The notes beneath the pieces were generated by a model, which saw nothing but the letters and a program-made list of their open reading frames with translations, was not told the DNA's origin and did no database searches. A stretch of 64,000 nucleotides of DNA from Alphaproteobacteria bacterium (GTDB lineage Bacteria > Pseudomonadota > Alphaproteobacteria > Rs-D84), in contig WRCA01000002.1 in NCBI GenBank assembly GCA_009784275.1, positions 68,783 through 132,782 of the forward strand. The letters are read 5' to 3'. The position numbers and the translations under genes are program-made. Positions 1 to 64,000 of this stretch are shown here, one piece after another. Position 1 is the stretch's first letter, and each line of letters starts with the position of its first letter.

Positions 1-10
1 CTGCTATGCG

Positions 11-766
11 TTGCTTGCCAGCGCGAACGCGGCTGTTTCCGTAAAGCCTGTTAATGTCGGCAGTGTGTCAACATCTGCGACCGGCAGCACTGCAACACCG
101 ACAAGGGCGCCGGGTGCGGCCAGGTTAGGTGGCGGAACGGTTGTAAGCGGTGGCACTGCGGCCAACCGCGGCATTACTGCACCGCGTACTAATACCATCA
201 GCAAATATCTTCAGTCCACAGCGAATACTTTGAATCCCGGTTCTATCGTAAAAGTTCCGGGTGGTGGTGGTAATATCAATATAGATTTATCGAACTATTA
301 TACTATTTCGCAAACAGATTCTTTGTTGGAGCAAAAGCAAGATCTGCTGATCCCAGGGGAATGTATTACCATGAACGGTAATGAAATTTCTGTGGACAGC
401 GCTTGTGTCCTTGGTGGCGGCACAGGAACTTGCGACACATGCGAAGCCGGAGAGCAGGGCGAACAAGGAGAACCCGGACGCGAAGTCGAAATGCGCGCGA
501 CCGTAGATTATATCCAATGGAAATATGTTGATGAACCAGGATCGGCTTGGCGTAATCTGATTGAGCTTTCAGCGTTAAAAGGCGCGGATGGTACAAATGG
601 TGCAGATGGCGCAGATGGCGCGCCAGGCACACCGGGCACACTTTTGCCGCCTGTTCCACCAGAGTGCAACATCGGTGGAGTCAACTATTGTCATTTACAT
701 GTAGACCCAAACCATGCTGGTCCTTATCCAACAACGGAAGATATGGAGTGGCGCTTGATGATATAA
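11..766 (+). CDS. Secreted/surface protein with short collagen-like G-X-Y tract, probably 5'-truncated by window edge
   Basis: Open frame runs to the window edge; EQGEQGEPG and GADGTNGADGADGAPGTPG tracts; C-terminal C-x-IGGVNYC motif similar to the next gene. Confidence 0.6.
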   Translation: MLASANAAVSVKPVNVGSVSTSATGSTATPTRAPGAARLGGGTVVSGGTAANRGITAPRTNTISKYLQSTANTLNPGSIVKVPGGGGNINIDLSNYYTISQTDSLLEQKQDLLIPGECITMNGNEISVDSACVLGGGTGTCDTCEAGEQGEQGEPGREVEMRATVDYIQWKYVDEPGSAWRNLIELSALKGADGTNGADGADGAPGTPGTLLPPVPPECNIGGVNYCHLHVDPNHAGPYPTTEDMEWRLMI

Positions 767-834
767 AAGTGCTATAATAAGAAACGAAAGAAAAAATCGC
801 CGAAGAGGCAAACAAAAATAAAAAGGAGAAAGAA

Positions 835-1839
835 ATGAAAAAAACACTTGTAACATCGCTGGCCGCGCTGGTTACAGTTGGTGTTGTATCGGGTGCCAAA
901 GCTGCTGGTATTCCACCAGTGGTGGTGACCCCGGACCCAACCACTACGATGAGCTATTATACTTTGGGCGATCCGAACGATGATAAAGGAGGCATGGGCT
1001 TGCCAGTTGCGGAAGAAAGATTCCGTAATGCGATTGGTTGGACCAACGAACTGAAAACTAATAACAAAGCGATCGTTCCTGCGATCAACGAACTTGTCGA
1101 CACGATCAGTGATTTCACTCCGCCGACTGGTGGTATCGCGACAGAGGTTAATTCGGATAACGAAATCGACCTGTTGTATGTATCGGATCACTTGAATGTT
1201 ACCGTCGGTAACGAGCTGGATGTTAAGGTTAACGGAACCATTACATCCGACACTACTATTGGTGGTGGTGGCAGTATAGTTACCGGTAAAACTGTTTATG
1301 ATTATATAAAGAATTATACACAGACACCATTGACTGCCAGGGACGGTATTCTTATTGATGGCAGCGACAGCGATCAAATATGGGCAGTCGGGGACAGTGA
1401 CAGAGCTGTTACCGTTACGTCCGATGGTATCGGTGTCGTGGTTGATAATTCTACCGTTGTAATAAATAACGGAAAGCTGACAGCCATTGCCGCCAGCAAT
1501 CCGATTTTCGAAGATGACGGTATTAATGTCTATTGGGGCGCGGGATCTGATTCCGACAAACAATATGTAAGGGCAGTCGGAGATATCGACAAAGCTGTTG
1601 AGGTCACATCCGACGGCATCGGAGTCATCGTGAAAAGCGATGGCGCCATCAGTGCCGCATCAGATGGCCTTGCGGTTAAAGTTGACGGAAGCACCGTTAT
1701 AATTAATTCCGATGGAAACTTGGAATCTACTGGTGGAATACCTCCCCCAGGGTCGGATTGTTATATCGCTGGGGTTAACTACTGCGTTCTGTCTTATGAC
1801 ACTGCCGCAAGCGATTGGGTATGGAATAAGATGATTTAA
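835..1839 (+). CDS. Secreted repeat protein with signal peptide
   Basis: MKKTLVTSLAALVTVGVVSGAKA signal peptide; repeated AVGDSDRAVTVTSDGIGVVVDN-type units; RBS aaggagaaag. Confidence 0.75.
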   Translation: MKKTLVTSLAALVTVGVVSGAKAAGIPPVVVTPDPTTTMSYYTLGDPNDDKGGMGLPVAEERFRNAIGWTNELKTNNKAIVPAINELVDTISDFTPPTGGIATEVNSDNEIDLLYVSDHLNVTVGNELDVKVNGTITSDTTIGGGGSIVTGKTVYDYIKNYTQTPLTARDGILIDGSDSDQIWAVGDSDRAVTVTSDGIGVVVDNSTVVINNGKLTAIAASNPIFEDDGINVYWGAGSDSDKQYVRAVGDIDKAVEVTSDGIGVIVKSDGAISAASDGLAVKVDGSTVIINSDGNLESTGGIPPPGSDCYIAGVNYCVLSYDTAASDWVWNKMI

Positions 1840-2055
1840 TCCAAGCTCAAGGGTAAAACTAAATAATAGGGGCGGAATATATTCTGTCCCTATTAAAAAC
1901 TTGTTATGAAAGCAATGACAAATAATTAAGTAACACTAAAAAATAGAAATAAAGAAAAAAGTAGAAAAATGGCGGGAATCTGTTGAAAAAAGTGCTTTGT
2001 GGCGATTCGCGTTTATGATAAAATAGTATCAACAAATTCCTAAAAGGAGGGATTA

Positions 2056-3279
2056 ATGAAAAAAGTAATTTTAACTTCAATTGCGGCCCTGCTTGCAGTT
2101 GGAATTTCAAATAATGCATTCGCTATGAACGGAAACGGTGGTACGGATGCTACTACACGTAACGGCGGTCCTGGCATAGTAGGCGACGGTGAAGTCGCGG
2201 TATCTGTATTAACCGCTGGTGAAAGTATTGTTGCTTCGAAATCATACGTTGATAAGCAAGCTGGTGACCTGACCGCATTGACAACATATGGTGGAATTCC
2301 AGCAACCTCTGCAGGAACCTTGGTTGAAGCAATTAACTATGTTAAGAAAGCTACAACTTTGTCAGCAGGTATCGCGACAGAGCTTGGCGGCGTCAACAGC
2401 GATGAAATCAACGTGTTGGTCAGCAGCGATTCAGATAATGCTATCCAAATAGTAAGCAATGAGTTGTTCGTAGATAAAACACAATTCCAAGCCCCATTAA
2501 CCGCAGGAAAAGCGATCGATCCAGCTCAACTGGCTAGCGACGTGGTTCAAGTAATGTATGATGGCACAACGATCGGTCTGAATTCAGCTGGCGAATTGGA
2601 AGCGAAATTGACTGGCCTTATAAATGAAAGCGACGGTACCCATATTTATCAAGGTACTGGCGCGAATTCCGATAAAACCTATATAAATGCAGTCGGCGAT
2701 AGCGATAGAGCTGTTACCGTTACATCTGCTGGTATCGGAGTTCTGGTTGATAACACTACTGTTAAAATAGATGCTGGTACCGGAGAACTGTATGTCAATG
2801 GCAAACAGAATACCTTGATCGATAAAGACGGTATCCTTATTGACGCCAGCGATCAAATATGGGCAGTTGGAAATGCTAACAAAGCTGTCATCGTTGAATC
2901 CGACGGTATCGGAGTCATAAAGAAGTCTGATGGAGCAATCAGTGTTGCATCTGACGGTATCGGAGTCAAAGTCAATAACACTGCTTCGAGTGACGGCGGC
3001 GCAATCACGATTGTCAGCGATCAGCTGAAAGTTATGGTTGATGGAACCTCTGTTAAAGTCAATACTTCTGGAGAATTGACGGTTGATGCCTCCTCGATCG
3101 TAAAACCAGGTCTTAACGTTGACTCTGACGAGCTTATCAACAATGGTATAATAGACGTGATTGTAGATAGTGACTGTGCGGTTATCTTGGCGGCCGCCGG
3201 ATTAACCGGTCAAGGGCATTGTACAGTATCCTTGGCGTCTGATGGAGTAACATTCCATACAGAAATCGTCATTCACTAA
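2056..3279 (+). CDS. Secreted repeat protein, paralogue of 835..1839
   Basis: Signal peptide MKKVILTSIAALLAVGISNNAFA; shares AVGDSDRAVTVTSAGIGVLVDN and ILIDASDQIWAVG units; RBS aaaggaggg. Confidence 0.75.
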   Translation: MKKVILTSIAALLAVGISNNAFAMNGNGGTDATTRNGGPGIVGDGEVAVSVLTAGESIVASKSYVDKQAGDLTALTTYGGIPATSAGTLVEAINYVKKATTLSAGIATELGGVNSDEINVLVSSDSDNAIQIVSNELFVDKTQFQAPLTAGKAIDPAQLASDVVQVMYDGTTIGLNSAGELEAKLTGLINESDGTHIYQGTGANSDKTYINAVGDSDRAVTVTSAGIGVLVDNTTVKIDAGTGELYVNGKQNTLIDKDGILIDASDQIWAVGNANKAVIVESDGIGVIKKSDGAISVASDGIGVKVNNTASSDGGAITIVSDQLKVMVDGTSVKVNTSGELTVDASSIVKPGLNVDSDELINNGIIDVIVDSDCAVILAAAGLTGQGHCTVSLASDGVTFHTEIVIH

Positions 3280-3300
3280 TGTTAGTTAACCTTAAATAAA

Positions 3301-3326
3301 AATCCGGCGAAAGCCGGATTTTTTAT
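3301..3326 (+). terminator. Rho-independent terminator
   Basis: aatccggcgaaagccggattttttatt hairpin plus T-run directly after the CDS. Confidence 0.8.
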
Positions 3327-3352
3327 TACTAATTTATTTGCTGTTCTCCTTC

Positions 3353-3560
3353 CTGCCCCCGTATTCCCCACCCCGCGAAATCGACGATTTCGCCGGGACC
3401 CGGGCCGGGGGCGGGAAAGAGTTGGTTTACGAGCATAGCGAGTTAACAACTCTTGAGTGGGGGTGTTTTGTGCTCCGATATAAGCACCCCCACCCAACTC
3501 ACGCTAGGCAATAAATTGCCAAGCGCTCGTATCCCGCCCCCGAAAACGGGGGCAGGAGGG
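3353..3560. repeat. Composite intergenic palindromic repeat (cctgcccccg...cgggggcagg ends)
   Basis: Inverted GC-rich ends; internal ggtttacgagcatagcgagtt and gctaggcaataaattgccaagc motifs that recur at 33.8-34.4 kb. Confidence 0.65.
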
Positions 3561-3696
3561 AGCTTGTGACGACATATTTTTTACTTGCCAAAAGGAAGCC
3601 TTTCTTATAGATTTGATGCAAAGGAAGTGGCGCGCCGCCGCTGGCTTCTAGTTTTTTACTCCCCGATTTTTCGAGGATTTAAAAGGGAATAGTACT

Positions 3697-4899
3697 ATGG
3701 CATCAATTAATACAGACTATGTTTCACCAGAGTTAAAGGAATGGTTTGATAAAAACGCTTCGACCGATTATGTCAGAAAAGACATTTTAAAACTACATGC
3801 TGTTCTGGGCGGCGTTGTTCAACCATATCTGAACATTAATGAAAATTATGGACATGGCGGGGTACTTAATAAGGATCAAAAGCCTGTGCTGGAATCGGAA
3901 ACTATTTTGCGCGGGTCTATTCTTATTCGTCCCAACAAAGAAGCTTTGGACGAACAGATAAAAAAGACAAAGTCCGGAAAAGTTCTGCATATTGATGAAG
4001 ATGTCATATTCATGGGCGCGATGCCGGCGCATCCTGGCCATATCATGGTCGATTCTATGGCGATGCTGTGGCCATTACTGCAAGACCCGTACAAAAACAT
4101 GAAGATAGCGTTTTTGCAGGAACACAAAGGTGCGGGAGTATTCGCAAGGTTTATTGCTATGTTCGGCATACCGCTTGATAAAATTCTCTTCGTGCACGAA
4201 CCGGTGTCATTCAAGACTGTTTATATCCCGGAACCTGCGCAATATCTGCAAAGAGAATTTTACAAGGACAAGCCTACTTATGTGCATACTGTTTTGAATG
4301 ACATTTACAAGCGGGTTGTGGAAAATGTAAAAGGGGATCCGAAATATCCCATAAAGAAAGTATACTTTTCGCGCACAAAGCTGAAGAACGGGGTAAAGGT
4401 ATTCGGGGAACAACAGATAGAAAATATTTTCGCCAAGAACGGATATCATGTATTTTTCCCGGAAACGATGTCATTCGAAGACCAGGTTCGGGTTGTTAGA
4501 AATGCCGATGTTCTGGCTTGCACCGAAGGAACTCTGGTGCATCATATCTTGTTTATGAAAGACGGCGCAAAGCTGATAGCTTTGAACAGAAGCAGTATTG
4601 ATGGAAATCCGCGACAGCTGGCGTTTAACCAGATGAAAAATGTAGAGGCCGTTTATATCAGCGCAAGTTTGGACTTGTTCAAGTCGGCATCTACGGAGAA
4701 TAATTTCTGCCCGCACTTGATTGGCGGAACAGAATATTTGAAAAAGTTTTTCAGGGACGAACAATTTCTTTTGGCGGAAGACGACCTGAAGCAAAACTGG
4801 CATGATTATTTGGATTATGTTGTTGACTATGGCCGGTGTAAAAAGCTGGATATGCGGGCAGAGCTTTCCAAGCGGATGGAAAAATTTGAGAAGAAATAG
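3697..4899 (+). CDS. Glycosyltransferase family 61 (DUF563-like) protein
   Basis: PAHPGHIMVDSMAMLWPLLQD and FPETMSFEDQVRVVRNADVLACTEGTLVHHILFMKDGAKLIAL resemble the DUF563/GT61 core. Confidence 0.65.
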   Translation: MASINTDYVSPELKEWFDKNASTDYVRKDILKLHAVLGGVVQPYLNINENYGHGGVLNKDQKPVLESETILRGSILIRPNKEALDEQIKKTKSGKVLHIDEDVIFMGAMPAHPGHIMVDSMAMLWPLLQDPYKNMKIAFLQEHKGAGVFARFIAMFGIPLDKILFVHEPVSFKTVYIPEPAQYLQREFYKDKPTYVHTVLNDIYKRVVENVKGDPKYPIKKVYFSRTKLKNGVKVFGEQQIENIFAKNGYHVFFPETMSFEDQVRVVRNADVLACTEGTLVHHILFMKDGAKLIALNRSSIDGNPRQLAFNQMKNVEAVYISASLDLFKSASTENNFCPHLIGGTEYLKKFFRDEQFLLAEDDLKQNWHDYLDYVVDYGRCKKLDMRAELSKRMEKFEKK

Positions 4900-4962
4900 T
4901 CCGATAAGCTTTGTTTTTCGTCTTGCAATGAATGAAAAATAATTTATAATCGCCACCGCTGC

Positions 4963-5036
4963 TGGGGAATAGTTTAATGGTAGAACAGCGGACTCTGACT
5001 CCGTTAGTCTTGGTTCGAATCCAGGTTCCCCAACCA
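4963..5036 (+). tRNA. tRNA-Gln(CTG), CCA encoded
   Basis: TGGGGAA/TTCCCCA acceptor stem, loop CTCTGAC (anticodon CTG), TTCGAAT T-loop, CCA. Confidence 0.95.
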
Positions 5037-5064
5037 AAACCAAAGTTTAAGGCAGTTTTTTGCG

Positions 5065-6705
5065 TTGCACATGACTTTTTTAGATTTTATACGCGAAGAA
5101 ATAAAGGCGGCAAAGGTAGTGTCGTTTGATATTTTCGATACTCTGCTTGTTCGCCCTTATATGCAACCGTTGGATTTATTTGCACACATTGAAAAACTTA
5201 CGGCGCGCCAAGGATTCGCCGAGCAACGCATTTCGGCGGAATCGGTGTTCTATCGGGTAAATGGTTTCGCGCGCGAAGCGAACATAGACGATGCTTATGA
5301 CTTTTTGCCGGATTTTTCCGAAATAAAAGAGAAAGAATTAATTGCCGAATATATGTGTTTGGCGGCAAATTCGGAACTGAAGGAAGTGTATGATTACGCC
5401 CGCGCAATAGGCAAGAAAATTATAATCGCATCGGACATGTACTTGCCAGAGAAATTCATCAGCGAAGTTTTGGGAAAAAATGGATTCGACGGTTATGACC
5501 TGCTGTATATTTCCAACAGCTTGAGTCGGCGCAAAGATCGCGGTGACAGCATGTACGATAAGATAATCGCGGATTTGGGTGTGCAACCGGCCGATATTCT
5601 GCACATCGGCGACAACAGGCATTCAGATTTTGATCAGGCCAAAGCGCGCGGGATCACCGCGATATATTATCCCCAGGTTGGTCGGCGATTTCTTGGAAAC
5701 GATAAAAAGTTCGCACAATTTTATACTAATCGCGCCGGGTCGGTCGGTGCGTCGATAATCACCGCAATGGCCGCGCAGAAAAAACCTGTCGGCGATTACT
5801 GGGTAGATTTCGGATACAAATATGTCGGACCGGCCGCGTTCGGATATGCGCGCTTCGTATATAACGGCGCGATTGAGGCTGGACTGAATAAAATCTTGTT
5901 CGTAATGCGTGACGGATACTTGATAAAAAAAGTTTTCGATATTATGAATTTCGCAAAGATAGAAACGGACTGCGTATATGCGCCGCGCATTATGAACTAT
6001 ACGACGAATTTGGATTATGATCCGGAAATGCCGGAACAGCCGCGTAGCATTTGCAGTTATTTCGGAAAAGACACCGGCGATATGTCTCCAAAAGATTTCA
6101 TCATCAAAAACCTGGCGGAGTTCCAACGTCTGGCCGCCGCCGAAAAGCTGAAAACTGGATATTCAGAATATATAAAGGGTATCGTCGGGAACCATGACAC
6201 TGTCGGTGTCGTTGACAGTATAAGCAGGCAATTGTCCGGACAAAAATTGATAGAGATAGAATCCCATGCGAAGACAATAGGATTTTATTGGCATACGGTT
6301 GGCAAACATGCGGCATTGAATCAGTTCGCGCATAATACTTTTATGGAAAACAATTGGTGGACCACAGTTTCAGACTTGATAGAGCCTATATTCACTGCGC
6401 CGGAAGATCCGATAATCGCAATGGCTGATGGCAAGCCAGTGTATCAAAAAATAACGAATGAGGAAGAAAAAAACCGGCAGAGGATTTATAAAAAGATAGA
6501 GCAGGGCGCATTGGAATTTGCCAGGGAAGCTGTGAACCGTTTCGGAAAAGCGGATTTGTTTTTTACCGGATCCGATATTTTCACCCTTTTCGATACATAT
6601 ATAAAAAACAGGACAGAAGCGGACATCCGTGCGCTTACCGAAATGCAAACATCGGTATATGCCGATAACAGCGAATATGTGCCTATTATTCAGATGATCA
6701 GATAA
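5065..6705 (+). CDS. HAD-superfamily hydrolase (COG5610-like)
   Basis: SFDIFDTLLVRP HAD motif I, IIIASDMYLP motif II, ILHIGDNRHSDFDQAKARGI motif IV. Confidence 0.7.
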   Translation: MHMTFLDFIREEIKAAKVVSFDIFDTLLVRPYMQPLDLFAHIEKLTARQGFAEQRISAESVFYRVNGFAREANIDDAYDFLPDFSEIKEKELIAEYMCLAANSELKEVYDYARAIGKKIIIASDMYLPEKFISEVLGKNGFDGYDLLYISNSLSRRKDRGDSMYDKIIADLGVQPADILHIGDNRHSDFDQAKARGITAIYYPQVGRRFLGNDKKFAQFYTNRAGSVGASIITAMAAQKKPVGDYWVDFGYKYVGPAAFGYARFVYNGAIEAGLNKILFVMRDGYLIKKVFDIMNFAKIETDCVYAPRIMNYTTNLDYDPEMPEQPRSICSYFGKDTGDMSPKDFIIKNLAEFQRLAAAEKLKTGYSEYIKGIVGNHDTVGVVDSISRQLSGQKLIEIESHAKTIGFYWHTVGKHAALNQFAHNTFMENNWWTTVSDLIEPIFTAPEDPIIAMADGKPVYQKITNEEEKNRQRIYKKIEQGALEFAREAVNRFGKADLFFTGSDIFTLFDTYIKNRTEADIRALTEMQTSVYADNSEYVPIIQMIR

Positions 6706-6725
6706 CCCGGATACAAAAAAATTCA

Positions 6726-6747
6726 TGCCCCTTGCGGGGCTTTTTTG
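6726..6747 (+). terminator. Rho-independent terminator
   Basis: gccccttgcggggcttttttg. Confidence 0.75.
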
Positions 6748-6818
6748 TTAATCATATATAACTTGACACAAATAAAGTATAAGGAATACAATCCAAAAAA
6801 AGGAAAGGCGCGTTCGCG

Positions 6819-7292
6819 ATGAAAAAACGCATTGCATATATTATTGCAACATGGTTCGGTTCGGGATATTTTCCAATCGCCAGTGCGACCGCTGGCAGCG
6901 CAGCAACCTTGCCTTTGGCGTTTATCGCGGCATATTTCGGCGGACTTCCCGCTGTTCTTGTATCTGCGATTGTTGTGTATATTGTTGGAACTTATGCCAC
7001 CAAAGAAGTTTTGAAATACACCAAACACGACCCGTCTATAGTCGTTGTAGACGAAGCGGCCGGCCAATTGGTGGCTTTGCTTCCGTTCGCGAATTATTTG
7101 CAGGGAAATTTGGAAAGTTGGTGGATTTATATCGCGGCTTTTTTCTTGTTCAGGCTGTTCGACATAGTCAAACCTTGGCCGGCAAATTATTTCGATAGAA
7201 AGGTCATCAATGTGCATGGGGTAATGCTGGATGATATTGTTGCCGGGGTTTATACCGCGCTGGTATTGTGGGGTTTGACATGCTTATTCTGA
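6819..7292 (+). CDS. pgpA: Phosphatidylglycerophosphatase A
   Basis: ATWFGSGYFPIASATAGS, DPSIVVVDEAAGQLVAL, RLFDIVKPWPANYFDRK, GVMLDDIVAGVY are PgpA signatures. Confidence 0.9.
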   Translation: MKKRIAYIIATWFGSGYFPIASATAGSAATLPLAFIAAYFGGLPAVLVSAIVVYIVGTYATKEVLKYTKHDPSIVVVDEAAGQLVALLPFANYLQGNLESWWIYIAAFFLFRLFDIVKPWPANYFDRKVINVHGVMLDDIVAGVYTALVLWGLTCLF

Positions 7293-8140
7293 AACTTCTT
7301 CGGGTAAAACAATGGGTAAAGAACAGTTTTGTTCTGATTCCCTTGGTTTTCTCATTGGGATTTCTGGAGCTTGTAAGTATAGAACAAGCCGTTGCGGCAT
7401 TTTTCGCTTTTTGTTTTGCCAGCAGCTTTATTTATATTATCAACGATATTGCGGATCGCAAGGCAGATGCGTTGCATCCCAAAAAGCGTACCCGCCCGCT
7501 GGCCAGCGGGCGCATAAGCGTCTGGACCGCGGTACTGGTGGCGGCGATATGCTTGGCTGTGACGGGCGGATTGCTTGCATTAATAGCCGAACCAAAGGTT
7601 GCGCTTGTCATCGGAATATATGTTTTGATGAACATTGCATACTCCAAGTGGTTAAAGCATATTCCGCTGGTTGATGTGTTTTGCATCGCGTTCGGATTTG
7701 TTTTGCGGGTCTATGCCGGCGCATATGCGATAGGCGTTCCGGTTTCAAGCTATCTCTTTATGGTAACGCTGTTTCTGTCATTGTTTTTGGCGTTCGGCAA
7801 AAGAAAGGCCGAGTTGGCAAAACAAGATAGGGGTACGCGGAAGGCCTTGGACGGCTATGCGATCGGGACCGTCGAAAAATACCTTGTTATATTGGCTGGC
7901 GCGGTAATCATAAGCTATGCGCTTTATACTCTGGACGCCAATACTATCGCCCGGTTTGGAAATCGCCTGATTTATTCTGTTGTGTTTGTGATGCTGGGAA
8001 TGTTCCAGTATCAAGCCCAGCTGGATAAATCAGGCGATTTCGACGATCCGACCGATAACTTGTACAAAGATAAAATCTTGGTCGCGATCTGCGCGACTTA
8101 TGCGGCCTATATAATGCTGATAGCAGCGGGAGTGATATAA
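7280..8140 (+). CDS. UbiA-family prenyltransferase (decaprenyl-phosphate phosphoribosyltransferase-like)
   Basis: LRVKQWVKNSFVLIPLVFS; NDIADRKADALHPKKRTRPLASG; track start is GTG 7268, ATG 7280 preferred. Confidence 0.8.
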   Translation: MLILKLLRVKQWVKNSFVLIPLVFSLGFLELVSIEQAVAAFFAFCFASSFIYIINDIADRKADALHPKKRTRPLASGRISVWTAVLVAAICLAVTGGLLALIAEPKVALVIGIYVLMNIAYSKWLKHIPLVDVFCIAFGFVLRVYAGAYAIGVPVSSYLFMVTLFLSLFLAFGKRKAELAKQDRGTRKALDGYAIGTVEKYLVILAGAVIISYALYTLDANTIARFGNRLIYSVVFVMLGMFQYQAQLDKSGDFDDPTDNLYKDKILVAICATYAAYIMLIAAGVI

Positions 8141-8141
8141 A

Positions 8142-9674
8142 ATGTTTAAAAATATTAAAAATAAAATTATTAACATATGGAACTCTGTGTCCGAAAGGAT
8201 TTCACGGATACCAGTATCCATACAGATTTTATGCGCGTTTCTGCTATTCCTTTTGGTTTATATGCGCTTTGGCGTGAATCTGATGCTGGTGGTGCTGTTA
8301 TGGGCATTATGGAAGGCAGGTTTTTTCAAATGGCTGGGCAAAACATTTGGCGAAAAGGAAATGCGAACGGCCTTTCTTGTGTTCTGCGGTATATTGGTGG
8401 GCTATACGACTGTGATGCTGTTATTTAAGATTCCGATGAGCATTGACTTGTTTTTCGATACCGATATGACAAAGCTTTATCATATATTTTCAAATCCTTT
8501 TACATACAATAACAGTCTTTTTGCAGACGTAGCGCGTCGTCCGTTCCCATTATTCCTTACTTTGCCGTTTGGTTTGCTCACGCCGGTAATTTCGGATTTA
8601 TCGGTAAGGTTGTATATGGTTGTTTTATCCGCGCTTAATATAGCCATGTTTTCTTTGCTTGTATCCCGCATAGCGCCAAAGGCAAGGGCATTCAACATGT
8701 TGCTGTGCGCCGCGTTCGCGGTTTCCGCGCCCCAGATCTTCTTTGGTGCTTTGGGTGTAGAGCAATACTTGCACATTCAGTTCGGGATGATGATATGCAT
8801 GTTATACTTCTCATTCGCGATACCGCAGAAAAGATACAAGGAATGGGAATTGCTACTGGTGGCCGCGATTTGTTTGGTCGCAAATTCCGTGATATTGCCT
8901 ATGTTCGGTATTTTTTACATCACGTTGCTTTGCGTTTTGGACAAGCCCAGGGGCGTATTCATGCGGATCATCAGAATGGCCATTATGTTTGTAATATTAC
9001 ATCATTTGTTGGCTTTCTTTCAATCACTCATACTTCCTTGGGTAAATTCTTACGTTTGGAATATGTTTGCTTTTGCACCAAAAGGCCTGGATTTCACGGC
9101 AAACAGTTCGTTTTTTGCCTTTAACAAACATATCGGTTTCCCAAACCCATGGAAATATATCACGGACGTTTTATCTATGCCGTTCGGATTTGATAATATC
9201 AAGCGCGCGCCAATCTTCTCATACTTATGGATTTGGGCGGTTGCTTTGATCCCATGCATAGTCAGTAACAGAAAGAATCCTTTATTTCTGGCGATACTCG
9301 GTTCTTGGTTGTCATTCGTGTTGTTCTTTGCGATTTATAATCCGCACAATACATTCCTTTATTCAATTATGCACATAACCGTGTTGTTCGCGATGTTGGC
9401 ATATTTCCCAAAATTCAAAACAGAGGTTGCCGTGATAATGCTGACTGTGCTTTTGATAATAAACGCGCCATGGGTTAAATATATTAATTTTTCTGCAAGG
9501 GTATTTCAGAACAATGGAATCACATACGGGGGCCAGGTCGGACTTATGCGTTTTAATGCGGATAACAGCATGGCCCAGCGGTTTGGTCCATTGTGTTATG
9601 ATAAATGGCGGATACTTAAGCTGACAATGGAACAGAGAGAACAAAAAGAGCAGCAGGAAAAACAAGCCAAATAG
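8142..9674 (+). CDS. Multi-pass membrane protein, possible GT-C-like glycosyltransferase
   Basis: ~10 hydrophobic segments; context of glycan genes; paralogue of 10797..12308. Confidence 0.55.
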   Translation: MFKNIKNKIINIWNSVSERISRIPVSIQILCAFLLFLLVYMRFGVNLMLVVLLWALWKAGFFKWLGKTFGEKEMRTAFLVFCGILVGYTTVMLLFKIPMSIDLFFDTDMTKLYHIFSNPFTYNNSLFADVARRPFPLFLTLPFGLLTPVISDLSVRLYMVVLSALNIAMFSLLVSRIAPKARAFNMLLCAAFAVSAPQIFFGALGVEQYLHIQFGMMICMLYFSFAIPQKRYKEWELLLVAAICLVANSVILPMFGIFYITLLCVLDKPRGVFMRIIRMAIMFVILHHLLAFFQSLILPWVNSYVWNMFAFAPKGLDFTANSSFFAFNKHIGFPNPWKYITDVLSMPFGFDNIKRAPIFSYLWIWAVALIPCIVSNRKNPLFLAILGSWLSFVLFFAIYNPHNTFLYSIMHITVLFAMLAYFPKFKTEVAVIMLTVLLIINAPWVKYINFSARVFQNNGITYGGQVGLMRFNADNSMAQRFGPLCYDKWRILKLTMEQREQKEQQEKQAK

Positions 9675-9709
9675 CAATATATCTTTTTTCATTAATTCTG
9701 GGTTTATAA

Positions 9710-10771
9710 ATGAAAAATATGAGTAATAGAGAAAATCATCTTGATATAATGCGCGGGTTTGTGGCCCTGTGGATAGTGGCCATCCATGTCATGTTCCATA
9801 ACGAATTCGGTCAATCTGATTGGGCAAGGTATATTACACTTATTATTGATGTTCCCGCATTCTTTTTTATCAGCGGAATGACAAGGTTTGTGATTGCCAA
9901 GGACATGACCGCGGGCGCAATTGTGAAATTTGCCACAGTGTTTGCATTGGTTGCATTGTTTTTTGGCGGCGGACTGCCGGCGATAATAAATACGCTGACA
10001 TTTCAAGGAATCAAGCCGTTGCCAAATTGGGAGAATTTTAATTGGTCGTATTGGTTCATACCGGTATATATCATCGTTCTGATGCTGGGCAACGCCATAA
10101 TTCATAAGATTTCAAAGTATAAATACATGATAATGATCGGCTTGGCGGCACTGTTTCCAGCGATGTATTTCAACTTTATTGAAATACCTAATCTCCCAAT
10201 ATTTGGGACATCGGTTCGTCATATCGCGTTTTATCTTTCACTATTTTTATTTGGATATTTCGTCATGGAGAAAATAATAGGCACACTTTGGCAAAGGAAG
10301 TTCGCAATTATGCTGCTTGTGGTGTCTGTATGGCTCTTTGCCGTATGTTGGTGGTATGCGGGCAACACTGTCTTTGATTTACAGGCGAATAAATTCCCCG
10401 CCAGTCTGCCATATATTCTGGCGTCGATGTTGTCCGTATCCGCAATTATATTTATGTATAGAAAAAATCTGCCAGCTTTGACCGGGACCAAGAGAATTCT
10501 TGCGCATGTCGGCCAGAATGCAATTTATTACTATGCTGGGCAGATGATAGGAACCGGGGTCACGCGCAAACTGGTTCCATTCCTTTTCAATGAGGTTAGT
10601 TGGGGCTGGGGGTTGAAATTTGTTTTGCTTTTGCCGATTGCGCTGTTAGTGACTGTAATTGCTGCCGAGGTGTTGCGCATCATTGTAGATAAATTGGGAA
10701 AAGCGTCGGATCTTCTTGCGCACGGATTGTTCCGGTTGGGCAATACACTTAAAACTTCGCAAGTCGCGTGA
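9710..10771 (+). CDS. Acyltransferase family 3 membrane protein
   Basis: RENHLDIMRGFVALWIVAIHVMFH N-terminus; multiple TM; FFISGM motif. Confidence 0.75.
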   Translation: MKNMSNRENHLDIMRGFVALWIVAIHVMFHNEFGQSDWARYITLIIDVPAFFFISGMTRFVIAKDMTAGAIVKFATVFALVALFFGGGLPAIINTLTFQGIKPLPNWENFNWSYWFIPVYIIVLMLGNAIIHKISKYKYMIMIGLAALFPAMYFNFIEIPNLPIFGTSVRHIAFYLSLFLFGYFVMEKIIGTLWQRKFAIMLLVVSVWLFAVCWWYAGNTVFDLQANKFPASLPYILASMLSVSAIIFMYRKNLPALTGTKRILAHVGQNAIYYYAGQMIGTGVTRKLVPFLFNEVSWGWGLKFVLLLPIALLVTVIAAEVLRIIVDKLGKASDLLAHGLFRLGNTLKTSQVA

Positions 10772-10796
10772 TACGCTGTGGCAGATGAAAGATGAT

Positions 10797-12308
10797 ATGA
10801 ACACATTGAAAAATATCAAAAACAGGATTGACACCGCATGTGCCGCCGTGACCGAAAAAATAGGGCGGATGTCGGCATCGATGCAAGTTTTATGCGTGTC
10901 TCTCTTGGTCTTTTTTGTTCAAGTGCGTTTTAATGTAAACCTGATGCTGGTGGTGCTGTTATGGGCATTATGGAAGGCAGGTTTTTTCAAATGGCTGGGC
11001 AAAACATTTGGCGAAAAGGAAACTCGAACGGCCCTTTCCATATTTGCCTGTGTATCGGTTGGCTATGCTATTATCATGCTGCTGTTCAAGATTCCGATGA
11101 GCATAGATATATTTTTCGATACTGATATGACAAAGTGGCACCATATGTTTTCAAATCCCTTTGCACAACTTCCCGCGTTTCTTCCTGATCGCCGTCCGTT
11201 TCCATTCTTTTACAATTTACCGTTTGGGCTATTCACGCCAACAATTTCGGATTTATCGGTAAGATTGTATATGGTTTTATTGTCTGCGCTGAACGTATCC
11301 ATGTTTTCTTTGTTCATATCTCGCATAGCGCCCAAGGCCAGAGTATTCAATATCCTTCTGTGCACTGCGCTTGCCGTTTCTGCGCCCCAGCTTTTTTTCG
11401 GCGCTTTGGGTGTAGAGCAATATATGCACACGCAGTTCGGAATGATGGTATGCATGTTGTATTTCTCATTTGCAATACCAAAGAAAAGATACAAAGAATG
11501 GGAGCTGTTGCTGGTGTCTTTCGTTTGCTTGGGCGCAAATTCTATATTGCTGCCTATGTTTGGCCTATTTTACATCGCGCTGCTGTATGTTTCGGACGAG
11601 CCGAAAAAAATATTCTTGCGGATTTTTAGAATGGGGGTGATGTTTTTGATACTGCATCACTTGTTGGCTTTTGGGCAATCGATTATACTTCCATGGGTAA
11701 ATGCTTATATTTGGAATATGTTGAATTTTTTGCCAAAAAATTTAGATTTTCATTCTCCGTATGATTCATTTTCCGCCTTTAATAAATATATTGGCTATCC
11801 GGATGCATGGAAATATATAAAAGATGTTTTATCCATGCCGTTTGGATTCGATTTTATAAAACGTGCACCTGTCTTTCCGCACATATGGCTCTGGGCGGTG
11901 TGGGTGGTTGCCTTGGTGCCATGTGCGATCAAAGGTTGGAAAAACCCTTTATTTTTGGCCATATTCGGTTCTTGGATATCATTCGTGCTATTCTTCTCAC
12001 TTTACAACCCGCATAATTCGTTCCTTTATTCTGTTATACACACAACTATGCTGTTCGCTATGCTTGCATATCTCCCAAGTTCAAAATTCAGAAACGTGGT
12101 TGTTGCATTCATACTGGTTTTGCTTTTGGCGATAAACGCACCATGGGTTAAATATATTAATTCTTCCGGACAAATCTTTCAATGGCATGGGGTTACGACT
12201 GGGCAACAGGTCGGGCTTGCTCGTTTTAGTGCAGACAGCAGTGCACCCGTGCAATTTAACGAGTTGTTCTATGACAACTGGTTAAAAGCTCAACCGATCA
12301 AACCGTAA
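10797..12308 (+). CDS. Multi-pass membrane protein, paralogue of 8142..9674
   Basis: Co-linear similarity throughout; start re-assigned to ATG 10797 (MNTLKNIKNRID) aligning with MFKNIKNKI of the paralogue. Confidence 0.6.
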   Translation: MNTLKNIKNRIDTACAAVTEKIGRMSASMQVLCVSLLVFFVQVRFNVNLMLVVLLWALWKAGFFKWLGKTFGEKETRTALSIFACVSVGYAIIMLLFKIPMSIDIFFDTDMTKWHHMFSNPFAQLPAFLPDRRPFPFFYNLPFGLFTPTISDLSVRLYMVLLSALNVSMFSLFISRIAPKARVFNILLCTALAVSAPQLFFGALGVEQYMHTQFGMMVCMLYFSFAIPKKRYKEWELLLVSFVCLGANSILLPMFGLFYIALLYVSDEPKKIFLRIFRMGVMFLILHHLLAFGQSIILPWVNAYIWNMLNFLPKNLDFHSPYDSFSAFNKYIGYPDAWKYIKDVLSMPFGFDFIKRAPVFPHIWLWAVWVVALVPCAIKGWKNPLFLAIFGSWISFVLFFSLYNPHNSFLYSVIHTTMLFAMLAYLPSSKFRNVVVAFILVLLLAINAPWVKYINSSGQIFQWHGVTTGQQVGLARFSADSSAPVQFNELFYDNWLKAQPIKP

Positions 12309-12367
12309 GCCAAATAACAAGATGAAAATAACGCCCCGATTGGGGCAGTTTTAATATCTATCATTCA

Positions 12368-12395
12368 TTGACAAAAGATAAAATTATGTTATTTT
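12368..12395 (+). promoter_or_regulatory. Candidate sigma70-type promoter
   Basis: TTGACA - 16 bp - TATTTT upstream of 12429. Confidence 0.4.
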
Positions 12396-12428
12396 GCCTT
12401 CAAGTTTTAAAACAAGAAGGTTATTACT

Positions 12429-13268
12429 ATGTCATTACATACCGAAGTGGAGCGCGCAAGTATTGCAGAGATAACTCCCCCGAAAACAAATATCAGCAGC
12501 TATGTCGGAGAAATCATAAAGATTGCTTATGAATTCCAAGATGTAAAAACCAGCTGGGGAATTGAGGCTTATAGCCAAGAAGATTTTCACGAAGGTTCTC
12601 CAAAGCATCGATTAATAAGTTTCTTGGCCGCACATGGATTTTGGACCGAAATACACCTTAATGACGAAGTACTGGAAGATGTGCTGTGGCACGGTGCCGA
12701 AAACTCTAAAGTTGGCAAAACTCTTTCAAAGATAGGACATCAGCGTACGATTTTCAATTTGAATGCGGATTGTGCAAGGGTTTTCAAATCGATGAGTCCT
12801 TTTCAATTACAATTTTATCTGACGCAGCAAAATTTTTCTATGGCGAATAAAAAGAATCATACGACAGTAATGCTATTTAATGACGCAACAAAGGAAATGG
12901 TAAATGGTGCGCTTCAATATTATATTGATGAAGCAGATAGTATTAGAAAGAACCCTTATGATTTGGGGCTTATGTTCTGCCCGGAAAAACCTGTCGAAGA
13001 TACATATAAAGGCTTTAAATCCCCTGAAAAATATGGTTCTTATGGTGCGTATTTCCCAACGATTAGCTATGAGCATTGCGGTAAGTTGAGTCCTTATAAT
13101 ATTTATGATGCTTTGCCGGCAATGGACAATGCCGGGATACTTTGTAAAAAAATAACAACTCGCGGTGGTGTTATGAAAAGTGGAGAGCTGGATTTCGAAG
13201 AGGTTCGCAAGTTCCTGATCCAGATAAGAAAATATCATAATGTTTTCGTACACGAAGGTATAAAATAA
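12429..13268 (+). CDS. Hypothetical protein (279 aa)
   Basis: Long ORF with aagaagg RBS and upstream promoter; no family recognised. Confidence 0.65.
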   Translation: MSLHTEVERASIAEITPPKTNISSYVGEIIKIAYEFQDVKTSWGIEAYSQEDFHEGSPKHRLISFLAAHGFWTEIHLNDEVLEDVLWHGAENSKVGKTLSKIGHQRTIFNLNADCARVFKSMSPFQLQFYLTQQNFSMANKKNHTTVMLFNDATKEMVNGALQYYIDEADSIRKNPYDLGLMFCPEKPVEDTYKGFKSPEKYGSYGAYFPTISYEHCGKLSPYNIYDALPAMDNAGILCKKITTRGGVMKSGELDFEEVRKFLIQIRKYHNVFVHEGIK

Positions 13269-13372
13269 AGAGGATGTTGCGTTGCAAGCTGATAATTCCA
13301 ATAAATTCGGCTTGTGGAGTGTTTGTGTGAGTTTTATTGCAACGCAACGCCGCATCCTCACGACGCGCATTT

Positions 13373-13412
13373 CCCACCCATGGCCTGCGTACCTCGGCCG
13401 CGGGGCCCGGGT
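13373..13412. repeat. 40-bp GC-rich repeat, copy 1
   Basis: cccacccatggcctgcgtacctcggccgcggggcccgggt; matches 57365-57404 with 3 mismatches. Confidence 0.75.
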
Positions 13413-13474
13413 ACGATTTTTTGCTTGCTCGGCAAAAAATCTAATGCTTATACGTTCGGATTCCTAACTTTTTC

Positions 13475-13503
13475 TTGACAAGGGGCAGGTTTGACCTTAT
13501 AGT
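13475..13503 (+). promoter_or_regulatory. Promoter of the str/S10 ribosomal cluster
   Basis: TTGACA - 17 bp - TATAGT, ~150 bp upstream of rpsL. Confidence 0.7.
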
Positions 13504-13652
13504 ATATTCGCTTTCCGTGTAATCAAGGATAAGCAAAAAAGCACAGAAATCTGCGACTTTGGACCGATTTATAATCACGGATTATTCCCGTTGAAATAAG
13601 TCTGGGTGGCCGGTTCTATGCAAAAATTGTTGAAAAAACAAAGAGATTTTTA

Positions 13653-14027
13653 ATGCCAACAGTCAACCAACTGATTCGGAAACCGCGTAAGAAAATCGCA
13701 AACCGCAGCAAAGCCCCTGATATGAAGGGCAATCCGCAAAAACGCGGAGTTTGCACTCGCGTTTATACTACTACGCCAAAGAAACCTAACTCGGCGCAGC
13801 GTAAAGTTGCCCGTGTAAAGCTGGCCAATGGTTCCGAAGTTACCGCCTATATCCCAGGCGAAGGCCACAACCTGCAAGAACACAGTGTCGTTATGATCCG
13901 TGGCGGAAAGGTAAAGGACTTGCCGGGTGTGAAATATCACATTATTCGCGGCGTTCTGGATACCCAGGGCGTAAATGCGCGCAAACAGGGACGTTCTCTG
14001 TATGGCGCAAAGGCAAAGAAAGCATAG
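13653..14027 (+). CDS. rpsL: 30S ribosomal protein S12
   Basis: [13 protein letters not shown]...[18 protein letters not shown]. Confidence 0.98.
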
Positions 14028-14081
14028 TGCGTTTGCGCTGTGAGTAATCGGCGTTGCCGGTGAAGAAAAAAGGAAAAATAG

Positions 14082-14555
14082 ATGTCCAGAAGAAACAGAG
14101 CAGTTAAACGTGAAATCTTGCCGGATTCCAAATATGGAAACTTGGTTGTTGCAAAGCTGATTAATGTCGTTATGTGGGATGGCAAGAAAGAAGTTGCAGA
14201 AAATATCGTTTATGGCGCGTTGGACAAGTTGAAGAAAGTTGCAAAGGATCAAAACGAACTGGCTGCATTTTTGGATGTGGTTGATGCGTTGAAACCTTCG
14301 GTCGAAGTAAAAGGTCGTCGTGTTGGCGGCGCTACTTATCAGGTTCCGGTCGAAGTTCGCAAAGATCGTCAGCAGACTTTGGCCTTGCGCTGGTTGGTTC
14401 AATTTTCGCGCAAACGCAGCGAGCGTTCTATGGAAGATCGCTTATTCGCCGAAATGCGTGATGCCTTGAACGGGCAGGGCGCGGCGCTGAAGAAGAAAGT
14501 AGATACTCATAAGATGGCAGATGCGAATAAAGCGTTTGCTCATTTCAGATGGTAA
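14082..14555 (+). CDS. rpsG: 30S ribosomal protein S7
   Basis: [20 protein letters not shown]...[11 protein letters not shown]. Confidence 0.98.
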
Positions 14556-14631
14556 GCGGCGAAGCCGCCGCCGGCTTCTAGTTTGGTTCGGTGGCACAAT
14601 AAGGAATAAAGAGAATAAAGAGCAAAAAATT

Positions 14632-16713
14632 ATGTCTGTAGGAAAATATGTAACTTTGGATATGTACAGAAACATTGGTATTATGGCGCATATTGATGCG
14701 GGTAAGACCACTACTTCCGAACGCATACTTTTTTATACCGGAAAAACTTATAAGATTGGCGAAGTTCATGATGGCGGCGCAACTATGGACTGGATGGCGC
14801 AAGAACAGGAACGCGGGATCACCATTACTTCTGCCGCGACCACATGTTTTTGGCGTGATCATCGCGTCAACTTGATCGATACCCCCGGACACGTGGACTT
14901 TACGATGGAAGTAGAACGCAGCTTGCGCGTTTTGGACGGCGCGGTTGCAGTGTTTGAATCCGTTTCCGGTGTGCAGCCACAAACGGAAACTGTATGGCGT
15001 CAGGCTGATCGCTATAGCGTTCCCCGTATTTGCTTTATTAATAAAATGGATCGCGTTGGTGGAAACTTCTTCCGCTGCGTAGATATGATACGCGAACGTT
15101 TGGGTGCAAATCCCCTGATTATTAATTTCCCAATTGGCAATGAAGCCGACTTTCGTGGCGTTGTCGATATTGTGGAAATGAAAGGAATTGTTTGGGAAGA
15201 CGACATGGGTAAAGACCCGATCATCATTGATATTCCCGAAGACTTGAAAGCGAAAGCTGAAGAACTGCATGAAAAATTGATCGAAGAAGTTGTGACTTTG
15301 GACGAAGCAGTGATGGAATCTTATATGGAAGGCAACAAGCCGGACGTCGACACCATCAAAAAGCTGTTGCGCAAAGGAACGATTGCACAAGCATTCAATC
15401 CAGTATTATGTGGAACCGCGTTTAAGAATAAAGGCGTGCAGCCTCTGTTGGATGCAATTGTGGATTATTTGCCATCGCCATTGGATATTCCAGCGATCAA
15501 AGGTACCAAGATGGATGGCGAGACTGAAGATTCCCGCAAACCGGACTTGACCGAGCCTTTCTCTGCACTGGCGTTCAAGGTTGCGAATGATCCATTTGTC
15601 GGAAACTTGATGTTTATCCGTATTTATTCGGGCAAGTTGTCTGCGGGTTCTTACATTTATAATTCCACGCGTGACAAGCGCGAACGCGTAGGACGCATGT
15701 TGCTGATGCATGCGAACACTCGTGAAGAAATCAAAGAAGCCGAAGCGGGTGACATCATAACCTTGGTCGGAATGAAAGAAACGATTACTGGCGATACCCT
15801 GTGCGACGAATCGAAACCAATTATCTTGGAATCCATTCATATTCCTGAACCGGTTATGAGCATTGCCGTAGAGCCGAAGACCAAAGCCGATATTGAAAAA
15901 ATGTCCCTGGGTTTGCAAGCGCTGGCGAAAGAAGACCCTTCCTTCCGTGTATCCGTAGACCAGGAATCAGGACAGACCATATTGTCGGGCGTTGGCGAAT
16001 TGCACTTGGAAATTCTGGTCGACCGGTTGTTGCGTGAATTCAAGGTTGATGTCAGTGTTGGCGAACCACGTATCGCTTATCGCGAAACATTCCGTCGCCC
16101 GGTTGAAGAAGAATATACCCACAAGAAACAATCCGGTGGTTCTGGTCAGTACGCACAGGTTAAGATTATATTTGAGCCGCGCGAGCCAGGCCAGGGATAT
16201 GAATTTGAAAATAAGATTGTTGGTGGTTCGATTCCCAGGGAATATATCCCCGGCGTAGAAAAAGGATTGAAGATAGCGCAGCAGACAGGTGTTCTGATTG
16301 GCTATCCTACGGTAGATTTCAAAGCGACCTTGATCGACGGAAAGTATCATGAAGTCGACTCTAACGTTTTGTGCTTTGAAATAGCGGCGCGCGCATGCTT
16401 CCGCGAAGCAATGAAGAAAGCGGCGCCAAAATTGTTGGAACCGATTATGAAGCTTTCGGTTAATACCCCGGAAGAATATGTCGGTGACATCATCGGCGAC
16501 CTTAACAGCCGCCGCGGACAAATCAACGGTATAGACACCCAGTTCGGTAATCAGTTGGTGTCGGCGTTTGTTCCGCTGGCAAACTTGTTCGGGTATGTCA
16601 AAACACTTCGTTCTCTGTCACAGGGTCGCGCGAATCCTTATATGGAATTGTCGCACTATGATGATGTCCCGCAAAACGTGGCTGACGAAGTTATCAAGAA
16701 AATGACGAAATAA
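14632..16713 (+). CDS. fusA: Elongation factor G
   Basis: [29 protein letters not shown]; track ORF starts too early, ATG 14632 preferred. Confidence 0.97.
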
Positions 16714-16746
16714 AAAAACAAAAGCAACAAGCCAAAGGAGAAAACA

Positions 16747-17934
16747 ATGGCAAAAGAAAAGTTCGTACGCACCAAGCCGCACGTCAACATAGGTACTATT
16801 GGCCACGTTGATCATGGTAAAACCACATTGACTGCAGCCATTGTGCGCTATTACGGTATCGGTACTGACAAGAACAAAAGCGTCGACCAGATTGACAACG
16901 CCCCAGAAGAAAAAGCACGTGGCATAACAATCAACACCTCGCACGTGGAATATGAAACTGAATCCCGTCACTATGCGCACGTCGACTGCCCAGGACACGC
17001 GGACTATGTTAAAAACATGATTACTGGTGCGGCCCAGATGGACGGCGCGATCTTGGTTTGCGCGGCTACCGATGGTCCGATGCCACAAACCCGCGAACAT
17101 ATTCTGTTGGCCCGTCAGGTCGGTATCCCGAAGATTGTGGTTTACTTGAACAAATGCGACCTGGTCAAAGACGAAGAGCTTATGGAATTGGTCGAAATGG
17201 AACTGCGCGAGCTGTTGTCTGCCAATAATTTTGACGGCGAAAACACTCCGATCATCCGTGGTTCTGCGGTTTCCGCTGTTGAAGGCAAATCCGATGGCTT
17301 GGGCAAAGAATCCATCGATAACTTGCTGAACGCATGCGATACCTTTATCCCGATGCCAGAACGCCCGGTTGACAAACCATTCATGATGCCGGTCGAAGAC
17401 GTGTTCTCTATCACCGGTCGTGGCACCGTGGTTACCGGCCGTATCGAATCCGGTATCATCAAGGTTGGCGAAGAAGTTGAAATCGTTGGCTTGCGTCCGA
17501 CAACCAAAACGACTGTTACCGGCGTCGAAATGTTCCGCAAATTGCTGGACGAAGGACAAGCTGGCGACAACGTAGGTCTGTTGCTGCGTGGAACCAAGAA
17601 AGAAGATGTGGAACGCGGCCAGATTATCTGCAAGCCGGGTTCGATACAGCCGCATACCGACTTTGAATCCGAAGTCTATATTCTGACGAAGGACGAAGGC
17701 GGCCGTCATACTGCATTCTTCAGCAACTATCGTCCACAGTTCTACTTCAGCACGACTGACGTAACAGGAACGATTGAATTGCCGAAAGACAAAGAAATGG
17801 TTCTGCCGGGTGACAACGTTCGCATCACTGTGAAGTTGATTGCTCCGATTGCTATGGACGAAGGCCGTCGCTTTGCTATCCGCGAAGGCGGACGCACGGT
17901 TGGCGCCGGAGTTGTGTCGAAAATTTTGAAATAG
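16747..17934 (+). CDS. tuf: Elongation factor Tu
   Basis: [48 protein letters not shown]. Confidence 0.99.
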
Positions 17935-18006
17935 CATAAAGCGTGGGGCGCAAGATAAAAACTTATTATCTTGCGCCTTGCGTCATCACGAAGAAGGTAA
18001 AACGAA

Positions 18007-18318
18007 ATGGTACCAGCATCAAAAATTCGTATAAAGCTCACCGCATTCGATCACCGCGTGCTGGTGGAGTCTGTTGATGAAATCGTAAAGACTGCAAAGC
18101 GCACTGGCGCGGATGTCGTCGGGCCGGTTCGTTTGCCGACTTTGATTAAAAAGTTTACAGTCAACCGTTCGCCTCACGTAGACAAGAAATCTCGTGAGCA
18201 ATTCGAAATCCGCAATCACAAAGCAGTTGTGGATATTGTTAATCCAACCCCTCAGACAGTGGATGCCCTGATGAAGTTGGATTTGGCGTCCGGGGTGGAT
18301 GTGAAGATTAAATTGTAA
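18007..18318 (+). CDS. rpsJ: 30S ribosomal protein S10
   Basis: [21 protein letters not shown], operon position. Confidence 0.97.
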
Positions 18319-18337
18319 TGGTAAAAAGGCATAAGAG

Positions 18338-19084
18338 ATGAAACGTTCGGGATTAATAACAACTAAAATAGGCATGACGCGTTTATATGACGACGCGGGT
18401 GTCGCTCATGCAGTCACAGTGTTGTCCGTTGGGGACTGCGCGGTCGTCGGCAATCGCACCATGGATAAAAATGGCTATGTCGCCAATGTCTTGGGCTTGC
18501 GCGAAGCAAAAGAAAAGCATGTGGCGAAACCTCAACTGGTTGCGGCGCAGAAGCTGGGGGTAAAACCTTTCCGCAAAGTTGTCGAGTTTCGCGTTTCTGA
18601 AGATTGCATTATCCCTGTTGGAACTTCTCTTTCCGCAGGGCATTTTATTGCTGGTCAGTTCGTCGATGTTCAGGGAACCAGCAAGGGTAAAGGTTTCCAG
18701 GGCGCGATGAAACGCCATAACTTTGGCGGTAAGGAAGCATCACACGGTGTTTTGAAGGCGCATCGTTCTTTGGGTGGCACAGGTATGCGCGAATGGCCGG
18801 GCCGCGTGTTGAAAGGCAAAAAGATGGCCGGGCAGATGGGCAATGAAATTGTATCTGTTCAGAATCTGAAAGTTTTCGGCATTGACTTGGAAGACAATTT
18901 GATTTTCATAGAAGGTGCGGTGCCAGGCGCGAATGGAACTTTTGTTTTGGTGATCGATGCTGTAAAAAAAGAGCATAAAGATTTGCCAATTCCAACGAAG
19001 GGTGCAGATAAAGCGCCAGTAGCAGAAGAAGCGCCGGTGGAAGAGGTTAAAGAAGAAACTGTTCAAGAAGGGCAGGGTGAATAA
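18338..19084 (+). CDS. rplC: 50S ribosomal protein L3 with acidic C-terminal tail
   Basis: GLITTKIGMTRLYDD...KGKGFQGAMKRHNFGG. Confidence 0.97.
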   Translation: MKRSGLITTKIGMTRLYDDAGVAHAVTVLSVGDCAVVGNRTMDKNGYVANVLGLREAKEKHVAKPQLVAAQKLGVKPFRKVVEFRVSEDCIIPVGTSLSAGHFIAGQFVDVQGTSKGKGFQGAMKRHNFGGKEASHGVLKAHRSLGGTGMREWPGRVLKGKKMAGQMGNEIVSVQNLKVFGIDLEDNLIFIEGAVPGANGTFVLVIDAVKKEHKDLPIPTKGADKAPVAEEAPVEEVKEETVQEGQGE

Positions 19085-19086
19085 TC

Positions 19087-19710
19087 ATGCAGATTGACAT
19101 TATAAATTTTGATGGCAAAAAAACCGGAACGACAGAATTGTCTGACGCGATCTTTGGGTTAGAGCCGCGCGCAGACATCCTGCATCGTGTTGTGGTATGG
19201 CAGCGTGCGAATGCTCGTCAGGGAACACATTTGGTTAAGACCGTGTCTGATGTTGCGGGTTCTTCGCGTAAAGCGTTCAAGCAAAAGAAGACTGGACGTG
19301 CACGTCAGGGTGAAAAACAAAATGTTCATATGCGCGGCGGTGGTGTGGTTCACGGGCCAGTATTACGCAGCCATGCAATTGATCTGCCAAAGAAAATTCG
19401 CAGCTTGGGATTGAAAATGGCCTTGTCGTCCAAGGTTAAAGATGGCAGCCTGATTATTTTGGATTCTGAAAAAATCAAAGAAGCAAAAACCGGCGCGATG
19501 GCGAAAAGCTTAAGCAAATTGAAACTGGATTCGGCTTTGTTTGTTGGCGCGGACGTGGTGGATGCGAACTTCAAAAAGTCTATCGCGAATATCAAATATA
19601 TCGATGTTTTGCCGACAATCGGTCTGAATGTCTTGGATATTGTAAAGCACAAGAACTTGGTCTTGACGGCGGATGCAGTCAAAGCAATCGAAAAGAGATT
19701 GGGTGAATAA
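19087..19710 (+). CDS. rplD: 50S ribosomal protein L4
   Basis: ARQGTHLVKTVSDVAGSSRKAFKQKKTGRARQG. Confidence 0.96.
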   Translation: MQIDIINFDGKKTGTTELSDAIFGLEPRADILHRVVVWQRANARQGTHLVKTVSDVAGSSRKAFKQKKTGRARQGEKQNVHMRGGGVVHGPVLRSHAIDLPKKIRSLGLKMALSSKVKDGSLIILDSEKIKEAKTGAMAKSLSKLKLDSALFVGADVVDANFKKSIANIKYIDVLPTIGLNVLDIVKHKNLVLTADAVKAIEKRLGE

Positions 19711-19711
19711 A

Positions 19712-20053
19712 ATGGCAGAAAAGAAAGTTAAAGAAGTAAAAACAGAAAAAAAGGTCGCGGCGACCGCGGGAATGTATGACGTTCTGCGCCGTCCGATTAT
19801 TTCTGAAAAGTCTGCAAAGCTGGCGGAATCCAACGCTTTGGCGTTTGAAGTTGACGCACGCGCAGGCAAGAAAGAAGTTGCAAAAGCTATCAAGGCAATT
19901 TATAATGTCGCGCCCGAAAAAGTGAACATTATCAATCAGAAAGGTAAGTTCAAAGGCAAGCGCTTCAAGGGTCCGGGCGGTAAAGCAAAGACCGTGAAAA
20001 AAGCCTATGTCACCCTGAAGGCAGGGGACAAGATAGAGGTAGCAGGCAGCTAA
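19712..20053 (+). CDS. rplW: 50S ribosomal protein L23
   Basis: YDVLRRPIISEKSAKLAESNALAFEVD; start set to ATG 19712. Confidence 0.95.
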   Translation: MAEKKVKEVKTEKKVAATAGMYDVLRRPIISEKSAKLAESNALAFEVDARAGKKEVAKAIKAIYNVAPEKVNIINQKGKFKGKRFKGPGGKAKTVKKAYVTLKAGDKIEVAGS

Positions 20054-20116
20054 ATCAACTTTGGCAGATAATCCGAAAGTGATGCTATTGTCAAAGTTTA
20101 ATAAAGGTAAAAAGAA

Positions 20117-20953
20117 ATGGCACTGAAACAGTATAAACCGATTACTCCTGGGACACGCGGACTTGTGCTGGTTGACAAGTCTGGACTACATCGCGGCAAG
20201 CCGGAAAAGTCGTTGACCGTCGGAAAGAAATCCAAGGGCGGACGTAATAACTTCGGTCATGTCGTGGTTCCTCATCAGGGCGGCGGTCACAAAAAGAAAT
20301 ATCGCTTGATTGATTTCAAGCGCAAGAAGTTCGGTATCCCAGCGACAGTTCTGCGTTTGGAATACGATCCGAACCGCACAGGCTTTATTGCTCTGATCGA
20401 ATATAAGGATGGCGAAAAGGCTTATATTATTGCGCCGCGCAATCTGAATGTTGGCGATACGGTTATTTCCAGCCAGCAAGAAGATATAAAGCCAGGCAAC
20501 GCGATGCCACTTAAAAATATGCCGATCGGAACAATCGTGCATAACGTGGAATTAAAGCCGGGCGCGGGCGGACAGCTGGCCAGATCAGCGGGTTGCTATG
20601 CCCAGCTGATGGGTAAAGATGGTGTTTATGCCCAGATAAAGATGAACAGCGGCGAATTGCGCAAGGTTCATTCGGATTGTTTGGCAACAGTAGGCAGCGT
20701 TTCAAATCCAGATCAACGAAATGTGAATCTGGGTAAAGCAGGTCGCGCGCGTTGGATGGGTGTCAAACCCACGACTCGTGGTATTGCGATGAACCCGGTC
20801 GATCATCCGATGGGCGGTGGGAACGGAAAGTCCAAGGGACATACACCGGTATCGCGCACTGGAATTCCTGCGAAAGGATTCCGCACGCGTAGCAACAAGC
20901 GCACGACTCGGATGATTATCCGTTCACGGCACTTGAACAAGAAAAAGAAATAA
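20117..20953 (+). CDS. rplB: 50S ribosomal protein L2
   Basis: [10 protein letters not shown]...[16 protein letters not shown]. Confidence 0.98.
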
Positions 20954-20970
20954 AAATTAAAGGTTAAGTA

Positions 20971-21258
20971 ATGGCACGCAGCGTATGGAAAGGCCCTTAT
21001 GTTCACCCCAGCGTCTTGAAAAAGGCAGCCAAGGCGAACGACACGAATGACCGCAAACCGATTAAGACTTGGTCCCGCGGCAGCACTATCGTTCCGCCAA
21101 TGGTGGGATTGACATTCGATGTGCACAACGGTCACAAGTTCATTCCGGTGTCCGTGGTTGAAGATATGATTGGGCACAAACTGGGCGAATTCGCGCCAAC
21201 CCGCACTTTCAAAGGGCATGCAGCGAACAAGAAAGCCGCAGCAGGAAAGAAAAAATAA
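20971..21258 (+). CDS. rpsS: 30S ribosomal protein S19
   Basis: [11 protein letters not shown]...[17 protein letters not shown]. Confidence 0.98.
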
Positions 21259-21269
21259 GGTAATGTGAT

Positions 21270-21710
21270 ATGGCCGAAAGAAGATACAATTTGAAAGACA
21301 ACCAAGTGCGCGCGTTCAATAAATTGATTCGCGTCAGCCATCAAAAGCTGTGCTTGGTTACAGACCTTGTTCGCGGAATGCCGGTGGCGCGCGCGATTGA
21401 TGTCTTGAAGTTTTCCAAAAAGCGCGTTGCGGGCGAAGTCTTGAAGACCTTGCTGTCCGCGGTTGCGAATGCGGAACATAATCAAAAGCTGCCGGCGGAT
21501 TCTTTGTATGTGAAAGAAATCTGGTGCGGCAAGGCATTGACTATGAAACGCGTCATGCCGGGACCACGCGGAAGCGCAAAACCGATTTTGAAACCGTTTT
21601 CCAATCTGACAATCATATTGGAATCCGGCGCACCAGCCCCAAAAGCTGAAAAACCAAAAGCGGAGCCGAAAAAGGCCGAAGCGAAGAAAAAAGAAACAAA
21701 GAAAAAATAA
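21270..21710 (+). CDS. rplV: 50S ribosomal protein L22 with Lys-rich tail
   Basis: L22 core [26 protein letters not shown]...[11 protein letters not shown]. Confidence 0.95.
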
Positions 21711-21727
21711 TCCGAAAAGGAAAACCT

Positions 21728-22432
21728 ATGGGACAGAAAGTATCGCCGATTTCACTGCGCGAATTCATAAATAAAGTTACGGATTCTCGTTGGATCGCTG
21801 GCAAGAAGGATTATGCCGGATTGTTGGCCGAAGACGTCAAGATTCGTAAGTTTGTTGAAAAGAAACTGAAGAAAGCTGGTCTTGCAAAAGTCGTCATCGA
21901 ACGCTTTGCAAAGAAAATCGTGGTTACGATTCACACCAGCCGTCCGGGCATGATTATCGGCAAGAATGGCGCTGATATTGAAGCTTTGCGCAACGATATT
22001 AAAAAACTGACGAAGAATGATCAGGTAGTTGTGAATATTTTCGAAGTTCGCCGTCCGGATTTGAACGCTCAATTGGTCGCGCAAAATATCGCGCAGCAGA
22101 TCGAAGGACGTGTTTCCTTTAAGCGCGCGATGAAAAAAGCGATTCAGAATGCACAGAAAGCTGGCGCGCTTGGAATCAAAGTTATGTGTGCGGGGCGTCT
22201 GAATGGTGCGGAAATCGCCCGTACAGAACAAATTCGCGAAGGCCGTATTCCGTTGCATACTTTGCGTGCAGATATCGACTATGCATCGATCCAGGCAAAG
22301 ACGACTTATGGCGTTATCGGCGTAAAGGTTTGGATTTACACCGGTGATGTTGTGAATAAAGAAAAACTTGCGAACGAACGCGCTCGTCCGACTGAATATG
22401 CCGGAAGCACAGAAAAGAAAATTGGTAAATAA
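21728..22432 (+). CDS. rpsC: 30S ribosomal protein S3
   Basis: [14 protein letters not shown] motif [27 protein letters not shown]. Confidence 0.98.
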
Positions 22433-22444
22433 AGGGCTATTAAA

Positions 22445-22858
22445 ATGTTAATGCCGAAAAAGACAAGATTCAAGAAACAACACAAAGGCCGCATTCACGG
22501 CGCCGCAAAGGGCGGAAGTGAATTGGCATTTGGCTCATTCGGGCTGAAAGCGATGTCGCCGGAACGTGTTACTGCGCGCCAGATAGAGGCTGCGCGTCGC
22601 GCGATCACCCGCCACATGAAGCGTCAAGGAAAGCTGTGGATTCGTATTTTCCCAGACGTGCCTGTTACCAAAAAGCCGGCGGAAGTTCGTATGGGTAAAG
22701 GAAAAGGTTCGGTCGAATACTGGGTTTGCCGCGTGAAGCCGGGACGGATTATGTTCGAACTGGATGGCGTAAAACCAGAAATCGCGACCGAAGGTCTGCG
22801 CTTGGCGGCCGCTAAATTGCCGGTGCGCACGAAGATCGTTGAACGTAAAGCTAATTAA
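22445..22858 (+). CDS. rplP: 50S ribosomal protein L16
   Basis: [22 protein letters not shown]; start may be ATG 22451. Confidence 0.97.
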
Positions 22859-22869
22859 AGGTTTCAGAA

Positions 22870-23094
22870 ATGGCTGAAAAGAAAACTGTTAAAAAAACAA
22901 CCAAAGTCGCAAAGGTGGATAATTCTGCGCTGACAATAGAAGCGTTGAAAAGCCGGCTGACCGACTTGAAGAAAGAAGCCATGAATCAGCGGTTTGCTCA
23001 TGCGTCTGGCCAACTGCCAAAGTCACATGTCATCCGCAAGACCCGCAGAGAAATTGCAAGAACAAAGACCGCGATTGCTGCCGGAAACAAATAA
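22870..23094 (+). CDS. rpmC: 50S ribosomal protein L29
   Basis: [20 protein letters not shown]...[11 protein letters not shown]. Confidence 0.93.
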
Positions 23095-23105
23095 GGGATA
23101 TTAAA

Positions 23106-23375
23106 ATGCCAAGAAGAATACTGCAAGGAACTGTGAAAAGTGTGGCGAACGACAAGACTGTCGTTGTGGAAGTGGAACGCCGCTTTCGTCATCCTTTGTA
23201 TGGCAAGTTTGTGAAACAGAATAAAAAGTACAAGGCTCATGATGAAGCCAATGAGTACAAGGTTGGCGAGATTGTCGCGATCGAAGAACATCGCCCGATT
23301 TCAAAAACCAAGACTTGGATCGTCAAGGGGCGTGTGGGCGCGGCAAAAGATACCAAAGTAGAAGTTGCGGAGTAA
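23106..23375 (+). CDS. rpsQ: 30S ribosomal protein S17
   Basis: [34 protein letters not shown]. Confidence 0.97.
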
Positions 23376-23378
23376 GTT

Positions 23379-23753
23379 ATGATACAGACAGAAACAATAA
23401 TGACGGTTGCTGATAACAGCGGTGCAAAAAGGGCCATGTGTATAAAGGTCTTGGGTGGTTCGCATCGCCGCTATGCATCTGTGGGCGACAAGATTGTCGT
23501 TGCGATAAAGGATGCGATTCCACGCGGCAAGGTGCAAAAGGGAACTGTGCAGCGCGCCATCATCGTGCGCACAAAGTTTCCGGTCAAACGCGCCGATGGT
23601 TCCATTATCCGCTTTGACGACAATGCCGTGGTATTGATTAACAAAAATAATTTCGAACCGATTGGAACCCGTATATTCGGGCCGGTCGCGCGCGAAGTTC
23701 GCCGCAAATACGATGTTCAGAAAATCGTATCGCTGGCCCCCGAAGTGATTTAA
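23379..23753 (+). CDS. rplN: 50S ribosomal protein L14
   Basis: [27 protein letters not shown]. Confidence 0.98.
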
Positions 23754-23767
23754 TAAAGGTAACAGAG

Positions 23768-24070
23768 ATGAAGATTAAAAAAGGCGACGAAGTCATAGTC
23801 ATTTCAGGAAAGTACAAAGGCGTAAAGGGCAAGGTCTTGGAATCGCGCCCGATGGAATCACGCGTTGTGGTTGCCGGTGTTAATCGCCGCAAATGGCATA
23901 TAAAGCCGACGCAGGAAAAGCCGGGTCATATCGAAGACCGCGAAGCACCGATCCATGTGTCCAATGTCGCTTTGCTTGATCCAAAGACCAAGAAAGCAAC
24001 CCGCGTCGGATATAAGGTCGAAAGCGGCAAGAAAGTTCGCATCGCGAAAAAATCGGGAACAGAAATTTAA
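23768..24070 (+). CDS. rplX: 50S ribosomal protein L24
   Basis: [22 protein letters not shown]. Confidence 0.97.
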
Positions 24071-24086
24071 TCCGAAGGATAAAAAA

Positions 24087-24632
24087 ATGCAAAGTAGATT
24101 GCGCGAAGTTTATGAAAAAGAAATTGTTCCGGCGCTGGAAAAAGAATTCGGCTATGCGAATAAGATGGCTGTGCCGCGCTTGTCAAAGATCGTTTTGAAC
24201 ATGGGCGTTGGCAGTGCCGTTGCCGACAAGAAAAAGCTGGACGCGGCAGTAGAATCCTTGACTTTGATTGCGGCGCAAAAGCCAGTTGTTACCAAGGCGA
24301 AAAAATCCATCGCGACTTACCGTTTGCGCGAAGGTCAAGCCATTGGGACCAAGGTTACATTGCGCGGCAAACGCATGTATGACTTTTTGGATAAACTGAT
24401 AGCGGTCGCGCTGCCGCGTATCAAGGACTTTCAAGGACTGTCAAAGTCAAAGTTCGATGGCAAAGGAAATTATGCCTTTGGAATAAAAGAGCATTTGGTT
24501 TTCCCGGAAATTTCCGTGGACAAGATTGAAAACATTGTCGGAATGGATATTGTCATTGCGACAACGGCGAAAACAGATGATGAAGCACGGGCCTTGCTGG
24601 TAAAGTTGGGCTTGCCGCTGGTGTTGAAATAA
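24087..24632 (+). CDS. rplE: 50S ribosomal protein L5
   Basis: [17 protein letters not shown]...[13 protein letters not shown]; start set to ATG 24087. Confidence 0.97.
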
Positions 24633-24643
24633 AAGGTTAAAAA

Positions 24644-24946
24644 ATGGCTAAACTGGCACTGATTAACAAACAAGCAACGCGCGAAAAGCTGGTGGCGAAG
24701 CATGCGAAAAAGAATGCTGCGCTGAAGGCAAAAATGTCCGTGAACTCCACGCCCGAAGAACGTATGGCGGCGATGAAGAAGATGGCGAAGATGCCGCGCA
24801 ATGCGAATAAGACTCGGTTGCATAACCGCTGCTCTATCACCGGCCGTTCCCGCGGGTTCTTGAGCATGTTCGGTCTGTGCCGCCAGCAAGTTCGCACTTT
24901 GGCATCCGAAGGAAAGCTGCCGGGTGTTCGCAAATCGTCTTGGTAA
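24644..24946 (+). CDS. rpsN: 30S ribosomal protein S14
   Basis: RLHNRCSITGRSRGFLSMFGLCRQQVR. Confidence 0.97.
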   Translation: MAKLALINKQATREKLVAKHAKKNAALKAKMSVNSTPEERMAAMKKMAKMPRNANKTRLHNRCSITGRSRGFLSMFGLCRQQVRTLASEGKLPGVRKSSW

Positions 24947-24968
24947 AAAATTTATACGGAGAATAAAA

Positions 24969-25367
24969 ATGTCATTGACTCATCCGATTGGAGATATGTT
25001 GACGAGAATTCGCAACGGGCAGAACGCCGGTAAAGATTCCGTTCGCGTGCCGCACAGCAGACTGCGCAATGCGGTCTTGACCGTCTTGAAAGACGAAGGC
25101 TTTATCACAGGCTTTCGTGACGAACAAGTTGACGCGAAGCGCAAGAATATAATCGTCGACCTTAAATATGTCGGCGGAAACGGCGCGATCCAAGAAATAT
25201 CTGTGGTGTCAAAGCCCGGTCGTCGCGTATATTCCGGCAGTGTAAAGATGCCGAAGGTTTTAAATGGCCTGGGTATCGCAATTGTATCTACGCCCCAGGG
25301 TGTAATGACGGATCACAAAGCCAGACTGATGAATATCGGCGGCGAAGTATTGTGTCGAGTGGTGTAA
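24969..25367 (+). CDS. rpsH: 30S ribosomal protein S8
   Basis: THPIGDMLTRIRNGQNAGKDSVRVPHS; start set to ATG 24969. Confidence 0.97.
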   Translation: MSLTHPIGDMLTRIRNGQNAGKDSVRVPHSRLRNAVLTVLKDEGFITGFRDEQVDAKRKNIIVDLKYVGGNGAIQEISVVSKPGRRVYSGSVKMPKVLNGLGIAIVSTPQGVMTDHKARLMNIGGEVLCRVV

Positions 25368-25387
25368 TAAATAAAAAGGTTATCGAT

Positions 25388-25939
25388 ATGTCTCGTGCAG
25401 GAAAATATCCAGTCGAAATAGTAAATGGTGTTACAGTTGCCATAGTTGGCAATGATGTGGAAGTAAAAGGGCCGAAAGGAACTTTGAAAGTTGCGCTGAA
25501 TACTAAAAATGCTGGCTTGGTCGATGTTAAGATCGAAGGCAATCAGGTTATTGTTACTCCGAAAGATCCTGATGACAAAGAAACCCGCGCGATGTGGGGT
25601 ACTATGACCCGCAACATCAAGAACGCGGTCATTGGCGTGTCAGAAGGATTTGCCAAGGAAATGGGAATGAAGGGTGTCGGATTCAAGGCAGCTGTTCGTG
25701 GAAAAGATTTGGTCTTGGTTGCGGGATATTCTCATGATGTTATCATGCCGATTCCTGAAGGCTTAACCGTTGAGATTGGCGCAGCCCCGACTGAATTTAC
25801 TGTAAAGGGGATCGATAAGAACTTGGTCGGACAATTCGCGGATAAGATTCGCAAAGTTCGTAAACCAGAGCCATATAAAGGTAAGGGTATTTTCTATAAG
25901 ACAGAAAAGATCCGTCGTAAAGAAGGCAAAAAGAAATAA
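25388..25939 (+). CDS. rplF: 50S ribosomal protein L6
   Basis: MSRAGKYPVEIVNGVTVAIVGNDVEVKGPKG; start set to ATG 25388. Confidence 0.97.
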   Translation: MSRAGKYPVEIVNGVTVAIVGNDVEVKGPKGTLKVALNTKNAGLVDVKIEGNQVIVTPKDPDDKETRAMWGTMTRNIKNAVIGVSEGFAKEMGMKGVGFKAAVRGKDLVLVAGYSHDVIMPIPEGLTVEIGAAPTEFTVKGIDKNLVGQFADKIRKVRKPEPYKGKGIFYKTEKIRRKEGKKK

Positions 25940-25974
25940 TTAAATGGGGGAGAGAAAGCCGAAAAGGTTAGGCA

Positions 25975-26151
25975 ATGAATAGGAAAACACTGTCAAAAGT
26001 CATTTATCCGGTTGGAATGATCTATCTTTTGGCTTGTATCGGAATTGCCCGTGCCATGATTAAAGCTGGGGATGTGTGGGATAAAGTTAGTGGTGCAGAG
26101 CGTAAAAGAAGTCAAGGGTTCGATAAAGGAAGACAAAGAGAAGATTCGTAG
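25975..26151 (+). CDS. Small single-TM hypothetical protein inserted between rplF and rplR
   Basis: 58 aa MNRKTLSKVIYPVGMIYLLACIGIARAMIKAGDVWDKVSGAERK...; translated by eye, not in the track. Confidence 0.45.
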   Translation: MNRKTLSKVIYPVGMIYLLACIGIARAMIKAGDVWDKVSGAERKRSQGFDKGRQREDS

Positions 26152-26176
26152 GGAAAAAATAAGGCAAGGCAATAAA

Positions 26177-26323
26177 ATGACATCAAGGAAAGAACGCGTT
26201 AAAAATACTCTGTTTGCCTTGTGTGTGTTCGGAAGGCTTTTGCCGGAAATAATATGGGACAAAGTAACGGGTGCGAATAATAAGTTCAGGGCGTGGAGTG
26301 AAAAGTCCGATAGAAGTAAATAA
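26177..26323 (+). CDS. Small hypothetical protein inserted between rplF and rplR
   Basis: 48 aa MTSRKERVKNTLFALCVFGRLLPEIIWDKVTGANNK...; shares WDKVxGA with the preceding ORF; track start is 26072. Confidence 0.45.
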   Translation: MTSRKERVKNTLFALCVFGRLLPEIIWDKVTGANNKFRAWSEKSDRSK

Positions 26324-26376
26324 AAAAGAAAGCCAAATGCACCCGCTGTTACGGGCGCGATAAAAAGGAAAAAGAA

Positions 26377-26730
26377 ATGTTAAAGCATTTGACAACAGAA
26401 GAGCGCAGAGTTCTCGCAAACCGTAGCGCACTGAAACGTAAAAATCCAGGCAAGGTTCGTCTGTGCGTTTTCCGCAGCGCTCGTCATATTGAAGTTCAAG
26501 CGATTGACGATGCCAAAGGGCATACCGTCTGTGCGGCCAGCAGCAAGGAAAAAGGATTCAAAGGTCAAGGCTGGAACATTTCTGGCGCGGAACTAGTTGG
26601 TACGGCTTTTGCAGAACGCGCAAAGAAAGCAAAATTAGGCGCGGCTTATTTCGATCGCGGCGGATACCGCTATCATGGTCGCGTAAAGGCTTTGTGCGAT
26701 GCAATGCGCAAAGGCGGAATAGCGATTTAA
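26377..26730 (+). CDS. rplR: 50S ribosomal protein L18
   Basis: VRLCVFRSARHIEVQAIDDAKGHTVCAASS...YFDRGGYRYHGRVKALCDAMRKGG. Confidence 0.97.
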   Translation: MLKHLTTEERRVLANRSALKRKNPGKVRLCVFRSARHIEVQAIDDAKGHTVCAASSKEKGFKGQGWNISGAELVGTAFAERAKKAKLGAAYFDRGGYRYHGRVKALCDAMRKGGIAI

Positions 26731-26749
26731 AAACTTAAAGGTTTAAATA

Positions 26750-27301
26750 ATGGCAAGATTTGATGATAAAAAACTGCAGACAGATAACTTGGTTGACAAG
26801 CTGATTTCGATCAACCGAGTTTCCAAGACCGTCAAAGGCGGACGCAACATGTCGTTTTCGGCGTTGGTTGTGGTTGGCGACAAGTCTGGCAGAGTTGGCT
26901 TTGGCAAGGGCAAGGCTTTGGAAGTGCAGGCTGCTGTTCAAAAGGCCACCAAGGCGGCCAAGGCAAAGATGGTTCGCGTGCCTTTGAAAGAAGGACGCAC
27001 TTTACATCATGATATCGAATCGAAGTATGGCGCAAGCAAGCTGGTTATTCGCAGTGCGGTTCCCGGAACTGGAATTATTGCGGGTGGGTCTTTGCGTGCG
27101 GTATTCGAATGCTTGGGCGTTCAGGACGTTGTTGTGAAGTCCCAAGGCAGCAATAATCCGAACAACATGGTTCGTGCGATGTTCCATGCGTTCGGCAAAA
27201 TGAATTCTCCGAAATCGGTTGCGGCACGCCGTGGCAAGTCTGTTGCTGAAATCATCGCTGGCCGCGACGGAAAGAAAGCAGCAGAAGAAACAGCGGAATA
27301 A
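26750..27301 (+). CDS. rpsE: 30S ribosomal protein S5
   Basis: [34 protein letters not shown]. Confidence 0.98.
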
Positions 27302-27318
27302 ACCAAGCGGGTGTAATC

Positions 27319-27495
27319 ATGGCAAAGATTAAAGTAAGACAAGTACGCAGCACTATCGGACGTCCGGAAACACAGTGCAGAACAATGAAGGCCCTTGGCC
27401 TTGGGCCGCGCGTTGGCAAATCCAACGAGTTGGAAGATACGCCAACCGTTCGCGGAATGATTGCAAAGGTTAAACACCTTGTAGTTGTAGAATAA
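27319..27495 (+). CDS. rpmD: 50S ribosomal protein L30
   Basis: Translated by eye: MAKIKVRQVRSTIGRPETQCRTMKALGLGPRVGKSNELEDTPTVRGMIAKVKHLVVVE; absent from the track (58 aa). Confidence 0.95.
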   Translation: MAKIKVRQVRSTIGRPETQCRTMKALGLGPRVGKSNELEDTPTVRGMIAKVKHLVVVE

Positions 27496-27508
27496 AAGGA
27501 AGACTGTT

Positions 27509-27964
27509 ATGAAGTTGAATGCATTAATGGATAATCTTGGATCACGGAAATGTGCAAAGCGCGTTGGACGCGGTATTGGATCTGGCAGCGGCAAGACTTG
27601 CGGCCGTGGCCACAAGGGTCAGAAAGCGCGTGCCGGTTCCAGAAAGCAAGCGACTTTCCAAGGCGGACAGATGCCGATTTTGCGCCGTTTTCCAAAGTTC
27701 GGCTTTAACAATATTTTTGCGAAGAGCTATGCAACCATCAATTTGGGCGAAATTCAGAAGTTTATCGACACTGGCAAGATTGATGCGAAAAAAGAAATCT
27801 CCATTGATTCCTTGCTGGCAGCGAGAATTTTAAATCGTAAAATGGATGGACTGAAAGTCTTGGCCAAAGGCGAGATCAAAACTGCGGTTAATGTGGTTGC
27901 GGTCAAATGGTCAAAAGCGGCCGAAGCAGCGATCGTCAAAGCCGGCGGAACAATAAAAAGCTAA
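27509..27964 (+). CDS. rplO: 50S ribosomal protein L15
   Basis: MKLNALMDNLGSRKCAKRVGRGIGSGSGKTCGRGHKGQKARAG. Confidence 0.97.
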   Translation: MKLNALMDNLGSRKCAKRVGRGIGSGSGKTCGRGHKGQKARAGSRKQATFQGGQMPILRRFPKFGFNNIFAKSYATINLGEIQKFIDTGKIDAKKEISIDSLLAARILNRKMDGLKVLAKGEIKTAVNVVAVKWSKAAEAAIVKAGGTIKS

Positions 27965-27990
27965 CATAAAAAACTCTAAAGGAGAGGAAG

Positions 27991-28206
27991 ATGACAGAGA
28001 AAGATAAGAACTTGATGATTAAAATTGTCGTTGGGGTAGTATTATTTTTGGCAGCGTTTTTGGCATTGGATTTGCTGGGACAATTCTTGGCTTATTTCTT
28101 GGTAAAGGCGGCATTAGCAGCGATTATCACTTGGGCGGTAATCAGCATTGGTGAAAAAATCGGCTTGCCGGGATTTTCAGCTAAAAAAAGCGGAAAAAAG
28201 AAATAA
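27991..28206 (+). CDS. Small two-TM hypothetical protein between rplO and secY
   Basis: 71 aa with two hydrophobic stretches; RBS aaaggagagg. Confidence 0.6.
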   Translation: MTEKDKNLMIKIVVGVVLFLAAFLALDLLGQFLAYFLVKAALAAIITWAVISIGEKIGLPGFSAKKSGKKK

Positions 28207-28211
28207 AAAGA

Positions 28212-29528
28212 ATGAAATTCATAACTGACTTTTTTTCCAACCTTTCCGATCTGCAAAAGCGGATACTGTTCACATTGGGCGCGCTGATTATTTATCGTTG
28301 CGGATCATTCATCCCATTGCCGGGTGTTAATGCTTCGGCTGTCTTGCATTTGTTCCAAGGCGACAATGGCATGATGGGAATGTTCGATATGTTTGCGGGT
28401 GGTTCATTGTCCCGTATGTCGGTTTTGGCGCTTAACATTTTCCCGTACATCTCTGCGTCTATCGTTATCCAACTTTTGACGGCGACATCAAAGTCGCTGG
28501 GCGAATTGCGCAAGGAAGGCGAATCCGGCCGTATAAAGATTAATCAATATACCCGCTATCTGGCGGTCTTGCTGGCGACGGTTCAGGGTTGGGCGGTGGT
28601 TAAAGGACTGGAAGCCATGGCGCCGGTTAACGGCGTTGCTGCGGTTATCAATCCGGGCTGGGCATTTGAACTGTCTGCTGTGATTGCGTTGGTTGGCGGA
28701 ACGGTATTCGTGATGTGGCTGGCGGAACAGATTACAGCGCGCGGAATAGGGCAGGGCGCGTCTTTGCTGATTTTCGCGGGTATCGTGGCAGAAATTCCAC
28801 ATGGCATTGCAAAGATGTTTTCACTGGGTTCAGTTGGTCAGGTTTCTCCCGCGATGATTGCGCTGATTGTCGCGTTTGTAGTCGGCGTTATTGCACTGAT
28901 TGCTTTTGTAGAACAGGCACAGCGTCGCATACAAATTCTTTATCCGCGTCAAGTAATGGCAAATGGGGTGATGAATACAAATGCTTCATACCTGCCGATA
29001 AAGGTAAATATGTCAGGCGTTATGGGACCGGTGTTTGCATCTTCTATCATGATGCTGCCCGCATTCGTGCAACGTTTTGTTCAAAGCGATAATCCTATTG
29101 TACAAAGTGTTATGGGATTCTTTACATACGGCACTTGGTCTTATATGTTGTTTTTCGCATTTCTGATAGGGTTCTTTGCGTTTTTCCAAACAGCGGTCGT
29201 ATTTAATTCCGAAGAAACCAGCAATAACTTGAAGAATGCCGGCGGCTATATCCCGGGTGTAAGACCTGGCGAACAGACCATTAAATTCTTGGATTCAATA
29301 GTATCGCGCACTACATCGATTGGCGTTGTGTATCTGTTGGTTGTGTGCGTTCTGCCGATTGTATTGAACACTCGCTTGGGCATGCCGGTTGTGATTGGCG
29401 GAACCAGCGTTCTGATCGTCGCGGGCGTTGTGTTGGATACAGTGAATCAGGTGCAGTCTTATTTGGTGGCAAAGCAATACTCTTCTGTTATCAAAAAGGC
29501 GCAGAAAAAGGGCAGATTTAGGGTTTGA
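28212..29528 (+). CDS. secY: Preprotein translocase subunit SecY
   Basis: RSFIPLPGV-type N-terminus, INQYTRYLAVLLATVQGWAV, GGYIPGVRPGEQT. Confidence 0.98.
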   Translation: MKFITDFFSNLSDLQKRILFTLGALIIYRCGSFIPLPGVNASAVLHLFQGDNGMMGMFDMFAGGSLSRMSVLALNIFPYISASIVIQLLTATSKSLGELRKEGESGRIKINQYTRYLAVLLATVQGWAVVKGLEAMAPVNGVAAVINPGWAFELSAVIALVGGTVFVMWLAEQITARGIGQGASLLIFAGIVAEIPHGIAKMFSLGSVGQVSPAMIALIVAFVVGVIALIAFVEQAQRRIQILYPRQVMANGVMNTNASYLPIKVNMSGVMGPVFASSIMMLPAFVQRFVQSDNPIVQSVMGFFTYGTWSYMLFFAFLIGFFAFFQTAVVFNSEETSNNLKNAGGYIPGVRPGEQTIKFLDSIVSRTTSIGVVYLLVVCVLPIVLNTRLGMPVVIGGTSVLIVAGVVLDTVNQVQSYLVAKQYSSVIKKAQKKGRFRV

Positions 29529-29582
29529 CATTCGCAGTGTTTGTTATAAAATGATGCGAAAAAATAAAAAGGAAAAAGTAAT

Positions 29583-29960
29583 ATGGCACGTATAGCAGGT
29601 GTAAATATTCCGGACGCAAAGCGCATTGAAATCGCGCTTCAGTCCATTTACGGCATTGGCCCGGCAAAGGCCGCGCAGATTTGCAAAGCCTTGAAGTTAA
29701 AGGATGGCTTGCGCGCAAAAGAATTGACCGACGCCGATATCGTTAACATTTCGAATTATATCGAAGAAAATTTCAAGGTCGAAGGCGACGTTCGCCGCGA
29801 AACTGCAATGAACATCAAACGCTTGCAAGACTTGAAAGCATATCGCGGAATCCGTCATCGCAACCGCTTGCCGGTTCGCGGTCAGCGGACGCAAACAAAC
29901 GCAAGAACCCGCAAGGGCAAGCGCGTCGTAGTCGCAGGCAGCGCAACGAAGGGAAAATAA
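29583..29960 (+). CDS. rpsM: 30S ribosomal protein S13
   Basis: [30 protein letters not shown]...[25 protein letters not shown]. Confidence 0.98.
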
Positions 29961-29961
29961 A

Positions 29962-30345
29962 ATGGCAGTTAAAAGCACAAAAAAGAAAGTCGTTAAAAAA
30001 GTTTCGCATGGCATCGCGCATGTTCTGGCGACTAATAATAATACCAGGATTACTATTACGGACCAAAGCGGTGCAGTATTGGCTTGGGCGACTGCGGGGG
30101 CGAATAATTTCAAGGGCGCGAAAAAGTCCACCCCGTATGCTGCGACGATTGTTGCGGATGCAGTTGGAAAGAAAGTCGCCGATATGGGCATGAAAACGGT
30201 CGATGTCTTGATGCGTGGAATTGGGCAGGGGCGCGAAAGTGCGGTTCGTGGATTGGGCAATGCTGGTTTGATTGTGCAGTCTATTACTGATACTACACGT
30301 ATTCCTCATAATGGATGCAGACCGAAAAAAGTCCGCAGAGTTTAA
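29962..30345 (+). CDS. rpsK: 30S ribosomal protein S11
   Basis: GIAHVLATNNNTRITITDQSGAVLAWATAGANNFKGAKKSTPYAA. Confidence 0.98.
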   Translation: MAVKSTKKKVVKKVSHGIAHVLATNNNTRITITDQSGAVLAWATAGANNFKGAKKSTPYAATIVADAVGKKVADMGMKTVDVLMRGIGQGRESAVRGLGNAGLIVQSITDTTRIPHNGCRPKKVRRV

Positions 30346-30373
30346 AAAAATCGCCGCAAACGCGGCGATTTTT
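30345..30373 (+). terminator. Rho-independent terminator after rpsK
   Basis: aaaaaatcgccgcaaacgcggcgattttt. Confidence 0.85.
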
Positions 30374-30400
30374 ATTTTATTTTTTTAGCCAGTCAGCCAA

Positions 30401-30428
30401 TTGACAAACCAAAACTTTTCACTATAAT
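30401..30428 (+). promoter_or_regulatory. Consensus promoter for 30435 ORF
   Basis: TTGACA - 16 bp - TATAAT ending 6 nt before the ATG at 30435. Confidence 0.65.
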
Positions 30429-30434
30429 TATTAT

Positions 30435-31022
30435 ATGAAAAGAGACCTGGCTTATCGCAAACGGCAGATTGACCGTGAAAAATCGGCACTTTCTTTCAGT
30501 GCTGTGCAAAATTATGCACTTCGTTTCCGCAACCATACACTGGAATTTTTCAAAAAATCCAAAAAACGCCTCGATGAGGCTTTGAGTTGGAAAAAGCTGG
30601 ATTTCGGCGCCCGTCTGGCCCACTTTAAAAAATTGGTAAAACACGCTTTGTCATTTGGTGGTAATGATTATTACGATGTAGAGGTAAAGCACGCCAAGAG
30701 TGATGGAAATACCCTGGGCTCTACGGATGGCAATTGCATCAATGTTTATGACAAGCTGCTGAAAAACGATAATTATGACAAAGTGGTAGAGGTCGCGAAA
30801 CATGAGCCTGCGCACGTGTTTCAAATTCGAAAAGGCGATACGACCTTGTCGCATTCCACGGTAATAAGAAGTATTGAAAATTATGTTCATGCGCAAGAAG
30901 ATTATGCTTACTACCGCGCGAATCCGATAGAACAAGAAGCGTGGAAAATCGGTCAGACCGCCAGCGAGAATTTCACAAAGACCTTGCGCGATATGCAGAA
31001 CGGCTATCAGCGCGCAGCGTAA
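30435..31022 (+). CDS. Hypothetical protein with HEPAH (HExxH-like) motif
   Basis: 195 aa; VVEVAKHEPAHVFQI and EDYAYYRANPIEQEAWKIG; strong promoter upstream. Confidence 0.6.
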   Translation: MKRDLAYRKRQIDREKSALSFSAVQNYALRFRNHTLEFFKKSKKRLDEALSWKKLDFGARLAHFKKLVKHALSFGGNDYYDVEVKHAKSDGNTLGSTDGNCINVYDKLLKNDNYDKVVEVAKHEPAHVFQIRKGDTTLSHSTVIRSIENYVHAQEDYAYYRANPIEQEAWKIGQTASENFTKTLRDMQNGYQRAA

Positions 31023-32024
31023 TTATCCCTTTCTTTTGATCCCGACTTTCTTTTCTAGCGCGGCAAAGCGCAAACTTTTACGCAGGTTATAGCTGCATGC
31101 GAATTTCAGCCAACCCCAAGCAGCCGCCACCTGTCCGCGATTTTGATCCGTCGGTTGCGGCGATTCCCAAATCTTTACAATTCTCTTTTTTAAATTTTTC
31201 AGTGTGCGCTTGCGCAGCAGTATGAAATCCGGAAAATGCCGATATCCAACGAAATCGACACCTGTCGCGGTCGGGATGATTTCTGCCTTGGAAAATTCCA
31301 GTTGCAGTTGCGATGATAAAAATTCGCGAATTTTGTCGCGTATCGCGCGCAGCTGCGCCTTGTCATTTGAAAATAAACAAAAGTCATCGCTGTATCGCAG
31401 ATAGTCGCGAACACGCAGTTCCCGCTTTATAAATATATCCAATTCATGAAGATACAGATTGCCCATCCATTGACTGCAGAGGTTGCCGATGGGCAGGTTT
31501 TTTCCACCGTCGGCGGAATAAATAATATCGCGGAATATTTCCAGCAAGCGCGCATCAGGCGTGGTCTTTCGCACGATTTCAAACATGATGTCATGATCGA
31601 TCGAAGGATAGAATTTCCTGATATCGCATTTTAATACATACTTGTTGCGGCGCATGAAACACATGGCGCGCCGGCTGGCCGAATGCAGGCCTCGGCCGGT
31701 GATGCATGCATAAGAATCCTTGATAAACATCCGTTCCCATTGCGGAGCAAAAATATTCATCAATGCGTGATGCAGCAGCCGATCGGGCGCGAATGGCAGA
31801 ATATAAATAGTTCGGCGCTTTGGATCCGTGATTTCCATTGTGCGATAGGTCGAGGTGCGAAATTCGCCCGCCATAACGGTCTGACGCAGGTTTTCCAGGT
31901 TTGTTTCAGAGTTTTTAAGGAAGCACGCGATTTCAGGTTTATTGCGCCGTCCGCGCACTGCCTTTTTCAGTGCAAGGGCAAAATTTTCGGGGGATATAAA
32001 GTCAGAGAACAGGGCAGGGCTCAT
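31023..32024 (-). CDS. DGR-type reverse transcriptase
   Basis: YVLKCDIRKFYPSIDHD, LPIGNLCSQWMGNLYLHELD (DGR [ILV]GxxxSQ motif), RDYLRYSDDFCLFSND (YxDD); adjacent TR/VR pair. Confidence 0.92.
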   Translation of the reverse strand: MSPALFSDFISPENFALALKKAVRGRRNKPEIACFLKNSETNLENLRQTVMAGEFRTSTYRTMEITDPKRRTIYILPFAPDRLLHHALMNIFAPQWERMFIKDSYACITGRGLHSASRRAMCFMRRNKYVLKCDIRKFYPSIDHDIMFEIVRKTTPDARLLEIFRDIIYSADGGKNLPIGNLCSQWMGNLYLHELDIFIKRELRVRDYLRYSDDFCLFSNDKAQLRAIRDKIREFLSSQLQLEFSKAEIIPTATGVDFVGYRHFPDFILLRKRTLKNLKKRIVKIWESPQPTDQNRGQVAAAWGWLKFACSYNLRKSLRFAALEKKVGIKRKG

Positions 32025-32320
32025 ACAAAAGTAAAATATTTATCCACTTTGATGATGTTGGTGCGGAATGGGATTTTATCGCCGTATTTATCGCATTGGT
32101 CCATCAGAACTCCGCTGCCGGTGAAAAGAATGCACATCTCACCATCCATCTCGAATTGCAGGTGCAGGCACATTTCGCCCTCATTTTTTTTAGAAGCGAT
32201 AATCTTGTGCCCGCGCACGGTAATCGGCTTGTTCAGAACTTCCTCTATGCGGCATTTTCTGCCATCCAGCGGGGGTTTAATATCAGCAAAGTCGGAAAAA
32301 GAATGGATTTCTTCGGGCAT
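32021..32320 (-). CDS. Small DGR-associated accessory protein (99 aa), function unknown
   Basis: ATGA stop/start overlap with the RT; lies between TR and RT on the same strand. Confidence 0.7.
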   Translation of the reverse strand: MPEEIHSFSDFADIKPPLDGRKCRIEEVLNKPITVRGHKIIASKKNEGEMCLHLQFEMDGEMCILFTGSGVLMDQCDKYGDKIPFRTNIIKVDKYFTFV

Positions 32321-32529
32321 GTAATGTCCTTTATTTATTTGCGATTAACTCCATCCTGCCCCCGTTTTCGGGGGCGGGACAGGAGCGTTTTTATCCCGGT
32401 TATTGTATTTTCCCCGCAAAGCAGAGAAGGTTGCATATCCAGCCTTGTGTGTCGGCTACATAATGGCTTGTCATTCCGGCGAAGGCCGGAACCATGTCCC
32501 CCGGGTTGGCAAAACCGAATATCAAGTAT

Positions 32530-32642
32530 CGAAAGCCCGCGCAGCGTCCTCCGTGTTCTCGGAATTATGGCCCGCGTTGTTCGCAAGGTTGTTACCAGCG
32601 TTCTCTCGCGCGTCATCCTGGGAGTCCCAGGTATCGCCGAGC
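32530..32642 (-). repeat. DGR template repeat (TR)
   Basis: 113 bp on minus strand (gctcggcgatacctggg...gctttcg), AAC-rich, identical to VR except 9 positions, all adenine in TR. Confidence 0.93.
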
Positions 32643-32849
32643 CAAAGAACAGGACCAAACGGCACGGTGCATACAGATATACCACCCGCAAATCCATTGG
32701 ATTCGCAAATATATTGTTAGTTCTTTCCCTGGAAAACTTCAACGAATTATATACTCGTATATAAGGTTTTTGTTTGTCAAATTGTGATTATTGTTGACGA
32801 AATTAATTTTTGCTCTATTTTTACAGTAACAGCAAAAATGGAGACAAGC

Positions 32850-33716
32850 ATGTCTGAAAAAGAGTTTATCATACCGGCAATTCAAGAGCTAACAAAAAAA
32901 GAAAATAAAGACGTAAGTCAGCATTGGAAGGACATATATGGAAACATCGGCGCCGAGGCGATAAAGAAGGGCATAACGGATTTTTCGCCAAAAAACCGCC
33001 AAAAATATCGCGACATTCGGCATACAAAAATTAATGAAGAAAAAATCGAGCTGATTGGCGATGGAACATTTTCCACCCCCGATCGTTCGATGGAAGAAAT
33101 TGTATCGAAAAAAGTAGAATTTTTGGATGGCCAAATAGCTGAATTGACCGAACAAAGAAACAGCCTGGCGCAAAAATACAATATCAAAAAAATCCCTGTT
33201 TTCTCTGGCTTGGAAAATCACATTATGGATGAATTCGTAGAAAACGCGCTGGCCAAAGGTTGGGCTTGGCTGTACCAGGATGGCGTCAAAGCCCGCGGCC
33301 AAACGAAGATCTATTTTGATGCGGGCTATTGGGCAGCATTCTGCGACAGAATGAGCATTGTCGTTAATTGCAACCCGGATGAAATCCAAGCCATCGCGGT
33401 TACCAACCATAGCGTGGATTATGCAATTGATACGAAAGAAAACCTGAATAGATACATGAGAGAGGTAAAACTTAAAGAGTTCAAGTTCGAGGAGAAGGAC
33501 GGCAAAGACAGCAAACACGGATATGGCTTTGTGAAGATAAGGGGGCATTGGTATGGAATAGTAAAGCTCGGCGATACCTGGGACTCCCAGGATGACGCGC
33601 GAGAGAACGCTGGTTACAACCTTGCGAACTACGCGGGCCGTTATTCCGGGTCCGCGGGGGACGCTGCGCGGGCTTTCGGCCTTGTGTATCAATCGCTGAC
33701 CCAAAACAGAAAATAA
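32850..33716 (+). CDS. DGR target (diversified) protein, VR at C-terminus
   Basis: ATG 32850 with ggaga RBS (track start 32784); C-terminal ...GDTWDSQDDARENAGYNLANYAGRYSGSAGDAARAFGLVYQ is encoded by VR. Confidence 0.85.
   Translation: MSEKEFIIPAIQELTKKENKDVSQHWKDIYGNIGAEAIKKGITDFSPKNRQKYRDIRHTKINEEKIELIGDGTFSTPDRSMEEIVSKKVEFLDGQIAELTEQRNSLAQKYNIKKIPVFSGLENHIMDEFVENALAKGWAWLYQDGVKARGQTKIYFDAGYWAAFCDRMSIVVNCNPDEIQAIAVTNHSVDYAIDTKENLNRYMREVKLKEFKFEEKDGKDSKHGYGFVKIRGHWYGIVKLGDTWDSQDDARENAGYNLANYAGRYSGSAGDAARAFGLVYQSLTQNRK
33566..33678 (+). repeat. DGR variable repeat (VR)
   Basis: 113 bp matching RC of 32530-32642; substitutions at 33615, 33630, 33640, 33642, 33649, 33651, 33652, 33654, 33658 all correspond to TR adenines. 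Confidence 0.93.
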
Positions 33717-33735
33717 TACGGAAAACGGAAAACTT

Positions 33736-33900
33736 GCCCCCCTTGTTAAAGGGGGGCGATTTTTATTAACGAGCCGCAGGCGAGTTTAGAAAAATCGGGG
33801 GGATTATTGTGTAATGTCTGGAATTAAAAAAGTAATCCCCCCAGAGTTGCTAGGCAACAAGTTGCCAAGCCAACTCTTCCCCTCTTTAACAAGAGGGGCT
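33736..33900. repeat. Palindromic interspersed repeat (cccccc ttgttaaa gggggg ... aagagggg)
   Basis: tgccccccttgttaaaggggggcg hairpin; gctaggcaacaagttgccaagc motif shared with 3.5 kb; similar copy at 34273-34432. Confidence 0.7.
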
Positions 33901-34239
33901 ATTCAATCCAAGTTCTTCGCAAATTTTCCAAAGGACCCCGTCAATATTTTTCAGAACCTCATCATTACCAAATCTTAAAATTCTATATCCTTGTGCTATC
34001 AGATATTTTGTTCTTTCTTCATCAGCATCGATGCCAGCTTCTGTATAATGCTGACTGCCATCACATTCAATTATAAATCTGCGTCGTCGCCAGATCAGAT
34101 CCGCAATGTATTTGTCGTCTATTACGAACTGTCTTTGAAATTTGCCAATTTTTGCATCATGAAGTGCGTAATAAAGTTTATTTTCAGCCTTCGTAGGATT
34201 TTTTCTATTCCAACGTGCAAGTTCGGTAAGTACAGACAT
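33886..34239 (-). CDS. DUF559-like (Vsr-related) endonuclease
   Basis: KNPTKAENKLYYAL, FQRQFVIDDKYIADLIWRRRRFIIECDGSQH, RILRFGNDEVLKNIDGVL. Confidence 0.85.
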   Translation of the reverse strand: MSVLTELARWNRKNPTKAENKLYYALHDAKIGKFQRQFVIDDKYIADLIWRRRRFIIECDGSQHYTEAGIDADEERTKYLIAQGYRILRFGNDEVLKNIDGVLWKICEELGLNSPSC

Positions 34240-34272
34240 GTCATGATTATACTTATTGTCAAAAGGGAGTCA

Positions 34273-34432
34273 AGTGCCCCTCTTGTTAAAGAGGGGCAGA
34301 ATTGGTTTACGAGCAAAGCGAGTTAGCAACTCTGGGGAGATGATTGTTTTGAACATTACACAGCATCCCCCCTAATTTTCGGCAAGCAAGCTTGCTCGAA
34401 AATTATCCCCCCTTTAACAAGGGGGGCACAAA
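34273..34432. repeat. Palindromic interspersed repeat, second copy
   Basis: gcccctcttgttaaagaggggc ... ccccctttaacaaggggggc; ggtttacgagcaaagcgagttagcaactc as at 3.4 kb. Confidence 0.7.
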
Positions 34433-34447
34433 ATGGAGTTTTAAATT

Positions 34448-34870
34448 TTAACGATGCTTGCGATGTTTTTTTGAAAGCTTATACTGTTCTTTTTCTACAT
34501 TCCACCTTCTTTGGACAGACCACTTTGCGCAATTGCAGGTTCCTTCCCAAAAATTTTTTTCTTTGATTTTTTCAGATTCTTCGATTTTTTGCTTACATAA
34601 GTCAAATTCCTGCGAAATCATTTCGTCCGTATACCATTTTGCGCACCAATGTTCGTCTTTACGCAGGTCTTCCAGCATATTCAGTTTGTTAGAATAAAAG
34701 ATCGATGCCTCGTTCGCCAGCTTATATTCTTGTTTGTTAGACAGATAGATTTTTTTCGGCCAATAATCATTCGGAATAAATAAGAGGGTATAATAATCCA
34801 ACAGCCAAATACCCGTGCCCGCCAGCACGATAGAGCCACAAATAATAAGCTTTTTCCATTTGGATTTCAT
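34448..34870 (-). CDS. Hypothetical membrane-anchored protein
   Basis: N-terminal TM LIICGSIVLAGTGIWLLDYYTLLFI; consensus promoter TTGACA-16-TATAAT on minus strand just upstream. Confidence 0.55.
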   Translation of the reverse strand: MKSKWKKLIICGSIVLAGTGIWLLDYYTLLFIPNDYWPKKIYLSNKQEYKLANEASIFYSNKLNMLEDLRKDEHWCAKWYTDEMISQEFDLCKQKIEESEKIKEKNFWEGTCNCAKWSVQRRWNVEKEQYKLSKKHRKHR

Positions 34871-35039
34871 TATAATTCCCTTGACAAATTAATTATAGCT
34901 TAAATTATTATTTTGTCAAGGTATTTTGCGGTTATAATAGGGTGCTTTTAAAAAATCCAAAAATCGCGCAAATCCGCGTTTAAAACAAATTGAACTGTCT
35001 GATAGAATTATGCTAGGTTATGATAAATCCTGAAATAAC

Positions 35040-35831
35040 ATGCCCAATAAAAAAATAGAAGTCTTCGAAGCCGGAAATGTAAAGCTTGTAAATTGCTGTA
35101 TGTTCAGCAATGCTGGCTTTGGTTCCGTGAAAGATAAAGGCGTAAATGCGATCATAACTGATTTCCCTTATGGAACATTAAACAAAAGAAACGAATGGGA
35201 CAAGGTTATAGATTACGATAAGTTTTGGATCGAAGCAAAACGGGTTGGCAAAGATAAAATGCCCATAATTTCAACCGCACAGATGCCTTTTACCGCTGTT
35301 CTGGTATCGACGAACTATAAAGATTTCAAATACACGCTTGTTTGGGAAAAATCAAAGGCAACGGGTTATTTAAATGCCAAGAAACAGCCAATGAGGGCGC
35401 ACGAAGACATTGTTGTGTTCTATAAAAAACAATGCAAGTACAACCCGCAAATGACAAAGGGCGAACCGTACAACAAAGGCTGTGCCGTTCGCGATACATT
35501 CGCATATGGAAAACAAGAAAAAGCAGTATTGGTAAAGAATGATACTGGTGACAGGTATCCTCGTTCCGTTCAGTATTTCGTTACGGCGGAAAGCGAAGGC
35601 AAACTGCATCCCACGCAAAAACCAGTTACCTTGTTCGAATGGCTGATAAAGACTTATACCGATAAGAATGATTTGGTATTGGATCCTTGTTTCGGCAGCG
35701 GAACGACCGCCATTGCTGCCATCAGGACCGGACGGAAATTTATAGGATTTGAAAAAGATCCTGTTTATTTCAAGGCAGCAAAAAAACGGATTAAAGAAGA
35801 ATTAAAAGCAAACTTATTATTCGATTTATAA
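35040..35831 (+). CDS. DNA methyltransferase (N6-adenine/N4-cytosine type)
   Basis: ITDFPYGT (DPPY-like), HPTQKPVTLFEWLIKTYT, VLDPCFGSGTTAIAAIRTGRKFIGFEKD. Confidence 0.88.
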   Translation: MPNKKIEVFEAGNVKLVNCCMFSNAGFGSVKDKGVNAIITDFPYGTLNKRNEWDKVIDYDKFWIEAKRVGKDKMPIISTAQMPFTAVLVSTNYKDFKYTLVWEKSKATGYLNAKKQPMRAHEDIVVFYKKQCKYNPQMTKGEPYNKGCAVRDTFAYGKQEKAVLVKNDTGDRYPRSVQYFVTAESEGKLHPTQKPVTLFEWLIKTYTDKNDLVLDPCFGSGTTAIAAIRTGRKFIGFEKDPVYFKAAKKRIKEELKANLLFDL

Positions 35832-36506
35832 TATTTCTATAATAAACGAAACGAACTTCTTTATAACATCATCGTCTAATTCGTGTTTCACTTTGTAAAG
35901 CGGTTTCGCGGAACTTCTTTTATTTTTCAGAAAGAAAAAGATTTTCGATTCGATTCCATTCGGGTCGGACGTCAGGTGTTTCGTGTCGTCCCAGAAATCT
36001 GCTTCGTATACGAATAGTGTTTTATCTTTTGCCGCGTTTTGTCCGGCAAAGACAATGTATTTGACATCTGCGGGATCTGTTCCATGCTGTTTCAGCGACT
36101 GTGCTATTTTTCTGAAATCTGCCAACGCTCTGTCGTAATAGCATGAATCAAGATAGGTTTTGTTTTCGATAAATGCTATTCTTTTTTTATTAGAAAAAAT
36201 ATGCCGGTCGACTTGAATTTGATTGAATTCAACATCACGGCCTTTGTAATGAATTGTTTTCGAAAGGCGATCCCGGCCGCCGACTATGGATTCAATATTG
36301 GCGCCAGGAATTTCAGTATTTATAGTATCAAAAATGTTTTGTAATAATGATTCAACCAGATTACCCGCCGCATCGCGAATAACGCCTTCAGTCTGGGCGG
36401 TTTCTGCCAACGACGCAAGTTGCGCTTGCTCTCTATCATAACATTTATGGATATTTGTGATAACTTTGCCAGTAATTCTATCAAGTTCTGATTGCGGTAA
36501 ATTCAA
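35826..36506 (-). CDS. Putative type II restriction endonuclease partner
   Basis: Tail-to-tail with the MTase; VDRHIFSNKKRIAFIENKTYLDSCYYDRALADF resembles a PD-(D/E)xK-type core (E-x-K). Confidence 0.55.
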   Translation of the reverse strand: MNLPQSELDRITGKVITNIHKCYDREQAQLASLAETAQTEGVIRDAAGNLVESLLQNIFDTINTEIPGANIESIVGGRDRLSKTIHYKGRDVEFNQIQVDRHIFSNKKRIAFIENKTYLDSCYYDRALADFRKIAQSLKQHGTDPADVKYIVFAGQNAAKDKTLFVYEADFWDDTKHLTSDPNGIESKIFFFLKNKRSSAKPLYKVKHELDDDVIKKFVSFIIEIL

Positions 36507-36569
36507 AATAAAACCCCTATATTTTCATAGGAGTTTATTACTTTTCAGCGATTCGTTCCAGTGTGCGTA

Positions 36570-37166
36570 TTAGTATTTTATTTTGCTGTGTTCCCTCATG
36601 ATTTTAATTTGTCCTGGGAATGGGTATTCGCGGAAGTATTTTTTTCTGTCTTCTTCCGAATAGCGGCTTTGTTTCGGTACAAATCCCGCTGGTAATTTCG
36701 ACTGGAATGTTTGGACTTCGTTCCAGCCGCCTTTTAGTCCAATTTGATAAGGATAGAATTCCTTTGGCACACCGTTTATAAATATTGCCAAGAATGGCCG
36801 CTTGCCCGCGTAAGTAATACGATGTATTCCGTCTATCAAAAGCGGCTGGCCATCGATAACTTCTATGATCGGTGGCGTAAAGGTATACGGGACTTCGTTA
36901 TCAGCAACCGAATAAGTTATAAATCCTGAATTCGACAGGATATTTACGCCATGTTTGGAAAATGATTTATCCAGCGTTTTGATGATATCCAGCTGGTCTT
37001 GCAGGACAAAGCGCTGGGTCGGGACTATGTCGCTTTTATTCGCGAACTCAAGCGTTATTTTCGCGCCGTCATAAGGGTTAACATACGGAAGTCCGCGCAG
37101 TGTGGCATTTTTTATAACTCCCATCAAATCATCGGTTCCATGCAGCTTGTGTTCAGATATTTTCAT
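36570..37166 (-). CDS. Hypothetical protein with ParB/sulfiredoxin-like DGIHR motif
   Basis: PPIIEVIDGQPLLIDGIHRITYAGKRP. Confidence 0.5.
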   Translation of the reverse strand: MKISEHKLHGTDDLMGVIKNATLRGLPYVNPYDGAKITLEFANKSDIVPTQRFVLQDQLDIIKTLDKSFSKHGVNILSNSGFITYSVADNEVPYTFTPPIIEVIDGQPLLIDGIHRITYAGKRPFLAIFINGVPKEFYPYQIGLKGGWNEVQTFQSKLPAGFVPKQSRYSEEDRKKYFREYPFPGQIKIMREHSKIKY

Positions 37167-37230
37167 TGCGCCAACCTTTGCTTGCGTGCTACATTCCCCT
37201 TGGTCGGGAACTTACAACAAAGGAAAATTT

Positions 37231-37764
37231 ATGTCAACAAAAATGTACTTTGATATGGATGGGGTTTTGGCGGATTTCGACGCCAGCGCTTGTAAGATTC
37301 TGGATCGCAAGGATTTGAATTATCGAACCGAAGTTATGGCCGGCGATGCGCTTGAAGCAAAGAAAAAGCGCTGGCTGGATATTGAACAAACGCCTGGATT
37401 TTGGGAAAACTTGCAGCCCATCGTTGGCGTGGAATCCATGCTGGCGGCGGCATCCAAGTTGAGTGAAATTTTTGTTTTATCAACGGCGCCATCCGCAAAG
37501 CGTTTCATAAAAGGCGATGAATATGTCCAGCATATAATTGATGCTAAAAAGGCCTGGATTGCCCGGTATTTCGGCAAGTTCTTTGCACCGGAACATGTGA
37601 TAATAGTTCGCGATTCAAAGGAAAAAATAGCGAAATCCGGTCCTGATAGCTTATTGATCGATGATCGCGCAGAAAATATATCTGATTGGATTAACGCGGG
37701 TGGACGCGGCATAGTTTTTAAATCGCCATCCCAGGTTATAAAAGATATGTCTGGCGAATTTTAG
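37231..37764 (+). CDS. 5'(3')-deoxyribonucleotidase-like HAD protein
   Basis: MYFDMDGVLADFDASACKIL; VLSTAPSAK; LLIDDRAENI; start set to ATG 37231. Confidence 0.75.
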   Translation: MSTKMYFDMDGVLADFDASACKILDRKDLNYRTEVMAGDALEAKKKRWLDIEQTPGFWENLQPIVGVESMLAAASKLSEIFVLSTAPSAKRFIKGDEYVQHIIDAKKAWIARYFGKFFAPEHVIIVRDSKEKIAKSGPDSLLIDDRAENISDWINAGGRGIVFKSPSQVIKDMSGEF

Positions 37765-37770
37765 CGGTTT

Positions 37771-38439
37771 TTACTTATACTGTTTCCAGTACGCGTTCCA
37801 GATTTGTGATGCCAATCTGCTCGCATACCTGCGCACGCGAAATGCGGCATCATATGCAACATCCATATCCATATCGCGCATGTCGCAACATACAAAATCG
37901 GTCTGCACCGCTTTCCCGTTTCGTTGGAATTTATTATGTATCGTTGCATTGACGCTGATCCAGATAGAAAGGTCTTCGCCGTCTTTTTCTATCGGTGTTC
38001 CATTTCTGCCCTTTTGGATATCACGACGTTTTATAAAGTTGCTGGCTGTTTTTGTCTTTATGCTGTTAATATCTATCTCGGTATCGGGTACTTTGCGGTC
38101 CCCGAATATTAATTTGGCCTGATTGGCAAGGATCGGTACGGAACTTACAAATTTTGATGTAATTCTCTCTGGATTTCCGATTCTTTGGCCCTTATAGGAA
38201 TAGATTGTATTTCCAGCGGCGTCAGTTACACCATCGCCAGAGATTGCAATGTGGGTTGAACTCTGCGTTGACCAGTCTTCCTTTGGGGTCCAAAAAGCAT
38301 CCTCTTCCACTGGATCATAGGCATGACTGCCCCATCTCTGTATGGGCCCGTTCTTTTCAAACCTTCTGGCTCTTTTGGCTTCTTCTACCTGCTTTCGGTC
38401 TATTTTCGCAGCTATTTTTTTTCTGTTAAGCTTTGCCAT
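37771..38439 (-). CDS. Hypothetical protein
   Basis: 222 aa ORF; upstream minus-strand TTGACA-16-TATAAT near 38.47-38.50 kb. Confidence 0.55.
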   Translation of the reverse strand: MAKLNRKKIAAKIDRKQVEEAKRARRFEKNGPIQRWGSHAYDPVEEDAFWTPKEDWSTQSSTHIAISGDGVTDAAGNTIYSYKGQRIGNPERITSKFVSSVPILANQAKLIFGDRKVPDTEIDINSIKTKTASNFIKRRDIQKGRNGTPIEKDGEDLSIWISVNATIHNKFQRNGKAVQTDFVCCDMRDMDMDVAYDAAFRVRRYASRLASQIWNAYWKQYK

Positions 38440-38575
38440 TCTTTTATCCCTTTATTTCAATGTGAAATAATTATAGTATAAAATTGTTATTTGTCAAGTA
38501 TTTCTATAATGGGGGCAGGGCTTAAAAATCCGCGCCATGGCGCGTCAGAACGGCTTCCCTCATATTAATAAAACA

Positions 38576-38603
38576 TTGACAAATAGCAATATTGTTGTAT
38601 AAT
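38576..38603 (+). promoter_or_regulatory. Consensus promoter
   Basis: TTGACA - 16 bp - TATAAT. Confidence 0.6.
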
Positions 38604-38630
38604 GACATATATATTACCACATTGGGATCC

Positions 38631-39197
38631 ATGATGCCAACTATTGAGATTAATGGAATAAAAAATTATAAATTAGACGGTTCCACTTTAAAGGTGGATC
38701 TTGCTTACGATCAGATTCAGCCTCTTATAGAACAATTACAGCAAACAAAACGGATCAATAACAGCTCCAAGCATATAATTATTACATCTGAAGGTGTTAA
38801 TATATCGCAATATAAGACCTTTGATATCCCCAGTTTTGATAAGTTTCATGAATGGTTCGCGCAGATGAATGCGAACTTTATTGTGCAATACAAGGAATAT
38901 GGGTTGGCCATTGAAAGATTAGAAATCAAAACCGCCTGTAACAAGCCAAAGGCTGGCTATGACAAATTTACGACAGAAGCGCCGATAGAAGACAAAGCAA
39001 ATTTGTGGAATGATAAGTATCAGTGGTACAAAGTTACCTTTACTGATGGCTCCAGTTCTGGTTGGTTGTGCAAGGGGGTATATACTTCTGGGCGTGTGGC
39101 TGTAAAGGAAATAGGTTGCCTGTTGCACAATTTGGCTAAACTTTCAGGTTTTAATAATATATTAGTGGCCCGCAAACAACATCAGAAAATGCAGTGA
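38631..39197 (+). CDS. Hypothetical protein
   Basis: Starts at ATG 38631 downstream of promoter; track start 38592 overlaps the -10; C-terminal half resembles 39214..39762. Confidence 0.55.
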   Translation: MMPTIEINGIKNYKLDGSTLKVDLAYDQIQPLIEQLQQTKRINNSSKHIIITSEGVNISQYKTFDIPSFDKFHEWFAQMNANFIVQYKEYGLAIERLEIKTACNKPKAGYDKFTTEAPIEDKANLWNDKYQWYKVTFTDGSSSGWLCKGVYTSGRVAVKEIGCLLHNLAKLSGFNNILVARKQHQKMQ

Positions 39198-39213
39198 GAA
39201 ATTCAAGTGACCT

Positions 39214-39762
39214 GTGACAAAAGGGACGATTGTGGTGGAATTTAATGATTCAAAAGGTCTTACCGCGCATTTTGTTCATGGCGGAATAAATCTTGCCGAA
39301 GATTTTCCGTTGTTTCATTTAATTGTGACAGCGTGGGGTTACACTTTAGTCAATGAAACTGGGTACGAAACTGATAAAGACGGGGAGCGCGGCCAGGTTG
39401 GATGGTTGAAACAATACAGTAAAAGAAATATTGACGCAGGTGGTGTAGCGGTGAAACGGGTTATTGTTGTCGCCCACAGCAATACATGCAATTATGATTT
39501 GGAGACTTATACGTATGGCTGGAAGCCCGTGCAAGATATAGAAAATAAAGAAAATAATACAAAACGGGCCTATCTGATAGAATTTATGGATGGAATCAGC
39601 ACCGACTGGATGTGTTGGGATAAAGATGATTCGTTAGAGGACACAGTCTGGAAGTCGGTTGATGTGGTGTATGATTTGGCCAAATATTTTCTCCGTCGGG
39701 TAAAGGCGCAGGAAGCTTACGAGAGAAGCAGTGCCGTAATACAGCGTCAGAAAACGCAATAA
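39214..39762 (+). CDS. Hypothetical protein, divergent paralogue of preceding ORF
   Basis: YLIEFMDGISTDWMCW... vs YKVTFTDGSSSGWLCK... Confidence 0.5.
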   Translation: MTKGTIVVEFNDSKGLTAHFVHGGINLAEDFPLFHLIVTAWGYTLVNETGYETDKDGERGQVGWLKQYSKRNIDAGGVAVKRVIVVAHSNTCNYDLETYTYGWKPVQDIENKENNTKRAYLIEFMDGISTDWMCWDKDDSLEDTVWKSVDVVYDLAKYFLRRVKAQEAYERSSAVIQRQKTQ

Positions 39763-39863
39763 AATCCCGTATCAGCGGGTTTTTTCTTGACTTTTTACAT
39801 ATTACTGCTTAAAATCCCCAGGCCTTACGGTGAAAATAATAAACTAAACCACAGGAGCCTTTG

Positions 39864-40892
39864 ATGATTGAAAAAAACTGGATGACATTGATTAAGCCAA
39901 AAAAGCTGCATATCAAGGTCGACGAAACTAATCCCAATATCGCAACTATTATTGCAGAGCCTTTGGAAAAAGGGTTCGGTTTGACGCTGGGTACCGCATT
40001 GCGCCGCGTTTTGCTGTCCTCGCTACAGGGCTGCGCGCCGGTATATGTAAAGATCGAAGGCGTTCAGCACGAATTTTCCAGCATTCCGGGCGTTCGCGAA
40101 GATGTAACCGATATGATTCTTAATCTGAAAGGCGTATATTTCAAGGCCATTAACGAAGGCCAGCACAAGGCTTATTTGAAGGTCAAGGGGCCCGCCGTTG
40201 TTACCGCCGGCATGATTGAAACCAGTGGCGGAATTGAAGTTATGAATAAAGATGCCGAGATTTGCAACTTGGACAAGGGCGCATCTTTGGATATGGAAAT
40301 TATGTTGGGCACAGGCCGCGGCTATGTCCCGGCCAGCGCGCGTATCGAAGGATTGCCTTTGGGAGTAATTCCGGTTGATTCGATTTTCTCACCAATTCTT
40401 AATGTCGCGACTGCGGTTTCTGAAACTCGCGTTGGACAGAGCACTGACTATGACAAGCTGGAACTGACTGTAAAAACCAATGGTGCGGTTTCGCCGGAAG
40501 ATGCGGTTGCATTGGCTTCGCGTATTCTGGCAGACCAGTTGGTTGTATTTATTAACTTCGAAGATCCGGCACAAGTTAACCAGCCGGCAGAAGAAGAAAA
40601 GAAGAAAGAAACTTTGCCGTTCGATCCAAAACTGTTGAAGCATGTTGATGAGTTGGAATTATCCGTTCGCGCGAACAACTGCCTGAAGAACGACAAGATT
40701 AACTGGTTGGGCGAGTTGGTTCAAAAGACCGAAAACGATATGCTGAAAACGCCGAACTTTGGCCGCAAGTCTTTGAACGAAATCAAAGCGCAACTGGAAT
40801 CGATGGGTCTGTCGCTGGGTATGGAAGTACCTGGCTGGCCACCAGAAAATATTGCTGAATTGGCGAAAAAATACGAGGACCCATATAAATAA
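39864..40892 (+). CDS. rpoA: DNA-directed RNA polymerase subunit alpha
   Basis: [25 protein letters not shown]; alpha-[44 protein letters not shown]. Confidence 0.98.
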
Positions 40893-40914
40893 TTTTTCCA
40901 TCGGGTTCCGCATT

Positions 40915-40973
40915 GCACTGATTTGCGGGGGCTCATGTACGCTTTTGTACACTACGCCCCCGCAAATCAGTGC
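40915..40973. repeat. Perfect 18-bp inverted repeat between rpoA and rplQ
   Basis: gcactgatttgcgggggc ... gcccccgcaaatcagtgc with 23-nt loop. Confidence 0.85.
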
Positions 40974-41069
40974 AGTCGGCTCAATGGATAAAAACAATAT
41001 GATTCTGTAGCATCAGGTCATATTAGATGTTCAATCCCAATTTTGGGGACAACGCAAAAGGAGCGCAAG

Positions 41070-41612
41070 ATGAGACATCAAAAAGCAGGACGCAAGTTCG
41101 GACGCGATACAAATGCACGCAAGGCTTTATTCCGCGGACTGGCGAAGAACTTGATCGAAAGAGAACAAATTAAAACAACTTTGCCAAAAGCAAAAAGCTT
41201 GCGCAGCGTTGTTGAAAAATTGGTTACGCGCGCGAAAACCGATTCGGTTGCGAATCGCCGTCTTGTCGCGGCAGAGCTGGGTGGAACCAACGCAGATGCA
41301 GTGAAAAAATTATTTACTGTTCTGGGGCCGCGCTATGCAAAATGTCCAGGTGGATATACTCGTGTGCTTAAGGCTGGATTTCGCTATGGCGATGCTGCGC
41401 CTATGGCAATAATCGAATTCATCGATCGCGATGAAAATGCAAAGAAGAGCGCAGATAAAAAAACCGAATCAGCAAAAACTGAAAAAGTTGAAAAAGAAAC
41501 GAAAGTGGTAAAAACACCGGCAACAAAAGTTGCAAAAGAAAAAGCCCCCGCTGCAAAAAGCACTGGTGGTGCAAAAACTGTGGCAGTAAAACGCCGTGCA
41601 ACTGGAAAGTAA
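41070..41612 (+). CDS. rplQ: 50S ribosomal protein L17 with Lys-rich C-terminal tail
   Basis: [42 protein letters not shown]; start set to ATG 41070. Confidence 0.97.
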
Positions 41613-41614
41613 AG

Positions 41615-41638
41615 AATCCGCGCAACGCGCGGATTTTT
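41615..41638 (+). terminator. Rho-independent terminator
   Basis: aatccgcgcaacgcgcggattttt. Confidence 0.8.
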
Positions 41639-41794
41639 ACTTTGGCGCAAGCATGCACCCTTTTTTTTCGACGAAGTTATTTTTAGTTATAAGTTTTTAT
41701 TCCTTTTTATACTTGACATTCATTCCTATCTATAGGAAAATCTTCGCATAAAGCCTGTGCTTTATTGAGTTCATACAACCAAAAGGAAGGTAAT

Positions 41795-42571
41795 ATGAAA
41801 AAATTAGCATTAACTTCGTTAGTTGCTTTGTTCGCCGCCAGCGGCGCACATGCTGCAAACGTTATTGATAACAATCCGCTGTATCGTCCGGATGCCGGCC
41901 GTTTCTACAGCATAACTTCATTGAACAATGATACGAATTCCCATCTCCGTGCCTGGGGCATTGGTGAAGAGTTCGGTTATGGTATCACTGACAAATTGGC
42001 TGTGATCCTGAACACTGGCGTTGATTTCGCTTTCCCGAAGGGCGGCGACAACACTTTTGGTTGGAACACATTTGGTATCGGTCTGAACTATCGCGTTCTG
42101 GATGAAGGCAACTGGAAAGCTGATGTATTCGGCAATTATCAGTTTGCTCCGGTTTGGGATGGCGATGGCTTCTTGAAAGAAGACAATACTTTCTACGTAT
42201 GGACAGCCGGAGTTCGTGGCGGTTATGTCGCGGGCGACTGGACCATCGCGGGTCATGTAGCATATGACTATACGAATGAAGAATCGTTCAACTGGGGCGA
42301 TGATGGTTTGCATCAGTGGCGCTTGGGCGTTGATGGTCAATATGCGCTTGACAGCAACTGGAACCTGACTGCAGGTGCAGAGTATACCGGCATAACCAAT
42401 GACGGTGCAAAGAATGCAGGTACCTGGAATGGAATCTTCGGCGTCAATTACAACATTGATGCAACGAAGTTCGTCGGCGCGTATATCGGCAAGGAATTGA
42501 CGAATACTAACGATGGATGGAAAGAAGTCAAAGGTATGACCTGGGGTCTGAAATTCGGAATTGATTTTTAA
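41795..42571 (+). CDS. Outer-membrane beta-barrel protein
   Basis: Signal peptide MKKLALTSLVALFAASGAHA; alternating beta pattern; C-terminal aromatic (KFGIDF). Confidence 0.75.
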   Translation: MKKLALTSLVALFAASGAHAANVIDNNPLYRPDAGRFYSITSLNNDTNSHLRAWGIGEEFGYGITDKLAVILNTGVDFAFPKGGDNTFGWNTFGIGLNYRVLDEGNWKADVFGNYQFAPVWDGDGFLKEDNTFYVWTAGVRGGYVAGDWTIAGHVAYDYTNEESFNWGDDGLHQWRLGVDGQYALDSNWNLTAGAEYTGITNDGAKNAGTWNGIFGVNYNIDATKFVGAYIGKELTNTNDGWKEVKGMTWGLKFGIDF

Positions 42572-42584
42572 TTCTGAACTCGAT

Positions 42585-42616
42585 AAAAAAAATCGCCGCA
42601 ACTGCGGCGATTTTTT
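42585..42616. terminator. Bidirectional terminator
   Basis: aaaaaaatcgccgcaactgcggcgatttttt between convergent genes. Confidence 0.85.
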
Positions 42617-42628
42617 GTTACGTTCTGA

Positions 42629-43498
42629 TTAGAATTGAATACCAAACTTCGCACCGATCTGCCAGAAGTTATTTGACATAGATGGCATACCACCGCTGCC
42701 TGTGGTCGGGAAGTGATACGCTACATACGGCTGGATCGCGGCAACACCTGGTTGAACATCAATTACTGCACCCAATGACAGTATTTGATCATATATAACC
42801 GGGATACTATTGCTTTTGCTCATGTTGTATGTGTTAAAGTTATACTCTGCTTTCAGGCCAACCTTTTCAACAATTTCATATTCGAATTCTGCCCTGGCCA
42901 GCAAGTTCCACCAGTCAGACATGCCTTCGGGTGTCATCGCCAGCTGTGCCAAACCCTGGACGGCCCATTGGAATTTGCCTTCATCACCATAAATACGTGC
43001 ACCGGCCTGGACGTTGTTCATACCAATGCGATCACCGGTTACCGCGTCCCTGGTCCAAGCTATGCCGTACTTACCGATCACATCCAATGCAAATGATTTC
43101 GCTGGGCGAAATATCTGCCAGTTGATCCCCAGTTCCGGATTCGCAAATGCGCCGACCATAAAGGTTCCGGTATATGGATTGATTTCAAAAGTTTGCTGAT
43201 AAACATCGAACGACACAAACAATTCATCCAAGATACCATAAGCGATCTTTACATCGCCGACTTGGAAATCGCCGGATTGAAATCTGGTCATATCGCTGCC
43301 GCTTTCATTCATGCCTGTCTGGAAATTAACGCCAGCCTGCAAAGCCCAGTCGTTTTGAAGCGGACGATATGCCGGATTAAAAACGGAAGACACGACACCA
43401 TATTTGTCTGGCGTGCTGTAGTTCGCATCCGCAGCAGTCGCAGTTGCGCCGATCGCGGCCACGCTAACCAAGGTTGTTAAGAGCAGTTTTTTACTCAT
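42629..43498 (-). CDS. Outer-membrane beta-barrel protein
   Basis: Signal peptide MSKKLLLTTLVSVAAIGATATA; C-terminal FGIQF. Confidence 0.75.
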   Translation of the reverse strand: MSKKLLLTTLVSVAAIGATATAADANYSTPDKYGVVSSVFNPAYRPLQNDWALQAGVNFQTGMNESGSDMTRFQSGDFQVGDVKIAYGILDELFVSFDVYQQTFEINPYTGTFMVGAFANPELGINWQIFRPAKSFALDVIGKYGIAWTRDAVTGDRIGMNNVQAGARIYGDEGKFQWAVQGLAQLAMTPEGMSDWWNLLARAEFEYEIVEKVGLKAEYNFNTYNMSKSNSIPVIYDQILSLGAVIDVQPGVAAIQPYVAYHFPTTGSGGMPSMSNNFWQIGAKFGIQF

Positions 43499-43607
43499 AT
43501 TTATTCTCCTTTTTATTATCCCATTATTTCTTTGGGTTTGGAATATTTTTACACTACTTTGAGTGTAAATGCAGTAGGAGGTTATTCTTATGTTAAAGGC
43601 AGAAGTT

Positions 43608-44549
43608 TTATTTAGTCTTGCAGAACACCAGCATCTTTTCGTTCAGTTTTCCGGTTTCGTAAAAATTACCCAGTTCTTTCAGTTTGTTCGCAGCCACCGC
43701 GTATTTCTTGTTATCTATAATCCAGTTAACTTCGACCGCTATCGCGCCTTCATGACACAAGTGCTTTGTCACCAGGCGTTCTAGAATTTCCGCAATCTTT
43801 TCCGGATCCGAAAGATATTGGAATATATTTGAAAGATATATTATGTCGTATTTCTTTCCGCTTATTTTCTTGTTCAAGCCGCCCAAGTCAGACCAGATAA
43901 ATTTGCCAGTCGGGGTCTTTGATTTCATATGTAAAAATTCTTCCTTGTTCAGAAAGCATTCGTCATTAATAACACCGTTGCCAGAAAAACGCTTGCCCTT
44001 CATCGCGCGCATAAAGCGGCGGGCTTTGCGTGAAAGGAGCGGTTCAATGTGTTTGTATTCTTCGGTTTCAGAAATACACGCGGAATCTTTATGCAAAGCG
44101 CGAACGAAATTTTCATACTCTTGTACATTCAGCGCTTTTATTGCCGCGTTTTTCAAATCCATCGTGATTTTGCTGCACCAGCTGATATCAAATGAATCAA
44201 TATGGACCGCATCGTTTCTCGCGAACCATATCGTCTGATCGCCGGAACCGCCGCAAGTCAGAACACGTTTGCCAAAAGGCTTTAATATTTTTGCTGTAAC
44301 CCTCATGTTTTCATTTGTTGTTGCGTATGAAGGCGAAAATCTGGAAAAGGCTGTATCAGCTATTGCGATATATCGGCCTTTTGGATTCGGGTAGTATTTT
44401 TGTGCGAACTTATTCGGGAAGAGTCGTTCTATCCAACAAGGCGCGGTATCTGCATGCAGTCTTTCATGAATTTCAGACACCGGAAAATCCAAGTTGTCGA
44501 AATTTCTGTATGTAAAGGCGCTGGGAAAGATTTGGTTAAGAATTCCCAT
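43608..44549 (-). CDS. SAM-dependent transferase, DUF3419/BtaA-like
   Basis: VLTCGGSGDQTIWFA...VHIDSFDISWCSKITMDLKNAAIKAL. Confidence 0.5.
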   Translation of the reverse strand: MGILNQIFPSAFTYRNFDNLDFPVSEIHERLHADTAPCWIERLFPNKFAQKYYPNPKGRYIAIADTAFSRFSPSYATTNENMRVTAKILKPFGKRVLTCGGSGDQTIWFARNDAVHIDSFDISWCSKITMDLKNAAIKALNVQEYENFVRALHKDSACISETEEYKHIEPLLSRKARRFMRAMKGKRFSGNGVINDECFLNKEEFLHMKSKTPTGKFIWSDLGGLNKKISGKKYDIIYLSNIFQYLSDPEKIAEILERLVTKHLCHEGAIAVEVNWIIDNKKYAVAANKLKELGNFYETGKLNEKMLVFCKTK

Positions 44550-44560
44550 GGTTAATCTCT

Positions 44561-45448
44561 TTAATTAAGTTCTGAAATGTCTTTGATTATCAGGACGCTG
44601 TTTGCGCGCCATTTTTCTTTTTGCGAATCCAAGTCCATAATATTTTCTGAAATTAGGTGCAAGACAGGTGTCGCATCGTTTTCTTTTGCGGCGCTGATTA
44701 CAGCAGTGATCGGCGAAGCCTTTTGTTTTCCTGTCGCGAACCAGTTATCTTCATCAGCAATCCAGAAATCCGAATCGTCGTGGGTTATAATTGCGAATTT
44801 TTTATTTTTGATGGTCTCAATTTTTATATTGTCACTGGGTACTGATGCAACTTGCGGCTCGTCAAAAGAAATATCGCGGAACATTGGAATGTCATCGTTG
44901 TCGGCCGGTTCTACATCAAAGCTATCGGGCAGGGCCATTTCCGAATCTGCTGAATCCTCTCCTGCGCTGGGTGTGCATTCTGCGGACAGAGCGGTTGCTG
45001 GCGCCTTGTTATTGTTTTGGACGACCCTGCAGTCCATCGCGCCGCGCGACAATTGGCCGCGAAGCATGCGGGAATATGGCACCCTCATTTCTTCCGGCAG
45101 GTTTTTCGGAAATTCTATTTTTGGTTCTGGTTCTTCCAAGGGTTTTGCCTCATCGGATTTTGCTTCGTCTGAACTTGATTTCGAAGCCCCGAAAAGGGGT
45201 TTGCCCGTGCGGCTTATCGCAAACACACCAGCCAGCCAAATTGGAAACCATGCAAACAATGCAACACCAAATGCCAGGCCGCCAAAACCATGCAAAGAAA
45301 TAAGCGGAATCTTTGCCCAATCGGCCGAATGCAGGATGTTGAAATTAAAAACAAGCAGAAAAATTAAGTAAGATGCGACAAAATACCACCCCGTCCAAAG
45401 AAGGGAATTTTTAGAGAATAAAAGAGACTTTTTGTCACTGCCTGCCAT
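44561..45448 (-). CDS. Hypothetical membrane protein
   Basis: Two N-terminal TM segments then low-complexity acidic region. Confidence 0.5.
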   Translation of the reverse strand: MAGSDKKSLLFSKNSLLWTGWYFVASYLIFLLVFNFNILHSADWAKIPLISLHGFGGLAFGVALFAWFPIWLAGVFAISRTGKPLFGASKSSSDEAKSDEAKPLEEPEPKIEFPKNLPEEMRVPYSRMLRGQLSRGAMDCRVVQNNNKAPATALSAECTPSAGEDSADSEMALPDSFDVEPADNDDIPMFRDISFDEPQVASVPSDNIKIETIKNKKFAIITHDDSDFWIADEDNWFATGKQKASPITAVISAAKENDATPVLHLISENIMDLDSQKEKWRANSVLIIKDISELN

Positions 45449-45618
45449 TTGTCAATAATATAACACGAATTTATATTTTTGTCAAGTGCTGGGTTGTGTA
45501 TAATTTAGGAATAATATTCATCATTATGATGCCATATTTTCTGCTTGTTTTCATTTGCTCTGATTTGCGTTTAATGATATAATTAACCAAGAGAATTTGT
45601 ATACCAAGGGAAGGGAAT

Positions 45619-47892
45619 ATGCGCAAAATTTTCGGATTTCTAGGGTTTATAGCGCTTGCTTTTGTGCTGATGTTATCGGCGGCTGATGCCGCGCCGGCGC
45701 AGAATGCACGCGGCGGGACGGATGTTTCGCGTGCGGGATTTCCCGGCTCGGTCGCACGTCCACCTACGATTCCTGGGGTTGGGGGGATTAATATTGGCGG
45801 TGGCCCGGGTGGCACAAATGTAACCACAAAGGTTCCGACAACTGGGCCGAATGCTTGCCCGAATTGCAATTCTAATTGCCAAAATCAGTGCTGCAACGGA
45901 TGTTGCGGCTGTCACTGTAATTGTTCCACTGAAACCGGGTGTGTGCCTGGCGCAACGCAAGCTTGCAAAACCCCCGAAGGGAAAAATGGAACGCAGATCT
46001 GCAAAGATGACAAGACTTGGGGCGAATGCAAAATACCGGATCAGTCCGTGGATGATTGTATGACTGCATTGCTGGCATGCGTTAATGGCGGCGGTTTGCC
46101 GGGCGGAATCAGCGATATGTACGATGTTAACCTGCGTAATTCAATTATAAATGGAATGAGCCTGTGCCAATCCGTGGTCGATTATTGTATTGCGAATGTA
46201 AAAGTTAATGGTAGACAGATTTATCACAGCAGCGCGGATGTCTGGATTGCGTTTAATTCGCGCGTGGTTCAGCCACAGTATTTCTCGTTTGTGTTGCGCA
46301 AGACGGGTTTGACGCCGCACCAAGCAGAAAATACCTGCTGGCTGCTGGATACAAATAATTTCGGTAAATCATTTGCGGCGGTGGGCGATATTGGCTCTGT
46401 AAGGGGTGAATTTCATGAAGATATCGGCCCTTATAACAATAATACTTCCAGCACCCAAGGTATAAAAACAAATCCGTTGGGACCGGAATTGGGCTCTAAT
46501 TGGAAGGATTATGATGCACAGCGCGGACATTATGCGCGTTGGGATGCAACGGCGGGCGAATGTCTGGTACGTGTTGCGGCTTATTATAATAAACCTGGTG
46601 GTGGCAAGGATGAATTGATTACCAACAGGTGGCTGGGGATTGGTGATGATAAAGCGGCCGAAGCTTGGTTGGCGGCAGGTTCCAGCTTTAAGTGTGGCAA
46701 GGAGCTGTTCGAGTTTGGACTGATGACCAAAACGAAAAGCGTTGCGTTGTTCGGTGGCGTGGCAACTGCGGCCGGTATCACCACTGGCGCGATAATTGGC
46801 GCAGTTCAAGATAGTAACCGTAAGGGAAAAGAAGAATACTGCAAAAGCGACGACAATCGTAAAGCTATGTATAATCTCTTGAGGGAAGACGGTAGATTAG
46901 CGGTTTTGAACGGTTTTATCAAAGGCACTAAAATAGACATAACCAGGGGACAATTGAATGCAGACGAGTGCAAATCAGTGATGAAATTGTACGAAGTTTA
47001 TCATAAATTCGATGGATATGATTTTAATTGCACATCTGAAGGCCGAAGAAATGCTTTCAATTTCCGCGTTGAATCGAACGGGATAACTAGAGAGCAATAT
47101 GCACATGAACAAGCTGTCTTGGCCGTTGCAACCCAAACATGGAGTGCTTTGCCTTCAAACACGCAATTTAGCGAAGCATGGAAGAAAACCCTGGCGGCAG
47201 CAGAAGGCGTAGAGGAAAGTATCAAGGAAGAAGATAGCACTTTTGTCAGTTCGGTTCGCGAACGAATTGCAAATGTAGCCGCCGGTTATGTCGACGATAA
47301 GACTCTTTTAAGCCAATGTCCTACTTTCCATTCGATCGATTATCTGATGTCGTCTGATACCACTGTTGTTTGCCAAACAAAAGACTGTGTCAGCGGCGCT
47401 GATATGAAGGCACAAATTGATCGTTTGGGCAGGGCGTTAAGCGGCTTTAGCTTTGCAGAGCAAAAGAACGGAATGAGCCAAGCCGCCAAAGGCGCATTGA
47501 TCGGCGGCGCGATAGGGCTGGGCGCAGGCGGACTTGCCACGGCAATTACTGCTTTTGTTGAAAAGAATAATATAAACTGTATTGTTGGGGATGGACTGGA
47601 CAAAGTCGGGATGGGCAAATCGGGTAATATCGACAGCCTGAAGAACTTCTATGTAAAGTGGAAGCTGAATCTGCCGGAAACTCCATCGCCGACGGCAAAA
47701 GTTGTTGATTGCGAAAGCTGGCAGGATGCTTGTGCGGTTATAAAAGACATTGCGGCTTGTACGAATGCTACGGTTAATTACCAAGCGCCTGGTTTAACAA
47801 CTGTGAAGAATATCCAAGGCGCGTGTAAGGTCGCAGGAAGCGTTTGCCAAATAGCGATGTCTGTCGCGCAAACAGAAGGCGCATGCGAATAA
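45619..47892 (+). CDS. Large secreted Cys-rich protein with Gly-zipper-like segment
   Basis: Signal peptide; CPNCNSNCQNQCCNGCCGCHCNC cluster; GALIGGAIGLGAGGLATAITAF. Confidence 0.65.
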   Translation: MRKIFGFLGFIALAFVLMLSAADAAPAQNARGGTDVSRAGFPGSVARPPTIPGVGGINIGGGPGGTNVTTKVPTTGPNACPNCNSNCQNQCCNGCCGCHCNCSTETGCVPGATQACKTPEGKNGTQICKDDKTWGECKIPDQSVDDCMTALLACVNGGGLPGGISDMYDVNLRNSIINGMSLCQSVVDYCIANVKVNGRQIYHSSADVWIAFNSRVVQPQYFSFVLRKTGLTPHQAENTCWLLDTNNFGKSFAAVGDIGSVRGEFHEDIGPYNNNTSSTQGIKTNPLGPELGSNWKDYDAQRGHYARWDATAGECLVRVAAYYNKPGGGKDELITNRWLGIGDDKAAEAWLAAGSSFKCGKELFEFGLMTKTKSVALFGGVATAAGITTGAIIGAVQDSNRKGKEEYCKSDDNRKAMYNLLREDGRLAVLNGFIKGTKIDITRGQLNADECKSVMKLYEVYHKFDGYDFNCTSEGRRNAFNFRVESNGITREQYAHEQAVLAVATQTWSALPSNTQFSEAWKKTLAAAEGVEESIKEEDSTFVSSVRERIANVAAGYVDDKTLLSQCPTFHSIDYLMSSDTTVVCQTKDCVSGADMKAQIDRLGRALSGFSFAEQKNGMSQAAKGALIGGAIGLGAGGLATAITAFVEKNNINCIVGDGLDKVGMGKSGNIDSLKNFYVKWKLNLPETPSPTAKVVDCESWQDACAVIKDIAACTNATVNYQAPGLTTVKNIQGACKVAGSVCQIAMSVAQTEGACE

Positions 47893-47920
47893 AAAAATCC
47901 GGCGTTCGCCGGATTTTTTA
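47891..47920. terminator. Terminator between convergent genes
   Basis: aaaaaaatccggcgttcgccggatttttta. Confidence 0.85.
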
Positions 47921-48763
47921 TTAACGACCATATCCCATGTAATATACCAGTGCTTTATTGTCTACTTTAGCCCCGAAGTCTTTTTCAGTTTTTTCTTTGT
48001 CGGTCTGATCATCTTCCCCTTTAACCTTCACATCTTTTACTTTTTTACTATTGCTAGGTTTGCTGGGTGCTGCCGGCTGGTTGATTACATACAAAGTATC
48101 AACTCTAGAAACTGAAGTTTGATCTGGGCATGGTGAGCTGTTCGAGTTATCGTTGTTGCTGTATTTGAGCCAGGCAAGCCAGCTGATAAGACCAACTGCA
48201 GCGATGATACCCAAAGTGATCAAACGGTTATTTCTAACGCTTGCACGCTCTTTGCGATCTCTTTCTGCTTCGATGGTTTCTAAACGGGTGCGCTCTGCAT
48301 CGCGTTCTGTTTTTGCTTCATCACGATCTTCTTTCGCCCATTTGCGTTCCTGTTCTTTCTTTTTGGTTTCAAGATCAAACGTGTCGTCTAGTTCCTTCTT
48401 TTTGCGATTATAGTCTTTATCTTTATTGTCATGATCACGCTTATCTTTCGATTCGTCTTTTTTGTCGCTGCGTTCCAGATCTTTGTCCTTACCTTCGTGT
48501 TCACGTTTGGCTTTGCTATCTTCTTTCTTGTCGTTGCGTTCTAAATCCTTATCTTTATTTTCGTGATCACGTGTAGAGTTTTTATCCGCGCTTTCGTGTT
48601 TGCGGTCAGCGTCTAAACTTTTATTAGACTGATCACGCGCAGAGTTGTCGTCTTTGCGCTTGTTTTCAATCTCGTTATACTTGCCTCTTCCTTCAAAGAA
48701 GAGTTCTTGTTTTACAAGTTGCTCGTAAGCTTCCATGTTTATTTCGTCTGCACTTTTTGCCAT
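47921..48763 (-). CDS. Highly charged tandem-repeat protein with one TM
   Basis: 22-aa units D(H/N)ENKDKDLERNDKKEDSKAKREHEGKDKDLERSDKKDESK; TM LITLGIIAAVGLISWLAWL. Confidence 0.65.
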   Translation of the reverse strand: MAKSADEINMEAYEQLVKQELFFEGRGKYNEIENKRKDDNSARDQSNKSLDADRKHESADKNSTRDHENKDKDLERNDKKEDSKAKREHEGKDKDLERSDKKDESKDKRDHDNKDKDYNRKKKELDDTFDLETKKKEQERKWAKEDRDEAKTERDAERTRLETIEAERDRKERASVRNNRLITLGIIAAVGLISWLAWLKYSNNDNSNSSPCPDQTSVSRVDTLYVINQPAAPSKPSNSKKVKDVKVKGEDDQTDKEKTEKDFGAKVDNKALVYYMGYGR

Positions 48764-48926
48764 TTTTTCCTCCTATCGGAATTTTGTTTTTGTTTTGTTG
48801 ACATACATAATATAAACACTAATTTGCATTTGTCAAGTATTTTGTCAAAAAAAATATATGGGGGTTCAATCCTATTAAATAATGGGGGTAAAAATGGTAT
48901 TCTGGGGCGAAAAAGGGAGGGAAAAC

Positions 48927-49070
48927 ATGCCATTAGTACAAGGTTGCTCTAAAAAAGCCGTCAAAAAGAATATTTCCATGGAGAAAAAGACCGGGAAGCC
49001 ATATAAGCAAGCCGTAGCCATTGCCCTGTCTGTCGCCGACAAAAACGCCAGTAAATGCAAAAAGTGGTGA
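48927..49070 (+). CDS. Small basic protein resembling phage-associated 40-50 aa ORFs
   Basis: 47 aa MPLVQGCSKKAVKKNISMEKKTGKPYKQAVAIALSVADKNASKCKKW; start set to ATG 48927. Confidence 0.5.
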   Translation: MPLVQGCSKKAVKKNISMEKKTGKPYKQAVAIALSVADKNASKCKKW

Positions 49071-49078
49071 AATTATTC

Positions 49079-49137
49079 CCATCCTGCCCCCGATCGAGCT
49101 CCATCCTGCCCCCGTTTTCGGGGGCGGGATGGAGTTC
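49079..49137. repeat. Palindromic repeat (catcctgcccccg...cgggggcgggatgg)
   Basis: Matches 32352-32388 and the ends of 3353-3560. Confidence 0.7.
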
Positions 49138-49170
49138 CTGTGACGGAATTTATTGTTGGAATTTGGGGGA

Positions 49171-50427
49171 TTAGGCGGCTTTTTTGCTCTTTTTCAGCAT
49201 TTCCATGGGGGGCTTTTTGCCTTCTACCACGTCCCCATCTATGATTATTTCTGCCAGATCTGGTCTGTCTGGCACCTCGAACATCGATTTTAACAGCAAT
49301 TTTTCAAGGATTGACCGCAGTCCGCGTGCCCCAGACTTCCGCCCCAGGGCTTTTTTAGCAATCGTATGCAGGGCATCATCCGTTATCTTTAATTTCACGC
49401 CTTCCATTTCAAACAAGGCCTGGTACTGCCGCACAATTGCATTTTTGGGCTTTGTCAGGATTTCGACCAATGCGTCCTCGTCCAGCTCTGTCAGGGTCGT
49501 AATTACCGGCAATCTGCCGACCAATTCCGGGATTATTCCGAATCGCACCAAATCTTCGGGCTGAACATCGGCCAGCTGCGTTTTTTCCAGCCTTTCCTTT
49601 TTACTGGCGACCGCGGCCCCAAATCCTATGCCGGCACGCTCGTTCATCCGATTCGCGATGATTTTCTGCAACCCATCGAACGCCCCGCCGCAGATAAACA
49701 AGATTTTACTGGTATCCAGCGTCAGGCTGCTTTCGCCCGGGTGCTTTCGTCCGCCACCCTGGGGCGATACATTTGCGGTTGTTCCTTCGATCAATTTCAA
49801 TAAAGCCTGTTGAACGCCTTCGCCGGAAACATCGCGCGTTAATGACGGATTTTCGCTTTTGCGGGAAATTTTATCGATTTCGTCTATATAAATAATTCCT
49901 TTCTGCGCGCGATCTATATCAAAATTAGCATTCTGAACCAACCTGGTCAGAATATTCTCTACATCTTCGCCGACATAGCCTGCCTCTGTAAGGGTTGTCG
50001 CGTCCGCAATTGCAAATGGCACGTTCAGGATTCTTGCCAAGGTTTGCGCGAACAAGGTTTTTCCAACGCCGGTCGGCCCAATCATCAGGATATTTGATTT
50101 TTGAACCTCTATATCGCTGCGAAGTCCGGCGCTGTGACGCTTGTAATGATTATAAACCGCAACTGCCAGCGTGCGCTTTGCTTCGTCCTGGCCGATAATA
50201 TATTCATTCAAGATATTGAAAATTTTACTAGGCGTGGGCAGGGCAGCGGCATCGGTTGTGATTTTCTGCTTGTCATCGTCTGCAAGTATGTCATTGCACA
50301 GGTTTATGCACTCGTCGCAAATGCAGACATTTTTGCCGGATACCAGACGTTTGACCTCATGCATTTGCTTTCCGCAAAAGCTGCAGATTTGCGCCGGCTG
50401 TGAAACTTTATTCTCGTTTTCAGACAT
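49171..50427 (-). CDS. clpX: ATP-dependent Clp protease ATP-binding subunit ClpX
   Basis: [14 protein letters not shown] zinc finger, [27 protein letters not shown]. Confidence 0.98.
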
Positions 50428-50429
50428 GT

Positions 50430-51014
50430 TTATGCCTTTTTTATCATAACATCGTCGATTAGGCCGAATTTTTTTGCTTCATCGGCAGTCATATAGTTGT
50501 CGCGTTCCATCGCGTCAAACAAGACTTTTTCTTTTTGCCCAGTAAATCCGGATAACATTTTTATAAGTGTTTCTTTTGTTTTAGAAAATTCTTTTACTTG
50601 AATTTCCATGTCCGTGACCTGGCCCTTGGTTCCCGCCATCGGCTGATGAATCATTATGCGGGTGTTCGGCAAAACCAGTCGTTTGCCTTTTTCGCCGCCT
50701 GCCAGCAGAATTGAAGCCATGCTTGCCACTATGCCCATGCCAATCGTCGCAACATTTGATTTTATATATTGCATGGTGTCCAAAATCGCGAGTCCAGCAT
50801 AGACGTCACCGCCGGGGCTTTGGATATATAAAGAAATATCTGCATTCGGATTTTCGGATTCCAAGAACAGCATTTGGGCAATAATTGTGTCAGCCATTTG
50901 TGAATCGATTTCACCCCGCAACATTATTATTCGATCGCGAAGCAAGCGGCTGTAAATATCAAAACTGCGTTCTCCGCGTGGGGATTCTTCTATTACCATT
51001 GGTATCAAAGACAT
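50430..51014 (-). CDS. clpP: ATP-dependent Clp protease proteolytic subunit ClpP
   Basis: [38 protein letters not shown] (catalytic Ser), RIMIHQP (catalytic His). Confidence 0.98.
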
Positions 51015-51182
51015 GATCTATCCTTTATATCGTGCCTTCATTATAACATTGAATTTTCCGATTCGCGAGTTTTCGAGGGGTAAAAAAATAAAAGGCCGCG
51101 GCGCCTTCGCCGCACGATTCGCGAGTTTTGGGTTTCTTTTTCCCTTGCCCTACATTATGAAAATAATGTAAAATCCAAATTA

Positions 51183-54100
51183 GTGAAGTTTAGGGGAAAA
51201 TTGCGCAAAATCTTGAGTCTTTGCGGACTTTTTTGCGCCGCTGTGGCAGCGGTGCCGGTGTTTTCCGCAACACAACAAGCCAGAACTTTGGCGGTTGCCG
51301 CAGCGCCCAGGGCATCTATTTCCGCGCAAAACGCGCCAATATCCGCACCTCGCGAAACGGCAAAAAGCAATGTAGCCGCGCGATCCGCAACTGCGCCGGT
51401 TCAGGCTGCGCGATCCACTGTCTCGCGCCCTGCGTCATCATCTGATAAGTCTGTGGCCGCAAGAATTGCATCGATTGTTCCAAAACCTGTGTCAAATGTA
51501 GTTGCGCGCGCTGCTATGCTGACACCGCCGGACGCATCGATGAGCGAAGGATATAACTCATGCCGGGATGCTTATTTCACATGCATGGATCAATTCTGCG
51601 CGAACAAGGATGATACTTATCGCCGATGCGCATGTTCTTCCAGGTTGGATGGACTGCGTGAAATGGAACGCAAGGTTAATCAGACTAAAGAGTCCTTGCA
51701 GAATTTTGCCGATTACAATATCGATGCGGTTTCGAAAACTGCAAAAGAAGTTGCGGCATCTTTGACCGCTACTGCTGGCGAAAGCGCGGCACTGAAAGAT
51801 AAATCAGAAAGCGCGCAAAAGTTGGCGGGAATTTCCGCGGTTTTGGGGGGGGCGAAATCAAAGGCTTTATCCACCGCGGGAAGATTAGATATTGCCGGCG
51901 ATATCAGTGCGATCTGGTCTACGCCTGATTTTATCGGTGGCGCCGATATTATGAACTTGGAAGGGGAAGCGCTGTATTCGCAAGTGCATGGACAATGCAT
52001 CGATATGATAGCAAGCGTTTGCCCGCGCGAAGCTACGCTCCGCATGGTTGTGTCGGCGTACGGGATGTATATAGAGCAAGACTGCAATGTTATCCAAGCG
52101 GCGATAGAAGGCAAGAAAACCGCCGCTGCCGCAACGGTACGTGCTACAGGGCGCGAATTGGATTTGGCGAGGCTTCAGAACTATAACGCGCATAATTCCA
52201 CGGCGATCAACGAATGTATCGCGCAAGTGCGCAAAGATGTCACTTCGGAAAATGCTTGTGGTAAAGATTATGTTCATTGTTTGGATGTGACGGGATTATT
52301 CTTGGATTATAATACCGGCGTACCGATTTACAGTTCGGACTTTTTCAAATTGGAAAAACAAACATCGCTGGATGGAGACTTTTTGAATTCGACTTCGAAT
52401 CGCTTGCTGACCAGCATGCTGGAAGACAAGAAAAAATTTGCAGAGCGCGGATTGGATACTTGCCGCGATCTGGCGGACGATGTTTGGCGGGAGTTCAAGC
52501 GTCAAGCGATTGTAGAAATTTATCAAGCCCAACAAGCGCGCGTAAAACAAGTTCGTGATGAATGTTTGTCGACCGTCAATCAATGCTATGACGAAAAAAT
52601 TGGCCAGCTGAAGAACTTTGGAAATATAGACGAGCAGATGATAATCGGCCAGTCTGTCGGAACGGCCGAGGCTTTGTGCCAAGAAAAAATGCACGCGTGC
52701 AGCAATGTGTTTGGTGGCGGCCCAACAGGATTATCGCAATTGCTGACATTCGTCCGCGAAGTAGGCAGCAGTAAGATATCCGAAAATTGCCAAGAGAATC
52801 TGGACAGGTATATCCGCGAAGTTTGCGCCGTGGCGAACGATCTGAATCATACATATCCTTATTCTTGCCGCGTCCGTAATCCCGGATCTTATGATTGCGC
52901 TGCGGTATTGCTGAATCCTAATAGCAGTATGGAGGATATCACCAGGTGTTCCCATCAATCCGGATCGGTATTTGAACTGCTGGTGAAATATGCGCGCGAA
53001 AACTGTGTCAGACCAGATTTCCCAACACTAGATCCGCTGCCGACAAGTGTCATGGGTTCGGTTAATAAAGTATTTGACGCCGTCTTCTTTGAAATGAGAA
53101 TGCAGTTGAAGGCAGAGTGCGAACGGTATTCAGGCGAGTGGGTGGATAGCGGTTATAAATCTACAAAGAAATTTTATATAAATTTTGTAGGCGCATCAGA
53201 TGGATGGGGATCATGCATGGATCCATTTTGCAGTCTGCCGGGTGATGCCTGGGTGGATCCCACCAGTGGCGTTAAAACATGTTGTACCCCGACTGTCAGT
53301 TCTATTTCTATCTTTGATGATGGGTGTACTGGTCCGGGAACCCCGGCAGGGTGTACCGCACTGAAGTGTAGAGAAATTAAGTGTCCAGCAGGCGCAGATG
53401 TAAATACGGTTAATTGCGGTCCAAATTTTTCGTTCAGCTTTGGAACCAATAATTTACCAGCACAGGCGGGTTGCGTAGGTCACACAACTTATCAATATAA
53501 TATCCCCAGCTCCGACACAAACCCTAACCCCCCATATTGTCGATGCAAACCTGGACATTATACTGTTTTTCCGGGTTGGGAAACTGGTACCGTTGCTGCC
53601 TCGGGCTCCAGTGCTTGCGTATCATGTGCCGAAAATGCTGTCTTTAATGCGACCAGTACTGGCTGGGGATCTCATAATTCGGTCGGGGGTGGAATGGGGA
53701 ATTTCTGCAGGTGCAAGGGGGGCTATAAATCGCTGGAGGCAAATAGAGGCAATCCAACGGGGCTGCAGTTGCCAGCGAATGTTGCGATTGGATGCGCACA
53801 AATTCAAGGTTGTCGGAACCAACCTTGCTATGATGTTGAAGTAGATAAGATGGCCAGTTGGAGATGTGTTGAGAATTGCCCGGGTAATTCTCATCCGGAT
53901 TCCAGCTGTTCCGCCCCCGTCATGTCTATTAGTGGGGAATGGGATTGTTTAAATTCAAATTGTCGATGCAATAATGGGTATGGAATTCATATTGATGATT
54001 ACGGAAATAAATCATGTCAAGCGCATGTGTTCATTTGTCCGTACGACTCTTGCTGGAGTCCGGATTGTCCCGGTCCAGAGCTTTATCTTGGTCAATCGGG

Positions 54101-54275
54101 GCCTGTTATCAGTGTTAGTCCCTATATTAATCCTGGTTGCGTAAAGAAAGGATGCCAGTGCAAGTCAGGATATGCAGTGTCAGGCGACACATGTGCGTTG
54201 AGCGTAACGGTCAGTGTTCCCGGCACAAGTGTGCCAGGTGGTAGTGGCGGAACATGGGTGGTTACTGGGCCATAA
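51183..54275 (+). CDS. Large secreted Cys-rich protein with C-terminal CxCxxGY-type repeats
   Basis: SCRDAYFTCMDQFCANKDDTYRRCACSSRLDG motif shared with 57620..60148 and 60167..62401; CRCKPGHY / CRCKGGYKS / CRCNNGYG / CQCKSGYA repeats. Confidence 0.65.
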   Translation: MKFRGKLRKILSLCGLFCAAVAAVPVFSATQQARTLAVAAAPRASISAQNAPISAPRETAKSNVAARSATAPVQAARSTVSRPASSSDKSVAARIASIVPKPVSNVVARAAMLTPPDASMSEGYNSCRDAYFTCMDQFCANKDDTYRRCACSSRLDGLREMERKVNQTKESLQNFADYNIDAVSKTAKEVAASLTATAGESAALKDKSESAQKLAGISAVLGGAKSKALSTAGRLDIAGDISAIWSTPDFIGGADIMNLEGEALYSQVHGQCIDMIASVCPREATLRMVVSAYGMYIEQDCNVIQAAIEGKKTAAAATVRATGRELDLARLQNYNAHNSTAINECIAQVRKDVTSENACGKDYVHCLDVTGLFLDYNTGVPIYSSDFFKLEKQTSLDGDFLNSTSNRLLTSMLEDKKKFAERGLDTCRDLADDVWREFKRQAIVEIYQAQQARVKQVRDECLSTVNQCYDEKIGQLKNFGNIDEQMIIGQSVGTAEALCQEKMHACSNVFGGGPTGLSQLLTFVREVGSSKISENCQENLDRYIREVCAVANDLNHTYPYSCRVRNPGSYDCAAVLLNPNSSMEDITRCSHQSGSVFELLVKYARENCVRPDFPTLDPLPTSVMGSVNKVFDAVFFEMRMQLKAECERYSGEWVDSGYKSTKKFYINFVGASDGWGSCMDPFCSLPGDAWVDPTSGVKTCCTPTVSSISIFDDGCTGPGTPAGCTALKCREIKCPAGADVNTVNCGPNFSFSFGTNNLPAQAGCVGHTTYQYNIPSSDTNPNPPYCRCKPGHYTVFPGWETGTVAASGSSACVSCAENAVFNATSTGWGSHNSVGGGMGNFCRCKGGYKSLEANRGNPTGLQLPANVAIGCAQIQGCRNQPCYDVEVDKMASWRCVENCPGNSHPDSSCSAPVMSISGEWDCLNSNCRCNNGYGIHIDDYGNKSCQAHVFICPYDSCWSPDCPGPELYLGQSGPVISVSPYINPGCVKKGCQCKSGYAVSGDTCALSVTVSVPGTSVPGGSGGTWVVTGP

Positions 54276-54344
54276 TTAAAAAACAAAATATCTTGATTTT
54301 CCAAAGCGGGAAGGGTAGTATTCTGCCGAAACAAAAGGTTTTTT

Positions 54345-54584
54345 ATGGCAAAAGATGATGTGATAGTTTTTAACGGAACAGTGGAAGATAAGCTGCCCAA
54401 TACCATGTTCCGCGTAAAGTTGGAAAATGGGCATGAAATTCTGGCTACCGTCAGTGGCAAAATGCGCAAAGCGCGCATCTGGGTTAATGTCGGTGAAAAG
54501 GTTCGTGTAGAAATGACGCCTTATGACCTGGATAAAGGGCGCATAGTATATGCCGAACGGAATCGTACTAGTCCGACCGAATAA
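54345..54584 (+). CDS. infA: Translation initiation factor IF-1
   Basis: [72 protein letters not shown]. Confidence 0.96.
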
Positions 54585-54610
54585 AAAACGCCCAAATGGG
54601 CGTTTTTTTA
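54583..54610. terminator. Bidirectional terminator
   Basis: aaaaaacgcccaaatgggcgttttttta. Confidence 0.85.
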
Positions 54611-54889
54611 TTCTTGTACCAATTCTTGCTGCAACTCGCTGACAGCTGGCCCGCTGGCGGATTTCGATGCAACAATCGCCAATGCCGCGCATAACACAAA
54701 AAAGATTACTGCCAATATAGTTGTGGTTTTGGTCAGGAAATTCCCCGCACTTGCGCCCGTCAGCGCCCCGCCGAACATGGATGCTGCGCTGGATCCGGAC
54801 ATTCCGGACCCTTCGGATTTTTGCAATAAAATCACCCCGATCATCATCATTGCGACAATTATCAAAAGAACAAGAAGAACAGAAAACAT
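54608..54889 (-). CDS. secG: Preprotein translocase subunit SecG
   Basis: VLLVLLIIVAMMMIGVILLQKSEGSGMSGSSAASMFGGALTGASAGNFLTKTT. Confidence 0.92.
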   Translation of the reverse strand: MFSVLLVLLIIVAMMMIGVILLQKSEGSGMSGSSAASMFGGALTGASAGNFLTKTTTILAVIFFVLCAALAIVASKSASGPAVSELQQELVQE

Positions 54890-55001
54890 AATAAATCCTT
54901 TAATTTCCGCCGGAATATAACCCTTAATCGCAGAATTTGCAAGTAATTTTTAAACAAATTAACTATTTGAAAAATTTCCCAATTAAAACTATTATTATCC
55001 A

Positions 55002-56303
55002 GTGACTGTTAAAAAATATCTTCAAAAAAATGTTTATGAAGCCGCTGTGGAGCGTGTCGAATACATATTCAAAAACTTTGAAAAAGTCTACATCTCTTTC
55101 AGCGGCGGAAAAGACAGCGGGGTAATGCTGAACCTGGTTATCGATCATATGCGAAAGCATAAAGTCAAAAAGAAAGTTGGTATTTTATTTATCGATCTGG
55201 AAGGGCAATACAAGCTGACCATCGATTATATCAAGGAAATACTTTCGAAAAATGCCGACTTGTTCGAAGTTTATTGGTGCTGTCTGCCGCTGAATCTGCG
55301 TAATGCCGTCAGCGTGTTTCAGCCGTTCTGGACTTGCTGGGATGCGAAGCAGCATGACAAATGGATTCGCGAACTACCAGATTTTCCCGGCGTTATTACA
55401 ACTAAAAATAATCCTTTTCCTTTTTTCAGAAAAAATATGGAGTTCGAAGAATTCATCCGTGATTTCGGCCCGTGGTATGCCAAAGATAAAAAAACAGCAT
55501 GTTTGGTTGGCATTCGATCGGACGAAAGCCTTAACCGTTTTCGGACAATTGCATTGAAAGAAAAAGAGATGTTAAGCAATTTGAACTGGACTACGCAGAT
55601 GCATGACAGTCCGCAGCTTTTCAACTGTTATCCGATTTATGATTGGACGACAGAAGATGTTTGGGTCGGCAATGCGAAGCTGGGTTGGGAATATAACAAG
55701 CTGTATGATATGTTTTACAAGGCGGGCGTTCCGCTGTCTAAACAGCGTATCTGTCAGCCTTATGGCGATGATCAGCGAATCGGGTTGAACTTGTTCCGCG
55801 TGATAGAACCGGAAACTTGGGCGCGTGTAGTAAATCGTGTCAGCGGCGCGAACTTTGGAAATATTTATTCCGGCAACAGTATTCTGGGTTATCGCAATGT
55901 AAGGCTGCCAGCAGGACATACTTGGCGAACTTATACTAAAATGCTTCTTGCGACTTTGCCGCGCGAAACTGCAAAAAATTATCGCGACCGATTCGTGAAA
56001 TTTATACGATATTGGAACAGGATCGGTTCTGCTGTACCGGATGGCAGCTGGCTTCCGCCGGGCGCGATGATTACAAAGAACTTGTCCGCGCGCGGCAGCA
56101 AGGGAAGACCTCTGGTGGTATATAAAGAAATTCCGGATACCATCCCCAGCAGGTTAGAGGCAAAAAGGGTCGCGCCCACATGGCGTCGCATGGCGATCTG
56201 CATATTGAAAAATGACCAATTATGCAGAAGCTTGTCGTTTACCCAAACGAAAAGACAGCGAGAGCGCATGCAAGAATTATTAGAAAAATATGGGAAGATA
56301 TAA
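55002..56303 (+). CDS. PAPS reductase-like / DUF3440 protein (IbrA-like)
   Basis: ISFSGGKDSGVMLNLVIDH P-loop; VGIRSDESLNRFRTI; CQPYGDDQRIGLNLF. Confidence 0.8.
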   Translation: MTVKKYLQKNVYEAAVERVEYIFKNFEKVYISFSGGKDSGVMLNLVIDHMRKHKVKKKVGILFIDLEGQYKLTIDYIKEILSKNADLFEVYWCCLPLNLRNAVSVFQPFWTCWDAKQHDKWIRELPDFPGVITTKNNPFPFFRKNMEFEEFIRDFGPWYAKDKKTACLVGIRSDESLNRFRTIALKEKEMLSNLNWTTQMHDSPQLFNCYPIYDWTTEDVWVGNAKLGWEYNKLYDMFYKAGVPLSKQRICQPYGDDQRIGLNLFRVIEPETWARVVNRVSGANFGNIYSGNSILGYRNVRLPAGHTWRTYTKMLLATLPRETAKNYRDRFVKFIRYWNRIGSAVPDGSWLPPGAMITKNLSARGSKGRPLVVYKEIPDTIPSRLEAKRVAPTWRRMAICILKNDQLCRSLSFTQTKRQRERMQELLEKYGKI

Positions 56304-56820
56304 GATGAAAAATAAATATAAAAGCCCCGTTTATAACATTCGTTCAGTGCCTGTGGAAAAACTGCGTGCGAACGAGTACAACCCGAACAAGGTTGCGCCG
56401 CCGGAAATGAAGCTGCTGTACGATTCGATTAAGGAAGACGGATACACTATGCCGATAGTGGTATACTATCATGAAAAAGACGATATGTATGAAATCGTGG
56501 ACGGCTTTCACCGATATTCGATAATGCTGCAGTATAAAGATATTTATGAAAGGGAAGGGGGATTGTTGCCTTGCTCGGTCATTGAAAAACCAATAAGCGA
56601 GCGTATGGCATCAACGATTCGACATAACCGCGCGCGTGGAACCCACAATGTTGATTTGATGAGCAATATAGTTGCAGAGCTGGTAGAGATGGGTAAATCA
56701 GATCGATGGATAGCGCAACACCTGGGCATGTCCGAAGATGAAATTTTGCGCTTGAAACAAATCACGGGCTTGGCGGCATTATTCGAAGATGAAGAATTTT
56801 CACAGAGTTGGACGGTGTAA
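56290..56820 (+). CDS. ParB/sulfiredoxin-fold protein (IbrB-like)
   Basis: SVPVEKLRANEYNPNKVAPPEMKLLYDSIKEDGYTMPIVVYY, EIVDGFHRY; overlaps the upstream gene; ATG 56305 also possible. Confidence 0.8.
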   Translation: MGRYKMKNKYKSPVYNIRSVPVEKLRANEYNPNKVAPPEMKLLYDSIKEDGYTMPIVVYYHEKDDMYEIVDGFHRYSIMLQYKDIYEREGGLLPCSVIEKPISERMASTIRHNRARGTHNVDLMSNIVAELVEMGKSDRWIAQHLGMSEDEILRLKQITGLAALFEDEEFSQSWTV

Positions 56821-56828
56821 TTCGAAAA

Positions 56829-56856
56829 ATAAAAACCGCCGTTCGGCGGTTTTTGT
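56829..56856. terminator. Terminator
   Basis: ataaaaaccgccgttcggcggtttttgt. Confidence 0.8.
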
Positions 56857-56861
56857 TAAAG

Positions 56862-57167
56862 CTATATTTCTATTTCAGTTAAGCTATGCGCATTGATAAT
56901 TATAGGTTTTCTGGGTGGAGACCATTGCTCTTTAGATTTTTTTGTGTCGGCTAACATCTTTTTAAGAACGCTTGCCATTTCAGTCTTTCTGGATTGATCG
57001 ATAGGCCTTACTGAAGTCACATATTCCAGCAGGTCATTTACTCTGGATTCTGTTCTGCCTATTGTGTCTGAAAAATCGGTAAGAATTTTTAAAAGCTCTT
57101 TGTTTTGGGCTTCTAATTCTTTGTTTTTAATTTCTAACGCTGCAGCTTTAGATTGATTGTTGTTCAT
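56862..57167 (-). CDS. Hypothetical coiled-coil protein
   Basis: 101 aa, heptad-like ALEIKNKELEAQNKELLKIL; RBS aggag upstream. Confidence 0.5.
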   Translation of the reverse strand: MNNNQSKAAALEIKNKELEAQNKELLKILTDFSDTIGRTESRVNDLLEYVTSVRPIDQSRKTEMASVLKKMLADTKKSKEQWSPPRKPIIINAHSLTEIEI

Positions 57168-57258
57168 TTCTGAAACTCCTGTTATGTATCTCTTATAGCA
57201 TAGTTTTCAGGAAAAGTGTACAAAAAAATAGCTCTCCTTTTAATAAGGAGGGAAAATT

Positions 57259-57277
57259 TGGCGCGCCCACAAGGATT
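57259..57277. repeat. Duplicate of tRNA-Arg 3' end (19 bp)
   Basis: tggcgcgcccacaaggatt, identical to 57478-57496 within tRNA-Arg. Confidence 0.85.
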
Positions 57278-57364
57278 GTGTCGCGAAGCGACACCATTCT
57301 CGTAAGGCTCGAACTTCGCCAATGCTCGTTCTCGCCAACTCCGACGCGCACCCTTCGCGGCCAG

Positions 57365-57404
57365 CCCACCCACGGCCAGCGTTCCTCGGCCGCGGGGCCC
57401 GGGT
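57365..57404. repeat. 40-bp GC-rich repeat, copy 2
   Basis: cccacccacggccagcgttcctcggccgcggggcccgggt; 3 mismatches to 13373-13412. Confidence 0.75.
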
Positions 57405-57477
57405 CGCCGCTTGTCGGGTTCTCATCTTGGGATTTGCAATAGAATAAAAAATACCCCAAAAGGGGTATTGTTTATTC

Positions 57478-57554
57478 TGGCGCGCCCACAAGGATTCGAA
57501 CCCTGAGTCTTCTGATCCGTAGTCAGATGCTTTATCCAGTTAAGCTATGGGCGC
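57478..57554 (-). tRNA. tRNA-Arg(ACG), CCA encoded
   Basis: GCGCCCA/TGGGCGC acceptor stem, loop CTACGGA (anticodon ACG), TTCGAAT, CCA. Confidence 0.95.
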
Positions 57555-57593
57555 GTGCAGGCAATAATAACTTATTTTAGCAGGAAATCAAAT

Positions 57594-57621
57594 AAAAAAT
57601 CCGGCGAACGCCGGATTTTTT
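57594..57621 (-). terminator. Terminator downstream of 57620..60148
   Basis: aaaaaatccggcgaacgccggatttttt. Confidence 0.8.
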
Positions 57622-60148
57622 ACATCTTCATTTCTTCACATTTCTCAACTGGCTCGCCCGTAGTGCACTCTTGTCCTCTGGTATCCTTGAACCAGCCCTT
57701 TTTACCTGTGGTTTTGCAGCTTTCCGAGATAGTAGTGGTGCAAAGTTTGCAAGTTCTGCTGTCGCGGTCAAACAACGCGTTCGTAGTTTTCGTTATTCCG
57801 CCGCCGCTGGCAGAAAAGCCTTTCTTGCCTGTGACCGTAACGCCGCCAGCCCTCATAACACCACTGCCCCCTTGCATCAATTGTTCTGTCGTCAGTCCTG
57901 CACCTACGTCATAGGATATTGCAAATGGCGGTGTTAATGGGGTTTCTACCTCTGTTATTCCGCCAACATTCGCGTTGCCCATTCCGGTTTCCGCCATTCT
58001 TTGGCACATGAATTGCGCCAGATCTGCAGAAGCCCCTTCGGTTGCCCCTTGGATTTTATCCCGCAGAACGCGATTATAATTCTGCTGGGCGCGTGCCAAG
58101 GCCGACATCGCTATTTGAACTTTTATCTGGTTCAAAAGGTTCGGGAAACGGGCAGAGGTCATAGGCGGCTGTTTACCCTTTTGTGCTTGTCCTGTTATTT
58201 GCGACAGATCGCGGCCATTAACACAGAAGGCGATCTTTGGATCATTTTCTATGATTTTAATCGTGCGATTGATCGTGCCTGCGATATTGTTCAGCTCTGC
58301 TTCGATGGTGGTCATAATTTCTTCTTTGTCCGGAATATTGGCCTTCGAAGCTTTCACAGTTGCGCGCAGTTGGGTCAGGTATTCTTGCACCCCGACTTCG
58401 CCGGGTCCAAGGCGAGTTGTTTTATCTTCGCCTTTGTCTGTTATTTTGCCCGATGCGTCACCCATTTTTATGCTGCCGAAAGAAATCAGTCCGACAAGAC
58501 GATAAATATTTCCGATTTTCTGCGACTGCAAACTGGCCGTTCCCATCACATCGTCAGATGCGAATTTATCACAGTCTGTAGTGCTGCCGCAAACCTCCAG
58601 CATCTTTCTTTCGATTTCGTTCTGGCAATTTTCAAGCATTGCATTGTCCGCGTTCAGGTAAAAGCCCATCAGCATCTTATCCAGATCGTCCATAGAGAAC
58701 TTTGGATTATCTTGTTTGCAGACCACCAGTTTATCCAACGGGCATATGTCATGCATATATTTGTAATCCATACCGATGCAGTTTATGAAATTATCGCCGC
58801 AGCGGTCGGGACTCGTAAAGCATTCTTTGACTTCTTCGGTGCAGCGGTCTACGCGCATCGCGGCCAATTTATCTTTTACATAGCCCCATATCAAAGATTC
58901 ACCCTTTTCACCGACTTGCGTCATTCGTTCGCATGGGTCGATTTCGACTTTGCAGAATTGACGTGCCATTTCAGGACGGGATAAACATGCGTCCATGGTA
59001 TCAACGCCTTTGCCGACGATATCATCTTTACAAGCTTTTTGTATACAGTTCGAGATATTGGTAAGGCATGACTGTCTGAATTTCGATTCCGTTTCTAATT
59101 CCGCGAGGCGGATATCCGGCGCGGCTTCACGCAGGAAGTCCGGCCAAATCATATCGCGCACCGCCATACACTTATTTAGAACTTTTTCACAGATATTGCG
59201 CTTTGCGCTTAAAATCTCCATAGTCGAATCGGTGATTTCGTATTTAGCGATGTGTTCCACCGTTGCACTGGGGTTACCAGATTTATTATTCTGCATGTTT
59301 TCGGCCGCGATAGAACGCACACATTTCATCCAGTCTTTACCGCAGGCATCATCTTCCTGCATACACTTTTTGAAATTAACCATGCAAGTGCCGCGGTCGT
59401 ATTCGTTGGCTTCGTTAAAGCTTTCTTTTAATGCATCGCGGACGTCTTTCTGCGCTTCTGCCAGTTCATCGTCTGCGGATTTTTGCAGCTTTGTCACCGC
59501 GTTTTCAAAGGCCTTGCAGTCTGATTTTATCTGCGTCGAATACATCTGGGTCAGTACATTTATTTCCTTTTCACAAGCCTTTGGAACTTGCGTCAAGCAA
59601 AGCTCCCGTGCAGAGGAATATAATGCCGTGCCGGTCAAGTCACTGATGCTTTGAAAGGTTTCTTCGTCTTCAGCGCTTACTTCATCCCACAGCGCCAGCA
59701 AGTCTTTTTTCCGTTGCGCTTTTTTATCCAGGTTCGTCTTGTCGACATTAAGGACATTTCCGTCAGCCGTATATTCGCGGCCACCATGAAAGATTATATC
59801 AGCCTGGGCGCCGGCCTGAATTTTTTCTACTTCCACGGTCCTGATTCTGTTGGCTTCGGTCAATTGCGTTTGAATCTTTGACATCTTGTCTTCAAATTTT
59901 TGATTATCATCACTGCAAATGCAAGTGCCGCCATCAGCATTATCCGACATGCAGAACTGATCCATACAACCATAATAAGAATCATAACATTCTTGCGAGA
60001 ACAGCCCACTGGGTTCGACCTTTGCCCGGACATTAGTTCCGCTTTGCAGAACTGATGTGCCCTTTGGCTTTGCCGTTGTCACCGTCGCGGCGTCAAGCGC
60101 CAAAGGCATCGCGCAGATGGCAAATAAAATAACAAATAATTTTTTCAT
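57620..60148 (-). CDS. Large secreted Cys-rich helical protein (family member)
   Basis: Signal peptide MKKLFVILFAICAMPLALDA; ECYDSYYGCMDQFCMSDNADGGTCICSDD; CEKVLNKCMAVRDMIW. Confidence 0.7.
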   Translation of the reverse strand: MKKLFVILFAICAMPLALDAATVTTAKPKGTSVLQSGTNVRAKVEPSGLFSQECYDSYYGCMDQFCMSDNADGGTCICSDDNQKFEDKMSKIQTQLTEANRIRTVEVEKIQAGAQADIIFHGGREYTADGNVLNVDKTNLDKKAQRKKDLLALWDEVSAEDEETFQSISDLTGTALYSSARELCLTQVPKACEKEINVLTQMYSTQIKSDCKAFENAVTKLQKSADDELAEAQKDVRDALKESFNEANEYDRGTCMVNFKKCMQEDDACGKDWMKCVRSIAAENMQNNKSGNPSATVEHIAKYEITDSTMEILSAKRNICEKVLNKCMAVRDMIWPDFLREAAPDIRLAELETESKFRQSCLTNISNCIQKACKDDIVGKGVDTMDACLSRPEMARQFCKVEIDPCERMTQVGEKGESLIWGYVKDKLAAMRVDRCTEEVKECFTSPDRCGDNFINCIGMDYKYMHDICPLDKLVVCKQDNPKFSMDDLDKMLMGFYLNADNAMLENCQNEIERKMLEVCGSTTDCDKFASDDVMGTASLQSQKIGNIYRLVGLISFGSIKMGDASGKITDKGEDKTTRLGPGEVGVQEYLTQLRATVKASKANIPDKEEIMTTIEAELNNIAGTINRTIKIIENDPKIAFCVNGRDLSQITGQAQKGKQPPMTSARFPNLLNQIKVQIAMSALARAQQNYNRVLRDKIQGATEGASADLAQFMCQRMAETGMGNANVGGITEVETPLTPPFAISYDVGAGLTTEQLMQGGSGVMRAGGVTVTGKKGFSASGGGITKTTNALFDRDSRTCKLCTTTISESCKTTGKKGWFKDTRGQECTTGEPVEKCEEMKM

Positions 60149-60166
60149 TTTCTCTCTCCCGTTCCG

Positions 60167-62401
60167 TTACATATTTACATCTTCACAAGATTCTATTTCA
60201 TGGCAGACGTCTTGCATGTTGCTGTTCAGTGCGCCGCCGACACCACCGGCCACTCCGCCGACAACACCACCGATCAATGCACCCCATGGGCCTGCGGCAG
60301 ATCCCATACCCGCCATGCCGCCCGCGCCGCCGCCAACCCCTTTCATAAGGCTGTTCATCTGGGATTCTCCGCCGGTTGCGCAAACTTGTTGTTTGCGGCA
60401 AACGTGGCAATTACTAAGCGCTTCTTCGAAATGACTGCTTACTATAAAGCTGTAATTTCTGCAAGAAAGTTCGCTGCCAGGATTCTGACGACCGCGGAAA
60501 TCTCTTTGCGCCGATTCTCCGATGCATGGCTGCTGCGGTTTTTCTGGCGCGAAAATTCCCGTTTCGCAATTTTTACGCTTTTCTGCCAGGCTGGCTGTTC
60601 TGTTAAGCTCTACTATTCTTGCTTCCAAGTTTCGCAGCTCTCTTTGCTCGTAACCCATTTCGCCAATAAAGCGCGCACTTTCGATAACAGTATTTTTCAA
60701 GTCCGGTCTTGGTCCGCTGGGGCCTTGCACCAGTCCTGTCATTGGGGTCGGTTTCGCTGATAACCCAGATCTGCCGGCAGGCCTTTTAGATTCTGAACAC
60801 TTTGCAATCATTGAATCTGTGCCAGTCAATTTATCAAAGAATTCCTTTACCCTCGTTGCGGCATTTGAACGAATTTGCTGTCTCAAAACTACTTTTTCTG
60901 CCTCGCTGGGTATTTTCGTCAGTCCGGCAACGGCCGGGTCTGGCGGCAGACAGCTCATATCCGGGCCACAATTTGTTTTCGCAATTACTTCCGCTACATA
61001 ATTTTTACAGCCTTCCAGCATTTGGAAGTCCATACCTAACAGGGCAGAGTTCACGATGGTAGTGAAGTCATCCGCACTGACATTCGCGCTTTTGCAGGTC
61101 ACAAACAGATTTGACGGACATAGCGCGATGATGTCTGCAGTTCTTTTGCCAATGCATTCTGGCCTATCGAAATTCGGGCCGCACTTTTCTTCCAAACATT
61201 TGGTGAAATCATTCTGGCAGAATTTATATGACAGAAAGCTTAATTTATCTGATATTGCAGTTCTGGTTCCGGGCGCTATTTCATCGCACTCGTCAATAAT
61301 CGGGCAGATTCCCGCGGCCACGGTAATATTAGTGAGACAAGCGGCATTGGTCGCTTTGCTGCATCCGTCTTCCAAACACATTTCAATCTTTGCAAGGCAA
61401 TTTTCACGTTTGTACTTATCTGCGTATTTCGCAGCGTCCGCCAAAATCATTTTTGATTCTTCTTGCCAGTCTTTCAAAACATCCTTTCTTACTGCCATAC
61501 ATTGATCAAGAACATTTTCGCATGATTTCGCACGGCGTTGCAGCAATGCATTGTCCAAACAGTTTTCAAAGTTCGCGCCGCATCCGCCTTTATCGGATAT
61601 GCATGCCCTGTACGCCAGCAAGCATTCGCCGCGATTAAACAAATTTGTGGTTTCCAGCATTTCCAAGCGTGCAGTGCGCACAGCCTTTTCAGCAGTGGCT
61701 TTGTTTTGTTCCGCGGATTTTTTCTGTTCGTCCAGCAAAGTACTGAATGCTTTGCAGTCCGCGGTTATCATGCGCGAATACAAAGTTATTTCCATTTCTT
61801 TTTCACTTGCGCAGGATTCCAATTTCGCATCGCAGCTTTTCGATGCCATTTTGTAAAGCATGTCGCCGATCTCGCTGTCTTCATTCAATACTTCATCGCT
61901 TTCTAGTTCCCCGCCGCCACCCAACAGAGATTTTATATCAGTGGTTTGAAGCTTCGCCCCCGTTGTTTTTGAACCGTCGCTGAATACAAGATTTGCCTTG
62001 GCACCGCGCTGTTCGCGTTCGACGCCTTCGTTATACAGGTTTTCCGCGTTGGATTGAGTTCCTTGGATTTCTTGAATTCTTTTTTTCGAAGCATGGATTG
62101 CGTCGCTGCATGCGCAGCGGCTACCTTCGGATTCATCCAACAGACAGAATTGATCCATACAGTTGCGATAAGCCGTGCGACAGTCTTCCTTTTTTTCTGG
62201 TTCAGTTGGTGTTGTCGGGGTTCCTTTTGGCGCGGCTGCGACCGTCCCTATGGGCTTTGGCGAAAGGGTGCTGACATTTGCAACAGTCGTAGGCGCGCGT
62301 GAAGCCGCCACCGATGCGCGCGACGAGCTTGTGGCCCTGTCAGCCGCCATAACTGGCATTACAAACAAAACAGCGAACGCGAATGCGAAAAGTTTTCTCA
62401 T
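60167..62401 (-). CDS. Large secreted Cys-rich helical protein with Gly-zipper C-terminus (family member)
   Basis: Signal peptide; DCRTAYRNCMDQFCLLDESEGSRCACSDA; CENVLDQCMAVRKDV; GPWGALIGGVVGGVAGGVGGAL. Confidence 0.7.
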   Translation of the reverse strand: MRKLFAFAFAVLFVMPVMAADRATSSSRASVAASRAPTTVANVSTLSPKPIGTVAAAPKGTPTTPTEPEKKEDCRTAYRNCMDQFCLLDESEGSRCACSDAIHASKKRIQEIQGTQSNAENLYNEGVEREQRGAKANLVFSDGSKTTGAKLQTTDIKSLLGGGGELESDEVLNEDSEIGDMLYKMASKSCDAKLESCASEKEMEITLYSRMITADCKAFSTLLDEQKKSAEQNKATAEKAVRTARLEMLETTNLFNRGECLLAYRACISDKGGCGANFENCLDNALLQRRAKSCENVLDQCMAVRKDVLKDWQEESKMILADAAKYADKYKRENCLAKIEMCLEDGCSKATNAACLTNITVAAGICPIIDECDEIAPGTRTAISDKLSFLSYKFCQNDFTKCLEEKCGPNFDRPECIGKRTADIIALCPSNLFVTCKSANVSADDFTTIVNSALLGMDFQMLEGCKNYVAEVIAKTNCGPDMSCLPPDPAVAGLTKIPSEAEKVVLRQQIRSNAATRVKEFFDKLTGTDSMIAKCSESKRPAGRSGLSAKPTPMTGLVQGPSGPRPDLKNTVIESARFIGEMGYEQRELRNLEARIVELNRTASLAEKRKNCETGIFAPEKPQQPCIGESAQRDFRGRQNPGSELSCRNYSFIVSSHFEEALSNCHVCRKQQVCATGGESQMNSLMKGVGGGAGGMAGMGSAAGPWGALIGGVVGGVAGGVGGALNSNMQDVCHEIESCEDVNM

Positions 62402-62468
62402 CTCTCACCCATACATTATACTCTACAATTTTATCAGAGATGCCGCCCAGAGGCAAGAATTAATAATG

Positions 62469-63563
62469 CTAATGCCACATTACTACCCAGTACATATATA
62501 CTACCAAAAGGCTCATATACAGCACGCTGGTCCAACGCGAAATTCTTTTCCAAGCGAATAAGTTTAATGTCAGCATCACTAGCGCCGCAACCATCGCCCA
62601 AACGTCAAGATGCGAAATGTGCTTTGTTACCGGCAAATCCATGAAAATCGCGGCGGTTGGCACGACCAGTGCAATATTCATCAAATTCGACCCCAGTATA
62701 TTTCCAATTGCAATTTGTGGCCGGCGTCGTATGGCCGCGATAATTGTGACGATTAATTCTGGCATCGAAGTTCCGGGCCCCACTATCAATATACCAGCCA
62801 AAGTCTGATCAAGATGATTCATGCGCGATACTATTTGCAGCGCGTTCATAAAAATCTCTGACCCAAAATACACCAATCCGATACCCAACAAAGTCAAAGA
62901 TATAAGGCCTGGGATACTATATTGGAAAAAACGAAAGAGCGCGTTGTCATACAGGAAGTCGTAATGTTGGCGGATAGCGGAAACATAACCAATCGTCAGA
63001 TTTTTTTTGCCTTTTATCGCAGTATTAACGCGGTTCCCAAAAATAGGGGAGTAATTAATCCTGGATCCAGATTTATAAACCGCCCCGTCCAGGCCATCTT
63101 GTCCATCTATCTTTGCAGGCTTTTCCTTTGCGTTCATTATCGCATATACCAGATATGCCGCGAATATTGAATACAATATAATCCCATCTACCCATCCTAT
63201 GACTCGGAACATGCACATGATGGTCATGATCGCGGTTGCAACCCAAAGAAAAATAAAATCAGTAAGATGCTTTCGTCCGTTAAGGATTATGGGGGATAAA
63301 AATGCACCGATACCGATAACGCCCCAAATGTCGACTATGTTGGATGAAATATTATTACTGATTACCAAAGTTCCCAAATCACGGTTATCTGAAATAATTG
63401 ATACAAAAAGTTCTGGCGTGCTGGTTCCGATACCAATTATGACCACGGCGATTATAAACTCGGACAAACCCAAACGACGAGATATTCCAACAGTGCCACG
63501 TACCAGCCAGTCACCACCGATCAACATCAATATCGCGCCAAAGAATAAATGAGCCCAATTCAT
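62469..63563 (-). CDS. Calcium/sodium antiporter (CaCA family, YrbG-like)
   Basis: Two alpha-repeats: IGIGTSTPELFVSI and IVGPGTSMPELIVTI; multi-TM. Confidence 0.88.
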   Translation of the reverse strand: MNWAHLFFGAILMLIGGDWLVRGTVGISRRLGLSEFIIAVVIIGIGTSTPELFVSIISDNRDLGTLVISNNISSNIVDIWGVIGIGAFLSPIILNGRKHLTDFIFLWVATAIMTIMCMFRVIGWVDGIILYSIFAAYLVYAIMNAKEKPAKIDGQDGLDGAVYKSGSRINYSPIFGNRVNTAIKGKKNLTIGYVSAIRQHYDFLYDNALFRFFQYSIPGLISLTLLGIGLVYFGSEIFMNALQIVSRMNHLDQTLAGILIVGPGTSMPELIVTIIAAIRRRPQIAIGNILGSNLMNIALVVPTAAIFMDLPVTKHISHLDVWAMVAALVMLTLNLFAWKRISRWTSVLYMSLLVVYMYWVVMWH

Positions 63564-63671
63564 AAAAATAATAATAATGAATGAGGCTTGTTATGTTTAT
63601 AGGAAGGAAAACTTATGCTTGTTAAGAAAAGCTTGCAATTTGGATGGCGTCATTGCATAATGGCGGCCTGT

Positions 63672-63748
63672 CGGAGTGTAGCTCAGCCTGGTAGAGTGCT
63701 GCGTTCGGGACGCAGAGGTCGCTGGTTCGAACCCAGTCACTCCGACCA
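63672..63748 (+). tRNA. tRNA-Pro(CGG), CCA encoded
   Basis: CGGAGTG/CACTCCG acceptor stem, loop TTCGGGA (anticodon CGG), TTCGAAC, CCA. Confidence 0.95.
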
Positions 63749-63789
63749 TAAATTCAGCCGCCCATGGGGCGGTTTAATTTATGGTCGGA
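63741..63789 (+). terminator. Long hairpin overlapping tRNA-Pro 3' end
   Basis: tccgaccataaatt...gccgcccatggggcggt...aatttatggtcgga inverted repeat. Confidence 0.6.
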
Positions 63790-63894
63790 AAGATATTGTT
63801 TGTGAGAACCAGCTGGCTCGAATCCGAGTATATGAGAACAAGCGTAGCGAAGTTCGAATAACTACGAAGATACGCGCAGGCATGAAGTGCCAAG

Positions 63895-63916
63895 CGAACC
63901 CAGTCACTCCGACCAT
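63895..63916. repeat. Duplicate of tRNA-Pro 3' end (22 bp)
   Basis: cgaacccagtcactccgaccat identical to 63728-63749. Confidence 0.9.
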
Positions 63917-64000
63917 TTTTTTATAAGTAAAATCAGTATATCTCCCAATTTTTATCTTGATACTAATAGAATAAATATCCTATGATTAGGGGCAGGAAGT

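Follow-up and report, generated by a model that had tools for sequence, protein, structure and literature searches.

A chromosomal diversity-generating retroelement of a reduced-genome Rs-D84 alphaproteobacterium, with a predicted OB-like accessory protein, a structured RNA beside its template and a probable helix-borne variable region

In the diversity-generating retroelement (DGR) of BPP-1, arranged as mtd-avd-TR-brt, a structured spacer 3ʹ of the template repeat (TR) recruits bRT-Avd and primes cDNA synthesis (PMC12875486). The known DGR accessory proteins are Avd, HRDC and MSL (PMC10053308). The C-type lectin (C-Lec) has been described as a conserved scaffold on which DGRs can accommodate massive variation, and in a survey of 36,611 targets the annotated variable repeats (VRs) were systematically C-Lec (PMC8144416). 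The DGR of the archaeal virus ANMV-1 (KP703175) likewise has a C-Lec-type target; an Avd ORF is marked in its published figure (PMC4372165), and AJP62065.1, encoded immediately downstream of the reverse transcriptase (RT), is only a "hypothetical protein" in the record.

Here we examined a window, by which we mean the whole 64,000-nucleotide stretch of contig WRCA01000002.1 that was analysed. The initial annotation had placed a complete DGR in it, and this is supported by the TR/VR pair, a DGR-type RT, an accessory ORF and a VR within an open target ORF (Table 1). We read the locus as a chromosomal DGR of a reduced-genome Rs-D84 alphaproteobacterium, belonging to a lineage that diversifies the face of a helix, with Avd replaced by an OB-like accessory and with a structured RNA; the probability we give to this reading as a whole is roughly 0.8. 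With BPP-1 the locus shares a DGR RT with the SQ motif, adenine-specific TR-to-VR changes, a VR at the C-terminus of the target and a structured RNA 3ʹ of TR. It differs in that the accessory, a four-helix Avd in BPP-1, is predicted to be OB-like and lies between the TR RNA and the RT, that the target is inverted relative to TR-RT, and that the variable domain is of helix type (from the model of a relative, and by extension probably in the window) instead of C-Lec. The variable domain, the accessory and the template RNA set this lineage apart from known DGRs, and these points go beyond the initial annotation.

Table 1. Features of the DGR locus (positions within the window)
Feature	Positions	Strand	Remarks
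DGR reverse transcriptase (RT)	31023-32024	minus	333 aa; LPIGNLCSQW and YSDD
Accessory protein	32021-32320	minus	99 aa; 4-bp overlap with RT start
Conserved structured RNA (core)	32390-32518	minus	directly 3ʹ of TR; R1 match 70.9 bits, E 8e-14
P1 closing helix, 3ʹ arm CCGGG	32395-32399	minus	pairs with 32501-32505
P1 closing helix, 5ʹ arm CCCGG	32501-32505	minus	pairs with 32395-32399
Template repeat (TR)	32530-32642	minus	113 bp; 27 adenines
Target protein gene	32838-33716	plus	292 aa; divergent from TR-accessory-RT unit
Variable repeat (VR)	33566-33678	plus	113 bp; 3ʹ end of target gene
Putative variable helix	33594-33656	plus	about residues 253-273
Stem-loop with T-tract	33734-33759	plus	11-bp stem; downstream of VR

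Repeat pair, reverse transcriptase and activity

The reverse-complement alignment of TR and VR had 113 columns and nine mismatches, as had been reported, and all nine fell on a TR adenine: A>T at 33615, 33630, 33642 and 33651, A>G at 33640, 33649, 33654 and 33658, and A>C at 33652. For nine random mismatches all to hit A, with 27 A in the 113-base TR, P = 7.9e-7. The likeness ends sharply on both sides, and TR and VR are identical at all non-A sites; their 3ʹ end, which was looked at for an IMH, is GC-rich and identical, followed by divergence. No further TR/VR copies beyond these two were found in the genome, which is 890 kb in size and 96% complete. The stem-loop downstream of VR is terminator-like; a role as a DGR stem-loop is equally conceivable.

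The RT ORF carries both the LPIGNLCSQW and the YSDD motif, and TR, accessory and RT all lie on the minus strand with the target on the plus strand, which agrees with the earlier statement that TR is on the RT-coding strand. The RT profile matched PHROG 1423 at 3e-98, and its top match in the PDB was chain 8ub7 (1e-66, 228 bits), the best group II RT reaching 111 bits. We take 8ub7 to be the bRT of BPP-1, from its length of 328 aa, which is equal to that of brt. The phylogeny named as a check in the initial annotation included the DGR RTs of BPP-1, ANMV-1 and Ideonella together with the window RT, with two group II RTs as the root and no retron sequence, and it put all DGR RTs, including that of BPP-1, together. 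In a larger tree of 160 RTs, the window RT fell inside a clade of 45 leaves with a local support of 0.988. The RT is of the true DGR type, and the best match to 8ub7 together with the RT tree rules out the readings as a group II, retron or defence RT. Partial matches to group II, retron and DRT models (NCBIfam, PADLOC) might speak for an RT of one of these classes accompanied by an incidental repeat, but the NCBIfam scores were far under the cut-offs (107 vs 300 bits for group II, 68 vs 235 for retron St85) and 8ub7 was the best solved chain by a wide margin. Moreover, adenine-biased TR/VR pairs recur across the RT clade, which refutes this reading and leaves it a negligible probability.

The initial annotation had expected population variation to be confined to TR adenines, and this was borne out in relatives. 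The loci L064 and L067, whose RTs are identical at 311 of 312 residues and whose 148-bp TRs are identical, have VRs with 20 differences, of which 19 fall on TR-A, which corresponds to 61% of the A sites vs 0.9% of the other bases. Where two VRs occur under one TR, all differences were at TR-A (19/19 in L072 and 16/16 in L079). Since the VRs of near-identical relatives differ almost only at TR adenines, these relatives have been recently active. For the window, a decayed DGR, in which VR was rewritten formerly and the present copy no longer works, is improbable. It would fit with the changed share of only 9 of the 27 TR adenines, with the crowded island in which the locus lies and with a REP-like palindrome at 32469-32491 inside the RNA. 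However, the RT, accessory and target ORFs are open, the catalytic motif of the RT is intact and the RNA helix P1 is preserved; the perfect TR/VR match at non-A sites points to recent homing or conversion, and close relatives are active.

Variable domain in the RT clade and in the window target

To each DGR a helix or C-Lec class was assigned by sequence motif. Inside the 45-member clade, all 35 resolvable VRs were of helix type (the other ten members were without a detected pair), and the templates were of the kind WVFNNTNSSAANCANNCANNCANNVRNNADFR or Cys-poor variants of it. Outside the clade, 88 of 89 resolvable DGRs were C-Lec by the motif GGNWNN..NCGSR.RNANN, and the remaining one, L111, which had been flagged "other", was C-Lec-like by eye. 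Asn codons of the templates recurred at lag 4 (z 11.5) and lag 8 (z 8.4) in the helix class, and at lag 2 (z 7.0) in the C-Lec class. Most targets of the clade have a hydrophobic signal-like N-terminus and a Cys-rich variable domain, and several outgroup targets carry an Mtd second domain.

An AlphaFold2 model of the relative L070 (28 sequences) consisted of a five-strand sheet followed by helices 111-128 and 130-137, with a domain pLDDT of 95-98. Its variable residues were located in helix 111-128, with the template Asn positions to one side (resultant 0.73). For this relative, the model shows that the residues which the lineage diversifies lie along a single face of a C-terminal alpha-helix and not in a C-type lectin. 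Alternatively, the locus could be an ordinary DGR with a very divergent C-type lectin target, in which the four-residue spacing is merely a loop. Roux et al. 2021 (PMC8144416), who found annotated VRs to be systematically C-Lec, anticipated that uncharacterised VRs would prove to be novel C-Lec variants, and some weak resemblance can be seen by eye at the W, NC and FR positions. Against this stand the sheet and C-terminal helices of the L070 model, the template periodicity of 4 in the helix clade vs 2 in C-Lec DGRs, and the searches: Foldseek with the L070 model gave nothing significant in the PDB or viral models, with no C-Lec among the PDB matches listed, and 28 helix-class members had no Pfam match save one stray hit. 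We regard the divergent lectin as having a small chance of being correct. If the helix-face lineage is true, the C-Lec scaffold is replaceable and the lineage constitutes a natural helical binding library.

For the window target, the start GTG 32784 is to be replaced by the probable start ATG 32838, which gives the length in Table 1. VR lies at the C-terminus of the open ORF, with 12 residues between its end and the stop codon. No homologues of the target were found in viral contigs or phages, and in 100 relative genomes the only matches were to its own C-terminus and TR. The domain has no cysteines. The window TR spells [EN]AG[NN]LA[NN]AG[HN]SE[NT], a five-pair rhythm as in the helix class, and the residues changed by VR (N260Y, N265Y, H268R, N269Y, E271G, N272S, T273A and E274G) fall within the putative helix and just past its end.

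The Asn codons of the window template peaked at lags 4 and 8, with P ~0.04 each for this one sequence. A template-level HMM of the Cys class, whose discrimination comes partly from the Asn pattern itself, scored the window TR at 12.7 bits, compared with 6.2 for the best of 100 shuffles, 4.8 for the best C-Lec template and 29.6 for the relative L123. At the level of VR, an HMM did not discriminate the window-type VR, and the profiles of window-type VR domains, compared with those of the Cys-rich helix class, gave a weak or no match, which was not significant. The window RT nests among RTs with Cys-class targets. Since the window target is without homologues, the assignment of its helix draws on the template periodicity, the weak TR-level profile match and the RT phylogeny, and taken together these make a variable helix likely.

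Two further targets were noticed among the relatives. A helix-type target in L048 (9844-11871) has long collagen-like GXY repeats, which suggests surface display. In L045 (8918-10696, genome G058) there is a separate, more distant DGR, with its VR close to the N-terminal end of a 669-aa ORF; this ORF looks AAA-ATPase-like, its start and domain calls being provisional.

Accessory protein and structured RNA

Of 81 cellular loci (the window included), 72 had a homologue of the accessory beside the RT, as did 71 of 80 viral loci, and in three loci (L102, L113 and L114) the RT and the accessory domain are fused in one ORF. In nearly all C-Lec DGRs the accessory is downstream of the RT, and in nearly all members of the helix clade it is upstream. 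It matched nothing in Pfam, NCBIfam or PADLOC; none of 18 family members had a Pfam match, HRDC (PF00570) and MutS-like (PF01624) domains included. The unnamed PHROG 19665 was weakly matched by 42 of 113 family members. The accessory profile matched AJP62065.1 of ANMV-1 at 2e-35 and failed to match the Avd of BPP-1 or Ideonella, and within 31023-33716 there was no other ORF that could be a candidate for an Avd-type protein. The AlphaFold2 model of the accessory is beta-rich (pLDDT 91.7), with the strand order b-b-b-a-b-b, as in OB folds. Foldseek matches to this model were not significant (best E 0.1) and had several OB-containing proteins among them. On the basis of its strand order, the accessory is predicted to be an OB-like beta-barrel. 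A description of this family was not found in the open-access papers that were searched.

The accessory family extends to DGRs of other design. ANMV-1 shares it, with an RT 33% identical to that of the window and the reversed RT-accessory order. Cellular and phage DGRs of Treponema, Gastranaerophilales, Elusimicrobia and IMG/VR contigs, with RTs 40-50% identical, share it as well but differ in their C-Lec VR motif, in the RT-accessory order and, in several targets, in an Mtd-like second domain.

The RNA 3ʹ of TR was described by a covariance model, R1, trained on 21 sequences of which the window is one. All 21 sequences pair in the closing helix P1 of this RNA, one position of which shows four pair types; the covariation score was 0.271 vs 0.095 for shuffled alignments, and only helix 1 of the given structure contributes to it. 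The window genome has a single R1 copy. A scan of the other 99 loci gave 16 matches, all in the helix clade and some outside the training set, and none in 77 loci outside that clade, among them the Treponema, Gastranaerophilales, Elusimicrobia and IMG/VR DGRs. In 81 genomes, R1 matched in 15, nearly all with a DGR RT. The model matched neither BPP-1 nor ANMV-1, and the RNA had no match in Rfam. The first match beyond the helix clade was in L060 (37.5 bits), right after a C-Lec-like TR. This locus, from another family of Rs-D84 (G074), shares with the window the accessory upstream of the RT and the R1 RNA following TR, and differs in its C-Lec-like TR and in its RT, which is outside the helix clade. 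By its sequence, L060 (625-887) looks like an intermediate, in which gene order and RNA preceded the change of target.

With moderate confidence we propose two steps: in an order-level ancestor the accessory came to lie upstream of the RT and a structured template RNA of its own was gained, and in a family-level ancestor the unmatched sheet-plus-helix domain then took the place of C-Lec, so that adenine mutagenesis would randomise a single exposed helix face. The lineage would run without Avd, its OB-like accessory being ancestral to a large branch of phage, archaeal-virus and bacterial DGRs.

TR, structured RNA, accessory and RT are probably transcribed leftwards as one RNA. As the structured spacer of BPP-1 sits in the same place, we infer that the RNA 3ʹ of TR would recruit the RT together with the OB-like accessory, a presumed stand-in for Avd, and would prime cDNA synthesis over TR. 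The RT would then misincorporate opposite TR adenines, and the mutated cDNA would replace VR at the 3ʹ end of the divergent target gene. Together with the RNA, the accessory offers a testable Avd-independent DGR, which bears on the role of DGR accessory proteins.

Some additional features of these RNAs were observed. Within the structured RNA of the window, 32469-32491 form the perfect REP-like palindrome TTCCGGCCTTCGCCGGAATGACA, which also occurs upstream of the accessory in G001 (L026). In the genome G022 the TR-flanking RNA occurs three times, two of the copies being distant from the RT (L229, 2404-2558, and L230, 5049-5176), one after a helix-type TR-like sequence and the other after a different Asn-rich sequence.

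Host, target function and genomic setting

Named relatives found in the RT-profile scan are MAGs with the titles Rickettsiales, Alphaproteobacteria and Candidatus Enterousia; their gut samples include rumen, deer and horse. Enterousia belongs to the order Rs-D84 and has reduced genomes and a partner-dependent lifestyle (PMC12306168). The window is assigned to Rs-D84 from these relatives and from its genome size, and the sample codes of several close relatives may point to a termite-gut habitat.

The likely purpose of the diversification is tunable binding. Because most targets of the relatives look secreted, they are likely to recognise partner cells or phages at the surface. For hosts that are uncultured and believed to live at the expense of other cells (PMC12306168), a diversified binder is plausible as a tool for partner recognition. 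The target could instead be a cytosolic sensor or defence protein, an intracellular binder tuned for example against phage, and not a surface receptor. The window target, in which no signal peptide is evident by eye, looks cytoplasmic from its sequence; its counterpart in the same genus (L026) likewise lacks an evident signal peptide, both are Cys-poor, and methyltransferase, REase-like and DUF559 genes are found in the same island. However, signal-like N-termini and Cys-rich variable domains prevail in the clade, and the window target matches no PADLOC model; on the whole, we consider the cytosolic role rather unlikely.

The DGR is located between rpsK and rpoA, in a 9.5-kb island (30346-39860) that splits the alpha ribosomal-protein operon and also holds a DNA methylase, a weakly REase-like gene, and DUF559, ParB-CE and NT5C genes. 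At the same site, the relatives G001, G003, G007, G002 and G006 have 0.1-2.8 kb of varied content, with the DGR elsewhere, so that cargo seems to accumulate at the rpsK-rpoA site. The methylase at 35040-36506 is of the N6/N4 type, and the gene convergent with it is weakly similar to type II restriction enzymes (E 1.6e-4); the two are a possible restriction-modification pair.
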